A DNA stretch of 64,000 nt from Pleurocapsa sp. PCC 7327. Lineage in GTDB: Bacteria > Cyanobacteriota > Cyanobacteriia > Cyanobacteriales > Microcystaceae. The position numbers and the translations under genes are program-made. A model generated the notes under the pieces. The model made no database searches. It saw only the letters and a list, made by a program, of their open reading frames with translations, and was not told the DNA's origin. Within the stretch, counting starts at the first letter, position 1. Every line of letters starts with the position of its first letter. The stretch lies in assembly GCF_000317025.1 (NCBI RefSeq), contig NC_019689.1, positions 2,643,501 to 2,707,500 on the forward strand, read 5' to 3'. Below are positions 1 to 64,000 of this stretch, piece by piece.

Positions 1-720
1 TTTGCTGCTATTGGTTACGGTGTGTTGGGATTATCCGAGCAAGATTTGTATGCGCTACAGACAGTCGAAAGCGATCGCAATGCTCCGATCGCTATTCTAG
101 GAGCGGGAACAGGATTAGGAGAAGGATTTTTAATTCCTCTCTCAGACGACAGCTATCGCGTCTTTAGCAGCGAAGGAGGTCATGTAGATTTTGCCCCCCA
201 TTCTACCCTAGAGTTTCAGTTACTCAATTATATTTTGGAGAAGAATAATTTAGAGCGAGTTTCTGTCGAACGAATCGTATCTGGACAAGGAATCGTCTCA
301 ATTTATCAGTTTTTATGGGACAGGGATAGTTCTCAATCCTCTCCTACCTTTGCCAAAATCTATCAAACTTGGTTGCAAGAACTCGGCAAGGAAGAGAAAA
401 CCGTCGATTTAGCAGCAGAAATTTCCAAAGCAGCGATCGCGCAAAGCGATCGTCTGTGCCAACAAACCATGAGGCTATTTGTAGAAGCTTATGGAGCAGA
501 AGCAGGAAACCTAGCGCTAAAATTATTGCCCTATGGCGGACTCTACATTGCTGGTGGCATTTCTGCCAAGATTTTATCTCTCTTGAAGCAAGGAGACTTT
601 ATGAAAGCTTTCAAAGCTAAAGGAAGAGTCAGTCCCATTCTCAATAAAATTCCCGTCTATGTGGTTCTCAATCCAAAAGTTGGACTGATTGGAGCTGCCT
701 TTCGTGCCGCTCAAATCTAG
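1..720 (+). CDS. glk: Glucokinase, 5'-truncated by the window edge
   Basis: The frame is open from base 1 (reads FAAIGYGVLGL) to a TAG at 718-720, so about 239 C-terminal residues are visible; bacterial glucokinases of this type are about 340 aa, so roughly 100 residues lie before the window. Glucokinase phosphorylates glucose to glucose-6-phosphate in the cytoplasm. Visible family motifs are the glycine-rich phosphate-binding stretch ILGAGTGLGEGF and the EGGHVDFAP motif of the ROK-like/Glk family. The GTG at 22 could be read as a start, but the in-frame coding sequence before it matches the family, so it is internal. Confidence 0.9.
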   Translation, partial: FAAIGYGVLGLSEQDLYALQTVESDRNAPIAILGAGTGLGEGFLIPLSDDSYRVFSSEGGHVDFAPHSTLEFQLLNYILEKNNLERVSVERIVSGQGIVSIYQFLWDRDSSQSSPTFAKIYQTWLQELGKEEKTVDLAAEISKAAIAQSDRLCQQTMRLFVEAYGAEAGNLALKLLPYGGLYIAGGISAKILSLLKQGDFMKAFKAKGRVSPILNKIPVYVVLNPKVGLIGAAFRAAQI

Positions 721-727
721 CGATCGA

Positions 728-751
728 AGGATAGGTGGTATAATCTATCCT
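728..751. terminator. Hairpin after glk
   Basis: AGGATAG at 728-734 pairs with CTATCCT at 745-751 across a 10-nt loop, just after the glk stop. A short T run follows only about 12 bases later, so this is a weak terminator candidate. Confidence 0.35.
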
Positions 752-800
752 CTTACCAATCTTTTTAGGAAGATATCAATAATTTTATTTTTAAATTTTC

Positions 801-2783
801 ATGATTTTTAAAGAGTTAGTCTTACAAAACTTTGGTCCTTATGCCAATCGTCATGTCATTAACTTAAATCCAGAAATTAATGAAAATACTCGTCCAATTA
901 TTCTTTTTGGTGGCATGAATGGTGGCGGGAAAACAACTCTTATGGATGCTATTCGTCTTGCTTTATACGGACAACGCGCTCACTGTTCTACTCGCGGTAA
1001 TTTAGGGTATAGTGAATTTCTGACTCAAGCAGTTAACAACCAAGCTTCATCAATAGAGCAAACCCGTATAGAGCTGGCTTTTGAACATATTATTAATGAC
1101 CAATGGAAAGAATTTAGAATTGTCCGCAGTTGGACAAAAAATCCTAAAGATGGAAAAGACAACTTAGGCATTTTAGACACGGATTGGCCCGATCCTGCCT
1201 TAGCCAATACTTGGGATGAATATATTGAAACGATTCTTCCCTTGGGAATTTCTAATCTCTTTCTTTTTGATGGAGAACAAGTTAAAGAACTGGCGGAACA
1301 AGAGACTCCTCCTCAAGCCGTTATTGAAGCCATCCAGTCTCTATTAGGACTCGAATTAGCCGAACGGTTATCTATCGATCTAGATATCCTAGCCAGTCGC
1401 AAACGAAAGGCTTTAGCCAGTGCTTCTCAATTGTCAAATTTAGAAGAAATTGAAGCCAGACTTAAGCAATATAACCAAGAGAAAGAACTTGCCCAAGCAG
1501 CTTTAGGTACATTACAACAACAGCTCAAAGAAGCACAAAAAAACTATCAAGAAGCAGCCGATAAGTTTCGGACTGAAGGAGGCAGAATTGCTGCCCAAAG
1601 AAGTCAGTTAGAAAGCAAGCTCGACGAACTCGCTAAAGCAACAGATAATCAACGCCAAGAAATGTGCGATCTAGCATCCGATCTTTTGCCATTAGGATTG
1701 GTGACTCCTCTATTAAAACGAGTAAAATTACAAGCAGAAACAGAAGCAAAGATTCTACAAGCAAAAGTGGCTAGAGATGTTATCCAACAACGAGACGATC
1801 GCCTGTTGGAATACCTAGACAAATTATCTTTGACTTCTAAACAATTAGAAAAGATTAAATTATTTCTCCAAGAGGAAAATCGCTCTCTAAATCAAGAACT
1901 AGATCTCAATAAAGAGCCGTGGTTGTGTATTGATGAAGAAGGAATTAAACTGCTGGAGAATTTATTAGAACATCAACTTTCCATGCAGATAGATTTAGCT
2001 AGCAAACAAATAGAACGATTAAAACAACTCGAAGAAGAATTGGATTCGACTGAGAGACAATTAGCTGTCGCTGCATCGCCAGAAGACTATCAAAAGTTAG
2101 ACCAGCTTGTTAAAGAAGCGCAAAAAGAATTAATTAAACGCCAAGCAGCTTATGAGGCAGGAAAGCATAAGTATGAAGAGGCGATCAAAGCGATTGACAA
2201 AATAAAAAAAGAACTAGAAAAATATAGCGAACAGGCAATCGATCGCGCTAACGACGAACATATCATTAAATCGGTGGCAAAAGTTCAAAAAACGCTCCAG
2301 CTTTTTCGAGAACGTTTAACTCTGAAAAAGTTAAATAAATTAGAGGGAGAAGTGACTGAATGTTTCCGCTATCTTTTGCATAAATCGGATTTAGTGCATC
2401 GAGTTGCGATCGATACGAATAATTTCAGTCTTTCTCTCTACGATTTGCAAGGTTTGCCCGTTCCCAAACATCGCCTCTCCGCTGGAGAAAAACAATTACT
2501 CGCGATCGCGTTTTTATGGGGACTGGCACGAGTTTCTGGTCGCAATCTACCCGTTGCGATCGATACCCCGTTGGGACGTTTAGATTCTTCCCACCGCAGT
2601 AATTTAGTCGAACGCTATTTTCCTACTGCATCCCATCAAGTTATCCTACTTTCTACCGATACCGAGATAGGTAAAGTCGAAGTGGAACAGCTACGCGAAC
2701 AAGGCGCGATCGCGCGGGAATATTTATTAAAATATGACTCTCAAAAGCGTCAAACTGTTGTAAAAACTGGATATTTTTATTAA
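801..2783 (+). CDS. dndD: DndD, DNA phosphorothioation SMC-like ATPase
   Basis: 660 aa, normal DndD length. The N-terminus (MIFKELVLQNFGPY) leads into a Walker A loop, GGMNGGGKTT at residues 37-46. The family stretch LFLFDGEQVKEL follows near 153-164, and a long Gln/Glu/Lys-rich coiled coil spans about 210-500. Near the C-terminus are an ABC signature LSAGEKQLLAIA (about 558) and a Walker B-like AIDTPLGRLDS (about 586). This is the SMC/Rad50 architecture of DndD, which with DndC and DndE puts sulfur into the DNA backbone. No dndA, dndB or dndC is in the window; dndE lies 0.9 kb downstream beyond a DUF29 gene on the other strand. The nearest Shine-Dalgarno-like AGGAAG is about 27 bases upstream, so the RBS is weak. 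Confidence 0.88.
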   Translation: MIFKELVLQNFGPYANRHVINLNPEINENTRPIILFGGMNGGGKTTLMDAIRLALYGQRAHCSTRGNLGYSEFLTQAVNNQASSIEQTRIELAFEHIINDQWKEFRIVRSWTKNPKDGKDNLGILDTDWPDPALANTWDEYIETILPLGISNLFLFDGEQVKELAEQETPPQAVIEAIQSLLGLELAERLSIDLDILASRKRKALASASQLSNLEEIEARLKQYNQEKELAQAALGTLQQQLKEAQKNYQEAADKFRTEGGRIAAQRSQLESKLDELAKATDNQRQEMCDLASDLLPLGLVTPLLKRVKLQAETEAKILQAKVARDVIQQRDDRLLEYLDKLSLTSKQLEKIKLFLQEENRSLNQELDLNKEPWLCIDEEGIKLLENLLEHQLSMQIDLASKQIERLKQLEEELDSTERQLAVAASPEDYQKLDQLVKEAQKELIKRQAAYEAGKHKYEEAIKAIDKIKKELEKYSEQAIDRANDEHIIKSVAKVQKTLQLFRERLTLKKLNKLEGEVTECFRYLLHKSDLVHRVAIDTNNFSLSLYDLQGLPVPKHRLSAGEKQLLAIAFLWGLARVSGRNLPVAIDTPLGRLDSSHRSNLVERYFPTASHQVILLSTDTEIGKVEVEQLREQGAIAREYLLKYDSQKRQTVVKTGYFY

Positions 2784-2987
2784 GTTTTGCTAAAAATTTT
2801 TCTTTTTTTAAAAATAGGGCTTGATTTCGCGACTCCTTGACTTTATTATTTAAACAATGGAATATTTTTGTTTATCTATACTCGATTCTATTTCCATTAT
2901 TTAAAATGTCAATAGCATAATATCACAAAAAAGAGAAATTAGTCAAATTTATAGCGAACGTCATTCTACTAATAAAAAAAGCGATCG

Positions 2988-3425
2988 CTATGGCAGATAA
3001 TTTTCATCTAATACCTGCCCAACAGAAAACGGACATTCTTCAGGGAAATAATCTGCATTCAATCCCGTCTCGTCTGAAGCCAACAATCGAGCTTTTTGGT
3101 AACATTCATCAAATATGTTATCAAAATAATTCTTAAGACTAGGACTATCAATGAAAGCTTCTGCTATTCTTTGACGATGCTCTCTAATACTACTTCTCCA
3201 GTTACTGGTTCGCTTTTCGGATTGATATTTATACTTAAGCAGGTGCATCAACAAGATTTTTAGATTGCTGTAGAGGGCTTTTTTCTCGCTTCTCCCCATA
3301 CTCAAGATTTCTTCTATTAAATTATCCAAGTCTAACTCTTCCCAATTCCGTTGTTCTAACAATTGAGCAGTAACTATCGTCCATTCGAGAAAATCTTTTT
3401 CGTACAAAGATGCTAAATTAGCCAT
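2988..3425 (-). CDS. DUF29 family protein
   Basis: About 145 aa from the preferred ATG (MANLASLYEKDFLEW); seven more codons upstream are open but unlike the family. The sequence has the DUF29 hallmarks: YEKDFLEWTIVTAQLLEQRNWEELDLDNLIEEI, then a His/Lys-rich central helix (LLMHLLKYKYQ), then SWRSSIREHR in the middle, here reading NWRSSIREHRQRI. DUF29 proteins are all-helical, very common in cyanobacteria in many copies, and of unknown function. It sits convergent to dndD and divergent from dndE, which separates two genes normally adjacent. No evidence links it functionally to phosphorothioation. Confidence 0.8.
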   Translation of the reverse strand: MANLASLYEKDFLEWTIVTAQLLEQRNWEELDLDNLIEEILSMGRSEKKALYSNLKILLMHLLKYKYQSEKRTSNWRSSIREHRQRIAEAFIDSPSLKNYFDNIFDECYQKARLLASDETGLNADYFPEECPFSVGQVLDENYLP

Positions 3426-3691
3426 CACCCACGCTCTCCCCCTCAATTCTTTGATCGATTAGTTCAATTTCTCTTTAATAGCCTCTCTCAGAGAATATCT
3501 GAAAAGTTAAAACATCATGTTGAGCGAAGCGAAACATCTTAATAGATTTCTTGGAAAAGTCATTAACTTAGCGGAATTCTTTGCGCCTTTGCGCGAGACT
3601 ATCATCCCATGATTGTGCAACGCCTTTTTTCTATCAAGATTCTATCCTTAAAATTTATATTAACATTATCAGCCAAGAGAGAATTAATTAT

Positions 3692-4075
3692 ATGGAATTG
3701 CCAATCGAGCGCATTCGCCTTTCACAAACCGCAAAAGATCGACTGGTAAAACTCAAACGCCAGACAAAAATCGACCAATGGAATATTTTATGTCGATGGG
3801 CATTTTGTCGTTCTCTCGCCGAACCGAGTATTCCGTCTCCGGTTCCCATTCCTGCCGATAGCAATGTAGAGATAACATGGAAAGTCTTTGGCGGAGATAT
3901 GGCGGATCTCCTATTAATTGCACTCAAACAACGCTGTCATGAGGATGGTTTAGGAACCGACAAAGAAACCCTCGCCACTCAATTTCGACTGCACCTGCAT
4001 CGCGGCATTGGTTATCTAGCAGGCGATCCCAACCTTAAAAAGATAGAAAATTTACTTGCCTTAACCTTAAATTGA
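3692..4075 (+). CDS. dndE: DndE, DNA phosphorothioation protein
   Basis: 127 aa from ATG 3692 (MELPIERIRLSQTAKDRL), preceded by a purine-rich AAGAGAG about 10 bases upstream; the 37 open codons before it lack family character. DndE is a small, basic, mostly helical protein that forms tetramers and binds nicked dsDNA. The N-terminal RIRLSQTAKDRLVKLKRQT segment, the central WNILCRWAFCRSL and the C-terminal HRGIGYLAGD are typical of the family. Its TGA (4073-4075) abuts the accC stop (4076-4078) with no spacer, so the two genes converge tightly. Separation from dndD by an opposite-strand gene is unusual. Confidence 0.85.
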   Translation: MELPIERIRLSQTAKDRLVKLKRQTKIDQWNILCRWAFCRSLAEPSIPSPVPIPADSNVEITWKVFGGDMADLLLIALKQRCHEDGLGTDKETLATQFRLHLHRGIGYLAGDPNLKKIENLLALTLN

Positions 4076-5425
4076 CTAATGATTCATCAAATGCTCTTCG
4101 ACAAACTTGGTGTAAACATCCCCAGCAACAAAGGCGGGATGAGCAAGAATTTTTTGATGGAAACCGATGGTAGTGGGAACGCCAGTAATAGCACATTCTT
4201 TTAAGGCACGTCTCATGCGCTTGATGGCTGTCTCTCGATCCGGTCCCCAAACGATCAGCTTGCCGATTAGAGAATCGTAGAATGGGGGGATTTCATAATC
4301 GGTGTAGACGTGAGAATCCATGCGCACGCCGGGACCGCCAGGCGGAAGATAGGCGTTAATTTTGCCGGGATGGGGACGAAAATTGCGATCGGGATCTTCG
4401 GCATTAATGCGACATTCGATCGCGTGACCTCGGAAAGTAATATCTTCTTGAGTAAGTTGAAGTTTTTCCCCTTGGGCGATGCGAATTTGTTCGGTAATTA
4501 AATCCAGTCCGGTAATCATCTCGGTAACGGGATGCTCGACCTGAATGCGAGTATTCATTTCCATAAAATAGAAATGACCGTCGCGATCGACTAAGAACTC
4601 GACCGTTCCAGCACCAACATAATTAATCGATTTAGCGGCGCGAACGGCAGCTTCTCCCATTTCCGAGCGCAATTGGGGCGTGAGGATCGAACTGGGAGCT
4701 TCTTCAAGTAACTTCTGGTGTCGCCGTTGAATAGAACATTCCCGTTCTCCCAAATGGATCGCGTTTCCGTAGCTATCGGCTAGGATTTGAAATTCGATAT
4801 GGCGGGGACGTTCGATAAATTTTTCGATATATACGCCGGGGTTGCCAAAGGCGGCTTCAGCCTCTCCTTGAGCGGCGCTAAACAGGCGAGAGAATTCGCT
4901 GTCTTCGCGCACCAGGCGCATTCCCCTGCCGCCGCCGCCAGCCGTCGCCTTAATCATAACCGGATAGCCAATCTCGCGAGCGATCGCCAGCGCTTCCTTC
5001 TCACCTGCCACCAATCCCCAGCTTCCGGGAACGGTGGGCACGCCTACCTTCTGCATCGTTTTTTTTGCCGTCGATTTATCCCCCATGGCGCGAATGGCTT
5101 CGGGAGAAGGACCGATAAAGGTAATTTGGTGATCGGCGCAAATTTCGGCAAAGCGGGCATTTTCGGCAAGAAATCCATAGCCGGGATGAATCGCGGTCGC
5201 GTTGCGAGTTAAAGCTGCGGAGATAATGTTGGGAATATTGAGATAGCTTTTGCTACTCGGCGGAGGACCGATGCAGACACTTTCGTCGGCTAGCTGAACG
5301 TGAAGGGCGTGGCGATCTATAGTAGAGTGAACTGCAACGGTAGCAATCCCTAGTTCTTCACAGCTATGGAGAATCCGCAGGGCAATCTCCCCTCGATTAG
5401 CAATTAAAATCTTGGAAAATTGCAT
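4076..5425 (-). CDS. accC: Acetyl-CoA carboxylase, biotin carboxylase subunit
   Basis: 449 aa, the same length as E. coli AccC. It carboxylates the biotin on BCCP using ATP and bicarbonate, the first half reaction of fatty acid synthesis. Visible features are the N-terminal [14 protein letters not shown], the ATP-grasp glycine loop [28 protein letters not shown], the substrate/metal segment [18 protein letters not shown], and the C-terminal RINAEDP motif. Start ATG at 5425 gives [12 protein letters not shown] as expected. accB is not adjacent, which is common in cyanobacteria. The zinc-ribbon gene lies 64 bp upstream on the same strand and could be cotranscribed. Confidence 0.97.
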
Positions 5426-5489
5426 TAGATAAACGAGCGCCTCAAGTTTTGATACTTAAGTTAGAATATACAGTTTTGAGGACTTAAAT

Positions 5490-5738
5490 TCACTCAACTC
5501 GATTGGCTAGCTCGGAGGGAGGGCGATCGCTACTCCAAGACCACCAAACCTGACCGCATTTGCATTGGTAAAATTCCTGCCATTTACGGCGGTAATCCTC
5601 TCCTATCACCGGCGCTCGTCGATTGATCCAAACTCGTTGCGCTTTGATAGCAGACGCTCTACAGCGAGGACAGCTAAAATCAAGGGCGTGAACGGCTGTC
5701 TCTGTCCAGCCGGGAGGAGTGGGGCTAAAAGCATCCAT
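5490..5738 (-). CDS. Small zinc-ribbon protein, unknown function
   Basis: 82 aa. Two CxxC-type knuckles are visible: CPRC near residue 24 and CKCG near residue 60, spaced as in a zinc ribbon, with several Trp and Arg residues between (VWINRRAPVIGEDYRRKW). No catalytic domain is seen; a nucleic-acid or protein-binding role is the usual inference for such ribbons but is not demonstrated. It lies upstream of accC on the same strand. I do not recognise a named family, though the codon use looks like its neighbours and the frame is clean. Confidence 0.6.
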   Translation of the reverse strand: MDAFSPTPPGWTETAVHALDFSCPRCRASAIKAQRVWINRRAPVIGEDYRRKWQEFYQCKCGQVWWSWSSDRPPSELANRVE

Positions 5739-5875
5739 AGCAGCTAGTTCCTAAATTTTCAATCGCCATCTTTATCTAGAGATAACAAATCATTCCCGCT
5801 CCTGGAAGCGAGAAATTTTTGCTCATCCAAAGTCAGAGTAACAAATTATTGGTAAGCACAAGCAAGCGACTGCAT

Positions 5876-6670
5876 TCAAACAGGCTCATAAGTTACTAAC
5901 TGGTTGACTTTGGGTTTGCCAAAGCGCCGCCACGCGCTGCCACCGCGCAAGAACAACTCCACCCAGCGCACCGACCTTTTCTCTCCCGGCAACGTCCAAC
6001 CAGAACTCCCCGGCGCAAAGGCAAGCGTTCCTTCTGGCACCCGAAAGCTTCCATCAGAATAGATCGCATCGCTGACCACATCCCCCACGCGCACGACCAC
6101 TTTAGTTTCGGGTTTTAGGTTAACCGAGTCAGCCAAAATCGTCGTCTTGAGGTTTCCGTAGCCATCTATCCAGGCTACTCTGTCGGTTGGAAAGTCAGGA
6201 ATTTGTTCGGGCGAAATTTCATCTCCCAATAAACTGCGATCGCCTTGAACGAGGGCAGCGGCAGCAGTCGGAAAAACATCGCGGGAACGAAACTGAGAGC
6301 CACCCCGCGAGACGTTAATCATATGAATAGAGGAGGCTGCATTCTTGATAAAAGATAGAGTATAGCCCGCCCAAACTCCAACAACTCTAACTCCATTGGG
6401 AAGAAGGGCGTAAGTTAACCCTTCTCCTTCGTTATCGATGCGAGCTTCGGGATTATCTTGTCGAGGAGCGCAGTTGTGATAAATTAGGCGACTTTCTGGC
6501 CCCGGATTCAGCCCCAGTTGAGCAATCCAAAAGCCAGTAGCAAGAGTGCTGAATGGCGGGACGGAAAAGCAGTGAATTTGAGCGGTTGGCAGATGTTGCA
6601 ACAAGCGCTGGCTTACTTCTGCAAAGGCTGGATCGTTAGCACCGTAGTCGGCAATTAGACTAATGAACAT
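5876..6670 (-). CDS. DUF62 / SAM hydroxide adenosyltransferase family protein
   Basis: 264 aa, matching the family length. The N-terminus (MFISLIADYGANDPAF) has the Asp-containing ADYG motif of the DUF62/SAM_adeno_trans family, whose members split S-adenosylmethionine with water (or halide in the fluorinase and chlorinase branch) to adenosine and methionine. Later conserved pieces are RGGSQFRSRDVFPTAAAAL and WIDGYGNLKTTI. A halogenase is unlikely by default because most cyanobacterial members are hydroxide adenosyltransferases; the sequence alone does not settle it. It stands alone between the accC group and nblA, about 190 bp from each neighbour. Confidence 0.8.
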   Translation of the reverse strand: MFISLIADYGANDPAFAEVSQRLLQHLPTAQIHCFSVPPFSTLATGFWIAQLGLNPGPESRLIYHNCAPRQDNPEARIDNEGEGLTYALLPNGVRVVGVWAGYTLSFIKNAASSIHMINVSRGGSQFRSRDVFPTAAAALVQGDRSLLGDEISPEQIPDFPTDRVAWIDGYGNLKTTILADSVNLKPETKVVVRVGDVVSDAIYSDGSFRVPEGTLAFAPGSSGWTLPGEKRSVRWVELFLRGGSAWRRFGKPKVNQLVTYEPV

Positions 6671-6860
6671 TAAGAGAGCTGCAATTTAAACCAGACTCAT
6701 TGTATTGATAAAGCTCTCAGTCACACCAAAACTAATATATAAATTTAACTCTAAAAACTACTATACAAAATTTGCTGTTGGTTAACGCCCCAGCATCCCC
6801 AGCTTTTTTCCGAAAAGGAACCTAGCTAGAGAAGGAGGTCGCCCTTTCCAGCGAGGTTTG

Positions 6861-7058
6861 CTACTGAGACCAGGAATTAGACTCTAAACCCCATTGATGC
6901 TTGATAAAGGATTTGTACATATTCTCGCGCATCAACATTTGTTCGTAGAGTTTGATCAGGAACTCCTGTGCCTGTTCGCGACTCATCCGTTCTACCTGAG
7001 TTTGGAAAGAACGAATGCTGAACTGTTGTTCCAAAGAAAGTTCGATTGGTTGAGACAT
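6861..7058 (-). CDS. nblA: NblA, phycobilisome degradation protein
   Basis: 65 aa, within the 54-65 aa range of NblA. NblA is a small helical adaptor that binds phycobiliproteins and recruits Clp protease during nitrogen or sulfur starvation, bleaching the cell. The sequence shows the conserved N-terminal LSLEQQFSIRSFQTQV and central MSREQAQEFLIKLYEQMLMRENMYK helix, including the Met-Arg-Glu-Asn segment. A strong AAGGAG lies about 13 bases upstream of the ATG. The upstream region (7059-7200) carries several inverted repeats, listed separately, that may be regulatory. It is the only phycobilisome-related gene in the window. Confidence 0.95.
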   Translation of the reverse strand: MSQPIELSLEQQFSIRSFQTQVERMSREQAQEFLIKLYEQMLMRENMYKSFIKHQWGLESNSWSQ

Positions 7059-7115
7059 AGTTGGCTTTTACTCCTTTTCTAGAGTTTGTCGCTTGCAAAC
7101 ATTCAGGATATATTT

Positions 7116-7193
7116 GTATCATCCCTATACTTTTTAGTATAAAGCAATGTAAAAAAAAATTGACAAGATATCTGTCTTATGTATTAGATACAT
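7116..7193. promoter_or_regulatory. Cluster of inverted repeats upstream of nblA
   Basis: Four dyads lie 58-135 bases upstream of nblA. GTA-N9-TAC at 7116-7130 resembles the NtcA site GTA-N8-TAC but has one base too many. TATACT-TTTT-AGTATA is at 7126-7141. An imperfect GACAaGATATCTGTC is at 7162-7176. ATGTAT-TAG-ATACAT is at 7179-7193. The TATACT on the minus strand could also serve as a -10 box. Assignment to NtcA or any other regulator is inference. Confidence 0.4.
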
Positions 7194-7670
7194 GACAATT
7201 TCTTCTTTCTCATGATTTCCTCACACTATCTCAAGTATTCACGCAAGTAGTACGATTAACGGGTAAAATCTTATATAGTAAGGGTTTCGGAGAAAAAACG
7301 CTCCATCTAGCCAATAGCCTAAGTATATATACTTAAAAATTTAAGAAAACTTGACCAGCAACCGCACAATAGTTTGACGAATTGCGTAAACATTCTGTAA
7401 TAATCAAATATGGCAGCCAAATATAGCTGTTGACTCAAGTACTGAACGTCCGCGAGCCAAAGCGCGAATCTTAGTTCTAATCGCAGTTGAAACCTAGAGG
7501 AAAAGAGATTTTGACGGCACGAGCCGATATCGATAAGAAAAGCTGGAGAAATCGGGAAATTAATCGCTGGGAAATTTCTTGCCTAGCCCATTTGACATTA
7601 TTAAAATTATGGCTCGTCAATGTCGCGCCGAAAATTTTTCACGCAAACCCAATATTTGGAGGGATTTTTC
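7194..7670. other. Gene-free region between nblA and the RRM gene
   Basis: About 480 bp separate the nblA upstream dyads from the RRM start. No credible ORF is present. ACGAGCC at 7519-7525 can pair with GGCTCGT at 7611-7617, and GAAATT/AATTTC near 7556-7578 can form an inner stem, so the RRM mRNA may have a structured leader of 100-200 nt. Cyanobacterial rbp genes are known for long, temperature-responsive leaders; here it is only a suggestion. A GGAGGG Shine-Dalgarno sits at 7658-7663. Confidence 0.3.
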
Positions 7671-8165
7671 ATGCCTGTTCGTCTTTATGTAGGTAACTTA
7701 CCCAAAGAACCTATCGAGCGTCAAGCGCTACAAGAAATGTTTGCCGATGCTAGCGAGGTGCTGTCTACCAAGGTGATCAAAGACCGCAAAACTGGCAAGT
7801 GTAGAGGGTTTGCCTTTGTCACCCTACCAACGGATGAAATGGCAGACCAATTTATCGAAAAATATAACGGTCAGTCTTTCATGGACAGCCCTCTCAAAAT
7901 TGAAAAAGCCCTACCTCGTTCTAAGGGGAAAGGGAAAGAAGAATCCGACTCTCAAGAGCCATCTCAATCCTCTCCTGAGGAAACGACAGCTTCTAGCAGC
8001 CCTAATCCTAATCCATCCGGACGCAAGAACAACAAAAAGCGTCCTCGCTCTCAGGGAAATAGTAGCAGCGGCGGCACCGGAGCTGAGGGATTTCAACCCG
8101 ATCCTCGTTGGGCAGATCAGTTAGCCCAACTTAAGGAAATGCTAGCCGCTCAAAGCAGCAACTAA
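7671..8165 (+). CDS. RRM-domain RNA-binding protein
   Basis: 164 aa from ATG 7671, set by GGAGGG seven bases upstream. A single RRM fills residues 1-80: RNP2 reads LYVGNL (residues 4-9) and RNP1 lies in KCRGFAFVTL. These cyanobacterial Rbp proteins bind RNA and are often cold- or light-regulated and some localise mRNAs. The C-terminal half (about 85-164) is unusual: a long low-complexity tail rich in Ser, Pro, Glu and Asn with a basic patch KNNKKRPR, ending in an amphipathic helix-like WADQLAQLKEMLAAQ. Most Rbps end with a short Gly-rich tail, so this belongs to the longer subtype. It precedes rpiA by 131 bp. Confidence 0.9.
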   Translation: MPVRLYVGNLPKEPIERQALQEMFADASEVLSTKVIKDRKTGKCRGFAFVTLPTDEMADQFIEKYNGQSFMDSPLKIEKALPRSKGKGKEESDSQEPSQSSPEETTASSSPNPNPSGRKNNKKRPRSQGNSSSGGTGAEGFQPDPRWADQLAQLKEMLAAQSSN

Positions 8166-8296
8166 TTCCAGTTACCAGCTGCCAGCTATCAGAAGCTAGC
8201 GATTGGCTTTTAAAGGCTGGTTTCTGGTAGCTGTTTGTTGTACGCCAAAGTCAATCATTAATAAATCCTATAGATACCAAAAAGGAGTTTTTTAGT

Positions 8297-9010
8297 ATGA
8301 CAGTTAACGTCGATCCCCTTGTCATAATGAAACAAGAAGTCGGCAAAGCAGCTGCCAGTCGCGTCAAATCTGACTCGATTGTAGGGTTGGGTACGGGATC
8401 GACAACAGCATACGCGATCGAGTACTTGGGAGAACGTCTCAGAAAAGGCGAATTAAAAAATATTGTCGGCATTCCTACCTCCTTTCAGGCGGAAGTATTG
8501 GCGAGAAAGCATCGCATTCCTTTGACGAGTTTAGATACCGTCGATCGCATCGACATCGCGATCGATGGGGCTGATGAAGTCGATCCGAACAAAAATTTGA
8601 TCAAGGGCGGCGGTGCGGCGCATACTCGCGAAAAGGTGGTAGATAGCCTAGCAGATCTGTTCATCGTCGTTGTCGATAGCGGTAAGCTAGTTGACAAGCT
8701 TGGTTCGACTTTTTTATTACCTGTAGAAGTTATCCCGATGGCAGTTGCTCCCGTGATGCGATCGCTAGAAAAGTTGGGAGGTAAACCAGAACTGCGCATG
8801 GGGGTGAAAAAGGCAGGGCCCGTGGTGACAGATCAAGGTAACTTGGTGATCGATGTTAAATTCGATCGCATCGACGATCCGGCTTGTCTGGAAAAGACGA
8901 TTAATAATATTCCCGGCGTTTTAGAAAACGGTCTATTTGTAGGAGTTGCCGACATCATTTTGGTCGGTGAAATTAAAGAAGATCGACCTTTGGTTAGAGA
9001 AATAATCTGA
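8297..9010 (+). CDS. rpiA: Ribose-5-phosphate isomerase A
   Basis: 237 aa, the usual size. It interconverts ribose-5-phosphate and ribulose-5-phosphate, feeding the Calvin cycle and pentose phosphate pathway. Family motifs are clear: [13 protein letters not shown] (phosphate loop), the catalytic-region DGADEVDPN, and [13 protein letters not shown]. Start ATG 8297 has an AAGGAG about nine bases upstream. Two GATCGCGATCG-type stretches inside reflect the HIP1-rich genome. It lies between the RRM gene and proB on the same strand with 94 bp to proB; cotranscription is possible but unproven. Confidence 0.97.
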
Positions 9011-9104
9011 GATTCTATTTTCCCCAACACCGAAAAGCGATCGCCTAAGATTAGGAAAGCTAAAGAATTTGAGAGACGATCGATAGAGCGATCGCTCGTC
9101 CCAT

Positions 9105-10214
9105 ATGCCCCAAACTATCGTTGTCAAAATTGGTACTTCCAGTCTCACCCAAGTAGCAACGGGTAAACTAGCCCTCTCTACCATTGCTGCTTTGGTAGAA
9201 ACCCTCACCCGCCTGCGAACGGCGGGATATCGAGTCGTTTTAGTTTCTTCGGGGGCAGTGGGAGTTGGCTGTGCCAGACTGAATTTAAGCGAGCGACCGC
9301 GCAAGATGTCGCTCAAACAAGCAGTAGCTGCTGTCGGTCAGGGACGGTTGATTCGCGTGTATGACGACTTATTCACCAGTCTCGGACAACCAATCGCTCA
9401 AGTGTTGTTAACTCGCCGGGAGCTAATGGATCGCAGTTGCTATGTCAATGCTTACAATACCTTCCAGGCGCTTTTCGAATTAGGCGTTATTGCGATTGTC
9501 AACGAAAATGATACCGTTGCCGTGGAAGAACTCAAGTTCGGCGATAACGATACGCTCTCAGCCTTAGTTGCTAGCCTCATCGAGGCTGACTGGCTATTTA
9601 TCCTCACCGACGTAGATCGACTGTATTCTGCCGACCCGCGCCTCGTTCCCGATGCCAAACCGATCGCGCTAGTCAACTCTACAGACTTTGCCCAGTTACA
9701 AGTAGAAGCAGGTTCGAGCGGTTCCCGGTGGGGAACGGGGGGAATGGCAACTAAATTATCGGCTGCTCGCATTGCCACCAGTGCTGGCGTAAGAATGGTC
9801 ATTACTCGCGGCAGACAGCCGGAAAATATCGAAAAAATATTGCGCGGAGAACCAATAGGAACGCAGTTTGAGGCGCAACCGAGAACAGAGAATGCCCGCA
9901 AGCGGTGGATTGCCTATGGATTAATTCCGATGGGAAAACTCTATCTCGATCGCGGCGCGGTGGAGGCAATCTGCAAGGGCAGTAAATCTTTGTTAGCAGC
10001 GGGAATTACCCGCGTTAAGGGAGATTTTGTCGCTTCCGAAGCCGTACAGTTGTGCGATGCAGGCGGCAAAGAAATTGCTAGAGGAATTGTTAATTACAAC
10101 AGTGCGGAGATCGAACTGATTAAAGGGCACCACTCAGAGAAGATTCCCGCGATCTTAGGCTATGCTGGTGCCGAAACGGTGGTGCATCGCGATAACCTCG
10201 TGCTTTTGGATTGA
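9105..10214 (+). CDS. proB: Glutamate 5-kinase with PUA domain
   Basis: 369 aa. The first step of proline synthesis: ATP-dependent phosphorylation of glutamate. The amino acid kinase domain (about 1-255) begins [10 protein letters not shown] and contains [28 protein letters not shown] and the [17 protein letters not shown] loop. A PUA domain follows (about 275-355: [24 protein letters not shown]), as in E. coli ProB. Length and motifs are complete. The TGA at 10212-10214 is followed in the same frame by 54 further open codons, described as a separate low-confidence entry. Confidence 0.96.
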
Positions 10215-10379
10215 GAGTCCATTAGGATTGCTCTATTACCTTCTACAGAAATTATTCAAACCTTTATGGATCCCGATACGATCGCGATCGCAAGTTCCTA
10301 TCCAAGGCAAAACCCGAAAATTCGGCTGCCAAATGAGGAGATTATGTTCTATGCTCAAAAGCTTTATCATGATTGGTAG
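10215..10379 (+). pseudogene. Possible ORF remnant downstream of proB
   Basis: The proB reading frame continues after its stop as ESIRIALLPSTEIIQTF and then MDPDTIAIASSYPRQNPKI up to TAG 10377-10379. The only ATG is at 10266, giving a 37-aa product. The amino acid composition looks coding-like, but no family is recognised. It could be the tail of a degraded gene or simply chance openness. Confidence 0.22.
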
Positions 10380-10456
10380 TCGCGCCGTTTCTCCTGCTCC
10401 CAGTCGCACTTGAGAATGCCGTACAGTTCTAAATCTACGGCAGAACATTAAGATGT

Positions 10457-11068
10457 ATGTTTCGCTGCCTTTTGTTTTACAAACCTTACGGAGTATTATG
10501 TCAGTTCACCGACAATAGCGATGAAACAGTGACGCGTCAAACTTTAAAAGATTACATCCCTATCCCTGCGGTTTACCCAGTAGGAAGACTCGATCGCGAC
10601 AGCGAAGGGTTGCTCTTGCTCACCAATAGCGGACGCTTGCAACACCGCCTTTCTCATCGCAAGTTTGCCCATCCCAGAACCTATTTAGTCCAAGTCGAAC
10701 GCATTCCCGACGAAACTGCCCTCGATCGCCTGCGAGAGGGAATTACCATTCAAGATTACCGCACCTGCAAGGCAATAGTAAGAAGATTGCCTGAAGAACC
10801 GGACTTGCCCCCTCGCGATCCCCCCATTCGCTATCGCAAGAACGTTCCTACCTGCTGGTTAGAAATCACGCTCACAGAGGGACGCAACCGACAAGTACGG
10901 CGCATGACCGCAGCGATTGGGTTTCCAACCCTGCGACTGGTGCGGGTAGCGATCGAGATTCAACAGGGACGGGAGAAGGTTCGGTTTCATCTCGATGGTT
11001 TAGCGCCGGGAGAGTGGCGCGAGGTCACAACCGCCGAACGCAAAGCACTAGAACAGTTGTGTCGATAA
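10457..11068 (+). CDS. rluE: RsuA/RluE-family pseudouridine synthase
   Basis: 203 aa. The protein starts directly with the catalytic fold ([14 protein letters not shown]) and has no N-terminal S4 domain, matching the RluE-like branch that modifies 23S rRNA. The catalytic motif reads [17 protein letters not shown] with the catalytic Asp in RLD; the family signature GRNRQVRRM lies near residue 145-155. It isomerises uridine to pseudouridine in rRNA. ATG 10457 is chosen; another ATG four bases upstream is out of frame. The exact target uridine is inferred from architecture only. Confidence 0.88.
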
Positions 11069-11146
11069 TAGTTATTCAAAACATCAAAGTTTTGAACTTT
11101 GTAGATCGTGGATATCATAAAATGCTAGTAGCTTGGGAGTAATACC

Positions 11147-11187
11147 TATTCGCAATTGGCAATTATTAGTTCGCAATTAGTCAGCAG
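11147..11187 (-). repeat. Dispersed AATTGCGAA-type repeat, copy A
   Basis: Read on the minus strand this runs CTGCTGACTAATTGCGAACT followed by AATAATTGC-type units. The same sequence with few changes occurs at 54395-54437 on the plus strand, and related runs occur at 19968-20013. Two of the three sit next to a MITE copy. Confidence 0.6.
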
Positions 11188-11218
11188 ATCTCTGAGTAAG
11201 GCTTTTTCATTGAGCATC

Positions 11219-11373
11219 CTGGTTGACTGACAAATCTTTGTCCCCCCATCCCTAAATCCCTTCTCCCACAAGGGGCGAAGGGACTTCAGGCCAAAGTCTT
11301 AAGTGGAAAGCCCCTCTCCCGCTCGGGGAGCGGGGTTGGGGTGAGGGCGATTTGAGTTTTGTCACTCAACCAG
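11219..11373 (+). mobile_element. 155-bp MITE, copy 1
   Basis: A non-coding element with 16-bp terminal inverted repeats: CTGGTTGACTGACAAA (11219-11234) against the reverse complement of TTTGTCACTCAACCAG (11358-11373), one mismatch. It is flanked by a perfect 9-bp direct repeat, TTGAGCATC at 11210-11218 and 11374-11382. A second 155-bp copy lies at 54237-54391. The interior carries four G runs at 11325-11347 (G4, G4, G4, G3 with loops of 2-3 bases) that overlap a CCCCTCTCCC/GGGGAG hairpin. It occupies the gene-free 11069-11536 interval together with the adjacent repeat. The mobilising transposase is not in the window. Confidence 0.85.
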
Positions 11374-11536
11374 TTGAGCATCTGTAGCGTTCTTTTTTAG
11401 AAATGGTATAAATTCCCAAGATAACAACACAATTCCTCTGAAGAGGACTTTGTTGATTGGCCAAGAAATGAATTTTTTGGCGGGTAAGAGGTTTTTGCAA
11501 AAGATTTAACGAGTTTTTGTAACTATTTATGATGCG

Positions 11537-11968
11537 TCAAAAAACTTCGCTACTTCTGTCCAACCGTTCTCTAATTTTATTTAAATGCGCCAAACTGTCT
11601 ACTGGCAAACGGGGAGACGGTAAGTCAGAATTGGGCCAAATAGGGAGATCGTGACAGGGACAGATAGGCGATGGAATGCCAAACTCGATCGTGGGAACGG
11701 GCATACCGCATCTAGCGCATGGGTTTATATCCCAAGCAGGGGATAGAAGTTGATGAATGCTTTGTTCGGTTCCTTCAAGATAACAACTCCCCGCCTTGCT
11801 AGCTAAAATACGCTGCCAGCAGGATTCAAATTCTCTAGAATAGCGATCGCCTTCAAAAATTAATGCGGGCAAGATGGCTTCTTGTCCGTTATCTAGCAAA
11901 ACTTTCTTTCCCAACTGAAACCAGTAAGCAAGGTACTGTTTTACTTTTTCCTGTGATGCCATAGTCAT
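11537..11968 (-). CDS. Conserved-looking hypothetical protein with Cys cluster
   Basis: 143 aa (MTMASQEKVKQYLAYWFQLGKKV). The N-terminal 85 residues look globular and the middle holds a Cys group, CARCGMP then CPCHDL about 18 residues later, which could bind a metal. The C-terminus has a short helical NKIRERLDR segment. I do not recognise the family and assign no function. It is followed downstream on the same strand by nothing for 470 bp and preceded by cobU 50 bp away on the same strand, so cobU and this gene may be cotranscribed. Confidence 0.6.
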   Translation of the reverse strand: MTMASQEKVKQYLAYWFQLGKKVLLDNGQEAILPALIFEGDRYSREFESCWQRILASKAGSCYLEGTEQSIHQLLSPAWDINPCARCGMPVPTIEFGIPSPICPCHDLPIWPNSDLPSPRLPVDSLAHLNKIRERLDRSSEVF

Positions 11969-12020
11969 GTGCTGGCTGGCTGTAAGCTTACTGTTCTATG
12001 CTATCGTTTTAACTTCCCTC

Positions 12021-12593
12021 TCAAGAAAGTTTAGAATCTTTTAAGGGTTTGCCTAAAAGAGTGAGATTGAGAACGTGACCTCCAGCGATCAGATAGACGG
12101 AATCAGCAATTACGCCGATCTGACGTACTAAATCGCCCAAACGATCGCGAAATAGCCTGCCCGAAGGATAGGCGGGAACCACTCCCCAACCCGTCTCCTC
12201 TGCGACTAAAATAATATCAACTGCGGCTTGTTGTAAGCGATCGAGCAACTCGACGGTGATTTTTTCCCATGTTGCCTCATCGCGATCGAGCAAGTTGGCT
12301 ACCCAAGTTCCCAGCGAATCTACCAATAAGCATTGAGGAGGCGTGACTGCCTCAAAAGTAGCGGCTAGTTCTATGGGCACTTGTAGCGTTTGCCATTCTG
12401 CTGGTCGTCTGAGGCGATGTTTTTCGATCCGCGCTTGCCATTGCGAATCGCTAGGATCTATGGTAGCGGTCGCCACGTAGACGACGGATTTGCTAGTCTC
12501 TGTGGCTAGCGTTTCTGCCCATTCGCTTTTGCCCGAACGGGCAGCACCCGTGACGAGAATAATTTGTCTGGATGGGAATTGAGATCGATTCAT
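12021..12593 (-). CDS. cobU: Adenosylcobinamide kinase/guanylyltransferase
   Basis: 190 aa from ATG 12593 (MNRSQFPSRQIILVTG); six more codons to a TTG are open but unneeded. The bifunctional enzyme phosphorylates adenosylcobinamide and adds GMP late in cobalamin (in cyanobacteria, pseudocobalamin) assembly. The P-loop reads GAARSGKSEWAE near residue 16. The family stretch EETGWGVVPAYPSGRLFRD sits near residue 120 with the conserved VVPAYPxGRxFRD core, and the C-terminus has the usual VYLIAGGHVLNL. No other cobalamin gene is in the window. It is complete. Confidence 0.93.
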   Translation of the reverse strand: MNRSQFPSRQIILVTGAARSGKSEWAETLATETSKSVVYVATATIDPSDSQWQARIEKHRLRRPAEWQTLQVPIELAATFEAVTPPQCLLVDSLGTWVANLLDRDEATWEKITVELLDRLQQAAVDIILVAEETGWGVVPAYPSGRLFRDRLGDLVRQIGVIADSVYLIAGGHVLNLTLLGKPLKDSKLS

Positions 12594-12710
12594 TATTAGA
12601 ATAGAAAACAAACTTGTCAGCGTTGCTGTGAAAGGTTATCCTTGTGGCACTTCTCTTGCGATCGCGTCAAGACTTAAACTCATTATTAAATAACTTATCG
12701 CTTTTTTAGA

Positions 12711-13661
12711 ATGTCTGCTAAGCCAGAAAAAGTCCCTGTTTCTGTTTTAATTCCAGCCAAGGATGAAGAGCAAAACCTTCCAGCTTGCCTGGAGAGCGTG
12801 GCTAGGGCTGACGAAATTATTCTCGTTGATTCTCAGAGTAGCGATCGCACCTGTGAAATTGCCGAAAGCTATGGGGCAAAAGTCGTTCAATTTTACTTTA
12901 ACGGTCGCTGGCCTAAGAAAAAGAATTGGTCGTTAGACACGCTTCCCTTTCGCAATGATTGGGTATTAATTGTCGATTGTGACGAACGCATTACGCCAGA
13001 ACTTTGGGACGAAATCGCCCAAGCGATTAAAGATCCGACCTACGCTGGCTACTATCTCAATCGCCGCGTCTTTTTTCTGGGCAAATGGATTCGCTATGGC
13101 GGCAAATATCCCGATTGGAATTTGCGATTATTTAAACATAAATTGGGTCGCTATGAAAATCTTAAAACAGAAGACATTCCCAATACTGGCGATAATGAAG
13201 TTCACGAACACGTCATTCTAGAAGGCAAGGCAGGCTACCTAAAATATGACATGCTACACATCGACTTTCGGGATATTTATCACTGGTTGGAGAGACACAA
13301 CCGCTACTCCAACTGGGAAGCCCGCGTCTACTACAATATTCTGACGGATTCAGACGAAAGCGGTACCATCGGCGCAAATTTATTCGGAGATGCAGTGCAG
13401 CGCAAGCGCTTTCTCAAGAAAATTTGGGTGCGACTGCCGTTCAAACCCCTGCTACGATTTATCTTGTTTTACGTCATTCGTCTCGGTTTTTTAGATGGCA
13501 AGGCAGGCTATATTTATGCTCGCCTGTTGAGTCAGTATGAGTATCAAATTGGCGTAAAGCTGTACGAATTGCAGCAATTTGGAGGTCGCCTGAATATTCC
13601 TACTCCCGCTCAAGATTCCCTGTCTCAAACTTCACCCGAACCCGCCGAACTCGCCAATTAA
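12711..13661 (+). CDS. Family 2 glycosyltransferase, WaaE-like
   Basis: 316 aa. The GT-A fold starts PVSVLIPAKDEEQNLPACLES; the nucleotide-sugar region includes ILVDSQSSDRTCEIAESYGA and the metal-binding DxD lies in LIVDCDERI. The stretch QFYFNGRWPKKKNWSLD and the following PDWNLRLFKH resemble the WaaE/KdtX-like beta-glycosyltransferase group. A C-terminal region (about 220-260) may associate with the membrane (PLLRFILFYVIRLGF). The acceptor is unknown; surface polysaccharide or glycolipid is inferred. The stop overlaps the next gene's ATG by one base (TAATG), so the two are translationally coupled. Confidence 0.88.
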   Translation: MSAKPEKVPVSVLIPAKDEEQNLPACLESVARADEIILVDSQSSDRTCEIAESYGAKVVQFYFNGRWPKKKNWSLDTLPFRNDWVLIVDCDERITPELWDEIAQAIKDPTYAGYYLNRRVFFLGKWIRYGGKYPDWNLRLFKHKLGRYENLKTEDIPNTGDNEVHEHVILEGKAGYLKYDMLHIDFRDIYHWLERHNRYSNWEARVYYNILTDSDESGTIGANLFGDAVQRKRFLKKIWVRLPFKPLLRFILFYVIRLGFLDGKAGYIYARLLSQYEYQIGVKLYELQQFGGRLNIPTPAQDSLSQTSPEPAELAN

Positions 13662-14257
13662 TGGAGCCTCCATCCGAATTTTCTCCTAAATTAGATGCCG
13701 CGCCCCTGATAGATTTGCGCCTTTACGATCAATCTTGGTTCGATCGCGGAAAACCGGGTTGGTTTATCTTGTTGTGGTGGTTGGTGCAGGCAATTGCTTT
13801 TCCTCTAAGCCTTCACAATGCCCATGGATTTCGCTGTTGGTTATTGCGCCTGTTTGGGGCAAAAATCGGTAAGGGGGTGCTAATACGACCGACTGCCCGC
13901 TTTACCTACCCCTGGAAAATTGAAATTGGCGACTATAGCTGGATTGGGGACGATGTTGTTTTGTACAGCTTAGATCGCATCACTATCGGTACTCAGTGTG
14001 TCATTTCCCAAAAATCCTATCTCTGCACTGGCAGTCACGATTTTCGCGATGTCGCTTTCAATCTAGTCACCGCTCCGATTATTATAGGCAATGGGGTTTG
14101 GATAGCGGCAGACTGTTTTATCGGTTGTGGAGTGAAAATTGGCGCCAATGCAGCGATCGGAGCGCGTAGTAGCGTTTTTAGCCATATTCCCGAACAGCAA
14201 GTGGCTTGGGGAACGCCTTGCCGTCCTCGCTATCCTAGAGTCATGAAAACGATTTAA
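13661..14257 (+). CDS. WcaF-like hexapeptide acetyltransferase
   Basis: 198 aa. A hydrophobic N-terminal stretch (WFILLWWLVQAIAFPL) precedes left-handed beta-helix repeats: IGKGVLIRPTARF, IEIGDYSWIGDDV, ITIGTQCVISQKSYL, then the GSHDFRD catalytic-His loop and IIIGNGVWIAADCFIG. This is the arrangement of the WcaF family (colanic acid acetyltransferase), which O-acetylates exopolysaccharide units. It overlaps the upstream glycosyltransferase stop by one base, so the pair probably acts on the same glycan. The C-terminus (WGTPCRPRYPR) matches the usual family end. Confidence 0.87.
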   Translation: MEPPSEFSPKLDAAPLIDLRLYDQSWFDRGKPGWFILLWWLVQAIAFPLSLHNAHGFRCWLLRLFGAKIGKGVLIRPTARFTYPWKIEIGDYSWIGDDVVLYSLDRITIGTQCVISQKSYLCTGSHDFRDVAFNLVTAPIIIGNGVWIAADCFIGCGVKIGANAAIGARSSVFSHIPEQQVAWGTPCRPRYPRVMKTI

Positions 14258-14434
14258 TATTTACTCTTTGGCTTTGCTGAGGTAGAACTCGTCCTTCTCG
14301 CGATCGCGCTAAGTCAGGGAACGAGAGTTAAAATTCTGGGTAGTTGCTCTGCATCCTTGTCTCAATGCCGCCATTTTCAGGAGTGGAAAAAAAGAGCAAT
14401 TCGAGCGAGGATGAAAAAAAATGGATTTGGATCG

Positions 14435-15085
14435 ATGAAGATGACAACATCAACAGAAGTTTATCAGGGACAGTTTGGCGAATTTACCATCACAGATAGC
14501 GATCGCACCGGAGTCATTATTTACCGCGCCGGATTGATAGTAGCAGCTTTAAGCTTTACTATTGGTAGCGTCTTGGTTCTCTGGCAAGGAGCAACGTCAG
14601 TCGTCGTGCAAGCATTGACTCCCCTATTTGCCGTTTTTTCTCTCGGTTTAGCCATTAGTTTGGTTACTATTCATATTTATCTCATTCAACTACATCGACT
14701 CCTGCAACTTTTTTGGTTAGTCGGAACCTTATCAGCGGTTATTGTAGCTTTGACTCACAGCGAACCCCTCGCTTTAGTCATTTATAATCGTCCCGTAACT
14801 TTATTAGGCGTTGGTTTTACTTTCGCTGCTTTGACGGGCATTTTTTTTAAAGAAGCCTTTTGTTTCAACCGCTTTGAAACTAAATTGCTTACTCCAATAA
14901 TTCCTTTGCTTTTGGTTGGACATTTGGTCGGAATTCTGCCTGTTAATGTAGAGCAAATTTTGTTGGCTATTTGGACAATTTTATTCGTTGTTTTTGCCGT
15001 TCGCAAAGCGATACAACCAATCCCTCCAGATATCGGCGATAAATCTGTTTTTGCCTATCTCAAACAACAGCGGGCGAAAGCATAG
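14435..15085 (+). CDS. DUF2301 integral membrane protein
   Basis: About 216 aa from ATG 14435 (MKMTTSTEVYQGQFGEF); earlier in-frame ATGs at 14411 and further upstream to 14357 are possible but give a Lys/Arg-rich extension unlike the family. The protein has a short soluble N-terminus with YQGQFGEFTITDSDRTG and then about six hydrophobic segments, ending in a charged tail. This matches the cyanobacterial and plastid-lineage DUF2301 membrane family of unknown function. The fifth segment contains FKEAFCFNRFETKLLTP, the most conserved part as far as I recall. Not obviously linked to the preceding polysaccharide genes. Confidence 0.8.
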   Translation: MKMTTSTEVYQGQFGEFTITDSDRTGVIIYRAGLIVAALSFTIGSVLVLWQGATSVVVQALTPLFAVFSLGLAISLVTIHIYLIQLHRLLQLFWLVGTLSAVIVALTHSEPLALVIYNRPVTLLGVGFTFAALTGIFFKEAFCFNRFETKLLTPIIPLLLVGHLVGILPVNVEQILLAIWTILFVVFAVRKAIQPIPPDIGDKSVFAYLKQQRAKA

Positions 15086-15162
15086 ACTTCTAGATCGCAT
15101 CTGATTCAACTTTAGCTATGCTAAAAAAAGAGATAACAATTTTCCCGCCTCTCTTCCTTCAA

Positions 15163-15185
15163 TAGACGCACGGCACAAGCGTCTA
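15163..15185. terminator. Hairpin between DUF2301 and the small secreted gene
   Basis: TAGACGC at about 15163-15169 pairs with GCGTCTA at 15179-15185. It overlaps the stop codon of the minus-strand small gene and lies between two convergent genes. No T run follows, so termination is a guess. Confidence 0.35.
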
Positions 15186-15341
15186 CTCGCAATCATCAGG
15201 ATCGCCTTTGCATTCTGGTTGGGCTTGGCTGAATCGAGTGAAGTCGTCTGCGCGATCTGCCCACGCATTTCGTATTGCTCCGCTTCCAAGTACCAGGAGC
15301 AACGCGATCGCTATGCCAGTCAATAACCTATGTCTCATCAT
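15183..15341 (-). CDS. Small secreted protein, 52 aa
   Basis: Starts MMRHRLLTGIAIALLLVLG, a textbook signal peptide: basic N-region, a Leu/Ile/Ala core and a likely cleavage after AWA (residues 26-28). The mature part is about 24 residues, acidic, with two cysteines (PECKGDPDDCE) that could form a disulfide. A GGAAGGG Shine-Dalgarno lies about eight bases before the ATG at 15341. The gene is too short for routine ORF length cut-offs. No family is recognised; export to the periplasm or outside is inferred from the signal. Confidence 0.65.
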   Translation of the reverse strand: MMRHRLLTGIAIALLLVLGSGAIRNAWADRADDFTRFSQAQPECKGDPDDCE

Positions 15342-15497
15342 TAATACACCCTTCCTTTATCCCTATCTATACAATTAGCGTTTAATATCTTTAAATGTTC
15401 TTCACTCTATGTCTAGAATAACGACTTTACAAAAGCATGTCAGTCCCAACCAACACGGCTAATGCCAGTAGCATCTCGGAGTCAGATGTACTTCCCT

Positions 15498-15537
15498 AAG
15501 TGGAAAATAGTAGAACGAAGTGGAAAATAATAGAATT
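15498..15537 (+). repeat. 20-bp tandem direct repeat upstream of the AAA-like gene
   Basis: Two adjacent 20-bp units, AAGTGGAAAATAGTAGAACG (15498-15517) and AAGTGGAAAATAATAGAATT (15518-15537), match at 17 of 20 positions. They end 53 bp before the start of the AAA-like ATPase gene and could be an operator or simple duplication. Confidence 0.55.
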
Positions 15538-15590
15538 GGAATTCTACAGAATTTTTCTCAACCAGAAAGCCTTTTAAGTCGCGGGGTCTG

Positions 15591-16985
15591 ATGAAACCAA
15601 AAGACTGGGATCGATTTCTCAAACAAATAGCAAGCGATTATGACCTACATGGCAAGTTAAAAGAGATTTTTATAGTCCGATTTGCTTACGAAAATTGGCG
15701 CAAACCCGATAAAGAAATTTGGGAACTGGCAGAAGCCGCAAGCCACGAGACCTATAAAAAGCAAATGACGGAAATCTACAGTTATTTTGCTAAAGATAGA
15801 CCCAATGGTTGCCCGGAATTAGAACCCCACAGCAAAGGACCGGGAAAGTTTCAAATCTTGCGAGAATGGCTCAAAGAAATTAAATATCCAGAGTGGAATC
15901 AAACAACGGCGACTCTAGGCGAGCGAAGCAATATTGCGCTAGATTTTTCGGTTCCACTCCCCAGCAATTCTTCCATTCCCATTACGTCAGATTTTCCCAT
16001 TTATATTCAACGTCCGCCTATCGAATCTGACTGCTGTCAAGAAATTGTTAAGCCAGGTGCTTTAATTCGGATCAAAGCTCCCGAAAAAATGGGAAAAACT
16101 TCTTTGCTGAAAGGGATTCTCGCTTATGCAGAAACTTGTGGCTATCGCAAAGTCTATCTAAACTTGCGAGCAGCAGAAGGGGCAATGTTTGCTAGCTTGG
16201 ATAAATTTTTGCGTTGGTTTTGCGCCAATATTAGTCGAGAATTGGGTCTAAAACCAATGTTAGATGACTATTGGGATGAAGAATTGTTTGGCAGTTTAGT
16301 GAGCTGTCAAGCCTATTTTCAAAGCTATTTATTAGAACAACTCAACAGTCCTTTAGCTTTGGGATTGGATAATGTCGATCGCATTTTTGAATATCCTGAC
16401 ATTGCTCGAGATTTTTTACCCATGTTGCGCTATTGGCACGAAGAAGCCAACAATCTTCCTATCTGGCAAAATCTGCGGCTAGTCATCGCCAACTCTACGG
16501 AAGTGTATATCAAATTAGATGCCAATCAATCCCCATTTAATGTAGGGCGACAGGTCAAGTTACCGGGGTTTAATTTAGAGCAGGTGCAACTTCTCGCCAA
16601 GCATTACGGACTCGATTGGACAGAGGATGTGGAGATGCAAAAGTTTGCTTCTGCCTTGATTGAAATGGTAGACGGACATCCTTATTTAATTCGCTTGGCA
16701 CTTGATGCCCTGTGCCATCAGAATTTATCTAAAGAGCAGCTATTACAAGAAGCTCCAACTCAGGGAGGAATTTATGGCTCTCATTTGCGCCGCCACTGGG
16801 ATAACTTACAATCCTCGCCAGAACTTGCCGCCGCAATGAAAGCAGTCGTGACATCCGAGACGGGAGTACAGTTAGAACCGACGCTAGCCTATAAGTTAGA
16901 AAGTATGGGATTGGTAATATTGGTCGGCGATGAAGTACAACCGAGTTGCGAGTTGTACCGTCAGTATTTTTGCGATCGCTTGTAA
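15591..16985 (+). CDS. AAA-like (PF14516-type) ATPase with helical N-terminal domain
   Basis: 464 aa. Residues 1-105 form a charged helical domain (MKPKDWDRFLKQIASDYDLHGKLKEIFIVRF) of the kind often found as an adaptor at the start of cyanobacterial multi-domain NTPases. The ATPase core (about 130-460) has the Walker A GALIRIKAPEKMGKTSLLKG and a Walker B-like LGLDNVDRIFE. It then has the sensor region LRLVIANSTEVYI and a winged-helix-like C-terminus. The sequence matches the AAA-like family common in cyanobacteria, frequently fused to WD40, TIR or vWA modules and proposed to act in signalling or conflict systems. Here it stands alone. A 20-bp tandem repeat lies upstream. Confidence 0.75.
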   Translation: MKPKDWDRFLKQIASDYDLHGKLKEIFIVRFAYENWRKPDKEIWELAEAASHETYKKQMTEIYSYFAKDRPNGCPELEPHSKGPGKFQILREWLKEIKYPEWNQTTATLGERSNIALDFSVPLPSNSSIPITSDFPIYIQRPPIESDCCQEIVKPGALIRIKAPEKMGKTSLLKGILAYAETCGYRKVYLNLRAAEGAMFASLDKFLRWFCANISRELGLKPMLDDYWDEELFGSLVSCQAYFQSYLLEQLNSPLALGLDNVDRIFEYPDIARDFLPMLRYWHEEANNLPIWQNLRLVIANSTEVYIKLDANQSPFNVGRQVKLPGFNLEQVQLLAKHYGLDWTEDVEMQKFASALIEMVDGHPYLIRLALDALCHQNLSKEQLLQEAPTQGGIYGSHLRRHWDNLQSSPELAAAMKAVVTSETGVQLEPTLAYKLESMGLVILVGDEVQPSCELYRQYFCDRL

Positions 16986-17357
16986 CTAAATGTAATTAAT
17001 GTAACTAGCTTTAATTCGTCGCCCCTGAGGGCAAGCGAAGCACCGCTACTGCTTGCTAACTTGCCCTCGTCTTCTAGCTCGATTTTTCAATCATAATATA
17101 ATACGATTGAGACTGAATATTAATTGTAGTGCGATACTTTTTTTCAATAGATCGACAGATCGACCTATTTTGAGAGACTGAATGATAATGTAGGGGAAAC
17201 TTACATGCAAGGCAAAGGGAGAACGCGATCGCGTAGTTTGCCCAAAAAACTATCATTTTTAAACCAATTACAAAAATTTTCAATCCGATATCGCAATTAC
17301 TTTTATCATTGATTCTCACAAATTAGATTTTTATAAACTTAAGGGTACTATCTTGTT
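16986..17357. other. Intergenic region with one long-stem hairpin
   Basis: GAGGGCAAG (17027-17035) pairs with CTTGCCCTC (17060-17068), with GCAAGC/GCTTGC offering an alternative inner pairing. It sits just after the AAA-like gene and could end transcription, though no T tract follows. The remaining about 290 bp up to 17357 are A+T-rich; an 81-codon minus-strand frame there (17074-17319) has no RBS and no family resemblance. Confidence 0.45.
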
Positions 17358-18884
17358 ATGTTGCCCCAAAATCATTTAAATAATGAAAAAAAAGTATTAA
17401 TTGTTATTGTTAACTATCGAACGCCGACTTTAACGATTGATTGTTTGCATTCTTTAGCCAATGAAGTCGAATCTTTACCAAATCTGAGCGCGATCGTCGT
17501 TGATAATGATTCGGGCGATGGTTCGATAGAACAAATAGAAACAGCTATTAAAACTCAAGGTCGGAGCCATTGGGCAACCATTTTAGCAGCCGAACGCAAT
17601 GGCGGCTACGCCTATGGGAATAACCTAGCGATAAGACCCGCTCTCGCATCCTCCCATCCTCCCGATTATATTCTCTTGCTCAATCCAGATACGATCGCGC
17701 GTCCGGCAGCCATAAAAACCCTGGTTGACTTCATGGAGCAACATCCCCAAGTTGGAATTGTGGGCAGTCGCCTAGAAGACCCCGACGGCACGCCACAACA
17801 CTCCGCCTTTCGCTTTCATACTCTCCTGAGCGAGTTAGAGTCCGGTTTGCGCTTAGGAGTCGTTTCTCGGTTACTATCAAAGTGGATAATTGCCCCGTCC
17901 GTGTCTGAGGTAGCTTGTCAAACCGATTGGGTAGCGGGTGCCAGCATGATGATTCGTCGCGAGGTATTCGAGTCAATTGGTTTGATGGACGAAGAATACT
18001 TTATGTATTACGAAGAAGTCGATTTTTGCTTGCAGGCGAAGAAAGCAGGATGGAGTTGCTGGTATGTTCCCGAAAGTCGAGTCGTGCATCTAGTGGGACA
18101 AAGTTCGGGGGTAACGAATACCAAAATTCCCCCTCAACGCCGCCCGCAATATTGGTTCGATTCTCGGCGGCGTTACTTTCTCAAAAACCACGGTTGGATG
18201 TATGCTGCTCTAGCCGATTTTCTCTGGTTGTTTGGCTTTATTTTGTGGAGAGTACGCAGAGTAATCCAAAGAAAACCCGATCCCGATCCTCCCTACTTGC
18301 TAGAAGATTTTCTGCGCCATGCAACGGGCAAGCAACGAGAGACTGTCGAGCTGGGATTATGGGAGCAAATTAAAGAAGACTGGATCGCCCACGGACGCGA
18401 TTGGACAAAGCCGGGATTTCGTGCGGTTGCCGTTCATCGGTTTGGCAACTGGAGAATGAAAATCGAACCCAAACTATTACGCGCTCCTTTTAGCGTTTTC
18501 TATCGCTTTTTATATCGCACCGTTCGCAATTGTTACGGAATCGATCTCCCTTATACTGTCAAGCTGGGTCGTCGCGTCATTATCGAACATCAACACTGCA
18601 TCATAATTCACGGAAATTGCGTTATTGGCGACGACTGTATTATTCGTCAAGGCGTGACTCTGGGAAATAGCCATCTCGATCGCCCGCTCGAAGCGCCGAA
18701 GTTGGGAGCGAGAGTGAACGTGGGAGCAGGGGCAAAGCTTCTCGGCCACATTATTATTGGCGATGATGTTAATATCGGCGCTAATGCCGTCGTCCTCTCT
18801 GACATTCCAGCAGGTAAGACAGCTGTTGGCATTCCAGCTAAAATTGTCAAGTCGAAGTCATCGCAGGCCGAGCTTTTTTATTAA
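17358..18884 (+). CDS. Glycosyltransferase 2 fused to a serine-acetyltransferase-like domain
   Basis: 508 aa. Residues 1-290 are a GT2 rhamnosyltransferase-like domain: VLIVIVNYRTPTLTIDCL, VVDNDSGDGS, ILLLNPDTIARP, and the WVAGASMMIRREVFESIGLMDE segment with the catalytic-region EVDFCLQAKKAGW. Residues about 350-500 are a CysE-type left-handed beta-helix: IIEHQHCIIIHGNCVIGDDC, RQGVTLGNS, IIIGDDVNIGANAVVLSDIP and AVGIPAKIVK. The fusion suggests glycosyl transfer and O-acetylation on the same surface glycan. The acetyl half resembles the EpsC/CysE group, but CysE itself acts on serine, so a sugar substrate is inferred. It is intact. Confidence 0.85.
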   Translation: MLPQNHLNNEKKVLIVIVNYRTPTLTIDCLHSLANEVESLPNLSAIVVDNDSGDGSIEQIETAIKTQGRSHWATILAAERNGGYAYGNNLAIRPALASSHPPDYILLLNPDTIARPAAIKTLVDFMEQHPQVGIVGSRLEDPDGTPQHSAFRFHTLLSELESGLRLGVVSRLLSKWIIAPSVSEVACQTDWVAGASMMIRREVFESIGLMDEEYFMYYEEVDFCLQAKKAGWSCWYVPESRVVHLVGQSSGVTNTKIPPQRRPQYWFDSRRRYFLKNHGWMYAALADFLWLFGFILWRVRRVIQRKPDPDPPYLLEDFLRHATGKQRETVELGLWEQIKEDWIAHGRDWTKPGFRAVAVHRFGNWRMKIEPKLLRAPFSVFYRFLYRTVRNCYGIDLPYTVKLGRRVIIEHQHCIIIHGNCVIGDDCIIRQGVTLGNSHLDRPLEAPKLGARVNVGAGAKLLGHIIIGDDVNIGANAVVLSDIPAGKTAVGIPAKIVKSKSSQAELFY

Positions 18885-18936
18885 TCTTAAGAAGAAAAAA
18901 ACAACTATTTGGCTTTCTTATTAGTAATTGATTGCG

Positions 18937-19919
18937 ATGGAACAGCACGATACCGTCCGACCAGACTATGCCGTAATCGTTGGACAAGGACGTTCTGGAA
19001 CGAACTGGTTGCTCGATTTACTCGATCTGAGTCCTCGCACCCATTGTCGCAGTGAAGCCAACGAACTGGCAGCCTCTCCTCTAGCGCAACTGCCCTCGCC
19101 GATAGTTCGGAACCATTTGGGGAAGAATTTTGGGGAGCAGTGGGATCGGGCGATCGCCTTATCTGCCTTGAGGTTGGGAGAGCGAGATCGGATCGGCGCT
19201 CATCCAAAAGCTTATCTCTACGAGCCACTGCGTTGGTTAGGGGGTACTACCCTTCTTAATAAACGTAAGGTGCGTCAACTTCTCTCGCTGGCGATGCCCG
19301 GTTTGGGAGAGTCTGAATGGTTCGTTTCGTGGTGGTTGGCCAGTCAAGACGCGCTCAAAAGGGCGTTCGTCGTTTTGAAGCTCAATCAAGTGCTCGCTTG
19401 GGCTGAGTGGCTATTGCTCAACCGTCCGCAAGCTTTGGTCATTCATATCGTCCGACATCCGGGCGGATTTCTCAACTCTTGGCAGAATCGATATTTAACG
19501 ACTCAAGACCCCGAAGCAGTCAAGAAAGCTAACTACGAACGGCTCCAGCAAATTGCCAACAGCGATTCTCACTGGGCAAAACGCTTTGGCGACTTAGAAA
19601 CCATGAGTGTAGAGGAATCGGAGTTATGGTATTATTGGTGCTACGCCGCAGAGACAATTCACGGTGCGGGTTGCGATCGCGAAAATTACTTGTATATTGT
19701 CTATGAAGAATTGGTCGCCGATCCCCTTGCCGTCACGGAAATGCTTTACAAAAAATGCCATTTGCCCTGGAAGATCGAAATTGAAAGGAAAGTTACTCAG
19801 AGTGCTTCTAGCTCGAACGCGATCGCGATCGCTTGGCGCAATAAACATCATCAAAGCATGTCGATCTAGTCGAGCAAATTTTAGCCAATAGTTCGATCGG
19901 TCATTGGTGGAAAGATTGA
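18937..19919 (+). CDS. Sulfotransferase family protein, frameshifted near the C-terminus
   Basis: From ATG 18937 the uninterrupted frame ends at TAG 19869. The 5'-phosphosulfate loop reads VGQGRSGTNWLLDLLDLSP and the 3'-phosphate loop HIVRHPGGFLNSWQNR; members transfer sulfate from PAPS, here probably to a glycan given the neighbours. The last eight residues (QSMSI region) are off-family. One extra A in the CAAAG at about 19853-19857 would instead give QKHVDLVEQILANSSIGHWW and end at TGA 19917-19919, a convincing sulfotransferase tail. The end coordinate given is for the restored frame. This is either a real frameshift or a missed base. Confidence 0.75.
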
Positions 19920-19964
19920 TGGCTTTAACCTTCAATTATTCGAGAAGAACGCCTAATGCGTTCG

Positions 19965-21647
19965 CTAATTGTGAATTGTGAATTGCGAACGGGAGCGAAT
20001 TGCGAATTGTGCTATGCTATCTGCTGCTTCTTTGGCGGCATCCCGAAAGGGCAACAATACCAGATCTGCCCCGGCACCTTTGAGAATCTCCATTTCCCGA
20101 TGACTATGGCTGGTCAAGGCAATGCGACCTTGAAAATGGCGGTGTTTTAGCGCCTGTAATAAAGTTAAACCGATCCGTTCGCCGGGAAGGGTACTAACTA
20201 CCCACTTGGCATGACTCAGAGGAAGCGAGGCAATGAATTCTGGGTCTTCTGCATCGCCATAGAAAGCTAACATTCCCTCTCTGCGCCAGAATTTTACTAA
20301 CTCCGGATCGAAATCTACCCCTAAGACTGAGAAACCATATTGATGCAAATAGCGGATCGTGCTACCTCCGTATCGTCCCAACCCAAATAAGATTACGTCA
20401 ACGCGATCGATTTGGGCTTCTGTAAGATCGCCGAGTCGTTTCTTTGGATGGGGAATAATGAGATCGTACCAAGAGAGCCAGGGAGAAAGCCATTCATAAA
20501 GATTGTGAGAATAAATAATTGCGTAGGTGGATAAGCCCATGGTAATCAGTCCTACTAGAGCAATCAGTCCCACGATTTCTTCAGAAATTTGACCTAAACT
20601 GACACCGAGAGTTGCCAGAATGAAGGAAAATTCGCTAATCTGACCTAGGGAAAAGCTAGTCAGGGCGCTAGTGTACTTTCGATACCCCATCATTCCCACC
20701 AAGATCGTTACCATCAATGGTTTGCCCATCAGTACGAATAAGGAGAAAATAAGCGCTGGGACGAATTGAGATCCAAAATGGGAAATATCGAGATTGACTC
20801 CTAAATTGATGAAGAAAAATAGTAATAAGAAATCTCGTAGGCTGACTAATCGAGCGCTCAAGATAGCGCGATAATGGGTAGAAGCGATAGTAACTCCCGC
20901 GATAAACGCTCCCATTTCTTTGCTCAATCCCAATACGTCTGCAACCGTTGCGAAAGCAATCGCCCAGGAAATGGCAAAAATCAGTAATAATTCAGTGGAA
21001 CGCGCCAAGGCGTGCAGGAGATTGGGTAAACAATAGCGAGCGATCGTTGCAGCCGCAGCTAATAAAACACTTCCTTTGGCTAGTACCATTAAAGTTGCTC
21101 GTCCAAAATCGGCTGGTTGCGAATTGCCATTAAATGCTGTCAGGGCGATCGCCACCAGCACGACGACGAGATCTTGGACAATGAGAATTCCCAAGGCAAT
21201 GCGACCATGCAGGGCATCGATTTCTCGTTTGTCGGATAGCAATTTAACGACGATGATAGTACTGGAGAAGGTAAGCGCGATCGCTACGTAAAAAGCAGCT
21301 ACAGTCGTCAGTCCTAATGCGATCGCGATTAGACCTCCCAAACATCCAGTCAAGAGAATTTGAGCGAGTCCTGCAATAATGGCTACAGAACCGACGGCGG
21401 AGATTTCTTGAGGATCGAGTCTGAGTCCGACCACAAACAGCAGCAGTGCCACTCCTAACTCGGCAAACAGTTCTACTTGTTCGCTAGAATGTACTAGGTC
21501 TAGCCCTGCGGGTCCGACGAGAATTCCCACTGCAATAAATGCCATAATTAAGGGCTGCCGCAACCAAAGGGCTAAAGTCCCCACTGCTGTCGCGATCGCT
21601 AAAATGACAGCAATTTCATAAAAAACATTGTTAAAAGAGATCGTCAT
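19965..21647 (-). CDS. KefB/CPA2-type cation:proton antiporter with TrkA-N domain
   Basis: 560 aa. About twelve hydrophobic segments occupy residues 1-380, starting ALWLRQPLIMAFIAVGILVGP and including the FVVGLRLDP segment typical of CPA2 antiporters (K+/H+ or Na+/H+ exchange in the cytoplasmic or thylakoid membrane). A TrkA-N NAD(H)-binding domain follows (about 405-530: DVILFGLGRYGGSTIRYL, then FYGDAEDPEFIASL). The last 15 or so residues (IAQFAIRSRSQFTIHN) are encoded inside a dispersed AATTGCGAA repeat, so the native C-terminus was probably replaced or extended by that repeat. Substrate ion is not determined. Confidence 0.88.
   Translation of the reverse strand: MTISFNNVFYEIAVILAIATAVGTLALWLRQPLIMAFIAVGILVGPAGLDLVHSSEQVELFAELGVALLLFVVGLRLDPQEISAVGSVAIIAGLAQILLTGCLGGLIAIALGLTTVAAFYVAIALTFSSTIIVVKLLSDKREIDALHGRIALGILIVQDLVVVLVAIALTAFNGNSQPADFGRATLMVLAKGSVLLAAAATIARYCLPNLLHALARSTELLLIFAISWAIAFATVADVLGLSKEMGAFIAGVTIASTHYRAILSARLVSLRDFLLLFFFINLGVNLDISHFGSQFVPALIFSLFVLMGKPLMVTILVGMMGYRKYTSALTSFSLGQISEFSFILATLGVSLGQISEEIVGLIALVGLITMGLSTYAIIYSHNLYEWLSPWLSWYDLIIPHPKKRLGDLTEAQIDRVDVILFGLGRYGGSTIRYLHQYGFSVLGVDFDPELVKFWRREGMLAFYGDAEDPEFIASLPLSHAKWVVSTLPGERIGLTLLQALKHRHFQGRIALTSHSHREMEILKGAGADLVLLPFRDAAKEAADSIAQFAIRSRSQFTIHN
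19968..20013. repeat. AATTGTGAATTGCGAA-type repeat at the antiporter 3' end
   Basis: Tandem-like ATTGTGAATTG and GCGAATTGCGAATTG units overlap the final codons of the KefB-like gene. Related sequence is found at 11147-11187 and 54395-54437. Confidence 0.5.
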
Positions 21648-21851
21648 ATCAATTTTTTATTGTTATTTGTGATACAATCTTAAATCTTGGATATTTAAGC
21701 TTCTGTATATTTTTATTGCTGCTGCAAGCTTTAAATATAATTGTTAACGACGAGTGAAAAACTCAAGAAAAATAACTACTAACTATTAACGATTAACCCC
21801 AGCTAATAAGCTACAATAGCCGATTAGTCATTTTTGGGGGTCAAAAATTCT

Positions 21852-23054
21852 ATGGGTCGCGCCAATAAAGTTGTGTTAGCCTACTCTGGCGGTGTGGATA
21901 CTTCCGTCTGTATTCCCTATCTTAAAGAAGAATGGGGCGTAAGCGAAGTGATTACCCTGGCAGCCGATTTAGGACAGGGGGATGAACTCGGTCCCATTCA
22001 GGAAAAAGCTGTCAAATGCGGGGCTGCCGAATCCTTAGTTGCAGACGCTAAAGAAACGTTTATCAAAGATTATGCTTTTCCGGCTATTCAAGCCAATGCA
22101 TTGTATGAAAATCGCTATCCCCTATCTACCGCATTGGCTCGTCCCTTGATCGCTAAACTTTTGGTAGAAGCTGCCGAAAAATATGGTGCGGATGCGGTTG
22201 CCCACGGGTGTACTGGCAAGGGAAACGATCAGGTACGCTTCGATGTTAGCATTATGGCGCTCAACCCCAAATTGAAAGTCCTGGCACCCGCGCGGGAATG
22301 GGGCATGAGTCGGGAAGAAACCATTGCCTATGGAGAACGTTTCGGCATCCAATTTCCTGTAAAAAAATCTTCTCCTTACAGTATCGATCGCAATTTACTC
22401 GGTCGCAGTATCGAAGCGGGTCCGTTGGAAGATCCGATGACAGAACCGCCAGAGGAAATTTATGCGATGACTAAAGCGATCGCGGATACCCCTAATGAAC
22501 CAGAATATCTTGAAATTGGGTTTGAAAAAGGAATTCCCATCAGCTTAAACGGAAAACCTCTCGATTCCGTCAGCTTGATCTCTCAATTAAACGAAATTGC
22601 AGGCAATCATGGCGTGGGACGCATCGACATGCTTGAAAATCGCGTCGTCGGGATCAAATCGCGGGAAATTTACGAAGTGCCTGCCTTGCTAGTTCTCATC
22701 GACGCGCATCGCGACTTAGAAAGCCTTACCCTAACTGGAGACGTAACGCAGTACAAACGCACCATCGAAGAAACCTACAGTCACTTAATTTATAAAGGAC
22801 TTTGGTACAGTCCCTTAAAAGAAGCCCTCGATGCCTTCATCCAAAAAACTCAGGAACGAGTTTCTGGAATGGTACGCGTTAAATTCTTTAAAGGCAATGC
22901 AACCATAGTCGGTCGCAGATCGGAAAATTCCCTCTATGCAACCGATTTAGCAACCTATGGCGAAGATGATGGCTTCGATCACAAAGCTGCCGAAGGCTTC
23001 ATCTATATTTGGGGATTGCCTACCAAAGTTTGGTCGGAAAAAACGAGAAGCTAG
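21852..23054 (+). CDS. argG: Argininosuccinate synthase
   Basis: 400 aa from ATG 21852 ([19 protein letters not shown]); six upstream codons are open but non-conserved. It joins citrulline and aspartate using ATP in arginine synthesis. The PP-loop [15 protein letters not shown] is at residues 9-23, followed by the family segments [16 protein letters not shown] and [20 protein letters not shown]. The length matches cyanobacterial ArgG. A GGGGG lies about 15 bases upstream, a loosely spaced Shine-Dalgarno. It is intact and not in an arginine operon. Confidence 0.97.
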
Positions 23055-23071
23055 TAAGGTTATCAGTTATC

Positions 23072-23100
23072 AGTAGGGGAAGACATACCTTGCCCCTACT
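23072..23100. terminator. Hairpin between argG and DUF99
   Basis: AGTAGGGG (23072-23079) pairs with CCCCTACT (23093-23100), eight perfect pairs with a 13-nt loop. It lies 18 bp after the argG stop and ends 10 bp before the DUF99 start. It may terminate argG transcripts or limit translation of the next gene; no T run is present. Confidence 0.45.
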
Positions 23101-23110
23101 ATTAGCTGAG

Positions 23111-23698
23111 ATGATGGAACTTGAGGATCTATTAAAACGCGATCGCATCATACGAGTGATTGGCTTTGATGATGCCCCTTTTGTTCGTCATGCAGGCAAT
23201 CCCGTAGGCGTGGCAGGCGTCGTATGTGCGGGGACTCGTTTTGAAGGCATGGTATGGGGAAAAGTAGCACCAGATGGATGGGACGCAACGGAGATTCTCT
23301 GCCAATTATTAATTGGGGGTAAGTTTCTGCCTCAGCTTCATCTCGTTTTATTAGATGGGATTTGTTTGGGAGGATTTAACGTTATCGATTTGCCTTTATT
23401 AGCACAAAGGTTAGGACGTCCCTGCGTTGCCGTGATGCGAAAACTGCCTAATTTTATCAAGATCGAAGCTGCACTTAAGCGATTGCCGCACCCAGACAAG
23501 CGATTGGAAATTATACGTCGCGCGGGGACGATTTATGAGTATCCGCCTTTTTATTTTCAAGTATGCGGCGCTAATCCAGAAACAATCGCTCAAATATTGA
23601 CGAAACTGAGCGATCGCGGGAACGTACCGGAGGCTTTACGAATAGCCCATTTAATCGGTGCGGCAATCATTAAAGGCGAAAGCGGAAGTCAAGCTTAA
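23111..23698 (+). CDS. DUF99 family protein (endonuclease V-related fold)
   Basis: About 195 aa from ATG 23111 (second ATG 23114). The sequence IRVIGFDDAPFVRHAGNPVGVAGVVCAGTRFEGMVWG and LVLLDGICLGGFNVIDL are typical of DUF99/UPF0215, first described in archaea and present in some cyanobacteria, with a fold related to endonuclease V. The acidic positions FDDAPF and LLDGICLGG correspond to the metal-binding sites of the related nucleases; activity is not established. It follows argG by 56 bp on the same strand with an intervening hairpin. Confidence 0.8.
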   Translation: MMELEDLLKRDRIIRVIGFDDAPFVRHAGNPVGVAGVVCAGTRFEGMVWGKVAPDGWDATEILCQLLIGGKFLPQLHLVLLDGICLGGFNVIDLPLLAQRLGRPCVAVMRKLPNFIKIEAALKRLPHPDKRLEIIRRAGTIYEYPPFYFQVCGANPETIAQILTKLSDRGNVPEALRIAHLIGAAIIKGESGSQA

Positions 23699-23787
23699 AG
23701 AATTTCCTCACAGTTTCCTTATACTGTTTTCTTATTCTAAAAATAGAGCTAAATAGGTCTTGGCGATCGCTTTGAGGAGGAAATCCG

Positions 23788-24123
23788 ATGAAAACCGGAA
23801 CATTATTGAATTCCACCGCAGAAGTTCCCAGTCGCTTGCGCGAAGAAATTCAAAAACACTTCCCCGGACGGGAAATAAGCGATCTGTCTATTCGCTATTA
23901 CGAAAGCGTCGAGGATGTCGGTTACGAGTATTTCACACAGAAGGTTTTAAGTGCCTGTCACGATCTCGAAGCTGTGAGATATCTGGAACCGTTCATTTCT
24001 TTTGTCTGTTTGGGAGAAGCCCTAATTTTATCTGAGGAAGGAATTGTCGTCTACGACACGGATGAGAACGATAGATGCACCGAAACCGGACCTTTCTGGT
24101 TTGTAAAGGCTAAAAAAGCTTGA
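23788..24123 (+). CDS. Hypothetical protein, 111 aa
   Basis: Begins MKTGTLLNSTAEVPSRLREEIQKHFPGREIS with a strong GAGGAGGAAA Shine-Dalgarno about nine bases upstream. It is acidic with a mixed alpha/beta character and no signal peptide or membrane segment. The pattern ISFVCLGEALILSEEGIVVYDTDEND looks like a beta-strand core. I do not recognise the family. A perfect 8-bp hairpin follows the stop. The strong RBS, terminator-like hairpin and normal codon use support a real gene. Confidence 0.65.
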   Translation: MKTGTLLNSTAEVPSRLREEIQKHFPGREISDLSIRYYESVEDVGYEYFTQKVLSACHDLEAVRYLEPFISFVCLGEALILSEEGIVVYDTDENDRCTETGPFWFVKAKKA

Positions 24124-24144
24124 CCTTAACGCCAATGTTAAGGT
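24123..24144 (+). terminator. Terminator-like hairpin after the 111-aa gene
   Basis: ACCTTAAC (24123-24130) pairs perfectly with GTTAAGGT (24137-24144), loop GCCAAT. It begins at the stop codon and is followed by only TTAGGG, so intrinsic termination would be weak. Confidence 0.4.
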
Positions 24145-24179
24145 TTAGGGTAAAAGAGTCGTCAAAAATAACTTGATTG

Positions 24180-26120
24180 ATGGCTCAGCGATCGCTTCTC
24201 AACTCTAAACCTTCCCTTTTCCCGCTCGAAATCAAAAATTTTGCTGCTCGACTCCTCAAAGACCATCCAGACGCAGTAGCGGCAGGAATTTGTGCCCTGC
24301 TTGTCTTGCTCGGTTGGCTTGCCCTGCATTTTAACTGGGTTGGACTAGCAATCCTCGTTCTCAGTGCAGCTTACGTCATCGGCGGTTAGGAGAGTGCCAA
24401 AGAAGGCTTAACGACGTTATTTGAGGAGAAAGAACTCGATGTTGACTTACTGACGATCGTAGCGGCGTTGGGGGCTGCTGGTTTGGGATTCTGGCGAGGA
24501 GAATACTACCTCATCTTTGCGATTAGCGGCGCGCTGGAAAGCTATGCCATGAAGCATACTCAGCGCAATATCCGCAGTTTGATGGCCAATGACGCCGGAT
24601 ACGGCGAGAGTCGTGCGACGGGGAAAAGAGGAGATAATTCCCGTCGAACAATTACAGGTAGGCGATCGCGTTATCGTCAAACCGGGCGAACTCATCCCAA
24701 CTGATGCCATTATCATAGAAGGTTGTAGCGCCCTCAATCAATCTTCCATTACGGGAGAGTCGATGCCCGTCGAAAAAATACCGCCCGATGAGGTGTTTGC
24801 AGACACGATCGACGGTAATGGGGCATTGCAGTTAGAGGTTTGCCAACCGCCTGAAAGTAGTTTAATTCAGCGAGTCATCCGCCTAGTTTGGCAAGCGCAA
24901 ACCGAAGTGCCTCCTTCTCAGCTATTCATCGAGCGCTTTGAGAAAGGTTATGCCAAGATAATTGTTCTTGTCGGTATTTTACTAGCGATCGCACCGCCTT
25001 TTCTATTGGGATGGAATTGGGAAAGCACGATCTATCGAGCCTTGATTTTTCTCGTCGTCGCCTCTCCCTGCGCTTTGATGGCATCGATCGTGCCGACTTT
25101 ACTGTCGGGAATTGCCAACGGGGCAAGACAGGGAATTTTGTTTAAGACGGGGGCACAGTTAGAGTTGATGGGCAAAGTAAGGGCAATTACCTTTGACAAA
25201 ACTGGCACGCTAATGACGGGTAAACTCCAAGTCGCTCAAATCATTCCCGCACCCGGACAAAGCGAAAATCGAGTGTTGGCGATCGCGGCTGCCCTAAAAT
25301 CTTTCTCAGAACATCCTATCGGAGAAGCGATCGTGCAAGCTGCCCAACGGCAACGCCTACAATTGCGCACTGCCCAAGACGTTCGCGCAACAGCGGGACA
25401 GGGCATTACTGGAGACATCGCCGGAAAACTCGCGATCGCGGAGAAAGTTACTTTTATTGAAGAAATTTTATCGCAATCGGTTGGCGACGCCAATCTACGC
25501 CAACGCATCCAGCAACTAGAAGCAGGAGGCAATACCGTTATTTGGGTAGCTTATGCAGAAGAGATGTTAGGCGCGATCGCGGTTGCCGACGCGCTAAGAC
25601 CTACCGCCGCAACTATTCTCAAACGTCTCAAACAACTCGGCATCGAACAAATTGTCATGCTGACTGGAGATAACCAACGTACCGCCGATAGAGTTGCCCA
25701 GCGGTTAGGCGTTGACCGAGTGTATGCCGAACTGTTGCCAGAAGATAAAGTGCGTGTCATTGAGCATCTCCAGAAAGAGTATCAAACAGTGGCAATGGTA
25801 GGAGATGGCATTAACGACGCACCCGCCTTGGCGATGGCATCGGTAGGCATTGCCATGGGTGGGGCAGGAACCGATCTTGCCCTGGAAACGGCGGATATCG
25901 TTTTAATGGCAGATCGTTTAGAAAAACTAGAAGTAGCAATTCGCCTAGGACGGCGTTCTCAAAGGATTGTCAAGCAAAATATTACCTTTGCTTTGAGTTT
26001 TATCGTCGTGCTGCTGATTGCCAACTTTATGGGCAATATGACAATGCCTTTAGGAGTCATCGGACACGAAGGGTCTACAGTTCTCGTTACCTCAGTGGAT
26101 TGCGACTGTTGCGAGGATAG
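24180..26120 (+). pseudogene. P1B-type heavy-metal ATPase pseudogene (CoaT-like)
   Basis: Pieces of one metal-transporting P-type ATPase are spread over three frames. The N-terminus from ATG 24180 (no HMA domain, first membrane helix HPDAVAAGICALLVLLGWLAL) meets an in-frame TAG at 24387-24389. The same frame continues ESAKEGLTTLFEEKELDVD to about 24588, with what looks like a short in-frame loss after EYYLI. One extra A then shifts to MTPDTARVVRRGKEE at 24589. The rest is well kept: TGES, the membrane SPC motif (VVASPCALMAS), DKTGTL, GDGINDAP. A missing base near 26092 shifts the end; restored it reads LSGLRLLRG and stops at 26118-26120. The SPC motif and missing HMA domain point to the P1B-4 (Co/Zn) group. 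At least three lesions make function unlikely. Confidence 0.85.
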
Positions 26121-26305
26121 TGTTTCAGTCGTTCTATGGCTAAAATCGTTCAAATTTTCACAACATTGCCACAGCATAGTCATAGTTTTGACATATGCTT
26201 TTCCTACACTTTGCATAACGAATCAGAAATCGGTTGATGCTTCAGCTCGTCCCTACTTCGGTCAGGAAACCTTTTCAGGTTTCTTTTCCTAGCCTGCGAT
26301 CGCAG

Positions 26306-26742
26306 GTGCAGTCTTTATTAGGTCTTTTTTTCGCTATCCCATCCCCAGTACTAGCATCGTTCCTCTTTTGCCAGATGGAACAATCGTATTGATTCGACGG
26401 CGCGATACGGGACATTGGGCACTGCCAGGAGGCATGGTGGACTGGCGAGAAGATATTTCTAACACGGTTCGACGGGAATTAGCCGAAGAAACTGGATTAA
26501 ATTTAGTAAAAATTCGGGGTTTGGTTGGGGTTTATTCCTCGCCCGATCGCGATCCGAGAGTTCACTCAATTTGCGTGGTCGTAGCTGCTGATGTCCGAGG
26601 CGAATTTAACATTCAAGACAAGCTAGAAATTAGCGAAGTTCGGGCGTTTAGCCCAGACAAGCTACCGAAAGCGGACGAGCTTTCCTACGATAACGGGCAG
26701 CAGCTCAAAAACTATTTAGAAGGCGCGATCGCTCTCCATTAG
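26306..26742 (+). pseudogene. NUDIX hydrolase with a frameshift near its start
   Basis: The Nudix box is complete (GGMVDWREDISNTVRRELAEETGL) and preceded by IVLIRRRDTGHWALPG, so the catalytic domain is intact from about 26368. Upstream, GTG 26306 opens MQSLLGLFF in one frame and RYPIPSTSIVPLLPDG continues in another. One T added to the T7 run at 26325-26331 joins them into the usual N-terminus of this cyanobacterial NUDIX group. Without it only a TTG start at 26368 is available, giving 124 aa. Either the gene is frameshifted or one T was miscalled. Members hydrolyse nucleoside diphosphate-linked substrates; the substrate here is unknown. Confidence 0.7.
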
Positions 26743-26792
26743 CGCGATCGAGCTAGATTAACTAAATCAGCCTGGGGAAAAATCGCACAACT

Positions 26793-27479
26793 ATGTCCGA
26801 GCGGATTTTAATCGTTGAAGACGAACCAGAAATCGCGCGACTCATCGAATTTGCCCTCACAAGAGAAGGCTTTTCTACCTGCCACTGCGCCGATGGATTG
26901 TCAGCTTTACAGGTATTTAAAGATCGGCAGCCGGATGTTATCGTGCTGGATTTAATGCTGCCCGGTTTAGATGGATTTGCAGTTTGCGATCGCATTCGTC
27001 AGATGTCCAATCTAAAAGACCCCTATATTTTGATGCTGACTGCCAAGGGAGAAAAAATTGACCGAGTAAATGGCTTGTGCGCTGGCGCAGACGATTATTT
27101 AATCAAGCCATTTAGCCTACCAGAATTAGTGGCGAGAATTCGCTCCCTGCTGAAGCGCAGCCTCCGCCAGCAGCAAGATTTAGTCTACCGCACCCAACAT
27201 TTTGAGGTGAATGTCGATCGCTGTACGGCTTCTCAAAATCTCGATTCGGGAATCGGGCGATCGCTGGAATTAACAACGTTAGAATTTAAACTGCTCAGCA
27301 CTTTGATGAGTCAACCCCAGCGAGTTTGGAATCGCACTCAGCTCATCGATCGACTTTGGGGAAATGATTTTTTTGGCGACGAACGAGTCGTCGATACCCA
27401 TGTCGCTCGGTTGCGCCAAAAAATTGAGTCAGATCCCACTAACCCAAAATATATTCAGACTAAGCTGCTACGCAGCTAA
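26793..27479 (+). pseudogene. OmpR/PhoB-family response regulator, 3' end displaced by an IS
   Basis: 228 codons. The receiver domain (1-120) has Asp10-Glu11, phosphoacceptor D53 in VLDLMLPG, and KPFS near 104. The winged-helix output domain (about 130 on) has LELTTLEFKLLSTLM and ERVVDTHVARLRQKIES. At codon 223 (ATTCAGACT) the IS630-family element is inserted, and the protein ends KLLRS inside it. The missing tail, I-VGIGYKFEDNR and TAA, lies at 29580-29617; joining across the duplicated TA restores IQTIVGIGYKF in frame. The lost part is the C-terminal beta hairpin of the DNA-binding wing, so DNA binding is probably impaired. No histidine kinase is adjacent. Confidence 0.9.
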
Positions 27480-27481
27480 AT

Positions 27482-28587
27482 TTAATAAATAGCATTTCCT
27501 TTATTTTTAATCTTGCGCTCCCATTTAATAATAAGACCTCCTTCATTTAGCAATTTATTTAACAACTCTTCTAGCTGTGAAACTGACTCGAATAATCTAT
27601 GAGCTATATATTCTTTGGCTGAATGCCAAACCAGTTCGATTAAATTATAATCTGGACGATACGGGGGAAAAATTCCAGGATAATATTTGGCATTTCTGCC
27701 TCAATCTTATCTAAAATATCTTTTCTTTGATGGAAACTTGCCTTATCTAAGATAATGACTATTTTCGCCGAACAATCCTTGAAATTTTCAATTGAATTTC
27801 CTGGCTCTATCCCTTCTTGCAAGCGGAAATTATTCAAGGATTGAAGCTGCTCATAAAATACATCCGCATTTCCTTTTTTAATGACAAAATTCATTCTCTT
27901 CTTATCATGATAACGCCGCCCTCCCATAATATTTACTCTTCCTTTTCTCCTTGGTCCCGTCACTTGATTTCTGTGACCTTTGCGAACCCATGTTTTTCTT
28001 CTTATGACTCTTAAACTAAATCCACTCTCATCCCCAAACCATATCTGTAAACTTTCTGGCGTTTCCTTGGTTATTCTTAAATATTCAGAGAATTTTTCTT
28101 TGAATGCCTTACGCTTCTCCGGATTTTGTTTGTCTTCCAGGCTGTACTTTGACCAAAGGTAAACGTACTTTTTTCGCTCTAATATTTTCCTAACTTGAGA
28201 ACCGCTTAATTTAATTCCTGTTACTTTTTCGAGATATGTTGCTAATCTTGCTGCTGTCCATCGACCAAATTCATATCCATATTCTCCTGGCTCTTTTTCA
28301 ACGACTTCTAATAACAAATCCTCATATTCTTTGGTAACTTTACGAAAGTTACCTTCTCTTCTTCCATCTAATAAACTTTCTAAATTATCTGGCTCGCCGC
28401 GAACGGCCCAATAGGCTACTGTTGGATATGAAAGATCTAAAAAATTACTAATCTCTTGGTAAGTTTTTCCCTCATTTATCAACAATAAAATTCAAATTTT
28501 CTCTCTTACCTATGGATTTTCATGCTCTTTTAACGTTTTTAGTAGCCGTTCCTTCTGCTCTTGAGAAAGATGGTTTTTTGCTGGCAT
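27482..28587 (-). pseudogene. IS630 transposase, degraded
   Basis: Starts MPAKNHLSQEQKERLLKTLKEHENP at 28587. TAG and then TGA follow within seven codons (VREKI between them), after which ILLLINEGKTYQEISNFLDLSYPTVAYW continues as the helix-turn-helix. The DDE core keeps FGDESGFSL (first Asp) and VIILDKASFH (second Asp). A C5 run at 27663-27667 is one base short of the frame needed for FFPPYRPDYNLIELVWH, which carries the catalytic Glu; the restored frame ends at TAA 27482-27484. Two stops plus a frameshift mean the element is unlikely to move by itself. Confidence 0.88.
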
Positions 28588-28619
28588 AGGTGGCTGGCGA
28601 TCGCGCTCGTTACTCAATA

Positions 28620-29541
28620 GACCTCCTGCAAAAGTGTTACGCGATCGCATAATTGGAGTGGGAAAGAAGTTCATAATTATAAATGCCAGCAATCAAATTA
28701 AATCTCAACCCAAACCGTCTTCTTCGGTTGCGATATCGACTTGAAAGAATTCTGAATATTTTTAGACTGCGATGAATATTTTCAATTACAATCCTTTCAC
28801 TTGCTAACTTACGATTAAACTTCTTTTGCTCTAGACTTAACTGTTGATTGCGCTTTTTTTTGTTGGGAATTCTACTGTTGGGATGAAGTTTCTGAATTCC
28901 TTGATATCCTTTATCAGCCAAACATTCTATCTGTTGTTCGATTCCTATTTTACTATTTTTCCAAATCTTAAAATCATGACTTTTTCCCTTCTCATGAGCA
29001 ATACAAAGAATTTGTCTCGTTTTTGCGTCAGCTAAAACTTGCGATTTTATCGTGTGACACTTTTGCCGACCACTGTAGTAAGCTTTTTGTTTTTTTTCGG
29101 TCTTTCTATTTCATGTTCTGCTACATCTACTACGACAATTTCAATTTCTGTATTTTGGGGTTGAACAGCTTTTTTCCCAGGCAGATTGAAAAGTCCCGAT
29201 TTCATTAAAATATCTTCTACTTTTCTGGTGATTCGTAAAGCCGTTGTCTCGTTTATTCCCCAGCTAGTTCCGATATGAAAATAGGTGCGATACTCTCGCC
29301 AATATTCAAGAGTCATTAAGATTTGGTCTTCTGCGCTTAATTTATTTGGTCGTCCTGTTTTTTTTTTGTAAGACTTTTTCGGCTTCTAGAACTTTTACCA
29401 TCTCTTTAAACGTCTCTGGATATACTCCACAAAGCCGTTTAAACTCTGTCGGTTTTAAATTTTTTACTTGAGAGTAAGTCATAACTCGAATTGTAATTTG
29501 GTTTTATTTTACCTAACTTACTCTGACTTTTGCTGGAGGTC
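28620..29541 (-). mobile_element. IS5-family insertion sequence nested in the IS630 element
   Basis: Terminal repeats GACCTCCTGCAAAAGT on the left (from 28620) and GACCTCCAGCAAAAGT as the reverse complement on the right (to 29541) differ at one base. TA flanks both sides (28618-28619 and 29542-29543), a plausible 2-bp target duplication. The length is about 922 bp. It lies upstream of the IS630 transposase start, so it arrived after the IS630. Confidence 0.8.
28637..29482 (-). pseudogene. IS5-family transposase in three frames
   Basis: Frame 1 runs from ATG 29482 (MTYSQVKNLKPTEFKRLCGVY) to an A10 run at 29358-29367; one base fewer there joins frame 2 (TGRPNKLSAEDQILMTLEYW, first Asp in VVVDVAEHEIE). 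An A5 run at 29084-29088, read with a -1 slip or one more A, joins frame 3 (AYYSGRQKCHTIKSQV, second Asp in LADKGYQG, Glu in VIENIHRSLKIFRIL). The second site, AAAAACAAAAAG, could be programmed -1 frameshifting, known in several IS families; the first needs +1 and looks like damage or error. Confidence 0.75.
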
Positions 29542-29579
29542 TAATCTTATATTATACAATCAAGCTGCGCAGCAGCTTA

Positions 29580-29617
29580 TTGTTGGAATCGGCTATAAGT
29601 TTGAAGATAATCGCTAA
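29580..29617 (+). pseudogene. Displaced 3' end of the response regulator
   Basis: Reads (A)TT GTT GGA and onward as IVGIGYKFEDNR with TAA 29615-29617. It begins right after the second TA copy of the IS630 insertion and continues exactly the frame broken at 27461. Confidence 0.9.
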
Positions 29618-29625
29618 CTCAAATT

Positions 29626-31032
29626 CTACTCTGCGTCGGATCGGCGATCGAAGGTCAGTTGACTTTGGTGGATGTAACCCATTGCCCCACAAATGTCGGT
29701 TTTGTACCATCCATTCGTTTCTCCGTAGGTATTAATCGTCCTCACGGAACGAACCGGACAAAGAATTTTCCCCGTAGGCGATGGTTCGTCCCTGACTAAT
29801 GTCCCCGGATTCAACACTGTAGCCACGCTTGTTTCTGGCGTTTCGGAGATTGGGGTTGGTTCGACGGTTGGCGTGGGTGAAGGCTCGTCCGGCACTTGCG
29901 CTTCGGGTGTATCGGTGGGAGGGGGGGAAACTGTTACTTCTGGAGTTGGTTCCGGCGTGGGCGTTGGGGAGGGCGTTTCTCTAGGAGTAGGTTCTATCGT
30001 CGGTGTAGGAGTTGGGGTGTCGAAAACAGCAGGTGGCGGCGAGGATGAAGGTCGATTGAGTAATATTATTCCTGCGATCGCGCCCGTGGCAAGTCCGCCA
30101 ATTGCTACTGAAAAGACTATCTTCAGTAGCTTTAATAAGCCTCCGGATTGCTTGGAGGCAACATCGGGAACATAAGCCACCTGCGTTCGTACTTGCGAGA
30201 GAGGGGGCGAAAATTCTGTCTCGGACATGAGTGCTTGCAGGGCTTCTGAGGCATCTTGATAGCGCGATCGATAATATTCGTGGGTCATTCGATCTAAAAT
30301 ATTCGCCAAGCGATCGCTGACTTGGGCGCGATCGTGCCATAATAATCTTCCCGTATTAGGATCTTCTGTAAGGCGATCGGGCGATAAGCCAGTTATAGCT
30401 TGAATTCCTACCATTCCTACTGCATAGACATCGCTGGCTAGTCTGGGTTTTCCTTGCGCTTGTTCGCTTGGCATATAGCCGGGAGTCCCAATTCCCCGCG
30501 TCATCGTCGTTTGTCCGGCGGCAGTTACCGTCAAAGCACCGATTTCTTTAACCGCCCCAAAGTCAATCAGCACCAATTTTTTATCGCGCTTGCGCCGGAT
30601 GATATTCGATGGCTTGATATCTCGGTGAATGACATTTTCTTTATGGACGACTGCTAAAACTGCGAGAATTTCTCGCAGTAAATTAATGGTACGTTCTTCA
30701 CTCAATGGTTTGCCTGGAAGGAGTTCTTGAGTGAGTTCCTCTCCCTCGATGAATTCTTGTACTAAATAAAATTCTCCGCCTTGCTCGAAATGCGCGTACA
30801 GGCTAGGGATTTGGTCGTGTTTGCCCAGGCGATAAAGATACTCTGCTTCTCGCTCGAATAACGTTTTCGCAACAGCTAAAGCCGACGGAGCGGTATCTTT
30901 TGGTTTCAGATGCTTGACGACGCAGGGAGGATGACCTGGCAGGGCTAGGTCTTTTGCTAGATAGGTATCCCCAAAGCCGCCGCTACCCAATTCTCGAATG
31001 ATTTGATAGCGACTGAGTAAGACATCTGACAT
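29626..31032 (-). CDS. Membrane-anchored serine/threonine protein kinase with SH3-like tail
   Basis: 468 aa. The kinase domain (about 9-270) is complete: glycine loop LGSGGFGDTYLA (15-26), catalytic-loop HRDIKPSN with Asp138, DFGAVK at 157-162, and GIGTPGYMPSEQ in the activation segment. One membrane helix lies at about 304-325 (IVFSVAIGGLATGAIAGIILL). A Pro/Thr-rich linker with repeated PTPTPE units (328-398) leads to a Cys-containing SH3-like domain (400-460: GTLVRDEPSPTG, VRTINTYGETNGWYK), suggesting an extracytoplasmic sensor. It converges with the displaced regulator end only 8 bp away. Substrate unknown. Confidence 0.93.
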   Translation of the reverse strand: MSDVLLSRYQIIRELGSGGFGDTYLAKDLALPGHPPCVVKHLKPKDTAPSALAVAKTLFEREAEYLYRLGKHDQIPSLYAHFEQGGEFYLVQEFIEGEELTQELLPGKPLSEERTINLLREILAVLAVVHKENVIHRDIKPSNIIRRKRDKKLVLIDFGAVKEIGALTVTAAGQTTMTRGIGTPGYMPSEQAQGKPRLASDVYAVGMVGIQAITGLSPDRLTEDPNTGRLLWHDRAQVSDRLANILDRMTHEYYRSRYQDASEALQALMSETEFSPPLSQVRTQVAYVPDVASKQSGGLLKLLKIVFSVAIGGLATGAIAGIILLNRPSSSPPPAVFDTPTPTPTIEPTPRETPSPTPTPEPTPEVTVSPPPTDTPEAQVPDEPSPTPTVEPTPISETPETSVATVLNPGTLVRDEPSPTGKILCPVRSVRTINTYGETNGWYKTDICGAMGYIHQSQLTFDRRSDAE

Positions 31033-31099
31033 GGATAAAAAACCGCCGATCGAAACACACTGGTAATTCCATGCTACAAGGCAAAACCCAATAAAAAGA

Positions 31100-31670
31100 C
31101 TATAAAATCGAAAAACGGTCTAGATGGTGCAGTCCGATATTAACAGCGTCCCACGCTCCTGAAGAGAGTCCACCAATCGCCCAAAATTCTGGCATTGGTA
31201 AAGCTAATGGCTGTAGAAACCTTACCGTTAGGTCCGTCAATGTATTGGGGATCGCGATAGCGACTGCGACCGCGAAGATCGTTGCCATCGGGGGTAATAA
31301 TCATACTAGGCAGAAGCTTTTGGTCGCAATAGAGTTGTTGGAGCGTGGATAGGGCATCTCCTTTTTTAAACCAATCCGTCTCGTCCCTACTGCCGCCATG
31401 TAATAGAAAAATGACGGGATAGCGTTTTTCGGGCGAGGATTCGCACCCTGGAGGTAGCACTACCCTGTAGGTTCGCGTTTGTCCTAACACTGAGCTATAG
31501 TAAGTCTCAAAGCGATCGCGCAATGAAATTGGCTGCGAACTAGCAGCCGTTGCTGGCTGTTGTGATACTTGAGAGCGGGCAAGCGGAGCGCTTGACGCGG
31601 ACTGACAACTCAAGCTCGTCAGCATCAAACCGAATGCGATCCCTACTATCTTGACTCGATTGTATGGCAT
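31100..31670 (-). pseudogene. Truncated esterase (alpha/beta hydrolase), paralogue of 35157-36109
   Basis: Starts MPYNRVKIVGIAFGLMLTSLS at 31670 (AAAGGAG upstream), a lipoprotein-like signal with SCQSA. The hydrolase core reads RYPVIFLLHGGSRDETDWF and MIITPDGNDLRGRSRYRDP, parallel to the second esterase. After NGKVSTAISF about 16-19 residues present in the paralogue are missing and the frame shifts. The nucleophile elbow WAIGGLSSGAWDAVNIGLHHLD continues in the other frame and stops at TAG 31100-31102, about 90 residues early. A deletion plus truncation marks true decay rather than a base-calling slip. Confidence 0.82.
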
Positions 31671-31837
31671 GTAAATTTCTCCTTTGCCCATTTTTGGGTT
31701 ACTTGCGCGAGTTTGCAAGCAATATTTCGTCTTTTTGCGAACTAATAAAAGTTTACAAAAGACAGATATCAGATCTATGTCAGAGGGATGTCAATCCTGT
31801 GAAATTTTGGCTTTGGGGCACTCTCAAATTCTAGAGA

Positions 31838-32767
31838 TTAAAATCTTCGTCTAATCTCATACAATCCCAGCAGCAGGGCGGCAAAGCTTAAAGGCAAGAA
31901 GTAATAAATACCTCGGTAAGCCAACAATGCCCCAAAAAGCTCTGCCGAAGAGATGGGAGGAGAAAGCAGCAAAAGCATGACGGTTTCAAAGACTCCTAAC
32001 CCTCCCGGAACATTGCTAATAATTCCGGCAATTTGCGCCAGTAAGTAGATCCCGAAAAAACCTGGATATGATATCGGTACGGATGCAGGCAAGAGGACGT
32101 AGAGTACAGCCGCCGCTAGCGCCCAATCAAGAGAAGTAATGGCAATTTGAGCCAGACATAGGTTGATGGGTAAATGAGGTATCGTTAGTCTACCGACTCT
32201 CAGAGGCTTTTTACTTAGGATAGAGATAAAAAGATAGCTAATGACGACCAGCGAGAAAATAACACCGATGGGATGGACTGAAGTGATGGGCAAATGCAAA
32301 AGTGCGGGAACCTCAACGGGTTCTATGAGAAACAGCACTCCTCCTACAGCAAACAGCCCCAACCAAAAGCTCCAATTGCAAAAAGCGATAATTTGAGCAA
32401 TTTCAGCGATAGATAAATTCCAGGGTCGATAAAAACGATAGCGGATAGCGCTGCCGCTGAGGAGCGCTAAACCGACGCTATTGCTAATGGCATAGCTAAT
32501 AAGCGCAACTAGAGCGGTTTTGGGGTAAGGGAGGGGATGACGAATATAGCGGACGGCAAGCGTATCGTACCCAGTCAGCACGATGTAGTTTAAGCCAGTC
32601 AATGCCACTGCTAAAAGTAAATGGGATGTGGAGATAGCGGCTAGACTCTTCCAGACTTCTCGGATGTGATATTTTTGTAGTTCCTGAGTAATTGCCCAAA
32701 TCGAAAGCGCAAAGAGCAATAAACTCAGCAAGGCAGAACCAATATGAGAAAGGCGCTGGCGATTCAT
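31838..32767 (-). CDS. MprF-type flippase-like membrane protein (separate gene)
   Basis: 309 aa with about eight hydrophobic segments. The pattern SYAISNSVGLALLSGSAIRYRFYRPWNLS and the C-terminal NVPGGLGVFETVMLLLL are those of the lysylphosphatidylglycerol flippase half of MprF (UPF0104-like). In most bacteria this domain is fused in front of the synthase; here it is a separate gene 77 bp downstream of the synthase on the same strand. It would move aminoacylated lipid to the outer leaflet. An alternative is a generic UPF0104 protein, but the partner gene supports the MprF reading. Confidence 0.82.
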   Translation of the reverse strand: MNRQRLSHIGSALLSLLLFALSIWAITQELQKYHIREVWKSLAAISTSHLLLAVALTGLNYIVLTGYDTLAVRYIRHPLPYPKTALVALISYAISNSVGLALLSGSAIRYRFYRPWNLSIAEIAQIIAFCNWSFWLGLFAVGGVLFLIEPVEVPALLHLPITSVHPIGVIFSLVVISYLFISILSKKPLRVGRLTIPHLPINLCLAQIAITSLDWALAAAVLYVLLPASVPISYPGFFGIYLLAQIAGIISNVPGGLGVFETVMLLLLSPPISSAELFGALLAYRGIYYFLPLSFAALLLGLYEIRRRF

Positions 32768-32844
32768 AGATATGCCTCCTCATTCATATCTGGGGTAGTC
32801 TACTCGCAACTTCCGACTTTTCCCTCCTTTTGCTTTCTGCCTTT

Positions 32845-34515
32845 TTACGAGCCGGGTTTTAAGTAGTCTAGCAAGCGATCGCCCGAATCAGCCCTTACCA
32901 AAGCTACTACGACTTCCGGTAAAACCGCCGCTCCCGGATAAACTAGATATCGCGGTTCCCAACGGGGTTGGAATTTCTCTTTGTAGCTATGCAAACCCTG
33001 AAAATTATAAAACCGATTTAAGTGTTCGTATAAATAACGCAACACCTTTTCTAAACCAGGAGATTCTGGGGTTTCTCCTATGCCAGCCAGTGCCGATAAT
33101 CCCATATTAAACCCGTCGTATCCCCGCTCTTTAAAGTGTTGAAACATCGAAATAAATAAAAAATCCATCGTACCATGCTCTACTTCTGCTCGCCGCCGCA
33201 TCAAGTCGATGGTAATCTCGTTAATTTGATATTCCGGCACTACATTGGCAAAGGCTGTTATTTCTCCCGTGTTTTTCTGTACGACGGCAATTTCGCACTC
33301 TCGCAGATACTTCTCGTCAAACCATCCCAAGGAAAACTTTTTTTCCGCTCCTTGCGTTATCTTGAGCCATTCATCGCTAATCTCTTTCAGTTGCTTGAGC
33401 AGTTGATGAGAAATGGGAGGTTGGTAAAATTTGACCTCAAAACCCGACTTAGCCATGCGATTGATGGCGTTTCTTAAGTTTTTTCCGGCTTTCCCTTGCA
33501 TGGTAAAAGCTTTGAGATCGATAATCGCTTCTTCTCCAATTTTGAGTGCCCCGAAACCTAACGACCGATAGAGGTCGAGATCGTCTGGCAAGGTTTGATA
33601 AAAAGCGGGATACCAATCATTGAGCTGACAAAACTGTTGAAAGCCAAGAATGACTTCTCGCCTGTCTTCTTTGGAACCGATAGGATCTCCCAAGGCAACA
33701 GCGCCTCTTCCTTTGGGAACGTAGGCAATGACACTGCGCCCTGAAGGACTAAAATAGTAAGCCTTATCGTCTAATAAGGTAAAGCGTGCCAGAGAAGAGC
33801 ATCCGTATGCCTCAACAATTGCCTTTGCTCGTTGCCTTTGGGCTGCTGTCGCTGGCGCACCTCGCAGCAAAATTGGTCGAGTGAGCATAAATAAGGCATA
33901 CAAAAACGTCACTGCACCCACGATATAAATCGAATCGGCAAAAAAGCGACCGAAGCGCGTTTGGGGTTGCAAACCCGCATTATCTTCAGTAAAAAACATC
34001 GCCAGGGTTTGAGCGATCGCGCCCGGAAGATCGAAGTTAACGTGGTAATGGTAGTCTAGTAAAAAAAAGCCCGCCGTTCCATAGGCGAGGGTAAAGAGTA
34101 ACGCGCCGATAAGGACTCGAATTCCTTGCGCGATCGAAGGTCTATCGGAGCGAGCAGTAAACGCGCTCCGCATTAAAATCAGTTGAATCAGTAACACGAG
34201 GGCTAGCAGACTCTCTTCATAGTCGAGTCCTTTGATTAAATGAGAAATAATGGAAATAATTAGTAAGATAACTGTCAGCAGCCAAGCGACTCGTTTTCGC
34301 CGCAATAAGTTAGTTGCCAAGACGAGCAGGAAAAATCCACTTAACGCGGCAAATAAATGTCCGCTCGCTCGGACTTCAAAAGGGAAAATGGCTTTCAACC
34401 ATTTGACTCGTTCTTCAAGGCTAGGCGTTACCGCCGATAGTAAGTTAACAACGCCGACAATCGCTGTCAGTAAGGCGGCTGTCCAGATCCCAAGTTTGGT
34501 TTGTCGTTTAAGCAA
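32845..34515 (-). CDS. mprF: Phosphatidylglycerol lysyltransferase-like protein (MprF synthase domain)
   Basis: 556 aa. Residues 1-215 hold about six membrane helices (LGIWTAALLTAIVGVVNLLSA and on). The C-terminal DUF2156 domain (about 230-540) has YYFSPSGRSVIAYVPKGRGAVALGDPIG, YRSLGFGALKIGEEAIIDL, and NLRNAINRMAKSGFEVKFYQPP, typical of the tRNA-dependent lipid aminoacyltransferases. These add lysine or alanine to phosphatidylglycerol, reducing the negative surface charge. The amino acid cannot be told from sequence alone. Neighbours: the separate flippase gene downstream, DUF1003 and esterases around it. Confidence 0.87.
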   Translation of the reverse strand: MLKRQTKLGIWTAALLTAIVGVVNLLSAVTPSLEERVKWLKAIFPFEVRASGHLFAALSGFFLLVLATNLLRRKRVAWLLTVILLIISIISHLIKGLDYEESLLALVLLIQLILMRSAFTARSDRPSIAQGIRVLIGALLFTLAYGTAGFFLLDYHYHVNFDLPGAIAQTLAMFFTEDNAGLQPQTRFGRFFADSIYIVGAVTFLYALFMLTRPILLRGAPATAAQRQRAKAIVEAYGCSSLARFTLLDDKAYYFSPSGRSVIAYVPKGRGAVALGDPIGSKEDRREVILGFQQFCQLNDWYPAFYQTLPDDLDLYRSLGFGALKIGEEAIIDLKAFTMQGKAGKNLRNAINRMAKSGFEVKFYQPPISHQLLKQLKEISDEWLKITQGAEKKFSLGWFDEKYLRECEIAVVQKNTGEITAFANVVPEYQINEITIDLMRRRAEVEHGTMDFLFISMFQHFKERGYDGFNMGLSALAGIGETPESPGLEKVLRYLYEHLNRFYNFQGLHSYKEKFQPRWEPRYLVYPGAAVLPEVVVALVRADSGDRLLDYLKPGS

Positions 34516-34602
34516 AATTTTTCCTCCCTAGCGACCAAAATAGTTCAAAGTTCAAAAAATGGAGACGAGCTTTCAACTTTGAACTCTCAACTTTTGTGCT
34601 TG

Positions 34603-35160
34603 TTAGGCTGAGTTATTAGAGGAATCCTGACTCAAAAATTCACGCGATCGCATCGAGGAGGCAAGTAAATCTTCAAGTCGCCCGATCTGTTGCTGCTGCT
34701 CGATCGTGAGGGTTTTGAGTTCGACTAGCTCTTGCTCTCGTAGCAGATTCATCTTATCGTGCAATAGCTCGATTTCCAGTTCCGCTTTCATGTTAACTTC
34801 ATAGTCGTGTTTTGCTTCCTCGCGATCGATGACCGCTTGACGGTTTTGGCTCATCATAATGATAGGCGCAGCAGAAGCCGCCTGGAATGAAAGCATCAAG
34901 TTCAGCAATATGAACGGGTAGGCATCCCAATGTCAGATAAAACCCACGATATTGAGCAAAACCCAAAGAAATAGAAGAATTGATTGAATAATAATGAAAT
35001 GCCAAGACCCCATCATCGCGGCAAATGCATCGGCAAGACGCTCTCCAGTGGTCAAACGCTTGAGGGGAGGATTTTGAGCTGGTTTGCGCTCTCGCAGGTG
35101 TTGCAGCAGTTGGTATTCTTCTGGAGTAACCCGCGCTCGAATCGGTTTTTTGTGACTCAT
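34603..35160 (-). pseudogene. DUF1003 membrane protein interrupted by one TGA
   Basis: The N-terminal part (MSHKKPIRARVTPEEYQLL ... SWHFIIIQSILLFLWVLLNIVGFI) stops at TGA 34933-34935, and the same frame continues HWDAYPFILLNLMLSFQAASAAPIIMMSQNRQ with the acidic coiled tail YEVNMKAELEIELLHDKM. Together they are a complete DUF1003 protein: two close membrane helices and a cytoplasmic helical tail. One base change (for example CGA to TGA) explains the break; no frameshift is needed. It overlaps the esterase stop by four bases (ATGA), so it belongs to the same operon. Confidence 0.85.
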
Positions 35161-36109
35161 GGTTTTGTTTTTCCTGCTTCTTCGTGTTTTTGTTGTGCTA
35201 GAGCAATTTTGAACTGTTCGCCCACATAGCTGAGGGAATTAAACGCATGTTTGTGAACGTAATTCCAGCCGTAATCGGCTCCAGACACCCCATGACCGCC
35301 AGGAAAGGCATAAAACACATTGGGAACACCTAATTGATTTAGAGTCTGATGAAACTGTTGAGTAGAAGCCAGAAAATCGGGATCTGCTTTGCCTGCATCC
35401 ATATAAGCTCGCAAACACTCCAGTTGCGTCTTAGGTATCTTTTGCACGAAGTTTTCGGGACTATTTGCCGCGCCACTGTCATCGGTAAAGTAACCCAGAT
35501 GACTGAAGAGGACGCAAAAGTTATCGAGGTGGCGCAGTCCGATATTAAATGCACCCCATCCGCCAGAAGAGAGTCCTCCCATCGCCCAAAACTGCGGTTC
35601 GTTGAGAGTGCGATAGCGAGACTTGACCACTTGCACTAACTCAGAACCAATAAACGTCCCGACTTTGCCATTGGGACCATCGAAATAATCGGGGTCCCAC
35701 AAAGGACTAGAGCCTCGGTTATCGTTGCCATCGGGGGTAATTACGATTGAGGGCGGTAGCTTGCCGCTTTGATAGAGTTGGTGCAGAACAGTAATGATGG
35801 CATATTTGTCATACCAAGCTCTTGCATCGTCATGTCCGCCGTGTAGGAGGAAAATGACCGGATAGCGGCGATCGCGATTTTTCTCGTAATCTGGCGGCAA
35901 AATTAGACCGTATTGCCGTACCTCTCCCATGGTTTTGCTGTTGAAGCACTCCAGTTTAAAGGTTAGATCGCTTCCGGGAACGTTGATTTGAGGCGCGTCT
36001 AGTTGGGGTGCGCCTGCAATGAAGACGTACCAGTATCCCATTGCTCCCAATCCAGTCCAGTAAGGATAATGGCACCTATCCCTAACGTTATTTTCCAACT
36101 GAGAGTCAT
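35157..36109 (-). CDS. Alpha/beta-hydrolase esterase, with a probable N-terminal frameshift
   Basis: The main frame has RYPVIFLLHGGHDDARAWYD, VITPDGNDNRGSSP and the nucleophile elbow WAMGGLSSGGWGAFN, the Ser lying in GLSSG. Later come DSGAANSPENF and a GGHG near the C-terminus, typical of the esterase D/Fes-like group. In this frame the N-terminus has only a TTG start (36116) and is polar. The other frame from ATG 36109 reads MTLSWKITLGIGAIILTGL, a signal anchor, and one added G in the CTGGA near 36053 joins it to LGAMGYWYVFIAG. It probably hydrolyses an ester or lipid in the periplasm; a link to the MprF-like neighbours is inference. Confidence 0.75.
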
Positions 36110-36340
36110 GAGTCAAGTCAAAAGTTAGAAGTAACTGCCTTATCGTTCGTTACAATATCTTAGCCAACCAAGTCGCGATCGATCGATTGATGATTTCTGA
36201 ATACTCAGCTAGCAGTAGATGTCCCGCTTCGGTTTGATACTTTTAATACTACCGCGAACACTACAGCCCGGATATGACAACGCTATGTTTTCTCTGTGTC
36301 AATCTCTTGTCGCATTAACTTCTACCGGTTTCCCCAATCC

Positions 36341-36371
36341 AAAAAATTAATCCCCCGCCCGAAGGCAGAGG
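36341..36371 (-). terminator. Rho-independent terminator of psaA-psaB
   Basis: On the minus strand CCTCTGCC-TTCG-GGCGGGGG (36371 down to 36352) forms an 8-bp stem, two of its pairs being G-U, closed by a TTCG tetraloop. ATTAATTTTTT follows (to 36341). It lies about 32 bases beyond the psaB stop. Confidence 0.8.
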
Positions 36372-36403
36372 ATAGCTTAGTTACCTATAAGGCTAGGCGT
36401 TCT

Positions 36404-38632
36404 TTAGCCGAACTTACCAGCAGTCGAGGCAATCAGGAAGGCTGCATAGGTCAGGACATAGCCAACCGTGAAGTGAGCCAGACCGACCAAGCGAGCTTGA
36501 ACGATAGACAGAGCGACGGGCTTGTCCTTCCAACGAACTAGGTTCGCTAGAGGAGTACGCTCGTGCGCCCAGACAATCGTTTCGATTAACTCTTGCCAGT
36601 AGCCGCGCCAAGAGATAAGGAACATGAAACCCGTTGCCCAAACGAGATGTCCGAAGAGGAACATCCAAGCCCAGACAGACAGGTTGTTCACGCCGTAGGG
36701 ATTGTAACCGTTGATTAGCTGAGCGGAGTTAGCCCAGAGATAGTCGCGGAACCAACCCATCAGGTAAGTCGAGTTTTCGTTGAACTGAGCAACGTTACCT
36801 TGCCATACGCACAGATGCTTCCAGTGCCAGTAGAAGGTTAACCAGCCTAGCGTATTGAGCGTCCAGAACAGGGCGAGGTAGAAAGCATCCCAAGCGGAGA
36901 TATCGCAAGTACCGCCACGACCGGGACCGTCGCAAGGGAAGGAATAACCGAAGTCCTTCTTGTCGGGCATTAGCTTGCTACCGCGAGCATCCAACGCACC
37001 TTTGACGAGGATCAGGGTAGTGGTGTGCAGACCAAGCGCGATCGCGTGGTGTACGAGGAAATCTCCAGGTCCGATGGTCAAGAACAGGGAGTTAGTCCCG
37101 CTGTTGATCGCATCTAACCAGCCGGGCAGCCAAACGTTGCCGTAGTTGGGATAAGCCGTGTAAGCGATGCTGTCTGGATTGGATAGCAGGGTGTTAAATC
37201 CATACAAAGCCTTTCCATGAGCAGCTTGAATCCACTGAGCAAACACGGGTTCGATCAGGATTTGCTTTTCCGGAGTACCAAAAGCAACGACTACGTCGTT
37301 GTGGACATACAGACCCAGGGTATGGAAACCGAGGAAGAGCGATACCCAGCTCAAGTGGGAAATAATCGCTTCCTTGTGAGCCAATATCCGCGCCAACACG
37401 TTGTTCTTGTTGGCTTCGGGATCGTAGTCGCGTACCCAGAAGATAGCACCGTGAGCGAATGCTCCCGTGATCAAGAAGCCAGCAATGTACTGGTGATGGG
37501 TGTACAGAGCAGCCTGGGTAGTGTAATCCTTAGCCAAGAAGGCATAGGGAGGCATCGAGTACATGTGCTGGGCTACCAGGGAGGTAATCGTGCCAAGGCT
37601 AGCCAATGCTAAGCCAAGCTGGAAGTGCAAGGAGTTGTTAATGGTGTCGTACAATCCCTTATGCCCTTCGCCCAACAGTCCGCCAAAGGGAGTTCCTGAA
37701 GGAGGATTATGAGCGTTCAGGATTTCCTTGATGCTGTGACCGATACCCCAGTTGGTGCGGTACATGTGTCCGGCAATGATAAATATGACCGCGATCGCCA
37801 GGTGGTGATGCGCCATATCCGTCAGCCAGAGCGACTCGGTTTGAGGATGGAATCCACCTAAAAAGGTCAGAATTGCCGTTCCTGCCCCCTCAGAAGTCCC
37901 AAATACGTGCTTAGCCGTATCCGGGTTCTGAGCGTAGACTCCCCAATTCCCGGTGAAGAAAGGCAGTAAACCTGCTGGGTGGGGCGCGGTAGACAGGAAG
38001 TTATCCCAACCGACGTGCTGTCCTCTCGATTCGGGAATCGCAACGTGAACGAGGTGCCCCGTCCAAGCCAAGGAGCTAACGCCAAACAAACCAGCCAGGT
38101 GGTGGTTCAGGCGAGACTCAGCATTCTTGAACCAAGATAGGCTCGGACGGAACTTGGGTTGCAAGTGCAGCCAACCAGCGAACAAGAACAGGGCTGATAG
38201 GATTAACAGGAATATCGATCCCTGATATAGGTCGCCATTCGTTCTCATCCCGATGGTATAGAACCAGTGATATACCCCAGAGTAAGAGATATCAACTGGG
38301 TAGGAAGCACCGCCTTGGGTGAAAGCATCGACGGCTGCTTTACCAAATTGGGGATCCCAAATCGCGTGAGCGATGGGACGGACATTCAGGGGATCTTTGA
38401 TCCACTGCTCGAAGTTACCTTGCCAGGCTACGTGGAAAATGGTGCCGGAAGTCCACAGAAAGATGATAGCAATGTGACCGAAGTGGGAAGCAAAAATCTT
38501 TTGATAAAGATTTTCCTCGGTCATGCCATCGTGACTTTCAAAGTCGTGGGCTGTGGCAATCCCATACCAGATTCGACGGGTCGTCGGGTCTTGTTGTAGA
38601 TCCTGGCTAAATTTTGGAAATTTAGTTGCCAT
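36404..38632 (-). CDS. psaB: Photosystem I P700 apoprotein A2
   Basis: 742 aa. The PsaB subunit of the thylakoid photosystem I core binds half of P700, the electron carriers and many chlorophylls, and shares the Fx cluster. It starts [16 protein letters not shown] as expected. The Fx-cluster segment [18 protein letters not shown] holds the two conserved Cys, and eleven membrane helices with many His ligands (for example [25 protein letters not shown]) are intact. The best Shine-Dalgarno, AGGAG, is about 16 bases from the ATG, farther than usual, and can pair with TCCT just after it. It follows psaA by 289 bp. Confidence 0.99.
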
Positions 38633-38705
38633 AGCTTTTTAGGAAATTCTCCTCTCTAAATAATGAGGGCCAGTGCAGAATTGCTGCTCATTTCCTGTTT
38701 TAGTT

Positions 38706-38791
38706 ATCTACTGTAACCGAAGTCACGGTAGATGGAAAGTTAAAAACGGTTTCAAAAACGGGCAGTCTAACCCAACCTTCATGCCGTTTTT
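38706..38791 (-). promoter_or_regulatory. Two hairpins in the psaA-psaB spacer
   Basis: ATCTACTGT (38706-38714) pairs with ACGGTAGAT (38725-38733), and AAAAACGGGCA (38754-38764) pairs with TGCCGTTTTT (38782-38791) with one bulged G. The second resembles a bidirectional terminator because of its A/T ends. Together they could partly end or process the psaA-psaB transcript; this is inference. Confidence 0.4.
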
Positions 38792-38921
38792 CTTTATAAA
38801 TTGAGAGCATTTGCTGGCTACTTGCTTAGTAGCGGAGTGTAAGCTGTCAATCGCTGCGGAAAAGTTTTTTAAGCCCTCCCAACAGGATTGACAAGCTTAT
38901 TGCAGGGTTGAGCTTATTACA

Positions 38922-41171
38922 TTAGAAAGAAAGGGTTCTGGCGTGGAAGAACGCCCAAGTCGTCACGATTCCACCGAGTAGATAGTGGGCGACTCCAACA
39001 GCCCGTCCCTGAATGATGCTCAGAGCGCGAGGCTGAATAGCTGGGGCGACTTTTAGCTTGTTGTGCGCCCAGACGATCGATTCGATTAGCTCTTGCCAGT
39101 AGCCGCGTCCGCTGAAGAGGAACATCAAGCTAAAGGCGAAGACGAAGTGACCGGCTAGGAACATGATGCCATAAGCCGAAAGGGCTGAGCCATAAGAGTT
39201 GATCACTTGTGCTGCTTGCGCCCACAGGAAGTCGCGCAGCCAGCCGTTGATGGTAATCGCGCTTTGCGCCCAGTTCCCCAAGGTGACGTGAGTGACCGTA
39301 CCATCTGGCGCAACGGTTCCCCAGACATCCGACTGCATCTTCCAGCTAAAGTGGAAAATCACGATCGACAGGGAATTATACATCCAGAACAAGCCCAGGA
39401 ACACGTGATCCCAACCCGATACTTGGCAAGTACCGCCACGACCGGGACCGTCGCAGGGAAAGCGGAAGCCCAATTCAGACTTATCGGGAATTAGGCGAGA
39501 GCTGCGAGCATAGAGCACGCCCTTGAGCAGGATCAGCACGGTAACGTGGATGGTAAAGGCATGAATGTGATGGACTAGGAAGTCAGCCGTACCCAGTGCG
39601 ATGGGCATCATCGCCACTTTACCGCCTACCGCGACAACATCCCCGCCAAATGCGTAGCTAGCAGGAGCTAAAGCGTTGGGAGCGGTGTTGCCAGGAGCCA
39701 GTGCGTGGATGTTTTGTACCCACTGGGCAAAAATAGGCTGTAGCTGAATTCCCGTATCGGAGAACATATCCTGAGGACGACCGAACGCCCGCATCGTATC
39801 GTTGTGGACGTAGAGACCGAAGCTATGGAAGCCCAGGAAGATACATACCCAGTTTAAGTGGGAGATAATAGCATCTCTGTGACGGATGACGCGATCGAGC
39901 AGGTTGTCTACGTTCTTGGCAGGGTCGTAATCCCGCACCATGAAGATCGCAGCGTGAGCGCCAGCTCCGACGATCAAGAATCCGCCAATCCATACGTGGT
40001 GAGTAAAACAGGCTAATTGAGTAGCGTAGTCGATCGCCATGTAAGGATAGGGAGGCATAGCATACATGTGGTGAGCCACGATGATGCTAAGCGATCCCAG
40101 CAGGGCAAGGTTAATGGCTAATTGGGCGTGCCAAGAAGTGGTCAGAATTTCATAGAGACCCTTGTGACCTTCGCCAGTGAATGGACCTTTATGAGCCTCT
40201 AGGATTTCCTTCATGCTGTGACCGATCCCCCAGTTGGTGCGGTACATGTGACCGGCAATGATAAACAGCACCGCGATCGCTAAGTGATGGTGCGCCGTAT
40301 CCGACAGCCACAAGCCACCTGTAACCGGATTCAAACCGCCTTTGAAGGTGAGGAAATCGGAGTAGACTCCCCAGTTCAAGGTAAAGAAAGGTTTGATTCC
40401 TTGGGCAAAACTGGGGTATAGCTCCGCCATCTTGCTCGGATCGAGAATAAACTCATGAGGCAAGGGGATATCTTTTGGAGCTACACCAGCATCCAAGAGC
40501 TTGTTAATAGGCAGAGAAACGTGGATCTGGTGCCCTGCCCAAGCTAAGGAGCCTAATCCCAGCAAACCAGCTAAGTGGTGGTTCATCATCGACTCTACGT
40601 TTTGGAACCACTCCAGTTTTGGCGCTCTCACGTGATAGTGAAACCAACCTGCAAATAGCATTAGAGCAGCCATTACCAAGCCGCCGATAGCCGTGCAGTA
40701 AAGCTGGTAGTTATTGGTAAAACCGGCAGCTCTCCAGAGGTAGAAAAATCCAGAAGTAATCTGGATGCCGCTGAAGCCGCCGCCTACATCGGCATTCAAA
40801 ATTCCTTGACCGACGATGGGCCATACCACTTGAGCGCTAGGCTTAATCGTGGTCGGATCGGTCAGCCAAGCTTCGTAGTTAGAAAAACGAGCGCCATGGA
40901 AATACATGCCGCTCAGCCAGACGAAAATCACTGCTAAGTGACCGAAGTGCGCGCTAAAGATTTTCCGCGAAATATCTTCTAGGTCGCTGGTCTGGCTGTC
41001 AAAATCATGGGCGTTGGCGTGAAGGTTCCAAATCCAGGTAGTGGTTTTGGGACCTCTAGCCAGAGTACGGTCGAAGTGACCGGGTTTGCCCCACTTCTCG
41101 AACGATGTAGGAACCGGATTATTATCGACTCTTACCCTGACTTTCGCCTCTCTCTCCGGACTAATTGTCAT
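38922..41171 (-). CDS. psaA: Photosystem I P700 apoprotein A1
   Basis: 749 aa from ATG 41171 ([19 protein letters not shown]), set by GAGGAGA seven bases upstream; 24 further open codons upstream are not PsaA. PsaA is the partner of PsaB in the photosystem I core and provides the other Cys pair to Fx: [18 protein letters not shown]. Helix stretches such as [21 protein letters not shown] are complete, and the C-terminus [17 protein letters not shown] is normal. Like psaB it carries a GAGAGGAGAA leader motif. Light-dependent regulation is expected for the family but no specific element is identified here. Confidence 0.99.
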
Positions 41172-41609
41172 GAGGGTTCTCCTCTCTCGACAATGAACTT
41201 TAAAGGTTTTCTCTTGATGAATAGTGTAATAGAAGAACAGCAAATGTGGGATTTACTGCTTTTCAATTTTGCTTAAGATGCCTGTTTTAAAAAGCTTCCA
41301 GGCAAAAGCATCAATAGATGATGATAAGTCTTTCTACTCTACTGTGTTGGCAAGACTTAACAATAATTAAAATTTGCTCAATTGTCGCTCTCATGATATT
41401 TGTCAGCAAAACTCGTCCGACCAAAAGTCAAGGGCATCGGACTTTTTCTTTACAAAAAGCAATAATTTATTAAAGTCGTACTCGATTCCGGAAAATTACC
41501 ACTAAGAACCGCTCAAAATTCAGCTATATTGCCATACAGATAGCTTCAGTATTCTTAATAAAATAATTAAGTAAGATTAATCGATTCAAGGGTTATTAGG
41601 AGGGTTAGC
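41172..41609. other. Divergent promoter region of psaA and the lipoprotein gene
   Basis: 438 bp without a gene. TGCCTG (41279-41284) pairs with CAGGCA (41299-41304) about 108-133 bases upstream of psaA and could be a leader hairpin or dyad. AGGAGG sits just before the plus-strand lipoprotein start. A TTTACA motif near 41449 is present only once, so an HLR1-type double site is not supported. Confidence 0.45.
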
Positions 41610-43067
41610 ATGTTGGTTTTTATCTATCGATTTTTGCCTATAAAATCCATTTGTTTGTGCGCATTCTTAATTCTACTAAGTTTAGGTTTGGTGAGTTGTG
41701 GCGATCGCATCGAAGTTTCACCGCTATCTAGCCCAGAGCCACCTTCTGTGTCGATAAGTGCGGGCAAACTGTCAGAAGTAGCTCCTCCAGCGGTTATTCG
41801 GCAGCTAAACCAAACTCTAGAACAATATCAACCACAAGTTGCTATTCTCAGCCCGCCAAGCGATAGTATTTTCCAGGAAACAACCGTCGCAGTTAAACTC
41901 CAAGTGCGAGATCTACCCATCTTTAAAGATCCCGAGCTTGAAATGGGACCCCACCTCAAGCTGATTCTCGACAACGAACCCGCGCGAGAAATCTACGACA
42001 TCGATAAACCCGTTACTTTAGAAAACCTAGCCCCCGGAACCCATACCCTAAGAGTATTTGCCTCTCGTCCCTGGCACGAAAGCTTTAAAAATGAAGGCGC
42101 ATACGCTCAAACGACTTTCCATATCCTTACAAAAACAGATACCAACGCTCCCGATCCTTCCCTTCCTCTATTGACCTATAGCCGTCCGCAGGGAAGTTAC
42201 GGTGCCGAGCCTATCCTAGTCGATTTTTACTTAACTAACGCTCCGCTACGTCTAGTAGCAAAAGAAAACTCCGAAATTGCCGACTGGCGGATTCGCGTCA
42301 CGATTAACGGTCAAAGCTTCGTACTCGATAATTGGCAACCCGTTTACTTAACGGGTTTTGAGAAAGGGAACAACTGGGTTCAGCTAGAATTTCTCGATCG
42401 CGCTGGCAATCGAGTTGATAACGCTTTCAACACGACGGTCCGGCTGATCGAATACAATCCGAAAGGTCAAGATCCCCTCTCCAAATTAATGCGCGGAGAG
42501 ATTGCGACTGAATACGCTCGCAGTATCGTCGATCCTACCTACAAAGCCAAACTAATGCCTACGCCTTCTCCAACGGCAACCCCTACCCCAGCAGAAACGC
42601 CTACTGCACAACCAGAAGTTCCCGTCGAACAACCCACTCCAACCCCACAAGAAACGCCTACTCCAATAGAAGAACCGACTCCTCCCCGAGTAGAAGTCAC
42701 CTCACAGCCGCCAGTAGAGCAGAGTGAGCCTATATTATCCGAACCGGAGAAAACCCCAACCCCAGAATTGGTCGAACCAACTGAAACTGTAGCGCCGCAG
42801 GAAGAAACTTCAACGGCAGAACCCCCGGCGGCTCCTTCTGAGAAATCGATTCCAGCTAACACGGAAGCGGCGCCAGCAACAGAAACCCCGTCTGCGAGCC
42901 AAGCACCTCGCCTAGAAAAACCTCAATGGTTAGATCGCGTTCTCAGTCGTTTCCAAACAACAAAAACAGCTCCCAGTCTCTCACCTTTGCCAGAGCAATC
43001 GCCAACCGCTTCCTCAGAATCCAATATGCAATCTGAATTAGCGCAACCCCAATCGGAGTCTATATAA
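41610..43067 (+). CDS. Lipoprotein with Pro/Thr/Glu-rich tail
   Basis: 485 aa. The signal (IKSICLCAFLILLSLGLVSC) ends in a lipobox LVSC, so the protein is probably lipidated and anchored to a membrane after export. Residues about 75-310 form a folded part with two related modules (PQVAILSPPSDSIFQETTVAVKL and SRPQGSYGAEPILVDFYL), perhaps Ig-like beta domains. The last 165 residues are low complexity (repeated TPTP, EETP, QPEVP) likely spanning the periplasm or wall. No enzyme motif is seen. It reads away from psaA and ends 131 bp before the TnpB element's coding region. Confidence 0.78.
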   Translation: MLVFIYRFLPIKSICLCAFLILLSLGLVSCGDRIEVSPLSSPEPPSVSISAGKLSEVAPPAVIRQLNQTLEQYQPQVAILSPPSDSIFQETTVAVKLQVRDLPIFKDPELEMGPHLKLILDNEPAREIYDIDKPVTLENLAPGTHTLRVFASRPWHESFKNEGAYAQTTFHILTKTDTNAPDPSLPLLTYSRPQGSYGAEPILVDFYLTNAPLRLVAKENSEIADWRIRVTINGQSFVLDNWQPVYLTGFEKGNNWVQLEFLDRAGNRVDNAFNTTVRLIEYNPKGQDPLSKLMRGEIATEYARSIVDPTYKAKLMPTPSPTATPTPAETPTAQPEVPVEQPTPTPQETPTPIEEPTPPRVEVTSQPPVEQSEPILSEPEKTPTPELVEPTETVAPQEETSTAEPPAAPSEKSIPANTEAAPATETPSASQAPRLEKPQWLDRVLSRFQTTKTAPSLSPLPEQSPTASSESNMQSELAQPQSESI

Positions 43068-43163
43068 AAGCGCTTTACCTTGAATGTCGAAAGAAGGCTC
43101 ACACCGTACCGTAGGTCGGTGTTGAGATGAATTTCGACCAACAAATAAACGCGCGGAGCGCAA

Positions 43164-44340
43164 CCTTATGGTAAAGTAAAACCATAAAGTTAATCAGTTG
43201 GTCGTGTTTGTACTCGAAGCCAAACTCAGAGGTTCGACAAAACAGTTGGCCGTCATCGACGAGATGATACGCACGGCTGGCTTTATCAGAAACAGTTGTA
43301 TTCGACACTGGATTGATAATCGTGGCGTCGGACAATACGACTTGTCTGCTCTGCGTGCAGTTTTGGCTCGTAAGTACGAGTGGGCTAAAAAGCTTAATTC
43401 TCAAGCTCGTCAAGCATCTGCCGAACGAGCTTGGCAGTCGATTAAGCGTTTTTATGACAACTGTAAAAACCCAAGCGTCAAGAAAAAAGGTTATCCCAGA
43501 TTCAAAAAATCGCGCTCTGTTGAGTACAAGACTACTGGCTATAAACTCTCGCCAGATAGACAATCGCTCGCGTTCACTGATGGGTTTAAAGCTGGTAGCT
43601 TCCGTATGATTGGAGCTTTCGACCTTAACTACTATCAACCAGAACAAATCAAAAGAGTTCGAGTTGTGCGTAGAGCAGACGGGTATTACGCTCAATTTTG
43701 TCTTGCCATTGACCGACTCGAAGCAGTCGAGCCAACCGAGCAAGTAATTGCTCTTGATGTTGGGTTGATGCACTTTTACACCGACAATCGAGGTAACCAA
43801 GTTGAAAATCCTCGTCATCTGAAAAAGTCGGAACAGAGCCTTAAGCGCCTGCAAAGAAGAGTAAGTCGCAAGGTAAAAGGCTCTAACAAACGCAAAAAAG
43901 CAATTAACAAACTGGGAAGAAAACACCTGAAAGTCTCGCGCCAGCGTCAAGATTTTGCTGTAAAGTTGGCAAGATGCGTGGTCAAATCTAACGATTTGGT
44001 GGTGTTTGAGAAACTGATGGTGCGAAACCTGGTCAAGAATCGCCGTCTTGCCAAAAGTATCAGCGATGCTGCTTGGAGACAATTCTTTGAATGGTTGGAG
44101 TATTATGGGCAAGTGTTCGGCAAAATTGTGATTGCCGTGCCACCTCAGTACACAAGTCAAGAATGTAGTTCCTGCCATCGCCTTATCAAAAAGTCTTTGT
44201 CCGAGAGAACCCACGTTGGCGAGTGTGGTTGTATGCTCGACAGAGACGAAAATGCTAGTCGCAATCTTTTAGCTAAAGGACTGGAAATAATAAGTAGGGG
44301 GGCACTCCCAAACTTCGAGTTTTAAACTCGTAAACGCCCA
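43164..44340 (+). mobile_element. Solitary IS200/IS605-group tnpB element
   Basis: The left side has TTATGGT/ACCATAA (43166-43172 and 43181-43187), a short subterminal hairpin as in IS605 left ends. The right side, overlapping the tnpB stop, has CGAGTTTTAAACTCG (44316-44330), following a GGGGGGCACTCCC stretch. No TIR is present, as usual for this group, and there is no tnpA, so it would depend on a transposase elsewhere. A guide (omega) RNA is expected to cover the tnpB 3' end and right end. Exact boundaries are approximate. Confidence 0.65.
43198..44325 (+). CDS. tnpB: TnpB, RNA-guided nuclease of an IS200/IS605-group element
   Basis: 375 aa; the start is TTG 43198 or GTG 43204. TnpB proteins are RNA-guided DNA nucleases, the ancestors of Cas12. 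The RuvC-like acids are in place: VIALDVGLMHF, LVVFEKLMVRNL and the last Asp in LDRDENASRNLLA. The zinc knuckle reads CSSCHRLIKKSLSERTHVGECGC, keeping two Cys pairs with a slightly altered second pair. A helical N-terminal domain (1-110) and Arg/Lys-rich stretch KVKGSNKRKKAINKLGRKH are typical. No lesion is seen, so it may be active. Confidence 0.92.
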   Translation: MVVFVLEAKLRGSTKQLAVIDEMIRTAGFIRNSCIRHWIDNRGVGQYDLSALRAVLARKYEWAKKLNSQARQASAERAWQSIKRFYDNCKNPSVKKKGYPRFKKSRSVEYKTTGYKLSPDRQSLAFTDGFKAGSFRMIGAFDLNYYQPEQIKRVRVVRRADGYYAQFCLAIDRLEAVEPTEQVIALDVGLMHFYTDNRGNQVENPRHLKKSEQSLKRLQRRVSRKVKGSNKRKKAINKLGRKHLKVSRQRQDFAVKLARCVVKSNDLVVFEKLMVRNLVKNRRLAKSISDAAWRQFFEWLEYYGQVFGKIVIAVPPQYTSQECSSCHRLIKKSLSERTHVGECGCMLDRDENASRNLLAKGLEIISRGALPNFEF

Positions 44341-44581
44341 AGGACATTTGAACCTCTGTCAAATAAGTGAAAGCTTGCTTGATAAGTTTGGTGGTTGATT
44401 TGGGAACCCCACGCTGTATGCGATCGCATCAGCGTTGGGAAGATGTCAGTCTGGAATCGAGTTGATTTACTGAAAATTAGCAATTCTTAAATCGATCCTG
44501 AAAATTTTTGCGGCTACCGCGAAATCTAGCTAAACTTTTAAAGGTTTAAAAACAATTTTTTTAGAATCAAGGGAGGTTATT

Positions 44582-45016
44582 ATGTTACAGCAAAATTCTC
44601 ACGCATTAACTGGAATACTGATATTAGCCTCTTTATCGGCAGTTGCAGCTACTCCAGCGATCGCCGAACCCACACAAAACCAATCCTCACAAACCCTCAT
44701 TAGTCAGGCTTTAGGACACGATACTTATGAAGGGGGAGAAGGACAGATGAGCTTCTCCGACTACGTACTCGGTCGCGTTAGAGGAAGAACTGGCAATTAC
44801 TTATCGATTGAGCTAATGAATATGGAGGGAACTGAAGTAAAAGAGGGAAATGGCAGAGTCATCATGGAAGGTTCGGCTAATCCTGGCGACAACGTTCTCT
44901 TGACAGAAGAAGATGGCGAGTACGAGTTTGTTGGTCCCGCTCATCCAGCCTGGATTACAGAATTACAGGAAGACTATAAATGGAATATGTCGGCAGAAAT
45001 GAAAAAAACTCCCTAA
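44582..45016 (+). CDS. Secreted hypothetical protein
   Basis: 144 aa. A signal peptide (LTGILILASLSAVAATPAIAE) with an AIA cleavage site leads to a mature acidic protein with a likely small beta-barrel (SFSDYVLGRVRGRTGNYLSIELMNMEGTEVKEGNGRV, then GDNVLLTEEDGEYEFVGPAHPAW). GGGAGG lies about nine bases upstream of the ATG at 44582. No family is recognised. It follows the TnpB element by about 250 bp in which no gene is seen. Confidence 0.68.
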   Translation: MLQQNSHALTGILILASLSAVAATPAIAEPTQNQSSQTLISQALGHDTYEGGEGQMSFSDYVLGRVRGRTGNYLSIELMNMEGTEVKEGNGRVIMEGSANPGDNVLLTEEDGEYEFVGPAHPAWITELQEDYKWNMSAEMKKTP

Positions 45017-45162
45017 AAAGGTAGCTAGAGAAGAAATTCTCTGTCTAAGATGCTAAAATCCGTCCGATCTAAGATCTTGCATTATTCTCAGGAACTGCCC
45101 CTCGATGTTCTATCGCTGTCTCATATTTCAAAGTTGTCTAAAGACGAATAGAGAAGTGTTTT

Positions 45163-45211
45163 AGTCCATTTTAATGGACTTAGTATGTAAGCCTGGAAAT
45201 TGGTTTCCAGG
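45163..45211. repeat. Two-hairpin repeat module
   Basis: AGTCCATT (45163-45170) pairs with AATGGACT (45173-45180), and CCTGGAAA (45192-45199) pairs with TTTCCAGG (45204-45211). Such AGTCC/GGACT plus second-hairpin modules recur in extragenic DNA of several cyanobacteria as far as I recall. It is the main feature of the 45017-45371 gap. Confidence 0.6.
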
Positions 45212-45226
45212 AACCTATTGCGAAGA

Positions 45227-45242
45227 GTGCAAGATCTCAGTT
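45227..45242 (+). repeat. 16-bp direct repeat, left copy
   Basis: GTGCAAGATCTCAGTT, identical to 46761-46776; the two copies flank the ParA/coiled-coil gene pair. The core AGATCTTGCA also occurs inverted at 45072-45081. Confidence 0.6.
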
Positions 45243-45371
45243 TTTTATGGAAAACTAAAATTGCATAGGGCGTCAAAGTATTACAAGCTATTTATTTGCC
45301 AACCAAAAGAGGAATAAACATGGTAAGGTGAGGACTATTGATTCAAGCGCCCAAAAGCAGCAAATGCGATC

Positions 45372-46052
45372 GTGATCGTGAGAAAAAAGAAAGCGTCTTC
45401 AAAATCCTCAGATCCAAAAATCAGAATTTTGGCAGTTGTTAACGGAAAAGGGGGCGTTGGCAAGACAACAACAGCCGTCAATTTAGCCGCGATCTTAGCC
45501 GAACAAAAGCAGGTGTTGCTAGTAGATGCAGATCCCCAAGGTTCGGCGACGTGGTGGATAGAACGAAGCGATGCGGAGATAGATTTCGACCTATCCCAAG
45601 AAACAGAACCCAAGCTATTAGAAAATTTGCGCCAAATTAGCGATTACGATCTCGTAGTAGTCGATACCCCTCCTGCCCTACGATCTGAGGCATTGAAAGC
45701 GGTTATCGCCTCAGCCGATTATTTGGTATTGCCGACCCCACCCGCACCGATGGATTTATCCGTTTTAATCGAAACGGTGCAGAGAGCAGTAATGCCCTTA
45801 GCAGTCGCCCATCGGGTTTTGTTGACCAAAGTAGACCCTCGCAGCCTGAAAGAAACCTTAGAAGCGCAAAATACCCTATTAGAGTTGGGAATTCCTGCCT
45901 GTCACGCCTTCGTTCGCAACTATAAAGCCCACGAACGGGCAGTTTTAGAGGGAATGCCCGTAACCCAATGGCGGGGAAAAAATGCTCGCGAAGCCGAAGC
46001 GGATTATCGTCGCGTGGCAGAAGAACTACAACGAGATTGGAATCAACTATGA
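45372..46052 (+). CDS. ParA-family ATPase, McdA-like candidate
   Basis: 226 aa; GTG start at 45372 (a second GTG is at 45378). The deviant Walker A KGGVGKTT (residues 26-33) keeps the signature lysine, Walker A' is DADPQG (52-57), followed by [10 protein letters not shown], and the switch region is [10 protein letters not shown]. ParA ATPases position cargo on the nucleoid; in cyanobacteria the McdA branch spaces carboxysomes. It overlaps the next gene by four bases (ATGA). The partner is not ParB-like but a coiled-coil protein with a C-terminal Trp, which favours the McdAB reading over plasmid or chromosome partition. Confidence 0.8.
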
Positions 46053-46693
46053 CCAAAAAACGTTTATCCGACCTGCTACGAGAAGAACTTAACAATACAC
46101 CTACTGAGTCAGCAACTACTACAAGTTCGCCAAGCGATGCTGAAGGCGCTAATTTAACTTTATCTAACGCTAAAACCTCTAAATCATCCTCTAGCAGCCG
46201 ATCGCGAGCGAGAAAAACTATTCCAGATCAGTTGGAAGATAAGGTAAAAGAGTTGACGGCTGCCCTAGAATCTGCTAACCAACGCGCTGGTTCTCTTGAG
46301 GAGCAAATCGCATCTTTAGAATCGCAATTGGAGACACAAAAAAAATTAGTAGAAACTCTCCAAATTCAATTGGAGAAAACAATTCAAATGGAATTGGAAT
46401 TAGAAGAGAACAAAAAATTAGTTGAGAAGCTCTACTTTGAATTACAAAAAGCTGAAAGCGTTCAATCGGAATTAGAAGAACAAAAGAAATTAGTACAAGA
46501 ACTTTCTGCCCAGTTACAACAAGCACAAAACGAACAAGATCTTGAAGCAGCTTCCGATGCCTCTCACTCGACAGAATTACAACTAGCAGCCATTGCCAAT
46601 TATGCACTTCAACGCCGACCGATTGGACGTTCTATTGCCTCCAATCAACCAACCACTGTTTTGTCTAACGAAGATATCGGTTGGTTTGATTAA
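46049..46693 (+). CDS. Coiled-coil partner of the ParA protein, McdB-like candidate
   Basis: 214 aa from ATG 46049, overlapping the ParA stop by four bases. The N-terminus is basic ([18 protein letters not shown]) and Ser-rich and probably disordered. Residues about 75-170 form a long coiled coil with four similar heptad blocks each containing KKLVExL or close forms ([39 protein letters not shown]). The end reads [10 protein letters not shown], with Trp third from the C-terminus. McdB proteins combine a charged disordered head, Gln-rich coiled coil and a near-terminal invariant Trp; the match is good but unproven. Confidence 0.65.
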
Positions 46694-46760
46694 TCTCAGA
46701 ACCTAGAGCTTTAGTTCTAGGCTCAAAGCTTAACTCGATTAAAATCGATTGAAATTAATG

Positions 46761-46776
46761 GTGCAAGATCTCAGTT
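46761..46776 (+). repeat. 16-bp direct repeat, right copy
   Basis: GTGCAAGATCTCAGTT, identical to 45227-45242. It lies about 70 bp after the coiled-coil gene. Confidence 0.6.
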
Positions 46777-46799
46777 AATCCTACTTCGACTTATTCAAC

Positions 46800-47789
46800 T
46801 TATTCAACGGATTTTCGGACTTTCTCGGTATAATCTTTAGGGCGCAGTTGGCGAAAACTTTGAAAAGCTGTTTGTCGCAAACTGAAAGGTAAATAAGATA
46901 AGAATAAACCTAATGTAGCCCGACGAGAACGTCCTAATACTTGATTGGATTGTTGGAGTAATTTTCGTCCCTCTTTAGGGTCTCCATTTTCGATCGCTCT
47001 TAACCCTAAATCTAGTTTGGTCTGGGCTAATTTGACAAGGCGCTGTCGTTCTAAGTTTTCATCGGGAAATTGGTAGCTATCGATACAAAATACCTTGGAT
47101 TTTAAGAAATGAAGGTTTTGTTTTAAGCTAGTTTGTCCGCCATGGAAGCGATATTCCATTAAAAATTCTGGTAAAAAATAGCCTTGTTTTCCAGCGATCG
47201 CTAATCTGACTAACAGATCGAAATCTTCGCAACCATCTGCTTCGGGACGCATATAATCGACTTCTTGCAAACAAGCGCGACGAAATAGAGTCGAACCGAC
47301 TTGCAAGCTTTGATAGTAAAAAGTTTGCCACATCAAATCGGGGATTACTCCCCGTTGTAGTTTATCTTTTCCCCACCTAGCAGAATTTTCCTGAGTAACC
47401 GACTCAATTCTTTTGCCATTGCGATCGATAATCCAGTGATTGGTACAAACAAAATCTACCGAAGGTTCTGAATCTAAAATAGCGACAGTTTTCTCTAAAA
47501 ACTCAGGAGTCAGCCCATCATCATCATCAAACTTGATAAAATACTCTCCCGCAGCCGTATCGAAACCAGAGCGCATATTTCGGCTTCTGCCAACATTTTC
47601 AGGTTGCCTGATATAGCGAATTCTCGAATCGCGCCACTGACATACAGTCTCCGACGTATTATCCGAAGAGCCATCATCGCAGATAATCAGTTCAAAATCG
47701 GGATAGGTTTGTTGGAGAACGCTATTAACCGAATAAGTCAGAAAGTCGGCGCGATTGTAAGTAGGAATACAGACACTAACTTTAGGCAT
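46800..47789 (-). CDS. Family 2 glycosyltransferase
   Basis: 329 aa from ATG 47789. The GT-A fold begins PKVSVCIPTYNRADFLTYSV; nucleotide binding uses ELIICDDGSSDNTSE, and the metal-binding DxD is in FIKFDDDDGLTPEF. The acceptor-side EVDYMRPEADGCEDFDLLVRLAIAGKQGYF is well kept. The C-terminal 80 residues have a basic helical part (EGRKLLQQSNQVLGRSRRA) followed by a possible membrane-surface segment. It stands alone on the minus strand and reads away from the LCP gene. A role in surface polysaccharide is inferred from the neighbourhood. Confidence 0.9.
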   Translation of the reverse strand: MPKVSVCIPTYNRADFLTYSVNSVLQQTYPDFELIICDDGSSDNTSETVCQWRDSRIRYIRQPENVGRSRNMRSGFDTAAGEYFIKFDDDDGLTPEFLEKTVAILDSEPSVDFVCTNHWIIDRNGKRIESVTQENSARWGKDKLQRGVIPDLMWQTFYYQSLQVGSTLFRRACLQEVDYMRPEADGCEDFDLLVRLAIAGKQGYFLPEFLMEYRFHGGQTSLKQNLHFLKSKVFCIDSYQFPDENLERQRLVKLAQTKLDLGLRAIENGDPKEGRKLLQQSNQVLGRSRRATLGLFLSYLPFSLRQTAFQSFRQLRPKDYTEKVRKSVE

Positions 47790-48125
47790 CAAGCAAATTA
47801 CACAAAACCATAACCTAGAAAATCATTTTATTCCATTAATGATGGACGCGCTTCCCCATTGATTTCGCTTTCCAAAAACCTAGGGTGAAAAATAGTTTTT
47901 TTCAGACTCAGAATGCGATCGCACAAAAATTCAGGAACACAATGCGTCCCAAGAATAGTCTAACTAAACGAGTCAACAATCTATAATGACTTATCCGAAA
48001 ACCAACCTTTGCATGACTAAGATATTAACAAGCTAATGAGCTGGATTGCCTCAGCCAATGGTTATTAGCTAACTTTTAACCGCATACTAAAAGTAACTAT
48101 ATTTTTTTGAGGTGTGAGATAGCCT
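47790..48125. other. Divergent promoter region with a leader hairpin before the LCP gene
   Basis: 336 bp with no gene. AGCTAAT (48031-48037) pairs with ATTAGCT (48064-48070), with an inner GCTG/CAGC stem, ending 55 bases before the LCP start codon. One HIP1 site lies near 47919. Nothing else is recognised. Confidence 0.4.
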
Positions 48126-49547
48126 GTGTCAGCCCATAATATCGAGCGACCTGTGAGTGTTAATGGAATTAAAAATGCAAGTGGCAAAAAATTTCGAGCA
48201 AGTTGGTTATTAATTGGCTTAGGATTAACTGGCGTAGCATTGCTTTCGGCAACTGCTGGGGCAATTCTGGCTGTCTCTTTATCCTCAACGCCTTTAAAAC
48301 AAAGCAAACTATCGCCAGAAGAAGCCGCCGTTTTCAACCAAGAGAAAACCATTTCCTACAAAAATTTGAACTTGCCGCAACTAAGTCGCCCGGTCAATAT
48401 TTTAGTGATGGGGACTAAAGTTCTGACTTCCGATCTAGAAGAACACGAAAAGCCGCAGGAAGATTTAGGATATCACGCGCTCGTTAACTCTTTTAAAGGA
48501 CTTTCCGACACCATGCTTTTGCTGCGATTCGATCCTGAAAACGAGAAATTGACCGTGCTTTCAATTCCTCGCGATACACAAGCGCGGATTGAAGGATACG
48601 GAGTGAGAAAAGTTAATGAAGCGAATTATTACGGCGGTCCCGCTTTGGCAGCAGAAACGGTAAGCGAACTCATGGGTGGAGTTTCGATCGATCGCTATGT
48701 GAGAGTTAATATCCAAGGGGTAGAAAAACTCATCGATGCTTTGGGAGGAGTGACGGTTTACGTTCCCAAAGATATGAAATATCAAGACGACAGCCAGCAT
48801 CTCTATATCAATCTGAAAAAAGGAAAGCAGCACCTCAACGGAGAAAAAGCCGTTCAGTTTTTGCGTTTTCGCTACGACCAATTCGGAGATATTTCGCGAG
48901 TGCAGCGCCAGCAAACTTTTATGAGAGCGCTTGTCGAACAAGCACTCAAGCCGCAAACGTTGCTGAAGATACCAGACATACTTGGGGTCGTGCAATCCCA
49001 TATCGATACCAATTTGACTCTAGAGGAACTAGCTGCCCTTGCGGGTTATGCCGCGCAAACAAAGCGCTCGAACGTGCAAATGGTTTTGCTACCCGGTGAG
49101 TTTAGCGGAGATGGCAGGAAACAAGTAAGCTACTGGCTGCCCAGCAAACGCCGCATTCAGCAAATCGCTACTCAGTATTTCGACCATACTCCTGAGAATG
49201 CTAGCGAGTACGGAGAATCTGAAGAGGTCGATCCGACGTCTTTGAGAATAGCGATTCAAGATAGTACCGATAATCCAGAGGCAGTACGAGCGATAGTTCG
49301 CTATCTCAAAGAAGCTGGCTATCGTAGAGTTTACGTCAGCGATCGCTGGCAAGAACCTTTGAAAGTTAGTCGCATCGTTGCTCAAATGGGAGATGATGGC
49401 GGTGCCGCAGCCCTTCACGCTCAATTGGGCTTTGGCGAAGTATTAGTGGAAAGTACGGGTTCTCTAGCCTCCGATATCACCATTCAATTGGGAGAAGATT
49501 GGCAACAGCTAGAAAATTCTGATTCCGAGCGATCGGGTAGTCGGTAG
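48126..49547 (+). CDS. LytR-CpsA-Psr (LCP) family glycopolymer ligase
   Basis: 473 aa from GTG 48126 (MSAHNIERPVSVNG). A cytoplasmic head precedes one membrane helix (about 26-50: SWLLIGLGLTGVALLSATAGAILA). The LCP domain (about 85-300) has NILVMGTKV, GLSDTMLLLRFDPENEKLTVLSIPRDT with conserved SDT and the RDT arginine, and HLNGEKAVQFLRFRYDQFGDISRVQRQQ. A LytR_C-type domain (about 365-465: LRIAIQDSTDNPEAVRAIVRYLKEAGY) ends the protein. LCP enzymes transfer lipid-linked glycopolymers to the cell wall. Nearby glycosyltransferase and ligase genes fit that role. Confidence 0.94.
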   Translation: MSAHNIERPVSVNGIKNASGKKFRASWLLIGLGLTGVALLSATAGAILAVSLSSTPLKQSKLSPEEAAVFNQEKTISYKNLNLPQLSRPVNILVMGTKVLTSDLEEHEKPQEDLGYHALVNSFKGLSDTMLLLRFDPENEKLTVLSIPRDTQARIEGYGVRKVNEANYYGGPALAAETVSELMGGVSIDRYVRVNIQGVEKLIDALGGVTVYVPKDMKYQDDSQHLYINLKKGKQHLNGEKAVQFLRFRYDQFGDISRVQRQQTFMRALVEQALKPQTLLKIPDILGVVQSHIDTNLTLEELAALAGYAAQTKRSNVQMVLLPGEFSGDGRKQVSYWLPSKRRIQQIATQYFDHTPENASEYGESEEVDPTSLRIAIQDSTDNPEAVRAIVRYLKEAGYRRVYVSDRWQEPLKVSRIVAQMGDDGGAAALHAQLGFGEVLVESTGSLASDITIQLGEDWQQLENSDSERSGSR

Positions 49548-49556
49548 TGGTTAATA

Positions 49557-49592
49557 GTTAGTAGTTGGTTTTACTACAGACTAACTACTAAC
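49557..49592. terminator. Shared hairpin between convergent LCP and HlyD genes
   Basis: GTTAGTAGTT (49557-49566) pairs with AACTACTAAC (49583-49592), ten perfect pairs around a 16-base loop. It fills the gap between the two convergent genes and may terminate both. Confidence 0.5.
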
Positions 49593-49596
49593 ACAC

Positions 49597-50946
49597 TCAC
49601 TGCGATTCTACTCTTTGTCCCTCCTGAATTTGCTCGGTCGGATGGAGAATGACTTTTTCTCCTACTTGGAGTCCCCGTTTGATTGCTGCCTCAAAGCTAC
49701 TGCGCTGACTAATTTCTATCTCGCGTTTTCTGGCTCGGTTGTTTTCCACGATAAAAGTACACCAAGCCTTTGAATCCGAGCCATTCTGTTGCCTATCACA
49801 GCGAAAAAGTGCGCTTAAAGGAACGATTAGTACGTTTTTTCCTTCCCAAACCACAGTTCGCGTCTCCACTCGGTAACCATCGCTTAGGGGAATGGAAGGA
49901 TTGACAAAATCGGCTATCACATTCACCCGTTGTTCTTCAACTCCAAGCGCTGAAACCTTCGTAAAAGCAGATGGTTCTACATATCGTACTTTAGCCTTTA
50001 AAGCTTGCTCTCCTCCCCAATGTTCGATTAGCATCGTTGCCCCAGGTTTTACATTTACTGCATCGCTAGAGAGCAAATCGACGACGATCTCTAAGTCTTT
50101 AGGATTGCCTATTTCCAACAGAGGCGTTCCTGCTTCTACATACCTAGCGCTTTCCTGAAGGACTCGCAGGACATAGCCATCAACAGGAGCGCGAATTTCG
50201 GTACGTTTGGCTTCATCGGCTAGCTTCTCTAGTTCGGCGCGAACGCTGGCAATGCGAGCATCGTAGACATCAAGCAAATAATCGGGATCGCGCTGTTCTG
50301 CTTGCAGAATGGAGAGTTCTTTTTGGGCGGCTGCGACTTCTGCCGCTGCACTGTCAACTTCTCGTTTCGCTGCTTCCAATTCTTTAGCACGGGAGATTTC
50401 TAAAAGTTCTGCGTTTTCAAACTCTTGACGGGAGATTGCGCCTTGAGCGTGTAATTGTTGGGCGCGATCGCGATCGCGTTTTGCCTGCGCCAGTGTCGCT
50501 TCAATTTGCCTTACTTTCGCCTCTGCTACTCTTTCGGCTGCCACTGCCGCTCTGATGCGTGCTTGGGCTTGAGCTAGCGCCGCCGCTTTCGGTCGCAAGG
50601 TTGCCACTCCCGCGCGTTCTGCCTGCCATTCCCGCAGCCGTGCTTGAGATTCTCTGACTTGAGCCGTTAGAGGCAGGGGATCGATTTGGGCAATTAATGC
50701 GCCTTTATTTACTTTATACCCTTCTTTGAGGTTAAGGCGAGCCAGCCGCCCTGCCACGGGCGCAGAAACTACGTAACGGTTGCGAATGCGGGTTTCTCCC
50801 TCGCTATCTACTGTTACTTGCAAAGAACCGCGCTTGACTGTTGCCATATCAATCCGAATGGGTGCGGGACGGAACGAGAAAACGACTAAGGTAGCGATAC
50901 CGAGTCCGGCAATCAGGTAAACAAGCTTTTGAGGTAAGTACTTCAT
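49597..50946 (-). CDS. HlyD-type periplasmic adaptor of an ABC exporter
   Basis: 449 aa. The N-terminal anchor is LVYLIAGLGIATLVVFSF. A lipoyl-like half motif follows (RLARLNLKEGYKVNKGALIAQIDPLPL), then a long Ala/Gln/Glu/Arg coiled-coil hairpin (about 85-245). The second lipoyl half is EIRAPVDGYVLRVLQESARYVEAG, and a beta-barrel part follows with EHWGGEQALKAKVRYVEPSAFTKVSALGVEEQRV. It links an inner-membrane ABC transporter to an outer-membrane channel such as TolC. It is the last gene of the export set; the permease lies 261 bp upstream on the same strand, the spacer holding a GCGC-rich imperfect dyad near 51120-51160. Confidence 0.9.
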   Translation of the reverse strand: MKYLPQKLVYLIAGLGIATLVVFSFRPAPIRIDMATVKRGSLQVTVDSEGETRIRNRYVVSAPVAGRLARLNLKEGYKVNKGALIAQIDPLPLTAQVRESQARLREWQAERAGVATLRPKAAALAQAQARIRAAVAAERVAEAKVRQIEATLAQAKRDRDRAQQLHAQGAISRQEFENAELLEISRAKELEAAKREVDSAAAEVAAAQKELSILQAEQRDPDYLLDVYDARIASVRAELEKLADEAKRTEIRAPVDGYVLRVLQESARYVEAGTPLLEIGNPKDLEIVVDLLSSDAVNVKPGATMLIEHWGGEQALKAKVRYVEPSAFTKVSALGVEEQRVNVIADFVNPSIPLSDGYRVETRTVVWEGKNVLIVPLSALFRCDRQQNGSDSKAWCTFIVENNRARKREIEISQRSSFEAAIKRGLQVGEKVILHPTEQIQEGQRVESQ

Positions 50947-51207
50947 AGTTTTCGGGTGGCACTCCCTCTATACTTCCAGCGTAAGCTTGCCAACTGGTAT
51001 TGCCAGCCGATGGTTACAGTTTGTTATGGTTAGGTGGCGAGTTGTCTTTACATTTAATATCAAGTCCGGTTGAACGACCACAATAACCCGTAGTGCGACC
51101 AACAGGAGTCGCGAGCGGGACGTATGCGCTCACGCGCATGCTACGCGCACCCACTACAGTATTATGATTTGAACTTGTCGATACCTATCTTTAGACTCGA
51201 TACTTTC

Positions 51208-53574
51208 CTACTCTTTAGTTTTTAAAACAGCAATTAAATCGAGGCGATCGCTCTGTCTGCGAATAATTAACCCAGAAACAAAAGCCGCTACTATGACGAT
51301 AATAAAAGTAAAAGCATAGGTAGATTTCGTAATAATTAAAGGCAGACGATAAAGCTCGGAATCATAGGCAAAAGACATTAAAGCAGCCAATCCATATCCC
51401 AATCCAAAACCAATGGGAATAGCAAACAACGTGAGAATTGCTTGTTCTCCTAGCAGAATAAAGGCAACCTCAGCGCGAGTAAACCCGATAATGCGCAAAC
51501 TAGCTAATTCTCGTCCCCGTTCGGAGAGAGCGATTCTTGCCGCGTTGTAGATGACGCTAAAGGTAATAATGCAAGCAAAAATGACCAGAACTGAAGTGAA
51601 TACGCGCAGATTCCTGCCGCTAATCTCCTCGAAACTTCTAATAATTGCTTCGCGCGTCGAAAAACTTGCGATCGCGGGGATGCGTTTTAGGCGAGAATAA
51701 AGCTGGCTCGCAAGGTACGGATCGACGGCTAGATAAGCACCAGAGATAGTTTGTCCTTCTCGCATCAGTCGGTTGAGAGCATCGATATCCATATACGCTT
51801 GAACGCCGATAAGTTCGTCCACCAATCCCACCACCGGAACTTGACGCACGGGACGACTTTCTTCTAATACCTCGACGGTTAAAGTATCTCCTGGAGTCAC
51901 GCCGAGGATTTCTGCCAGTTTCGCAGTCAGTACCACCCCATCGGCAGGCAGATAAACCGAGTACAAATTCTTGTCAATCAAGCTGCGAAATTCCCCTCTT
52001 GGATCGATTCCCGTTAAGGCAGTGCGATAGGTGCGATGCTCGAAGCGCAGGCGCACGGGCACCAGGCGAAATGGTTCGGAACGGATAACTCCAGGCAAAT
52101 GAGCCACTTCGTAACGAGTCCGAGCGGGGCAGGGTTGGTTGAAGACAACGGTTATATCCTCTCGCTGAACAGTGTGGAATTGCACCGCCATCAGATAAGT
52201 TATGGCATCTTGGAAATAAAGCCCTGTCACTAGAATCGCCACTGCTACGGCAATCCCTAGCATAGAAAGAAAAGCCTGGATGGGTTTGCGTTCTAGGTTG
52301 CGCAGAATAATGCGACTTGCAGGCGAAAAAAGACGCTGTAGTCCTAGCCTTTCAATTATTGTCGGTTTAAATCGAGCCGGGGATTCGGGGCGCATGGCTT
52401 CTGCTGGGGGTAAGAAAATTGCCCGCCGTACTGCTACAATTGCACCGATCGCGGCGGCTGTAAAACTGACTAAAATTGCAGTTATGAGTAAATTCGAGCC
52501 GACTTCGTAGCGTAAAATGGGAAAGCGGAAAAATTCAGCATAAAGTCGCGTCAGTCCGTTGCCCAACCAAAGACCGACCAATATACCCACAATAGCCCCG
52601 ACGCTGACAATGGCAAAAACAAATTTTAGATAGTGAATGCCAATGGCGAGATTGCTATAGCCAAAGGCTTTGAGGACGGCAATCTCTTCTCTTTGAGTTC
52701 CTACCAGACGAGAGAGGACGACGTGAAGGAGAAAAGCTGCGATCGCTAAAAAAATCGAAGGAACAACAGTGGCGGTGACTTCCAGGCTTCTAATCTCATC
52801 AGAAATAATTCTGTTAGACACCTGATCCTTGCGTCCATAAGCCCCCAATCCCCCGTAGCGTTCTAATAAGCGATCCAAGCGATTGATGACCTCAATTTCT
52901 CGCGCCCCCGGACTCAAGGAGAGAGTAACATTATTGAATGCCCCATCCAGATCGAAAGCGTTTCCCAATGCTTCTCGTCCCATCCAAATAATTCCGAAAC
53001 GCTTGTTATCGGGATACAATTCTCCCGCCCCGCGCACCTCGTAAACGTACTCTGGGGAAAGGGCGATCCCGACAATCCGCAACTTTTGCCAGCGACCGTT
53101 AATAATGGCACCAATTGTATCGCCTAAGTTCAATTGGTTGGCTTCGGCAAAGGCTTCGCTGACTAGCACCTCATTTCCTCGCCCCCGCTCAATGTAGCGT
53201 CCTTGGCGGATAAACAAGTCGTTGAGCATGGAGACGCGGCGTTCTGGAATTGAAATCAGTCTTCCCGTCGCGGGTTCTTCTAAACCTGGAACGTCGAGGG
53301 TGACATCTACAACAATGCGCGTTTGAGTTTGAGCAACTCCTGAAATGTCTGTAATTTGCGTTTTGAGCGTTTCTGGGGCGCGTTTAAGGGAGGCAAAAAT
53401 TTGGGCAAAATGATAGCGATCATAGTAGGTGGCTTGAGTCAATTGTAGGGAATTATAGGCACTCATTGCTAGGACAAAGCTAGCGATCCCACAGGCGACA
53501 ACCAGAGCTATTGCTATAATCTGACCCCGCAAGTGCCAGAGTTCGCGTAGTAGTTTCAGGTCGAGGGCATACAT
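51208..53574 (-). CDS. ABC transporter permease with two FtsX-like domains
   Basis: 788 aa from ATG 53574 (MYALDLKLLRELW). The layout is duplicated: a first membrane helix (GQIIAIALVVACGIASFVLAM), a large periplasmic MacB-like domain (about 45-250), three helices in the FtsX domain (about 265-385), then a second helix-periplasmic-FtsX set (about 430-785). The SEARGRELASLRIIGFTR-like loop reads LSERGRELASLRIIGFTRAEV. Such 2-in-1 permeases pair with a LolD/MacB-type ATPase and here with HlyD. The cargo is unknown; macrolide-type export or lipid/lipoprotein handling are options. Intact. Confidence 0.9.
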   Translation of the reverse strand: MYALDLKLLRELWHLRGQIIAIALVVACGIASFVLAMSAYNSLQLTQATYYDRYHFAQIFASLKRAPETLKTQITDISGVAQTQTRIVVDVTLDVPGLEEPATGRLISIPERRVSMLNDLFIRQGRYIERGRGNEVLVSEAFAEANQLNLGDTIGAIINGRWQKLRIVGIALSPEYVYEVRGAGELYPDNKRFGIIWMGREALGNAFDLDGAFNNVTLSLSPGAREIEVINRLDRLLERYGGLGAYGRKDQVSNRIISDEIRSLEVTATVVPSIFLAIAAFLLHVVLSRLVGTQREEIAVLKAFGYSNLAIGIHYLKFVFAIVSVGAIVGILVGLWLGNGLTRLYAEFFRFPILRYEVGSNLLITAILVSFTAAAIGAIVAVRRAIFLPPAEAMRPESPARFKPTIIERLGLQRLFSPASRIILRNLERKPIQAFLSMLGIAVAVAILVTGLYFQDAITYLMAVQFHTVQREDITVVFNQPCPARTRYEVAHLPGVIRSEPFRLVPVRLRFEHRTYRTALTGIDPRGEFRSLIDKNLYSVYLPADGVVLTAKLAEILGVTPGDTLTVEVLEESRPVRQVPVVGLVDELIGVQAYMDIDALNRLMREGQTISGAYLAVDPYLASQLYSRLKRIPAIASFSTREAIIRSFEEISGRNLRVFTSVLVIFACIITFSVIYNAARIALSERGRELASLRIIGFTRAEVAFILLGEQAILTLFAIPIGFGLGYGLAALMSFAYDSELYRLPLIITKSTYAFTFIIVIVAAFVSGLIIRRQSDRLDLIAVLKTKE

Positions 53575-53666
53575 TACCAAGAAATCATTTCGATTTTTTC
53601 TCTTGAATTTTAAAAGTTAAAATTAGATCGATTGCTAGTAAATCGCCGCAAAGTTGGCAAACTACT

Positions 53667-54209
53667 ATGAAAATCCTAGCCAAATGGTCGGTCGAAGATT
53701 ACCATCGAATGATTGAGGCAGGGGTTTTGCGCGATCGCCGCCTGGAGTTACTAGCTGGTGAGATTATTGAAGTGAGTCCAGAAACGCCCCTTCATTACAA
53801 TACGGCAAAACGAGGAGCAAGATATCTGGAGGAATTGCTAGCTGGTAGAGCCGAAGTTCGCTTTAATGGACCGATAACTTTGTCCGATTCGGAACCCGAA
53901 CCAGATATCGCCATTGTTAGACCGCCAGAATCGAGATACGACGCTCGCCATCCTAATCCAGAAGATATTTTTTTTCTCGTTGAGGTAGCTCAGACTAGCC
54001 TGAAAAAAGACTTGGAACTTAAGAAATCAATCTATGCTGCTGCTGAGATTCAAGAATATTGGGTTTTGGACTTACAAAGTAGAAAAATTACTGTATTTCG
54101 AGAACCACAAGAAGGTGACTATTCGCTCGAACAAGAATTGAGTCGAGGAAACCTTTCACCGATCGCTTTTCCAGATATTAAAGTAACAGTAGAAAGGCTC
54201 TTGACTTGA
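53667..54209 (+). CDS. Uma2-family (DUF820) putative endonuclease
   Basis: 180 aa starting MKILAKWSVEDYHRMIEAGVL. The PD-(D/E)XK-like core shows RRLELLAGEIIEVSPETPLHY, then EPEPDIAIVRPPESRY, then DIFFLVEVAQTSLKKDLELKKSIYAAAEIQEYWVLDL with the catalytic-type Asp, Glu and Lys. This very large cyanobacterial family has no clear biological role. It is on the opposite strand between the ABC permease and ATPase genes, with a MITE just downstream, so both appear to be inserted into a once-contiguous operon. The frame is complete. Confidence 0.92.
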   Translation: MKILAKWSVEDYHRMIEAGVLRDRRLELLAGEIIEVSPETPLHYNTAKRGARYLEELLAGRAEVRFNGPITLSDSEPEPDIAIVRPPESRYDARHPNPEDIFFLVEVAQTSLKKDLELKKSIYAAAEIQEYWVLDLQSRKITVFREPQEGDYSLEQELSRGNLSPIAFPDIKVTVERLLT

Positions 54210-54236
54210 CCAGAACAATTGACAATAGAGCTGCTG

Positions 54237-54391
54237 CTGATTGACTGACAAATCTTTGTCCCCTCATCCCTAAATCCCTTCTCCCACAAGGGGCGAAGGG
54301 ACTTCAGGCAAAAATCTTAAGTTGAAAGCTCCTCTCCCGCTCGGGGAGAGGGGTTGGGGTGAGGGCGATTTGAGTTTTGTCACTCAACCAG
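54237..54391 (+). mobile_element. 155-bp MITE, copy 2
   Basis: Same element as 11219-11373. The left end is CTGATTGACTGACAAA (54237-54252), the right end TTTGTCACTCAACCAG (54376-54391), and a perfect 9-bp duplication GAGCTGCTG flanks it (54228-54236 and 54392-54400). G runs lie at 54343-54365. The target duplication differs in sequence from copy 1, so the two are independent insertions. Confidence 0.87.
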
Positions 54392-54394
54392 GAG

Positions 54395-54437
54395 CTGCTG
54401 ACTAATTGCGAACTGATAATTGCGAATTGTGAATTGG
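54395..54437 (+). repeat. Dispersed AATTGCGAA-type repeat, copy B
   Basis: CTGCTGACTAATTGCGAACT and onward, matching the reverse strand of 11147-11187 with few changes. It overlaps the right target duplication of MITE copy 2. Confidence 0.6.
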
Positions 54438-54439
54438 TA

Positions 54440-55201
54440 TTACCACTCTAACTGGGCAGGCGCTTTCTTAGTCTCGTTGCACTGTATTTTAATTATTTCA
54501 CCGCTGCGCATAGTAATCACTCGATCTGCCATTGCTGCAATCCCGGCATTATGAGTAATGACCGCAGTAGTCGTTCCCAATTCCCGATTGACTTTCTCTA
54601 ATACTTCTAAGACAAGCTTTCCTGTCTGAAAGTCTAATGCGCCTGTCGGTTCGTCACACAATAAGACTTGCGGACGTTTGACAATGGCACGAGCGATCGC
54701 AACTCTTTGCTGTTCTCCCCCTGATAGTTGGGCGGGAAAGTGATTTAGTCTTTCGTCGAGTCCTACTAATCCTAGCGCTTCTCTAGGGCGCATCGGACGA
54801 GTCGCAATTTCGGTGACGAGGGCGACGTTCTCTAATGCGGTTAGACTAGGAATTAAATTGTAGAATTGGAAAACAAAACCCACATATTCTCGGCGGTAGT
54901 AGGTGAGGGCGCGATCGTCTGCCTTAGTGAGATCCCAGTCGCGGAATTTTACTTGTCCCCCGGAAGGAATGTCGAGTCCTCCGAGAATATTCAACAGAGT
55001 TGACTTTCCACTTCCGGAAGGACCGAGTAAGACGACCAATTCTCCTTCATAAAGGTCGAGAGTAACCGATTTAAGTGCCTGAACTTTCACTTCTCCCATT
55101 TGATAGGTCTTGCTAACATCGCGCATTTGGAAGATGGGAGATTGGGAAGTGGCGATCGCGCAAGGATTTGCGCTCGATGGCTCGTTGCTGCGATTGCCCA
55201 T
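54440..55201 (-). CDS. ABC exporter ATP-binding protein, LolD/MacB type
   Basis: 253 aa. Walker A is [16 protein letters not shown], the Q loop is [17 protein letters not shown], the signature [14 protein letters not shown], Walker [13 protein letters not shown], and the H loop AVITHNAGI. An N-terminal extension of about 28 residues comes before the core. It should energise the two-FtsX permease encoded downstream on the same strand; the Uma2 gene and the MITE lie between them. All catalytic motifs are intact. Confidence 0.95.
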
Positions 55202-55277
55202 GGTTTCATTTATTCTAGAGCAGCTTATCTACGATTCTATCGAAGCGATCGCCAATTGACTTCGACTAGCGACTAAT

Positions 55278-55580
55278 TTATCGATAAATAGCCCTGTTCG
55301 CATAATCGACTAAACCAGCACCGATGAAGTAACCGTAGTTATTTAACCGATCTCGTTGGGCGACTCTAGAAGGATGATTGTAAACTTCTGCTAACCCCAA
55401 GCTTAAAAGCGTCACACATCCTAGGACAATGCAGTAGTTGCGAATTACGATAGTTGTTTTGCGATCTCGAAGGGCAAATAACAGTTTGCGCCATCTTATG
55501 TTGTTATCTTCTCCAAAAAAGAGATAATTCAATAGCTCTTTCCAAGGTATCGATTGTTCAAATATTCTTTGGGTATGCAA
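55278..55580 (-). CDS. Hypothetical single-pass membrane protein
   Basis: 100 aa (MHTQRIFEQSIPWKELLNYLFFGEDNN). One membrane helix is at about 46-64 (NYCIVLGCVTLLSLGLAEVY), with a Lys/Arg-rich segment just before it. The mature-side tail includes RLNNYGYFIGAGLVDYANRA. No family is recognised. It is upstream of the ABC ATPase on the same strand (about 76 bp apart). The region 55581-55851 upstream of it is A+T-rich with no other gene. Confidence 0.55.
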   Translation of the reverse strand: MHTQRIFEQSIPWKELLNYLFFGEDNNIRWRKLLFALRDRKTTIVIRNYCIVLGCVTLLSLGLAEVYNHPSRVAQRDRLNNYGYFIGAGLVDYANRAIYR

Positions 55581-55851
55581 CTTTCATATCTCCATCGAGA
55601 ATTTTACACAATTAGTCAAGAGATTTTTAGAGCGATTTCCTCTCAATTCAATCTAAATGACTTGGCAAATAATCCCAAAAACTAGAGAATTCTTTGGATA
55701 AATTTAGCCAAATAATAGCAGAAAAAAGCAATTTTAACGTTAAGTAATTTAAATTTTTCTGGCTTTGCGCTTTAGTTACAAAGAATCGCGCGTATCGTAG
55801 CCAAAACTTAGCAAAATAGTAAAAATAGATTTTTGATTTAGGCAGAGCAGC

Positions 55852-58374
55852 ATGTCAGAATCTAGAGCTGAGGGACGGTTGTTAGCCTCACTAACAGCTT
55901 GCTTTTATGGACTTTTTACCTTACTGCCAGACAGTCACAGTTTAACGGTCAAATGGCCGTGGGTGGCTATCTGGCAGATCGGATTGCTGTGTCCGGTACT
56001 TTGGTTACTGTGGCAGCTTTGGCACTGGAGACGAGTGCGATCGCTGGGCAATGGCTTAGATTGGTGCGTCGGGTTGGGCATAATTGGCTTGCTAATTTCT
56101 AGCATTTTCGCCCAATTTCCGAACCAAGCGCGTTGGTATGGGTGGTGGGCGTTATGTTTTCTAGCGGCTTTATACGCTTTAAATAATTATTTAGATAATT
56201 CCGATCGCCGCGATCGCGTCCTAGCGACGCTAGGGTATGTGGGTTTGTTCTTTGTCATTATCAGCCTTAGCCTTTGGACGACGCAAACTTTAATGCCGGA
56301 ATTAGCGCGTCTAGAGTCGCTTAAGCAATATGGCGTTAATTTGCCGTTTGATTTTTCGGTTCTGGAGTTACGCAACTGGGCACCCCTGGGACACCAAAAC
56401 TATGTGGCTGGCTATTTGATGCTAATCTTACCCTTGTTCGCAGGGTTGAGTATTCTTCGTGTAGGATGGCGGCGCTATTTGTGGCTGGTAGCCATTGGTT
56501 TGGGTTTATTAGACCTCTACAGTACCAGTTCTAGGGGTGGATGGTTGGGATTATTTGCCCTTTGTTTGTTTGGTTTAGGGGTTTTATTATTCGGCAGTCG
56601 AATTCCCAAACTTTGGCTTGCTACGAGAGGAATGGCAACGATCGCCCTGCTGTTATTGCTTGTCTTTGCCAATAATCGCCTTCGCACCTTAATCGTGGCA
56701 ATCCTCCAAAATCCAGGCGGAGGAGAACTTGCCTATCGCCTGATTAACGCTGCGCTGGGCTGGCAGATGGGCAGCGATCGCCCTTGGACGGGAATTGGGA
56801 TAGGCGGCGTTCCTTTTGCCTATCAAAAATACCGTCCCATCTGGGCGGGACGAGAATCGGAGTTGGCTTATCAGTTGCATAGTACCCCGGTTCACCTCTG
56901 GGCGGAGTTGGGCATCTGGGGCATTATTCCCGTATTGGGCGCGATCGCGTTGCTCGTTTATTGGCTAGTCAGGCATCAGTTGCGTCAGACTCCCATAGCG
57001 CACGGCGATCGTATTCTCCTGTGGAGTCTCTATGGCGGATTACTCGTTTATGGAATGATGAGTCTAACGGATTACCAATTAGATAACGTTGCCATTAGCG
57101 GCGCGATCGTCATTTATCTAGCTTGCATTGCCTCGATATTTAAAAGTCAGAAGTCAGATTTAGAGACTCGATATCTCAAATCTCCACAGAAGTCAAAATT
57201 TAACTTCCCGTTTTACGTTGGATTTGGCATTCTCCTAACCGCCCTCATTTGGCTAATTCCAATTCATCGTGCCTGGCAACTGTCTAGCCAGGGGTTTCTG
57301 GCACTCAGTCAGGAGAAAGTCGAGATATTTGTCGATCGCTTAACTAGGGCACATCAACTGGTGCCCTGGGAACCCTATTACCTCTATCAGTTAGGTTGGA
57401 ATCTCGGCGATCTTGCCTTGCGAACTAACGATCCTCGGCAACGACAACAGTTATTCAATGAGAGTATCGCTTGGCTGCAAAAAGGAAATACTATCTCGCC
57501 CTACCAAGAATTTGGCTATAGCAATCTCGGCTGGTTGTTGCTGCAAAGCGATCCGAAAGCTGCCAGTCAAGCATTTGCCCGTGCCGCACGACTGGTTCCT
57601 GCCAAACGCGGCGTGATGTTTGGATTGGGATTGAGTCTATTGGGGCAAAGAAAAGCCGATTTAGCAATAGAAGCCTTTTCTCTAGAAGGACTGCGCGATC
57701 CGTTATTTATTACCAGTCCCGTCTGGCGATCGCAAGGATTGCAACCTATCTATTCTCAAGTTCTCGATCGCATGGCAACCCGCTACCAGGAGTTGTTGCA
57801 AAAATATTCTCAATCGGAAGAAATGAACGCTTACTTACATCGCAGTCGCGGCGGGTTGTACTGGTGGCAAGGAAATTTAAAAGCTGCTCGCGCCGACTGG
57901 GAGGCATATAAAACGCCCCTCAGTCAAACAATCCTGGCGCTTGCCGAGGGAAAATCTCCCCAAGCAATTCTCTCCCAACCCCCTTCCTCTCCAGAAATGA
58001 TGCTTATTCAAGCTTGGGCAAATCCTTCTCAAAGAGCCAATTTACTCCGACAGGCATGGATTCTTGCTACCAAAACCAAATTGCCTGCCGAGATAGAACG
58101 AAACTTGTTGGCGAGTATGGAACGTTCCGATCGTTTTGACCGATGGCTCAAACAAGATGCTCCAGTCTGGCAATATCGTCGCCAGCGATTGGGGTTTGGA
58201 GTCTTGAGTCGGCATATCGATGGCTCCATTCCGACTGACTTCTGGATAGTTGCCGATAACATTGCCATGACTACTTGGTTTGCCGAACTGCTGACCTCGC
58301 CAGTTTACATGCCAGAGCTAGACTTAGCCTTGCAGCCCTGGCAGGATGCTGTAATCAAAGAAATTTTGCCATAA
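55852..58374 (+). CDS. O-antigen ligase-like membrane protein with TPR region
   Basis: 840 aa. Residues 1-460 hold about eleven to twelve membrane helices with the WaaL/Wzy signature region LRNWAPLGHQNYVAGYLMLILPLF and the large loop RLINAALGWQMGSDRPWTGIGIGGVPFAYQKYRP, including the conserved Arg-His pattern HSTPVHLWAELGIWG. The second half (about 460-840) is soluble with TPR-like helical repeats (QLGWNLGDLALRTNDPRQRQQLFNESIAWLQKGN and on). These enzymes join polysaccharide to its lipid or protein acceptor, or polymerise it. It is complete and follows a small hypothetical gene on the other strand. Confidence 0.88.
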   Translation: MSESRAEGRLLASLTACFYGLFTLLPDSHSLTVKWPWVAIWQIGLLCPVLWLLWQLWHWRRVRSLGNGLDWCVGLGIIGLLISSIFAQFPNQARWYGWWALCFLAALYALNNYLDNSDRRDRVLATLGYVGLFFVIISLSLWTTQTLMPELARLESLKQYGVNLPFDFSVLELRNWAPLGHQNYVAGYLMLILPLFAGLSILRVGWRRYLWLVAIGLGLLDLYSTSSRGGWLGLFALCLFGLGVLLFGSRIPKLWLATRGMATIALLLLLVFANNRLRTLIVAILQNPGGGELAYRLINAALGWQMGSDRPWTGIGIGGVPFAYQKYRPIWAGRESELAYQLHSTPVHLWAELGIWGIIPVLGAIALLVYWLVRHQLRQTPIAHGDRILLWSLYGGLLVYGMMSLTDYQLDNVAISGAIVIYLACIASIFKSQKSDLETRYLKSPQKSKFNFPFYVGFGILLTALIWLIPIHRAWQLSSQGFLALSQEKVEIFVDRLTRAHQLVPWEPYYLYQLGWNLGDLALRTNDPRQRQQLFNESIAWLQKGNTISPYQEFGYSNLGWLLLQSDPKAASQAFARAARLVPAKRGVMFGLGLSLLGQRKADLAIEAFSLEGLRDPLFITSPVWRSQGLQPIYSQVLDRMATRYQELLQKYSQSEEMNAYLHRSRGGLYWWQGNLKAARADWEAYKTPLSQTILALAEGKSPQAILSQPPSSPEMMLIQAWANPSQRANLLRQAWILATKTKLPAEIERNLLASMERSDRFDRWLKQDAPVWQYRRQRLGFGVLSRHIDGSIPTDFWIVADNIAMTTWFAELLTSPVYMPELDLALQPWQDAVIKEILP

Positions 58375-58377
58375 TCT

Positions 58378-59481
58378 CTAAACTGGATGGAAGTAAAAAG
58401 CAAGTCCCAAAACGGTATAGGTTGCCAGTAATAGCGTTCCTTCCAGCCAATTTGACGTACCATCAGAACTAATCGAGTTAGCCGTCAAGACAGCTACCAC
58501 TACCGCAACCAATTCAAAGGGATTAAAGTCTAAATCCATTGGTTGACCGATCGCCCAACCTGCAATCACTAGCACAGGAGCAACGAATAAGGCAATCTGC
58601 AAGCTAGAACCGACTGCAACTGACATCGAAAGATCCATTTTATCTTTCATGGCAACGGTGACTGCTGTTGCATGTTCGGCAGCATTACCGATAATCGGCA
58701 GAAATATTACCCCTGTAAACAGTTCCGTCAGCCCCAATTCGGAGGTAGCGACTTCGAGGGACTCTACTAATAATTCTGACTCCACCGCCACGCCGATCGT
58801 AACGGCTAGCAAAACGCCGATCCAAAACCAGATATTAATGCCCGATCTTAATTCTTCAATCGTTTCGGGAGTTTCCTTTGTCGATTCTGGTTCTAATTCT
58901 GCCACTCCTACATCGTAGAGATAGGAGTGAGTTTTCATAGAAAACAATAGAGTTAGCCCGTAAACTGCAATTAACACCACTGCTACGGCTACAGATAGCT
59001 GTTGCAGAATCTTTTCGCCAATGCCGCTAGAAGTGTATTCCACCGCAGTCGGTAAAAGAATGGCAATAACTGCCAAATTCATTGAAGAAGCATTCATTCG
59101 GGCGGCTATCGGTTGAAAAGTCTGCTCTTTGAAACGCAATCCTCCCAACAGTATGGCAAACCCCATGACTAGGAGCAAATTACCGATAATCGAGCCTGCA
59201 ATAGTGGCTTTGACGACATCGATCAATCCTTCTTTGAGGGCGATAAACGCCAGAATTAATTCGGTTGCGTTGCCAAACGTAGCGTTTAGGAGTCCTCCTA
59301 AATTGGGACCTAAAACAACAGCAATTTCTTCGGTTGCCGTTCCCATAAAAGCAGCTAAAGGAACGATCGCTAATGCTGCGGTAATAAAAACCAGCGTTTC
59401 TCCCCACTCTAGAAAATGAGCAGCAATCGAGATAGGAATAAAGACTAACAAAACAAAAAAGAGAGTATTTTTGTCGAGCAT
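58378..59481 (-). CDS. Ca2+/H+ exchanger, CaCA (Cax) family
   Basis: 367 aa with about eleven membrane helices. Both alpha-repeat motifs are present: GNATELILAFIALKEG (about 70-85) and GNAAEHATAVTVAMKD (about 263-278). Such antiporters expel Ca2+ from the cytoplasm. An acidic loop (AELEPESTKETPETIEEL) between the halves may be regulatory. The stop nearly touches the convergent O-antigen ligase stop (3 bp apart). Intact. Confidence 0.94.
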   Translation of the reverse strand: MLDKNTLFFVLLVFIPISIAAHFLEWGETLVFITAALAIVPLAAFMGTATEEIAVVLGPNLGGLLNATFGNATELILAFIALKEGLIDVVKATIAGSIIGNLLLVMGFAILLGGLRFKEQTFQPIAARMNASSMNLAVIAILLPTAVEYTSSGIGEKILQQLSVAVAVVLIAVYGLTLLFSMKTHSYLYDVGVAELEPESTKETPETIEELRSGINIWFWIGVLLAVTIGVAVESELLVESLEVATSELGLTELFTGVIFLPIIGNAAEHATAVTVAMKDKMDLSMSVAVGSSLQIALFVAPVLVIAGWAIGQPMDLDFNPFELVAVVVAVLTANSISSDGTSNWLEGTLLLATYTVLGLAFYFHPV

Positions 59482-59610
59482 CTAGATATTTCTGCTAAAA
59501 AATCAAACGATCGCTAGTTTAGCCTTTCTATTCGCTAGCAACCATATTTCTCTGAAACGAGAGCATAGCAGCGGTTCTACAACCTCAATGAGACCGTTAA
59601 ATTGTGCAAT

Positions 59611-59657
59611 AAAAAACGATCGCCCCTAGAACTTTGAAGAATTTCTGGGTGCGATCG
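59611..59657 (-). terminator. Rho-independent terminator after DUF3172
   Basis: On the minus strand CGATCGC-A-CCC (59657 down to 59647) pairs with GGGGCGATCG (59626-59617), with one bulged A, followed by TTTTTT at 59616-59611. It ends the DUF3172 transcript. Confidence 0.7.
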
Positions 59658-59675
59658 CTCCGGTGTTATCTTAAC

Positions 59676-60239
59676 TTAAAAATTCTCGGTTTCAGATGGC
59701 GACCCCCCTGCACCTGGTTGATTGAGAAAGAGATTTCCTGCCGAATCGTTTTGATAGATACAATCAATTCTGGGTTTGCTTTCCAGGACTCCTGTAAAAC
59801 CAAAAGTATTCATTCGGTTTTTGCATTCGTTAACTTGTTGGGAATTAACTAATTTTCGTTGCTCTAAAATAGCCCAGTTATTGCGGCGTAAAACGCATCC
59901 CGGCTGCATGGTCGGTTGGGTTACGTAGACGCTGAATGGGCTTAAAGTGACGAAAACGCGCATATCTGTAACCATTGCACTAGCCCCGTATTGAACGCAC
60001 AGTTCGGGGTTAGGAGCACTGCGATCGATAAAATCGCGGGAGGCAACGTTTTCAGGGTTAACCGTTGTCGTCGAACTTAACCCGATGCCAACGCCGATTC
60101 CCAAAACAAAAATACCGCCTAAGAGGGCTACTAAAGCGTAGTTAAGCCTTTTAAACAATCCGCCCGATTCCGATGGTTCCGAAGCTGGATATCGAGAAGA
60201 GGTAGAACGCGGAGGAGAATAGCGAGGTCTACGTGCCAT
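59676..60239 (-). CDS. DUF3172 family membrane protein
   Basis: 187 aa. A basic, Ser/Pro-rich head (MARRPRYSPPRSTSSRYPASEPS) precedes one membrane helix at about 33-53 (YALVALLGGIFVLGIGVGIGLS). The soluble part has PNPELCVQYGASAMVTDMRVFVTLSPFSVYVTQP and two more Cys. This matches DUF3172, found in cyanobacteria and plastids, of unknown function. Followed by a good intrinsic terminator. It diverges from the SLC13-type gene across 163 bp. Confidence 0.82.
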   Translation of the reverse strand: MARRPRYSPPRSTSSRYPASEPSESGGLFKRLNYALVALLGGIFVLGIGVGIGLSSTTTVNPENVASRDFIDRSAPNPELCVQYGASAMVTDMRVFVTLSPFSVYVTQPTMQPGCVLRRNNWAILEQRKLVNSQQVNECKNRMNTFGFTGVLESKPRIDCIYQNDSAGNLFLNQPGAGGSPSETENF

Positions 60240-60402
60240 AGATATTTTTGGGAATCGATAACATTTCTATCCTAGCAAGCCAAACCGCTCGGAATTAGGA
60301 ATTAAACGCAATCTTTTTAGTAACCTGTAAATGTGATACAATCGCAGCTTAAAGTTAATTATATTCTGAAAGCGATCGAATTAAGGATTTTTTTGAAACT
60401 GT

Positions 60403-62193
60403 ATGGAAATTGTTCTCACACTAGGTGTTGTCGCAGCAGCTTTAATTGCATTCGTTTTTGAGTGGTTGCCGATTGATATTACCGCTCTTATCGTTGCGAT
60501 CGTTTTAGTTTTATTGGGATTGGTTACGCCAGATGAAGCCATTGCTGGTTTTGGCAATTCCGCCACCATTACCGTTATGGCAATGTTTATCCTCAGTGCC
60601 GGAATTACGCGCACGGGGGCTATTCAAATCGTTCGCGATTTATTAATGAAATGGGGAGGAAAAAGTCCGACTCAGCAAATCTTTGTTTTGGGAATGATTG
60701 TTGGACCGATCACGGCATTTATCAATAACACGGCTGTTGTTGCTGTCTTTCTTCCTATTGTTGAAGATTGGTGCAAAAAACAAAAAATTTCTGTCTCAAA
60801 GCTGTTAATTCCCCTATCTTATGCCACTGTTTTAGGAGGAATGATTACAGTGATTGGAACTTCTACCAATATTCTGGCAAGCGGCGTATCTAAAAAATTA
60901 GGATATGGAGAATTTAACTTATTTCAGTTTACCGCTCTAGGTCTGATTACTTTTATAGTTGGTTTAGTTTATCTGTCTATAGTTGCCCCTCGACTGCTTC
61001 CCGAACGCAAACCAGCTAGCAGCGGTCATTTGAGTGAAGATTACAAGCTTCAAGATTATGTTAGTGAGATTACTATTCCGCCCAATTCTAGTCTAATCGG
61101 ACAAACTTTAAGAGAAAGCGGAATTCAACGTAAATTCGATCTATCCGTATTAGAAATTATTCACAATGGCAACCATTTTCCTCAACCTTTAGCCGATAAA
61201 AAATTATCGGCTGGAGATATTTTATTAGTACGAGGCAGGCGAGAAGAGTTACTCAAAGTTAGAGATGAAAGGGGCGTTGAAATATTAGCTGATGTTAAGT
61301 TTGGCAATGGTTCTTTAGAAAGCGAACTCGACACGGGAGAAGAGAAAATTGCTGAAGTTTTGATTCTCTCTAATTCTCGTTTAATTGGAGCTACGCTGAA
61401 AGATTTGCGTTTTCGACAGCGTTATAATGCCACGGTTCTTGCTATTCGCCGAGGAGAAGAGTTACTCAGAGAAAGGTTAGGAAAAGTTCCTTTAAGATTT
61501 GGAGATTTATTATTAGTACAAGGACCGAAGGAAAGTTTTATTGGTTTGCAAACAACGCGCGAACTCTTGGTTTTAGAAGAAAGAGATGTGGAAAATCTCA
61601 GACAAAATAAAGCCTGGATTGCTTTGGCAATTATTTTAGGTGTTGTTATCGTTGCTGCTTTGGATTGGCAACCTATTTTGGTGACGAGTTTAGTTGGCGT
61701 TACATTGATGATTATTACGGGGTGTCTCAAACCGGGCGAAATTTATGGTGCCGTTCGTTGGGATATTATTTTTCTCTTAGCTGGATTGATTCCTTTAGGA
61801 ACGGCAATGGACAAATCGGGTGCAACTGAATGGTTGGCTAATGGCTTGGTATCTATTGGAGGAAATCTTTCTGGATTTTGGATCTTAACCTTTTTCTATT
61901 TGGCTACTTCTTTTCTGACAGAAATTCTCTCAAATAATGCTGCGGTCGTGTTGATGATTCCCATAGCGGTTGAAGTAGCAAAAACTCTCAGTCTCAATCC
62001 GCTGGCTTTCATGTTTGCCGTCACTTTTGCTGCTTCTAATAGTTATTTAACCCCAATTGGCTATCAGACAAACACGATGGTTTATGGACCGGGTGGCTAT
62101 AAGTTTTTAGATTTTACTCGTGTGGGATTGCCTCTCAATTTAATCCTGACGATTCTTACGCCATTATCGATCGTCTGGCTTTATGGTTTATAA
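60403..62193 (+). CDS. SLC13-type permease with two TrkA-C domains
   Basis: 596 aa. Membrane helices flank a central cytoplasmic insert of two RCK_C/TrkA-C domains (about 210-295: VSEITIPPNSSLIGQTLRESGI; about 300-385: EVLILSNSRLIGATLKDLRFR). The transport motifs FINNTAVVAVFLPI with an SNT-like GTSTNILASG and the C-terminal LSNNAAVVLMIPIAVEVAKTL mark a divalent anion/Na+ symporter family member, commonly a sulfate or similar anion carrier in cyanobacteria. Substrate is not decided. Overlap with the next gene's open frame (62183) is not a true gene overlap because that gene starts at 62339. Confidence 0.92.
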   Translation: MEIVLTLGVVAAALIAFVFEWLPIDITALIVAIVLVLLGLVTPDEAIAGFGNSATITVMAMFILSAGITRTGAIQIVRDLLMKWGGKSPTQQIFVLGMIVGPITAFINNTAVVAVFLPIVEDWCKKQKISVSKLLIPLSYATVLGGMITVIGTSTNILASGVSKKLGYGEFNLFQFTALGLITFIVGLVYLSIVAPRLLPERKPASSGHLSEDYKLQDYVSEITIPPNSSLIGQTLRESGIQRKFDLSVLEIIHNGNHFPQPLADKKLSAGDILLVRGRREELLKVRDERGVEILADVKFGNGSLESELDTGEEKIAEVLILSNSRLIGATLKDLRFRQRYNATVLAIRRGEELLRERLGKVPLRFGDLLLVQGPKESFIGLQTTRELLVLEERDVENLRQNKAWIALAIILGVVIVAALDWQPILVTSLVGVTLMIITGCLKPGEIYGAVRWDIIFLLAGLIPLGTAMDKSGATEWLANGLVSIGGNLSGFWILTFFYLATSFLTEILSNNAAVVLMIPIAVEVAKTLSLNPLAFMFAVTFAASNSYLTPIGYQTNTMVYGPGGYKFLDFTRVGLPLNLILTILTPLSIVWLYGL

Positions 62194-62338
62194 GGTTGGC
62201 AATGAGACATTGCATGCGACGTTTCTACTGCCTGTAAAGGATTTCAATTTACGCTCACTCCGTTTTTCCCGACCTCGATCGCTCGGATTGTCTTGGCAAT
62301 TAGATAGCGTTTATTGTGGTAGAAAAAGCTTAATTCCC

Positions 62339-63223
62339 ATGAATCTAAAAATTGCCTTTCTCGGTCTCGGCGTTATGGGTGCTCCCATGACAGCCAATCT
62401 AGTACGCAAAGGATTTTCCGTTAGTGCTTGGAATCGTACCCCCAATCGTCCTACCATTGCGATCGCAGCTGATGCAGGCGCAACAATTACCGCTTCTATT
62501 CAAGAGGCTGTGGAATCCGCCGAGATAATTTTTACCTGCGTCGGCGACGTTCCCGATGTAGAAGCCGTTATTCTGGGCAGTGAAGGAGTCGTTCGTTATG
62601 CCCAACCCGGTGCCCTCATTGTAGATATGAGCACTATCGGCAGCAATGCCGCTCGCCAAATCGGTATGGAGGTGCAAAAACATCGCCTGCGCTTCCTTGA
62701 TGCTCCTGTTTCTGGCGGCGATCTTGGAGCGCATAAAGGAACCCTTACGATTATGGTAGGCGGCGAGCCAAAAGATTTTGAGGAATGCAAGCCAGCCTTT
62801 GAAGCGATGGGAAAAACCATTCGCCTCTGCGGACCGATAGGCAGCGGTCAAGCCGTAAAATTATGCAATCAAATTCTAGCAGCCGTGCATATGGTGGCAT
62901 TATGCGAAGCGCTAGAAATGGCTAAAAGACAAGGCATAGACCCCAACCTAGTTGTAGAAGTTTGCAGTACGGGAGCGGCAGGATCTTGGGCGCTAGCAAA
63001 TTTGGGTCCGAAAATCATTGCCTCCGATCTCGATCCGGGTTTTGCGATTCGGCACATTCTCAAAGATTTGCGTTTGGTAAAAGAAACGATGCAATTTTGG
63101 CAAGGACAATTCCCAGGTGTAGAGTTAGCTAACCATCTGTTCAAAATTGTTAGCGAATTAGATGGGGGCAAAGGTGAAGCATTAGGGACTCAAGCAATGA
63201 TTCGTGCCTATGAAACTCGATAG
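62339..63223 (+). CDS. Beta-hydroxyacid dehydrogenase family protein (HIBADH/GLYR-like)
   Basis: 294 aa from ATG 62339 (MNLKIAFLGLGVMGAPM). The Rossmann motif GLGVMGAP, the segment MTANLVRKGFSVSAWNRTP, the substrate loop DAPVSGGDLGAHKGTLTIMVGG and catalytic-Lys region GSGQAVKLCNQILAAVHMVALCEALEMA mark the NAD(P)-dependent 3-hydroxyisobutyrate dehydrogenase / glyoxylate and succinic semialdehyde reductase group. The exact substrate is open; a glyoxylate or succinic semialdehyde reductase is plausible in a cyanobacterium. Length is normal. Confidence 0.9.
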   Translation: MNLKIAFLGLGVMGAPMTANLVRKGFSVSAWNRTPNRPTIAIAADAGATITASIQEAVESAEIIFTCVGDVPDVEAVILGSEGVVRYAQPGALIVDMSTIGSNAARQIGMEVQKHRLRFLDAPVSGGDLGAHKGTLTIMVGGEPKDFEECKPAFEAMGKTIRLCGPIGSGQAVKLCNQILAAVHMVALCEALEMAKRQGIDPNLVVEVCSTGAAGSWALANLGPKIIASDLDPGFAIRHILKDLRLVKETMQFWQGQFPGVELANHLFKIVSELDGGKGEALGTQAMIRAYETR

Positions 63224-63367
63224 CCAACAGACTTCTTGCGGAAGTAGCGCAAAGGGGAGAGAGTGAGTATAAAGGAACCAATCAATCTACACTCGCCTTT
63301 CCCCCTTCCCCCGTATTTTGAAGGTCGAAGTTAGAGGAGACGCCGTTATCAAAAAAGCGGAGTATCT

Positions 63368-63814
63368 CTAACCAATATTAACTTTGACAACTTTTTGCTT
63401 TTGTGCTTCCGCTTTTGGTAGCGTTAGATGCAAGATGCCGTTCTTGTAATCAGCCATCACCTTCGTATTTTCTATACGAGTGGGCAAGGCAATTACGCGA
63501 CGGAATTTCCCATAGCGAAATTCTGTGCGAGTCATGCCTTCTTCTTGAGTCTTGGTTTCGGATTTGCGTTCGCCGCTGATACTGACGGACTCAGCAGTTA
63601 CTTCGATGTCGATGTCTTTGGCTTCCAAACCCGGAACTTCTACTTTCAGGTGAACTGCATCAGCTGTTTCTGTCATTTCTGCGGCTGGCACGTGAGATAA
63701 ACTAATTCTTTCACCATTAGGATAAGTCGTAGGAGCTAGCGTATCAAACAAGCGATTCATTTCTCTTTTCAGTGCTTCAACTTCTCGGAAAGGTTCCCAG
63801 CGCATAAGCGACAT
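63368..63814 (-). CDS. hspA: Hsp20/alpha-crystallin small heat-shock protein
   Basis: 148 aa from ATG 63814 (MSLMRWEPFREVEALKREMNRLF), with GGAGGTGG about seven bases upstream; five more open codons upstream are not needed. The alpha-crystallin domain (about 45-140) has the PAAEMTETADAVHLKVEVPGLEAKDIDIEV and GRKSETKT-like ERKSETKTQEEGM stretches and the terminal LTLPKAEAQKQKVVKVNIG. Small heat-shock proteins hold unfolding proteins and stabilise thylakoids in cyanobacteria. The upstream leader can pair its SD region weakly (see findings). Intact. Confidence 0.96.
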   Translation of the reverse strand: MSLMRWEPFREVEALKREMNRLFDTLAPTTYPNGERISLSHVPAAEMTETADAVHLKVEVPGLEAKDIDIEVTAESVSISGERKSETKTQEEGMTRTEFRYGKFRRVIALPTRIENTKVMADYKNGILHLTLPKAEAQKQKVVKVNIG

Positions 63815-64000
63815 ATTTTCCACCTCCAATTCAAAGATTTAAAGACCGACTAAGGTTTTGTTTGATTGTTCGCTCGAACTATCTACCTCTGATAATAAGA
63901 ATAATGCAGCTAATGAAATTGGCTAATCTAGTTTTGCGTACCTAATATGGAGCGATCGCCGTACTCAACAATAAAATCTTGGCAGCAGCTATACGGAAGC
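63815..64000. other. hspA upstream region at the window end
   Basis: No gene is seen. On the minus strand ACCTT about 30 bases before the SD can pair with GAGGT inside the SD (one G-U pair). A GCGATCGC site lies near 63953-63960. The window ends here, so the promoter may be cut. Confidence 0.3.

Follow-up and report, generated by a model that had tools for sequence, protein, structure and literature searches.

Many bacteria carry the intrastrand triplex motif (TM/PIT), a G/C-rich folding motif (Holder et al. 2015, PMC4666352). In that study, NMR of E. coli TM single strands favoured a triplex over a quadruplex, in-vivo footprinting gave no support for a stable triplex, and the motif in E. coli had no link with mobile elements; triplex formation itself has been published for E. 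coli sequences alone, and for these in single-stranded form. Cyanobacteria have their own described short non-autonomous MITE, Nezha (Zhou et al. 2008, cited in PMC10969869).

The window, a stretch of 64,000 nucleotides from Pleurocapsa sp. PCC 7327, holds two copies of a 155-bp element with the ends of IS4-family ISs. Judged from its sequence, the interior of this element is better read as two inverted units of the published motif TM/PIT (Holder et al. 2015, PMC4666352). We are confident in the joint reading of the element as a non-autonomous MITE of the IS4 transposase family that carries TM as a passenger. The interior units share with TM/PIT of E. coli the stem, the position of the loop and the GGGGTGAGGG third strand, and adjacent units on opposite strands, like the pair in the MITE, are on record in E. 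coli too. The difference is that the E. coli motif is described without a mobile-element link, whereas here TM is carried by MITEs that have terminal repeats and target duplications.

The preliminary description of this DNA knew of no named family with this combination of features. Each part now has a counterpart, the interior in TM/PIT (PMC4666352) and the ends in an IS4-family element, but their combination in a MITE is undescribed in the literature searched. Among the papers listed, titles and abstract openings in the open-licence literature contain no description of a link between MITEs and TM or G4, or of an IS4-type cyanobacterial MITE, and the passages of PMC2246112 and PMC10969869 that were consulted describe no such MITE. 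The MITE and its IS partner are themselves ordinary.

Ends, copies and insertion scars of the 155-bp element

Copy 1 lies at 11219-11373 and copy 2 at 54237-54391, both on the + strand. As first described, each is 155 bp long and the two are flanked by differing perfect 9-bp duplications, TTGAGCATC at 11210-11218 and 11374-11382 around copy 1 and GAGCTGCTG at 54228-54236 and 54392-54400 around copy 2. The left terminal inverted repeat of copy 1, CTGGTTGACTGACAAA (11219-11234, + strand), is identical to the ends of full-length IS4-type ISs; the right one (11358-11373) reads CTGGTTGAGTGACAAA on the - strand. The 16-bp inverted ends noted earlier exist but are imperfect, being complementary at 15/16 positions in copy 1 and 14/16 in copy 2, and an inverted-repeat search delimited the inverted end of copy 1 as 19 nt at 89%. 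End-like 16-mers with three or fewer mismatches occur ten times in the window against 1.7 expected, and none of 100 shuffles reached ten. A short repeat, TAATACC...GCAATTAGTC, seen by eye, adjoins both copies in opposite orientation (11140-11182 and 54400-54442) and might belong to a further dispersed element.

Rfam contained no match for the 155-bp element at gathering scores. Elsewhere in the window, a match to SL2 RNA (17085-17190, - strand; 42.4 against a gathering score of 41) is probably due to chance, since we take SL2 to be a nematode RNA.

The copies are far more than the two in the window: the family occupies at least 46 places in the genome, including these two. A search of the single contig of 4,986,817 bases gave at least 40 places, the best 40 of 58 first-look candidates having been scored, and the surroundings of further end matches added three alignable copies together with one interrupted copy, one 62-bp derivative and one partial copy. 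The total is thus 43 alignable copies and three that are interrupted, deleted or partial. The 62-bp derivative (L075, G000:C1:2001029-2001090) retains both ends and 8/9 duplication bases, with most of the interior gone. The sister species (G002, taken as Hydrococcus rivularis NIES-593) has the element in at least 41 places, including the site of window copy 2 and leaving out three short matches; the copy numbers are lower bounds, with 40 candidates scored per genome. The right-end pattern was found at 11 loci of a named genome collection, all in Hydrococcus rivularis NIES-593, in a scan outside which the host genome may lie, and it had no match in viral contigs. Pairwise difference among 35 near-complete copies, which are the 43 aligned copies minus 8 with a damaged end (minus 9 in the conservation table), averages 10.3% and ranges from 1.9 to 16.9%.

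The differing duplications had been taken as proof of independent insertion, and other copies without target duplications were named as what would refute the description. This check was run on 35 end-intact copies, picked by a separate rule that both ends lie within 3 bases of the unit ends. With one-base shifts allowed, the flanking 9-mers agree at 8/9 positions or better in 30 copies and at 9/9 in 18, leaving five without a duplication at 8/9, and the same test applied 40 bases further out as a control gave 0/35. Most copies therefore keep a duplication, and the target sites have no strong consensus. A Hydrococcus copy, L119, supplies an empty site: its flanks map to G000:4495362-4496554 with alignments that overlap by exactly 9 bases, and the orthologous site in the Pleurocapsa genome is uninterrupted, with a single target copy that differs by one base. 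This is the one site examined in such a manner, and it is clean. Window copy 1 did not serve for this comparison and was set aside because another element, of a second family described below, occupies its site in the sister species. The duplications, set against the control, and the empty site bear out independent insertion. The element is too short for a transposase gene, has terminal inverted repeats, lies in multiple copies at unrelated sites and is associated with a target duplication of fixed length and an empty site, and these are the features of a MITE.

Probable IS4-type partners in other genomes

A full-length IS with the same ends and a 9-bp duplication, which the preliminary description proposed to look for, was found in other genomes of the order but not in the host genome. 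The end 16-mer CTGRTTGACTGACAAA is present in 97 of the 388 genomes of the order, and the reversed pattern in 9. Fourteen end pairs are of IS size, mostly 1.2-1.5 kb (2.5 kb in L202); two of these lie at a contig end, and 12 could be tested for duplications. Perfect duplications flank eight of the 12, with lengths of 9 bp (L203, L210, L211, L223) and 10 bp (L202, L206, L209, L240) equally frequent at four each, and the other four have none.

These IS4-family ISs (NF033591; relatives on Synechocystis PCC 6803 pSYSM_M and Acaryochloris pREC4) share the 16-bp ends with 0-1 mismatch, and their 9- or 10-bp duplications are like the 9-bp ones of the MITE. They differ from it in their length of about 1.3 kb, in their transposase gene and in that no TM doublet was found in them, while the MITE lacks a transposase gene and has only its end bases in common with them, 16 to 24 in the seven ISs compared (24 at 92%). 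Relatives with these ends, again at 0-1 mismatch, are carried on plasmids of Synechocystis, Acaryochloris and Pseudanabaena. L211 has an open frame of 394 residues, which matches the NCBIfam model NF033591 (transpos_IS4_2) with 4.4e-41 and 141 bits, below the 152-bit cut-off, and Pfam PF01609 (DDE_Tnp_1) with 24.2, just above the cut-off of 23. Among PDB sequences, the IS transposase had no match at E <=1.

In the host genome we found no intact IS with these ends; the best relative of the transposase there is 23% identical and has three stops. That genome has 51 DDE_Tnp_1 matches, and the ends were found at two or fewer mismatches in none of 12 sampled loci; nor were they found in six loci fetched from among the matches. 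One of eight equal-scoring matches in the host genome is an IS in the window itself (28676-29101, - strand) with a DDE_Tnp_1 frame of 157 aa. The element thus has ends and duplication length in common with an IS4-type IS, and no source IS was found beside it in the same genome. A MITE does not strictly require a source IS in its own genome.

Because no intact source IS was found in the host genome, it is from the other genomes that we infer mobilization in trans. An IS4-type DDE transposase would have bound the 16-bp ends in trans, and the MITE would have moved by cut-and-paste, inserting at 9-bp staggered cuts. The source IS may since have been lost from the host genome, or may never have been fixed there. 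As the search with the transposase found one relative there, broken and 23% identical, the family is probably dormant in this genome, or was moved by an enzyme now lost.

Triplex-type units in the interior

The first triplex-type hairpin unit of copy 1, TM1 (11243-11284), has its G-rich strand on the - strand, and was recognised by a hairpin search and by-eye comparison with Table 1 of PMC4666352. The second, TM2 (11311-11348, + strand), has the order CCCCTCTCCC-loop-G-rich arm-TT-GGGGTGAGGG and contains the block previously described as a G-quadruplex. The corresponding units of copy 2 are TM1 at 54261-54302 (- strand) and TM2 at 54329-54366 (+ strand). Scored at fixed positions, and with A and T treated as interchangeable in the third strand, 36 of 41 copies (from 43 aligned) keep at least 8/10 stem pairs and at least 8/10 mirror positions, as the TM structure demands.

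A search of the host genome for the TM core at three or fewer mismatches gave 45 matches, every one of them in a MITE or apparent fragment: 42 in listed family copies and one each in a damaged copy, an apparent fragment and a member of the second MITE family. The pattern was built from the family's own consensus, so that this confinement to MITEs holds for close matches, and a TM with another spacer, as in other second-family copies, would be missed. The reversed core gave 41 matches and is uninformative as a control, since reversing the pattern hardly alters it.

TM appears to be a passenger with respect to movement. In a sample of 30 loci collected by the end 16-mer alone there are 10 MITE-sized end pairs, and TM is present in 2 of them; this is the fair rate, whereas the 20/30 seen among MITE-sized elements of other genomes is unfair because most of those were found through TM similarity. 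Two TM-free elements of MITE size with the same ends, L177 and L180, have 8/9 duplications, and of the 14 IS-sized elements L202 alone showed the TM stem pattern. A requirement of TM for mobility is ruled out by the TM-free elements with duplications and by the 2/10 of the ends-only sample.

The preliminary description proposed that the G-rich block is a G-quadruplex able to affect transcription or transposition. Its pattern, GGGG-N3-GGGG-N2-GGGG-N3-GGG, is indeed present in the two window copies, yet it does not characterize the family, occurring in 3 of 35 near-complete and 5 of 43 aligned copies. A generic G3+ pattern is more widespread, in TM2 of 21/35 copies and in TM1, on the other strand, of 24/35; over whole strands of the 43 aligned copies, it occurs in 27 on the + strand (TM2) and in 31 on the other (TM1). 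The quadruplex reading is nevertheless weak: 14/35 copies have no G3+ pattern in TM2, four conserved G runs were not found, and the run patterns across the 35 and 43 copies rule out G4 as a conserved feature, while stem pairs and mirror positions are kept in the great majority of scored copies. Folding of copy 1 as a single strand is better than that of its shuffled sequences (z -3.75), one of the 200 doing as well. Published NMR on the E. coli motif favours a triplex (PMC4666352), and target duplications also flank elements that share the ends and lack TM. A quadruplex is possible as a secondary feature, and a functional one acting on transcription or transposition is very unlikely.

Two further explanations concern the paired arrangement itself. 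REPINs also consist of two inverted hairpin units, and the doublet, with its tails outward, could be taken for a REPIN-like unit that a RAYT enzyme moves, in which case the outer repeats would be incidental. Similar TM units, mostly paired, lie on plasmids of other lineages, with tails outward in Vitreoscilla, Pseudanabaena and E. coli and in another arrangement in Azospirillum; in favour of this reading, none of 11 such plasmid loci has the MITE ends at three or fewer mismatches within the fetched stretch. In the host genome, the close TM matches are all in MITEs or their apparent fragments, and the terminal inverted repeats at fixed distance, the 9-bp target duplications and the exact empty site make REPIN-type movement scarcely credible; terminal repeats and 9-bp duplications are typical of DDE transposition and set the MITE apart from REPINs (PMC3116915). 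The paired hairpins might instead end transcription or insulate convergent genes and be retained for that reason, as convergent genes flank both window copies. Among 29 classified copies the neighbouring ORFs are convergent at 11, tandem at 13 and divergent at 5, from a sample of 30 of the 46 copies with 1.5-kb flanks, one of them at an edge, and with crude ORF calling; in the window itself, 10 of 51 gaps are convergent, 30 tandem and 11 divergent. The setting is, however, non-convergent at 18/29, the calling of ORFs is crude, and the purging of disruptive insertions would yield the same picture; none of the 30 copies examined (one at an edge) lies wholly inside a called ORF. Earlier work on the E. 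coli motif, cited in PMC4666352, had found it to have neither promoter nor terminator activity. We consider retention by such a function unlikely, and no regulatory role of TM or the MITE is shown here; the element is best regarded as an IS4-type MITE with TM as its passenger.

A second MITE family, a chimeric element and flipped loops

TM is also found in a second MITE family, whose 111-bp elements have ends TACCATTTTTC and one TM unit and are present in the host genome and in a related genus (L303-L332; G000:C1:3005220-3005330, 235987-236097 and around 3733184). Identical 3-bp flanks were found at 15 of 21 full-length copies fetched, all 15 being TNA, and in shifted controls at 7 of 210; at least two pairs of the copies look orthologous, so that the 21 are not all independent. 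A 3-bp duplication implies a transposase of another type. No partner IS was found for this family among 12 loci sampled. The two families meet in the sister species, where the site of window copy 1 holds a second-family element instead and the site of window copy 2 (L291, G002:C8) holds a chimera, in which the 155-bp MITE contributes its left half, together with the left 9-mer, and a TACCATTTTTC-family element contributes the right end, the two being joined at TM2.

These observations raise the idea that TM is a modular passenger, acquired separately by unrelated MITE families and then driving loop flipping and exchange between families, as at the chimera; we regard the chances for and against it as even. 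If true, it would help to explain the abundance of TM in cyanobacteria. The 155-bp MITE, which carries two copies of TM, suggests one route by which the motif can spread. With TM inside two types of MITE, for which there are insertion scars as well as an empty site, that spread can be tested as a question of transposition.

The loops of the hairpins vary in orientation. Taking the nearer form (copy L066 was assigned by hand), 29 of the 43 copies have a hairpin-2 loop closer to one orientation, and the other 14 have one closer to the reverse complement of that form; for hairpin 1, two of the 43 loops are flipped. Loop inversion can be caused by template switching at hairpins, for which cases in bacteria have been published (PMC8794818), and the flipped loops are consistent with such switching: TM gives strong hairpins, and template switching at these while the DNA is single-stranded would flip the loops. 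In the flipped loops and the chimeric element, nature has recorded how such structures may behave when DNA is replicated. On a tree from which the loop columns were excluded, the 14 flipped copies need at least 13 changes of orientation, compared with a mean of 12.0 for 200 label shuffles; 30 of its 40 inner branches are unresolved, and an unresolved tree would give the same result. On this tree, loop orientation is without family signal, as repeated flipping would predict.
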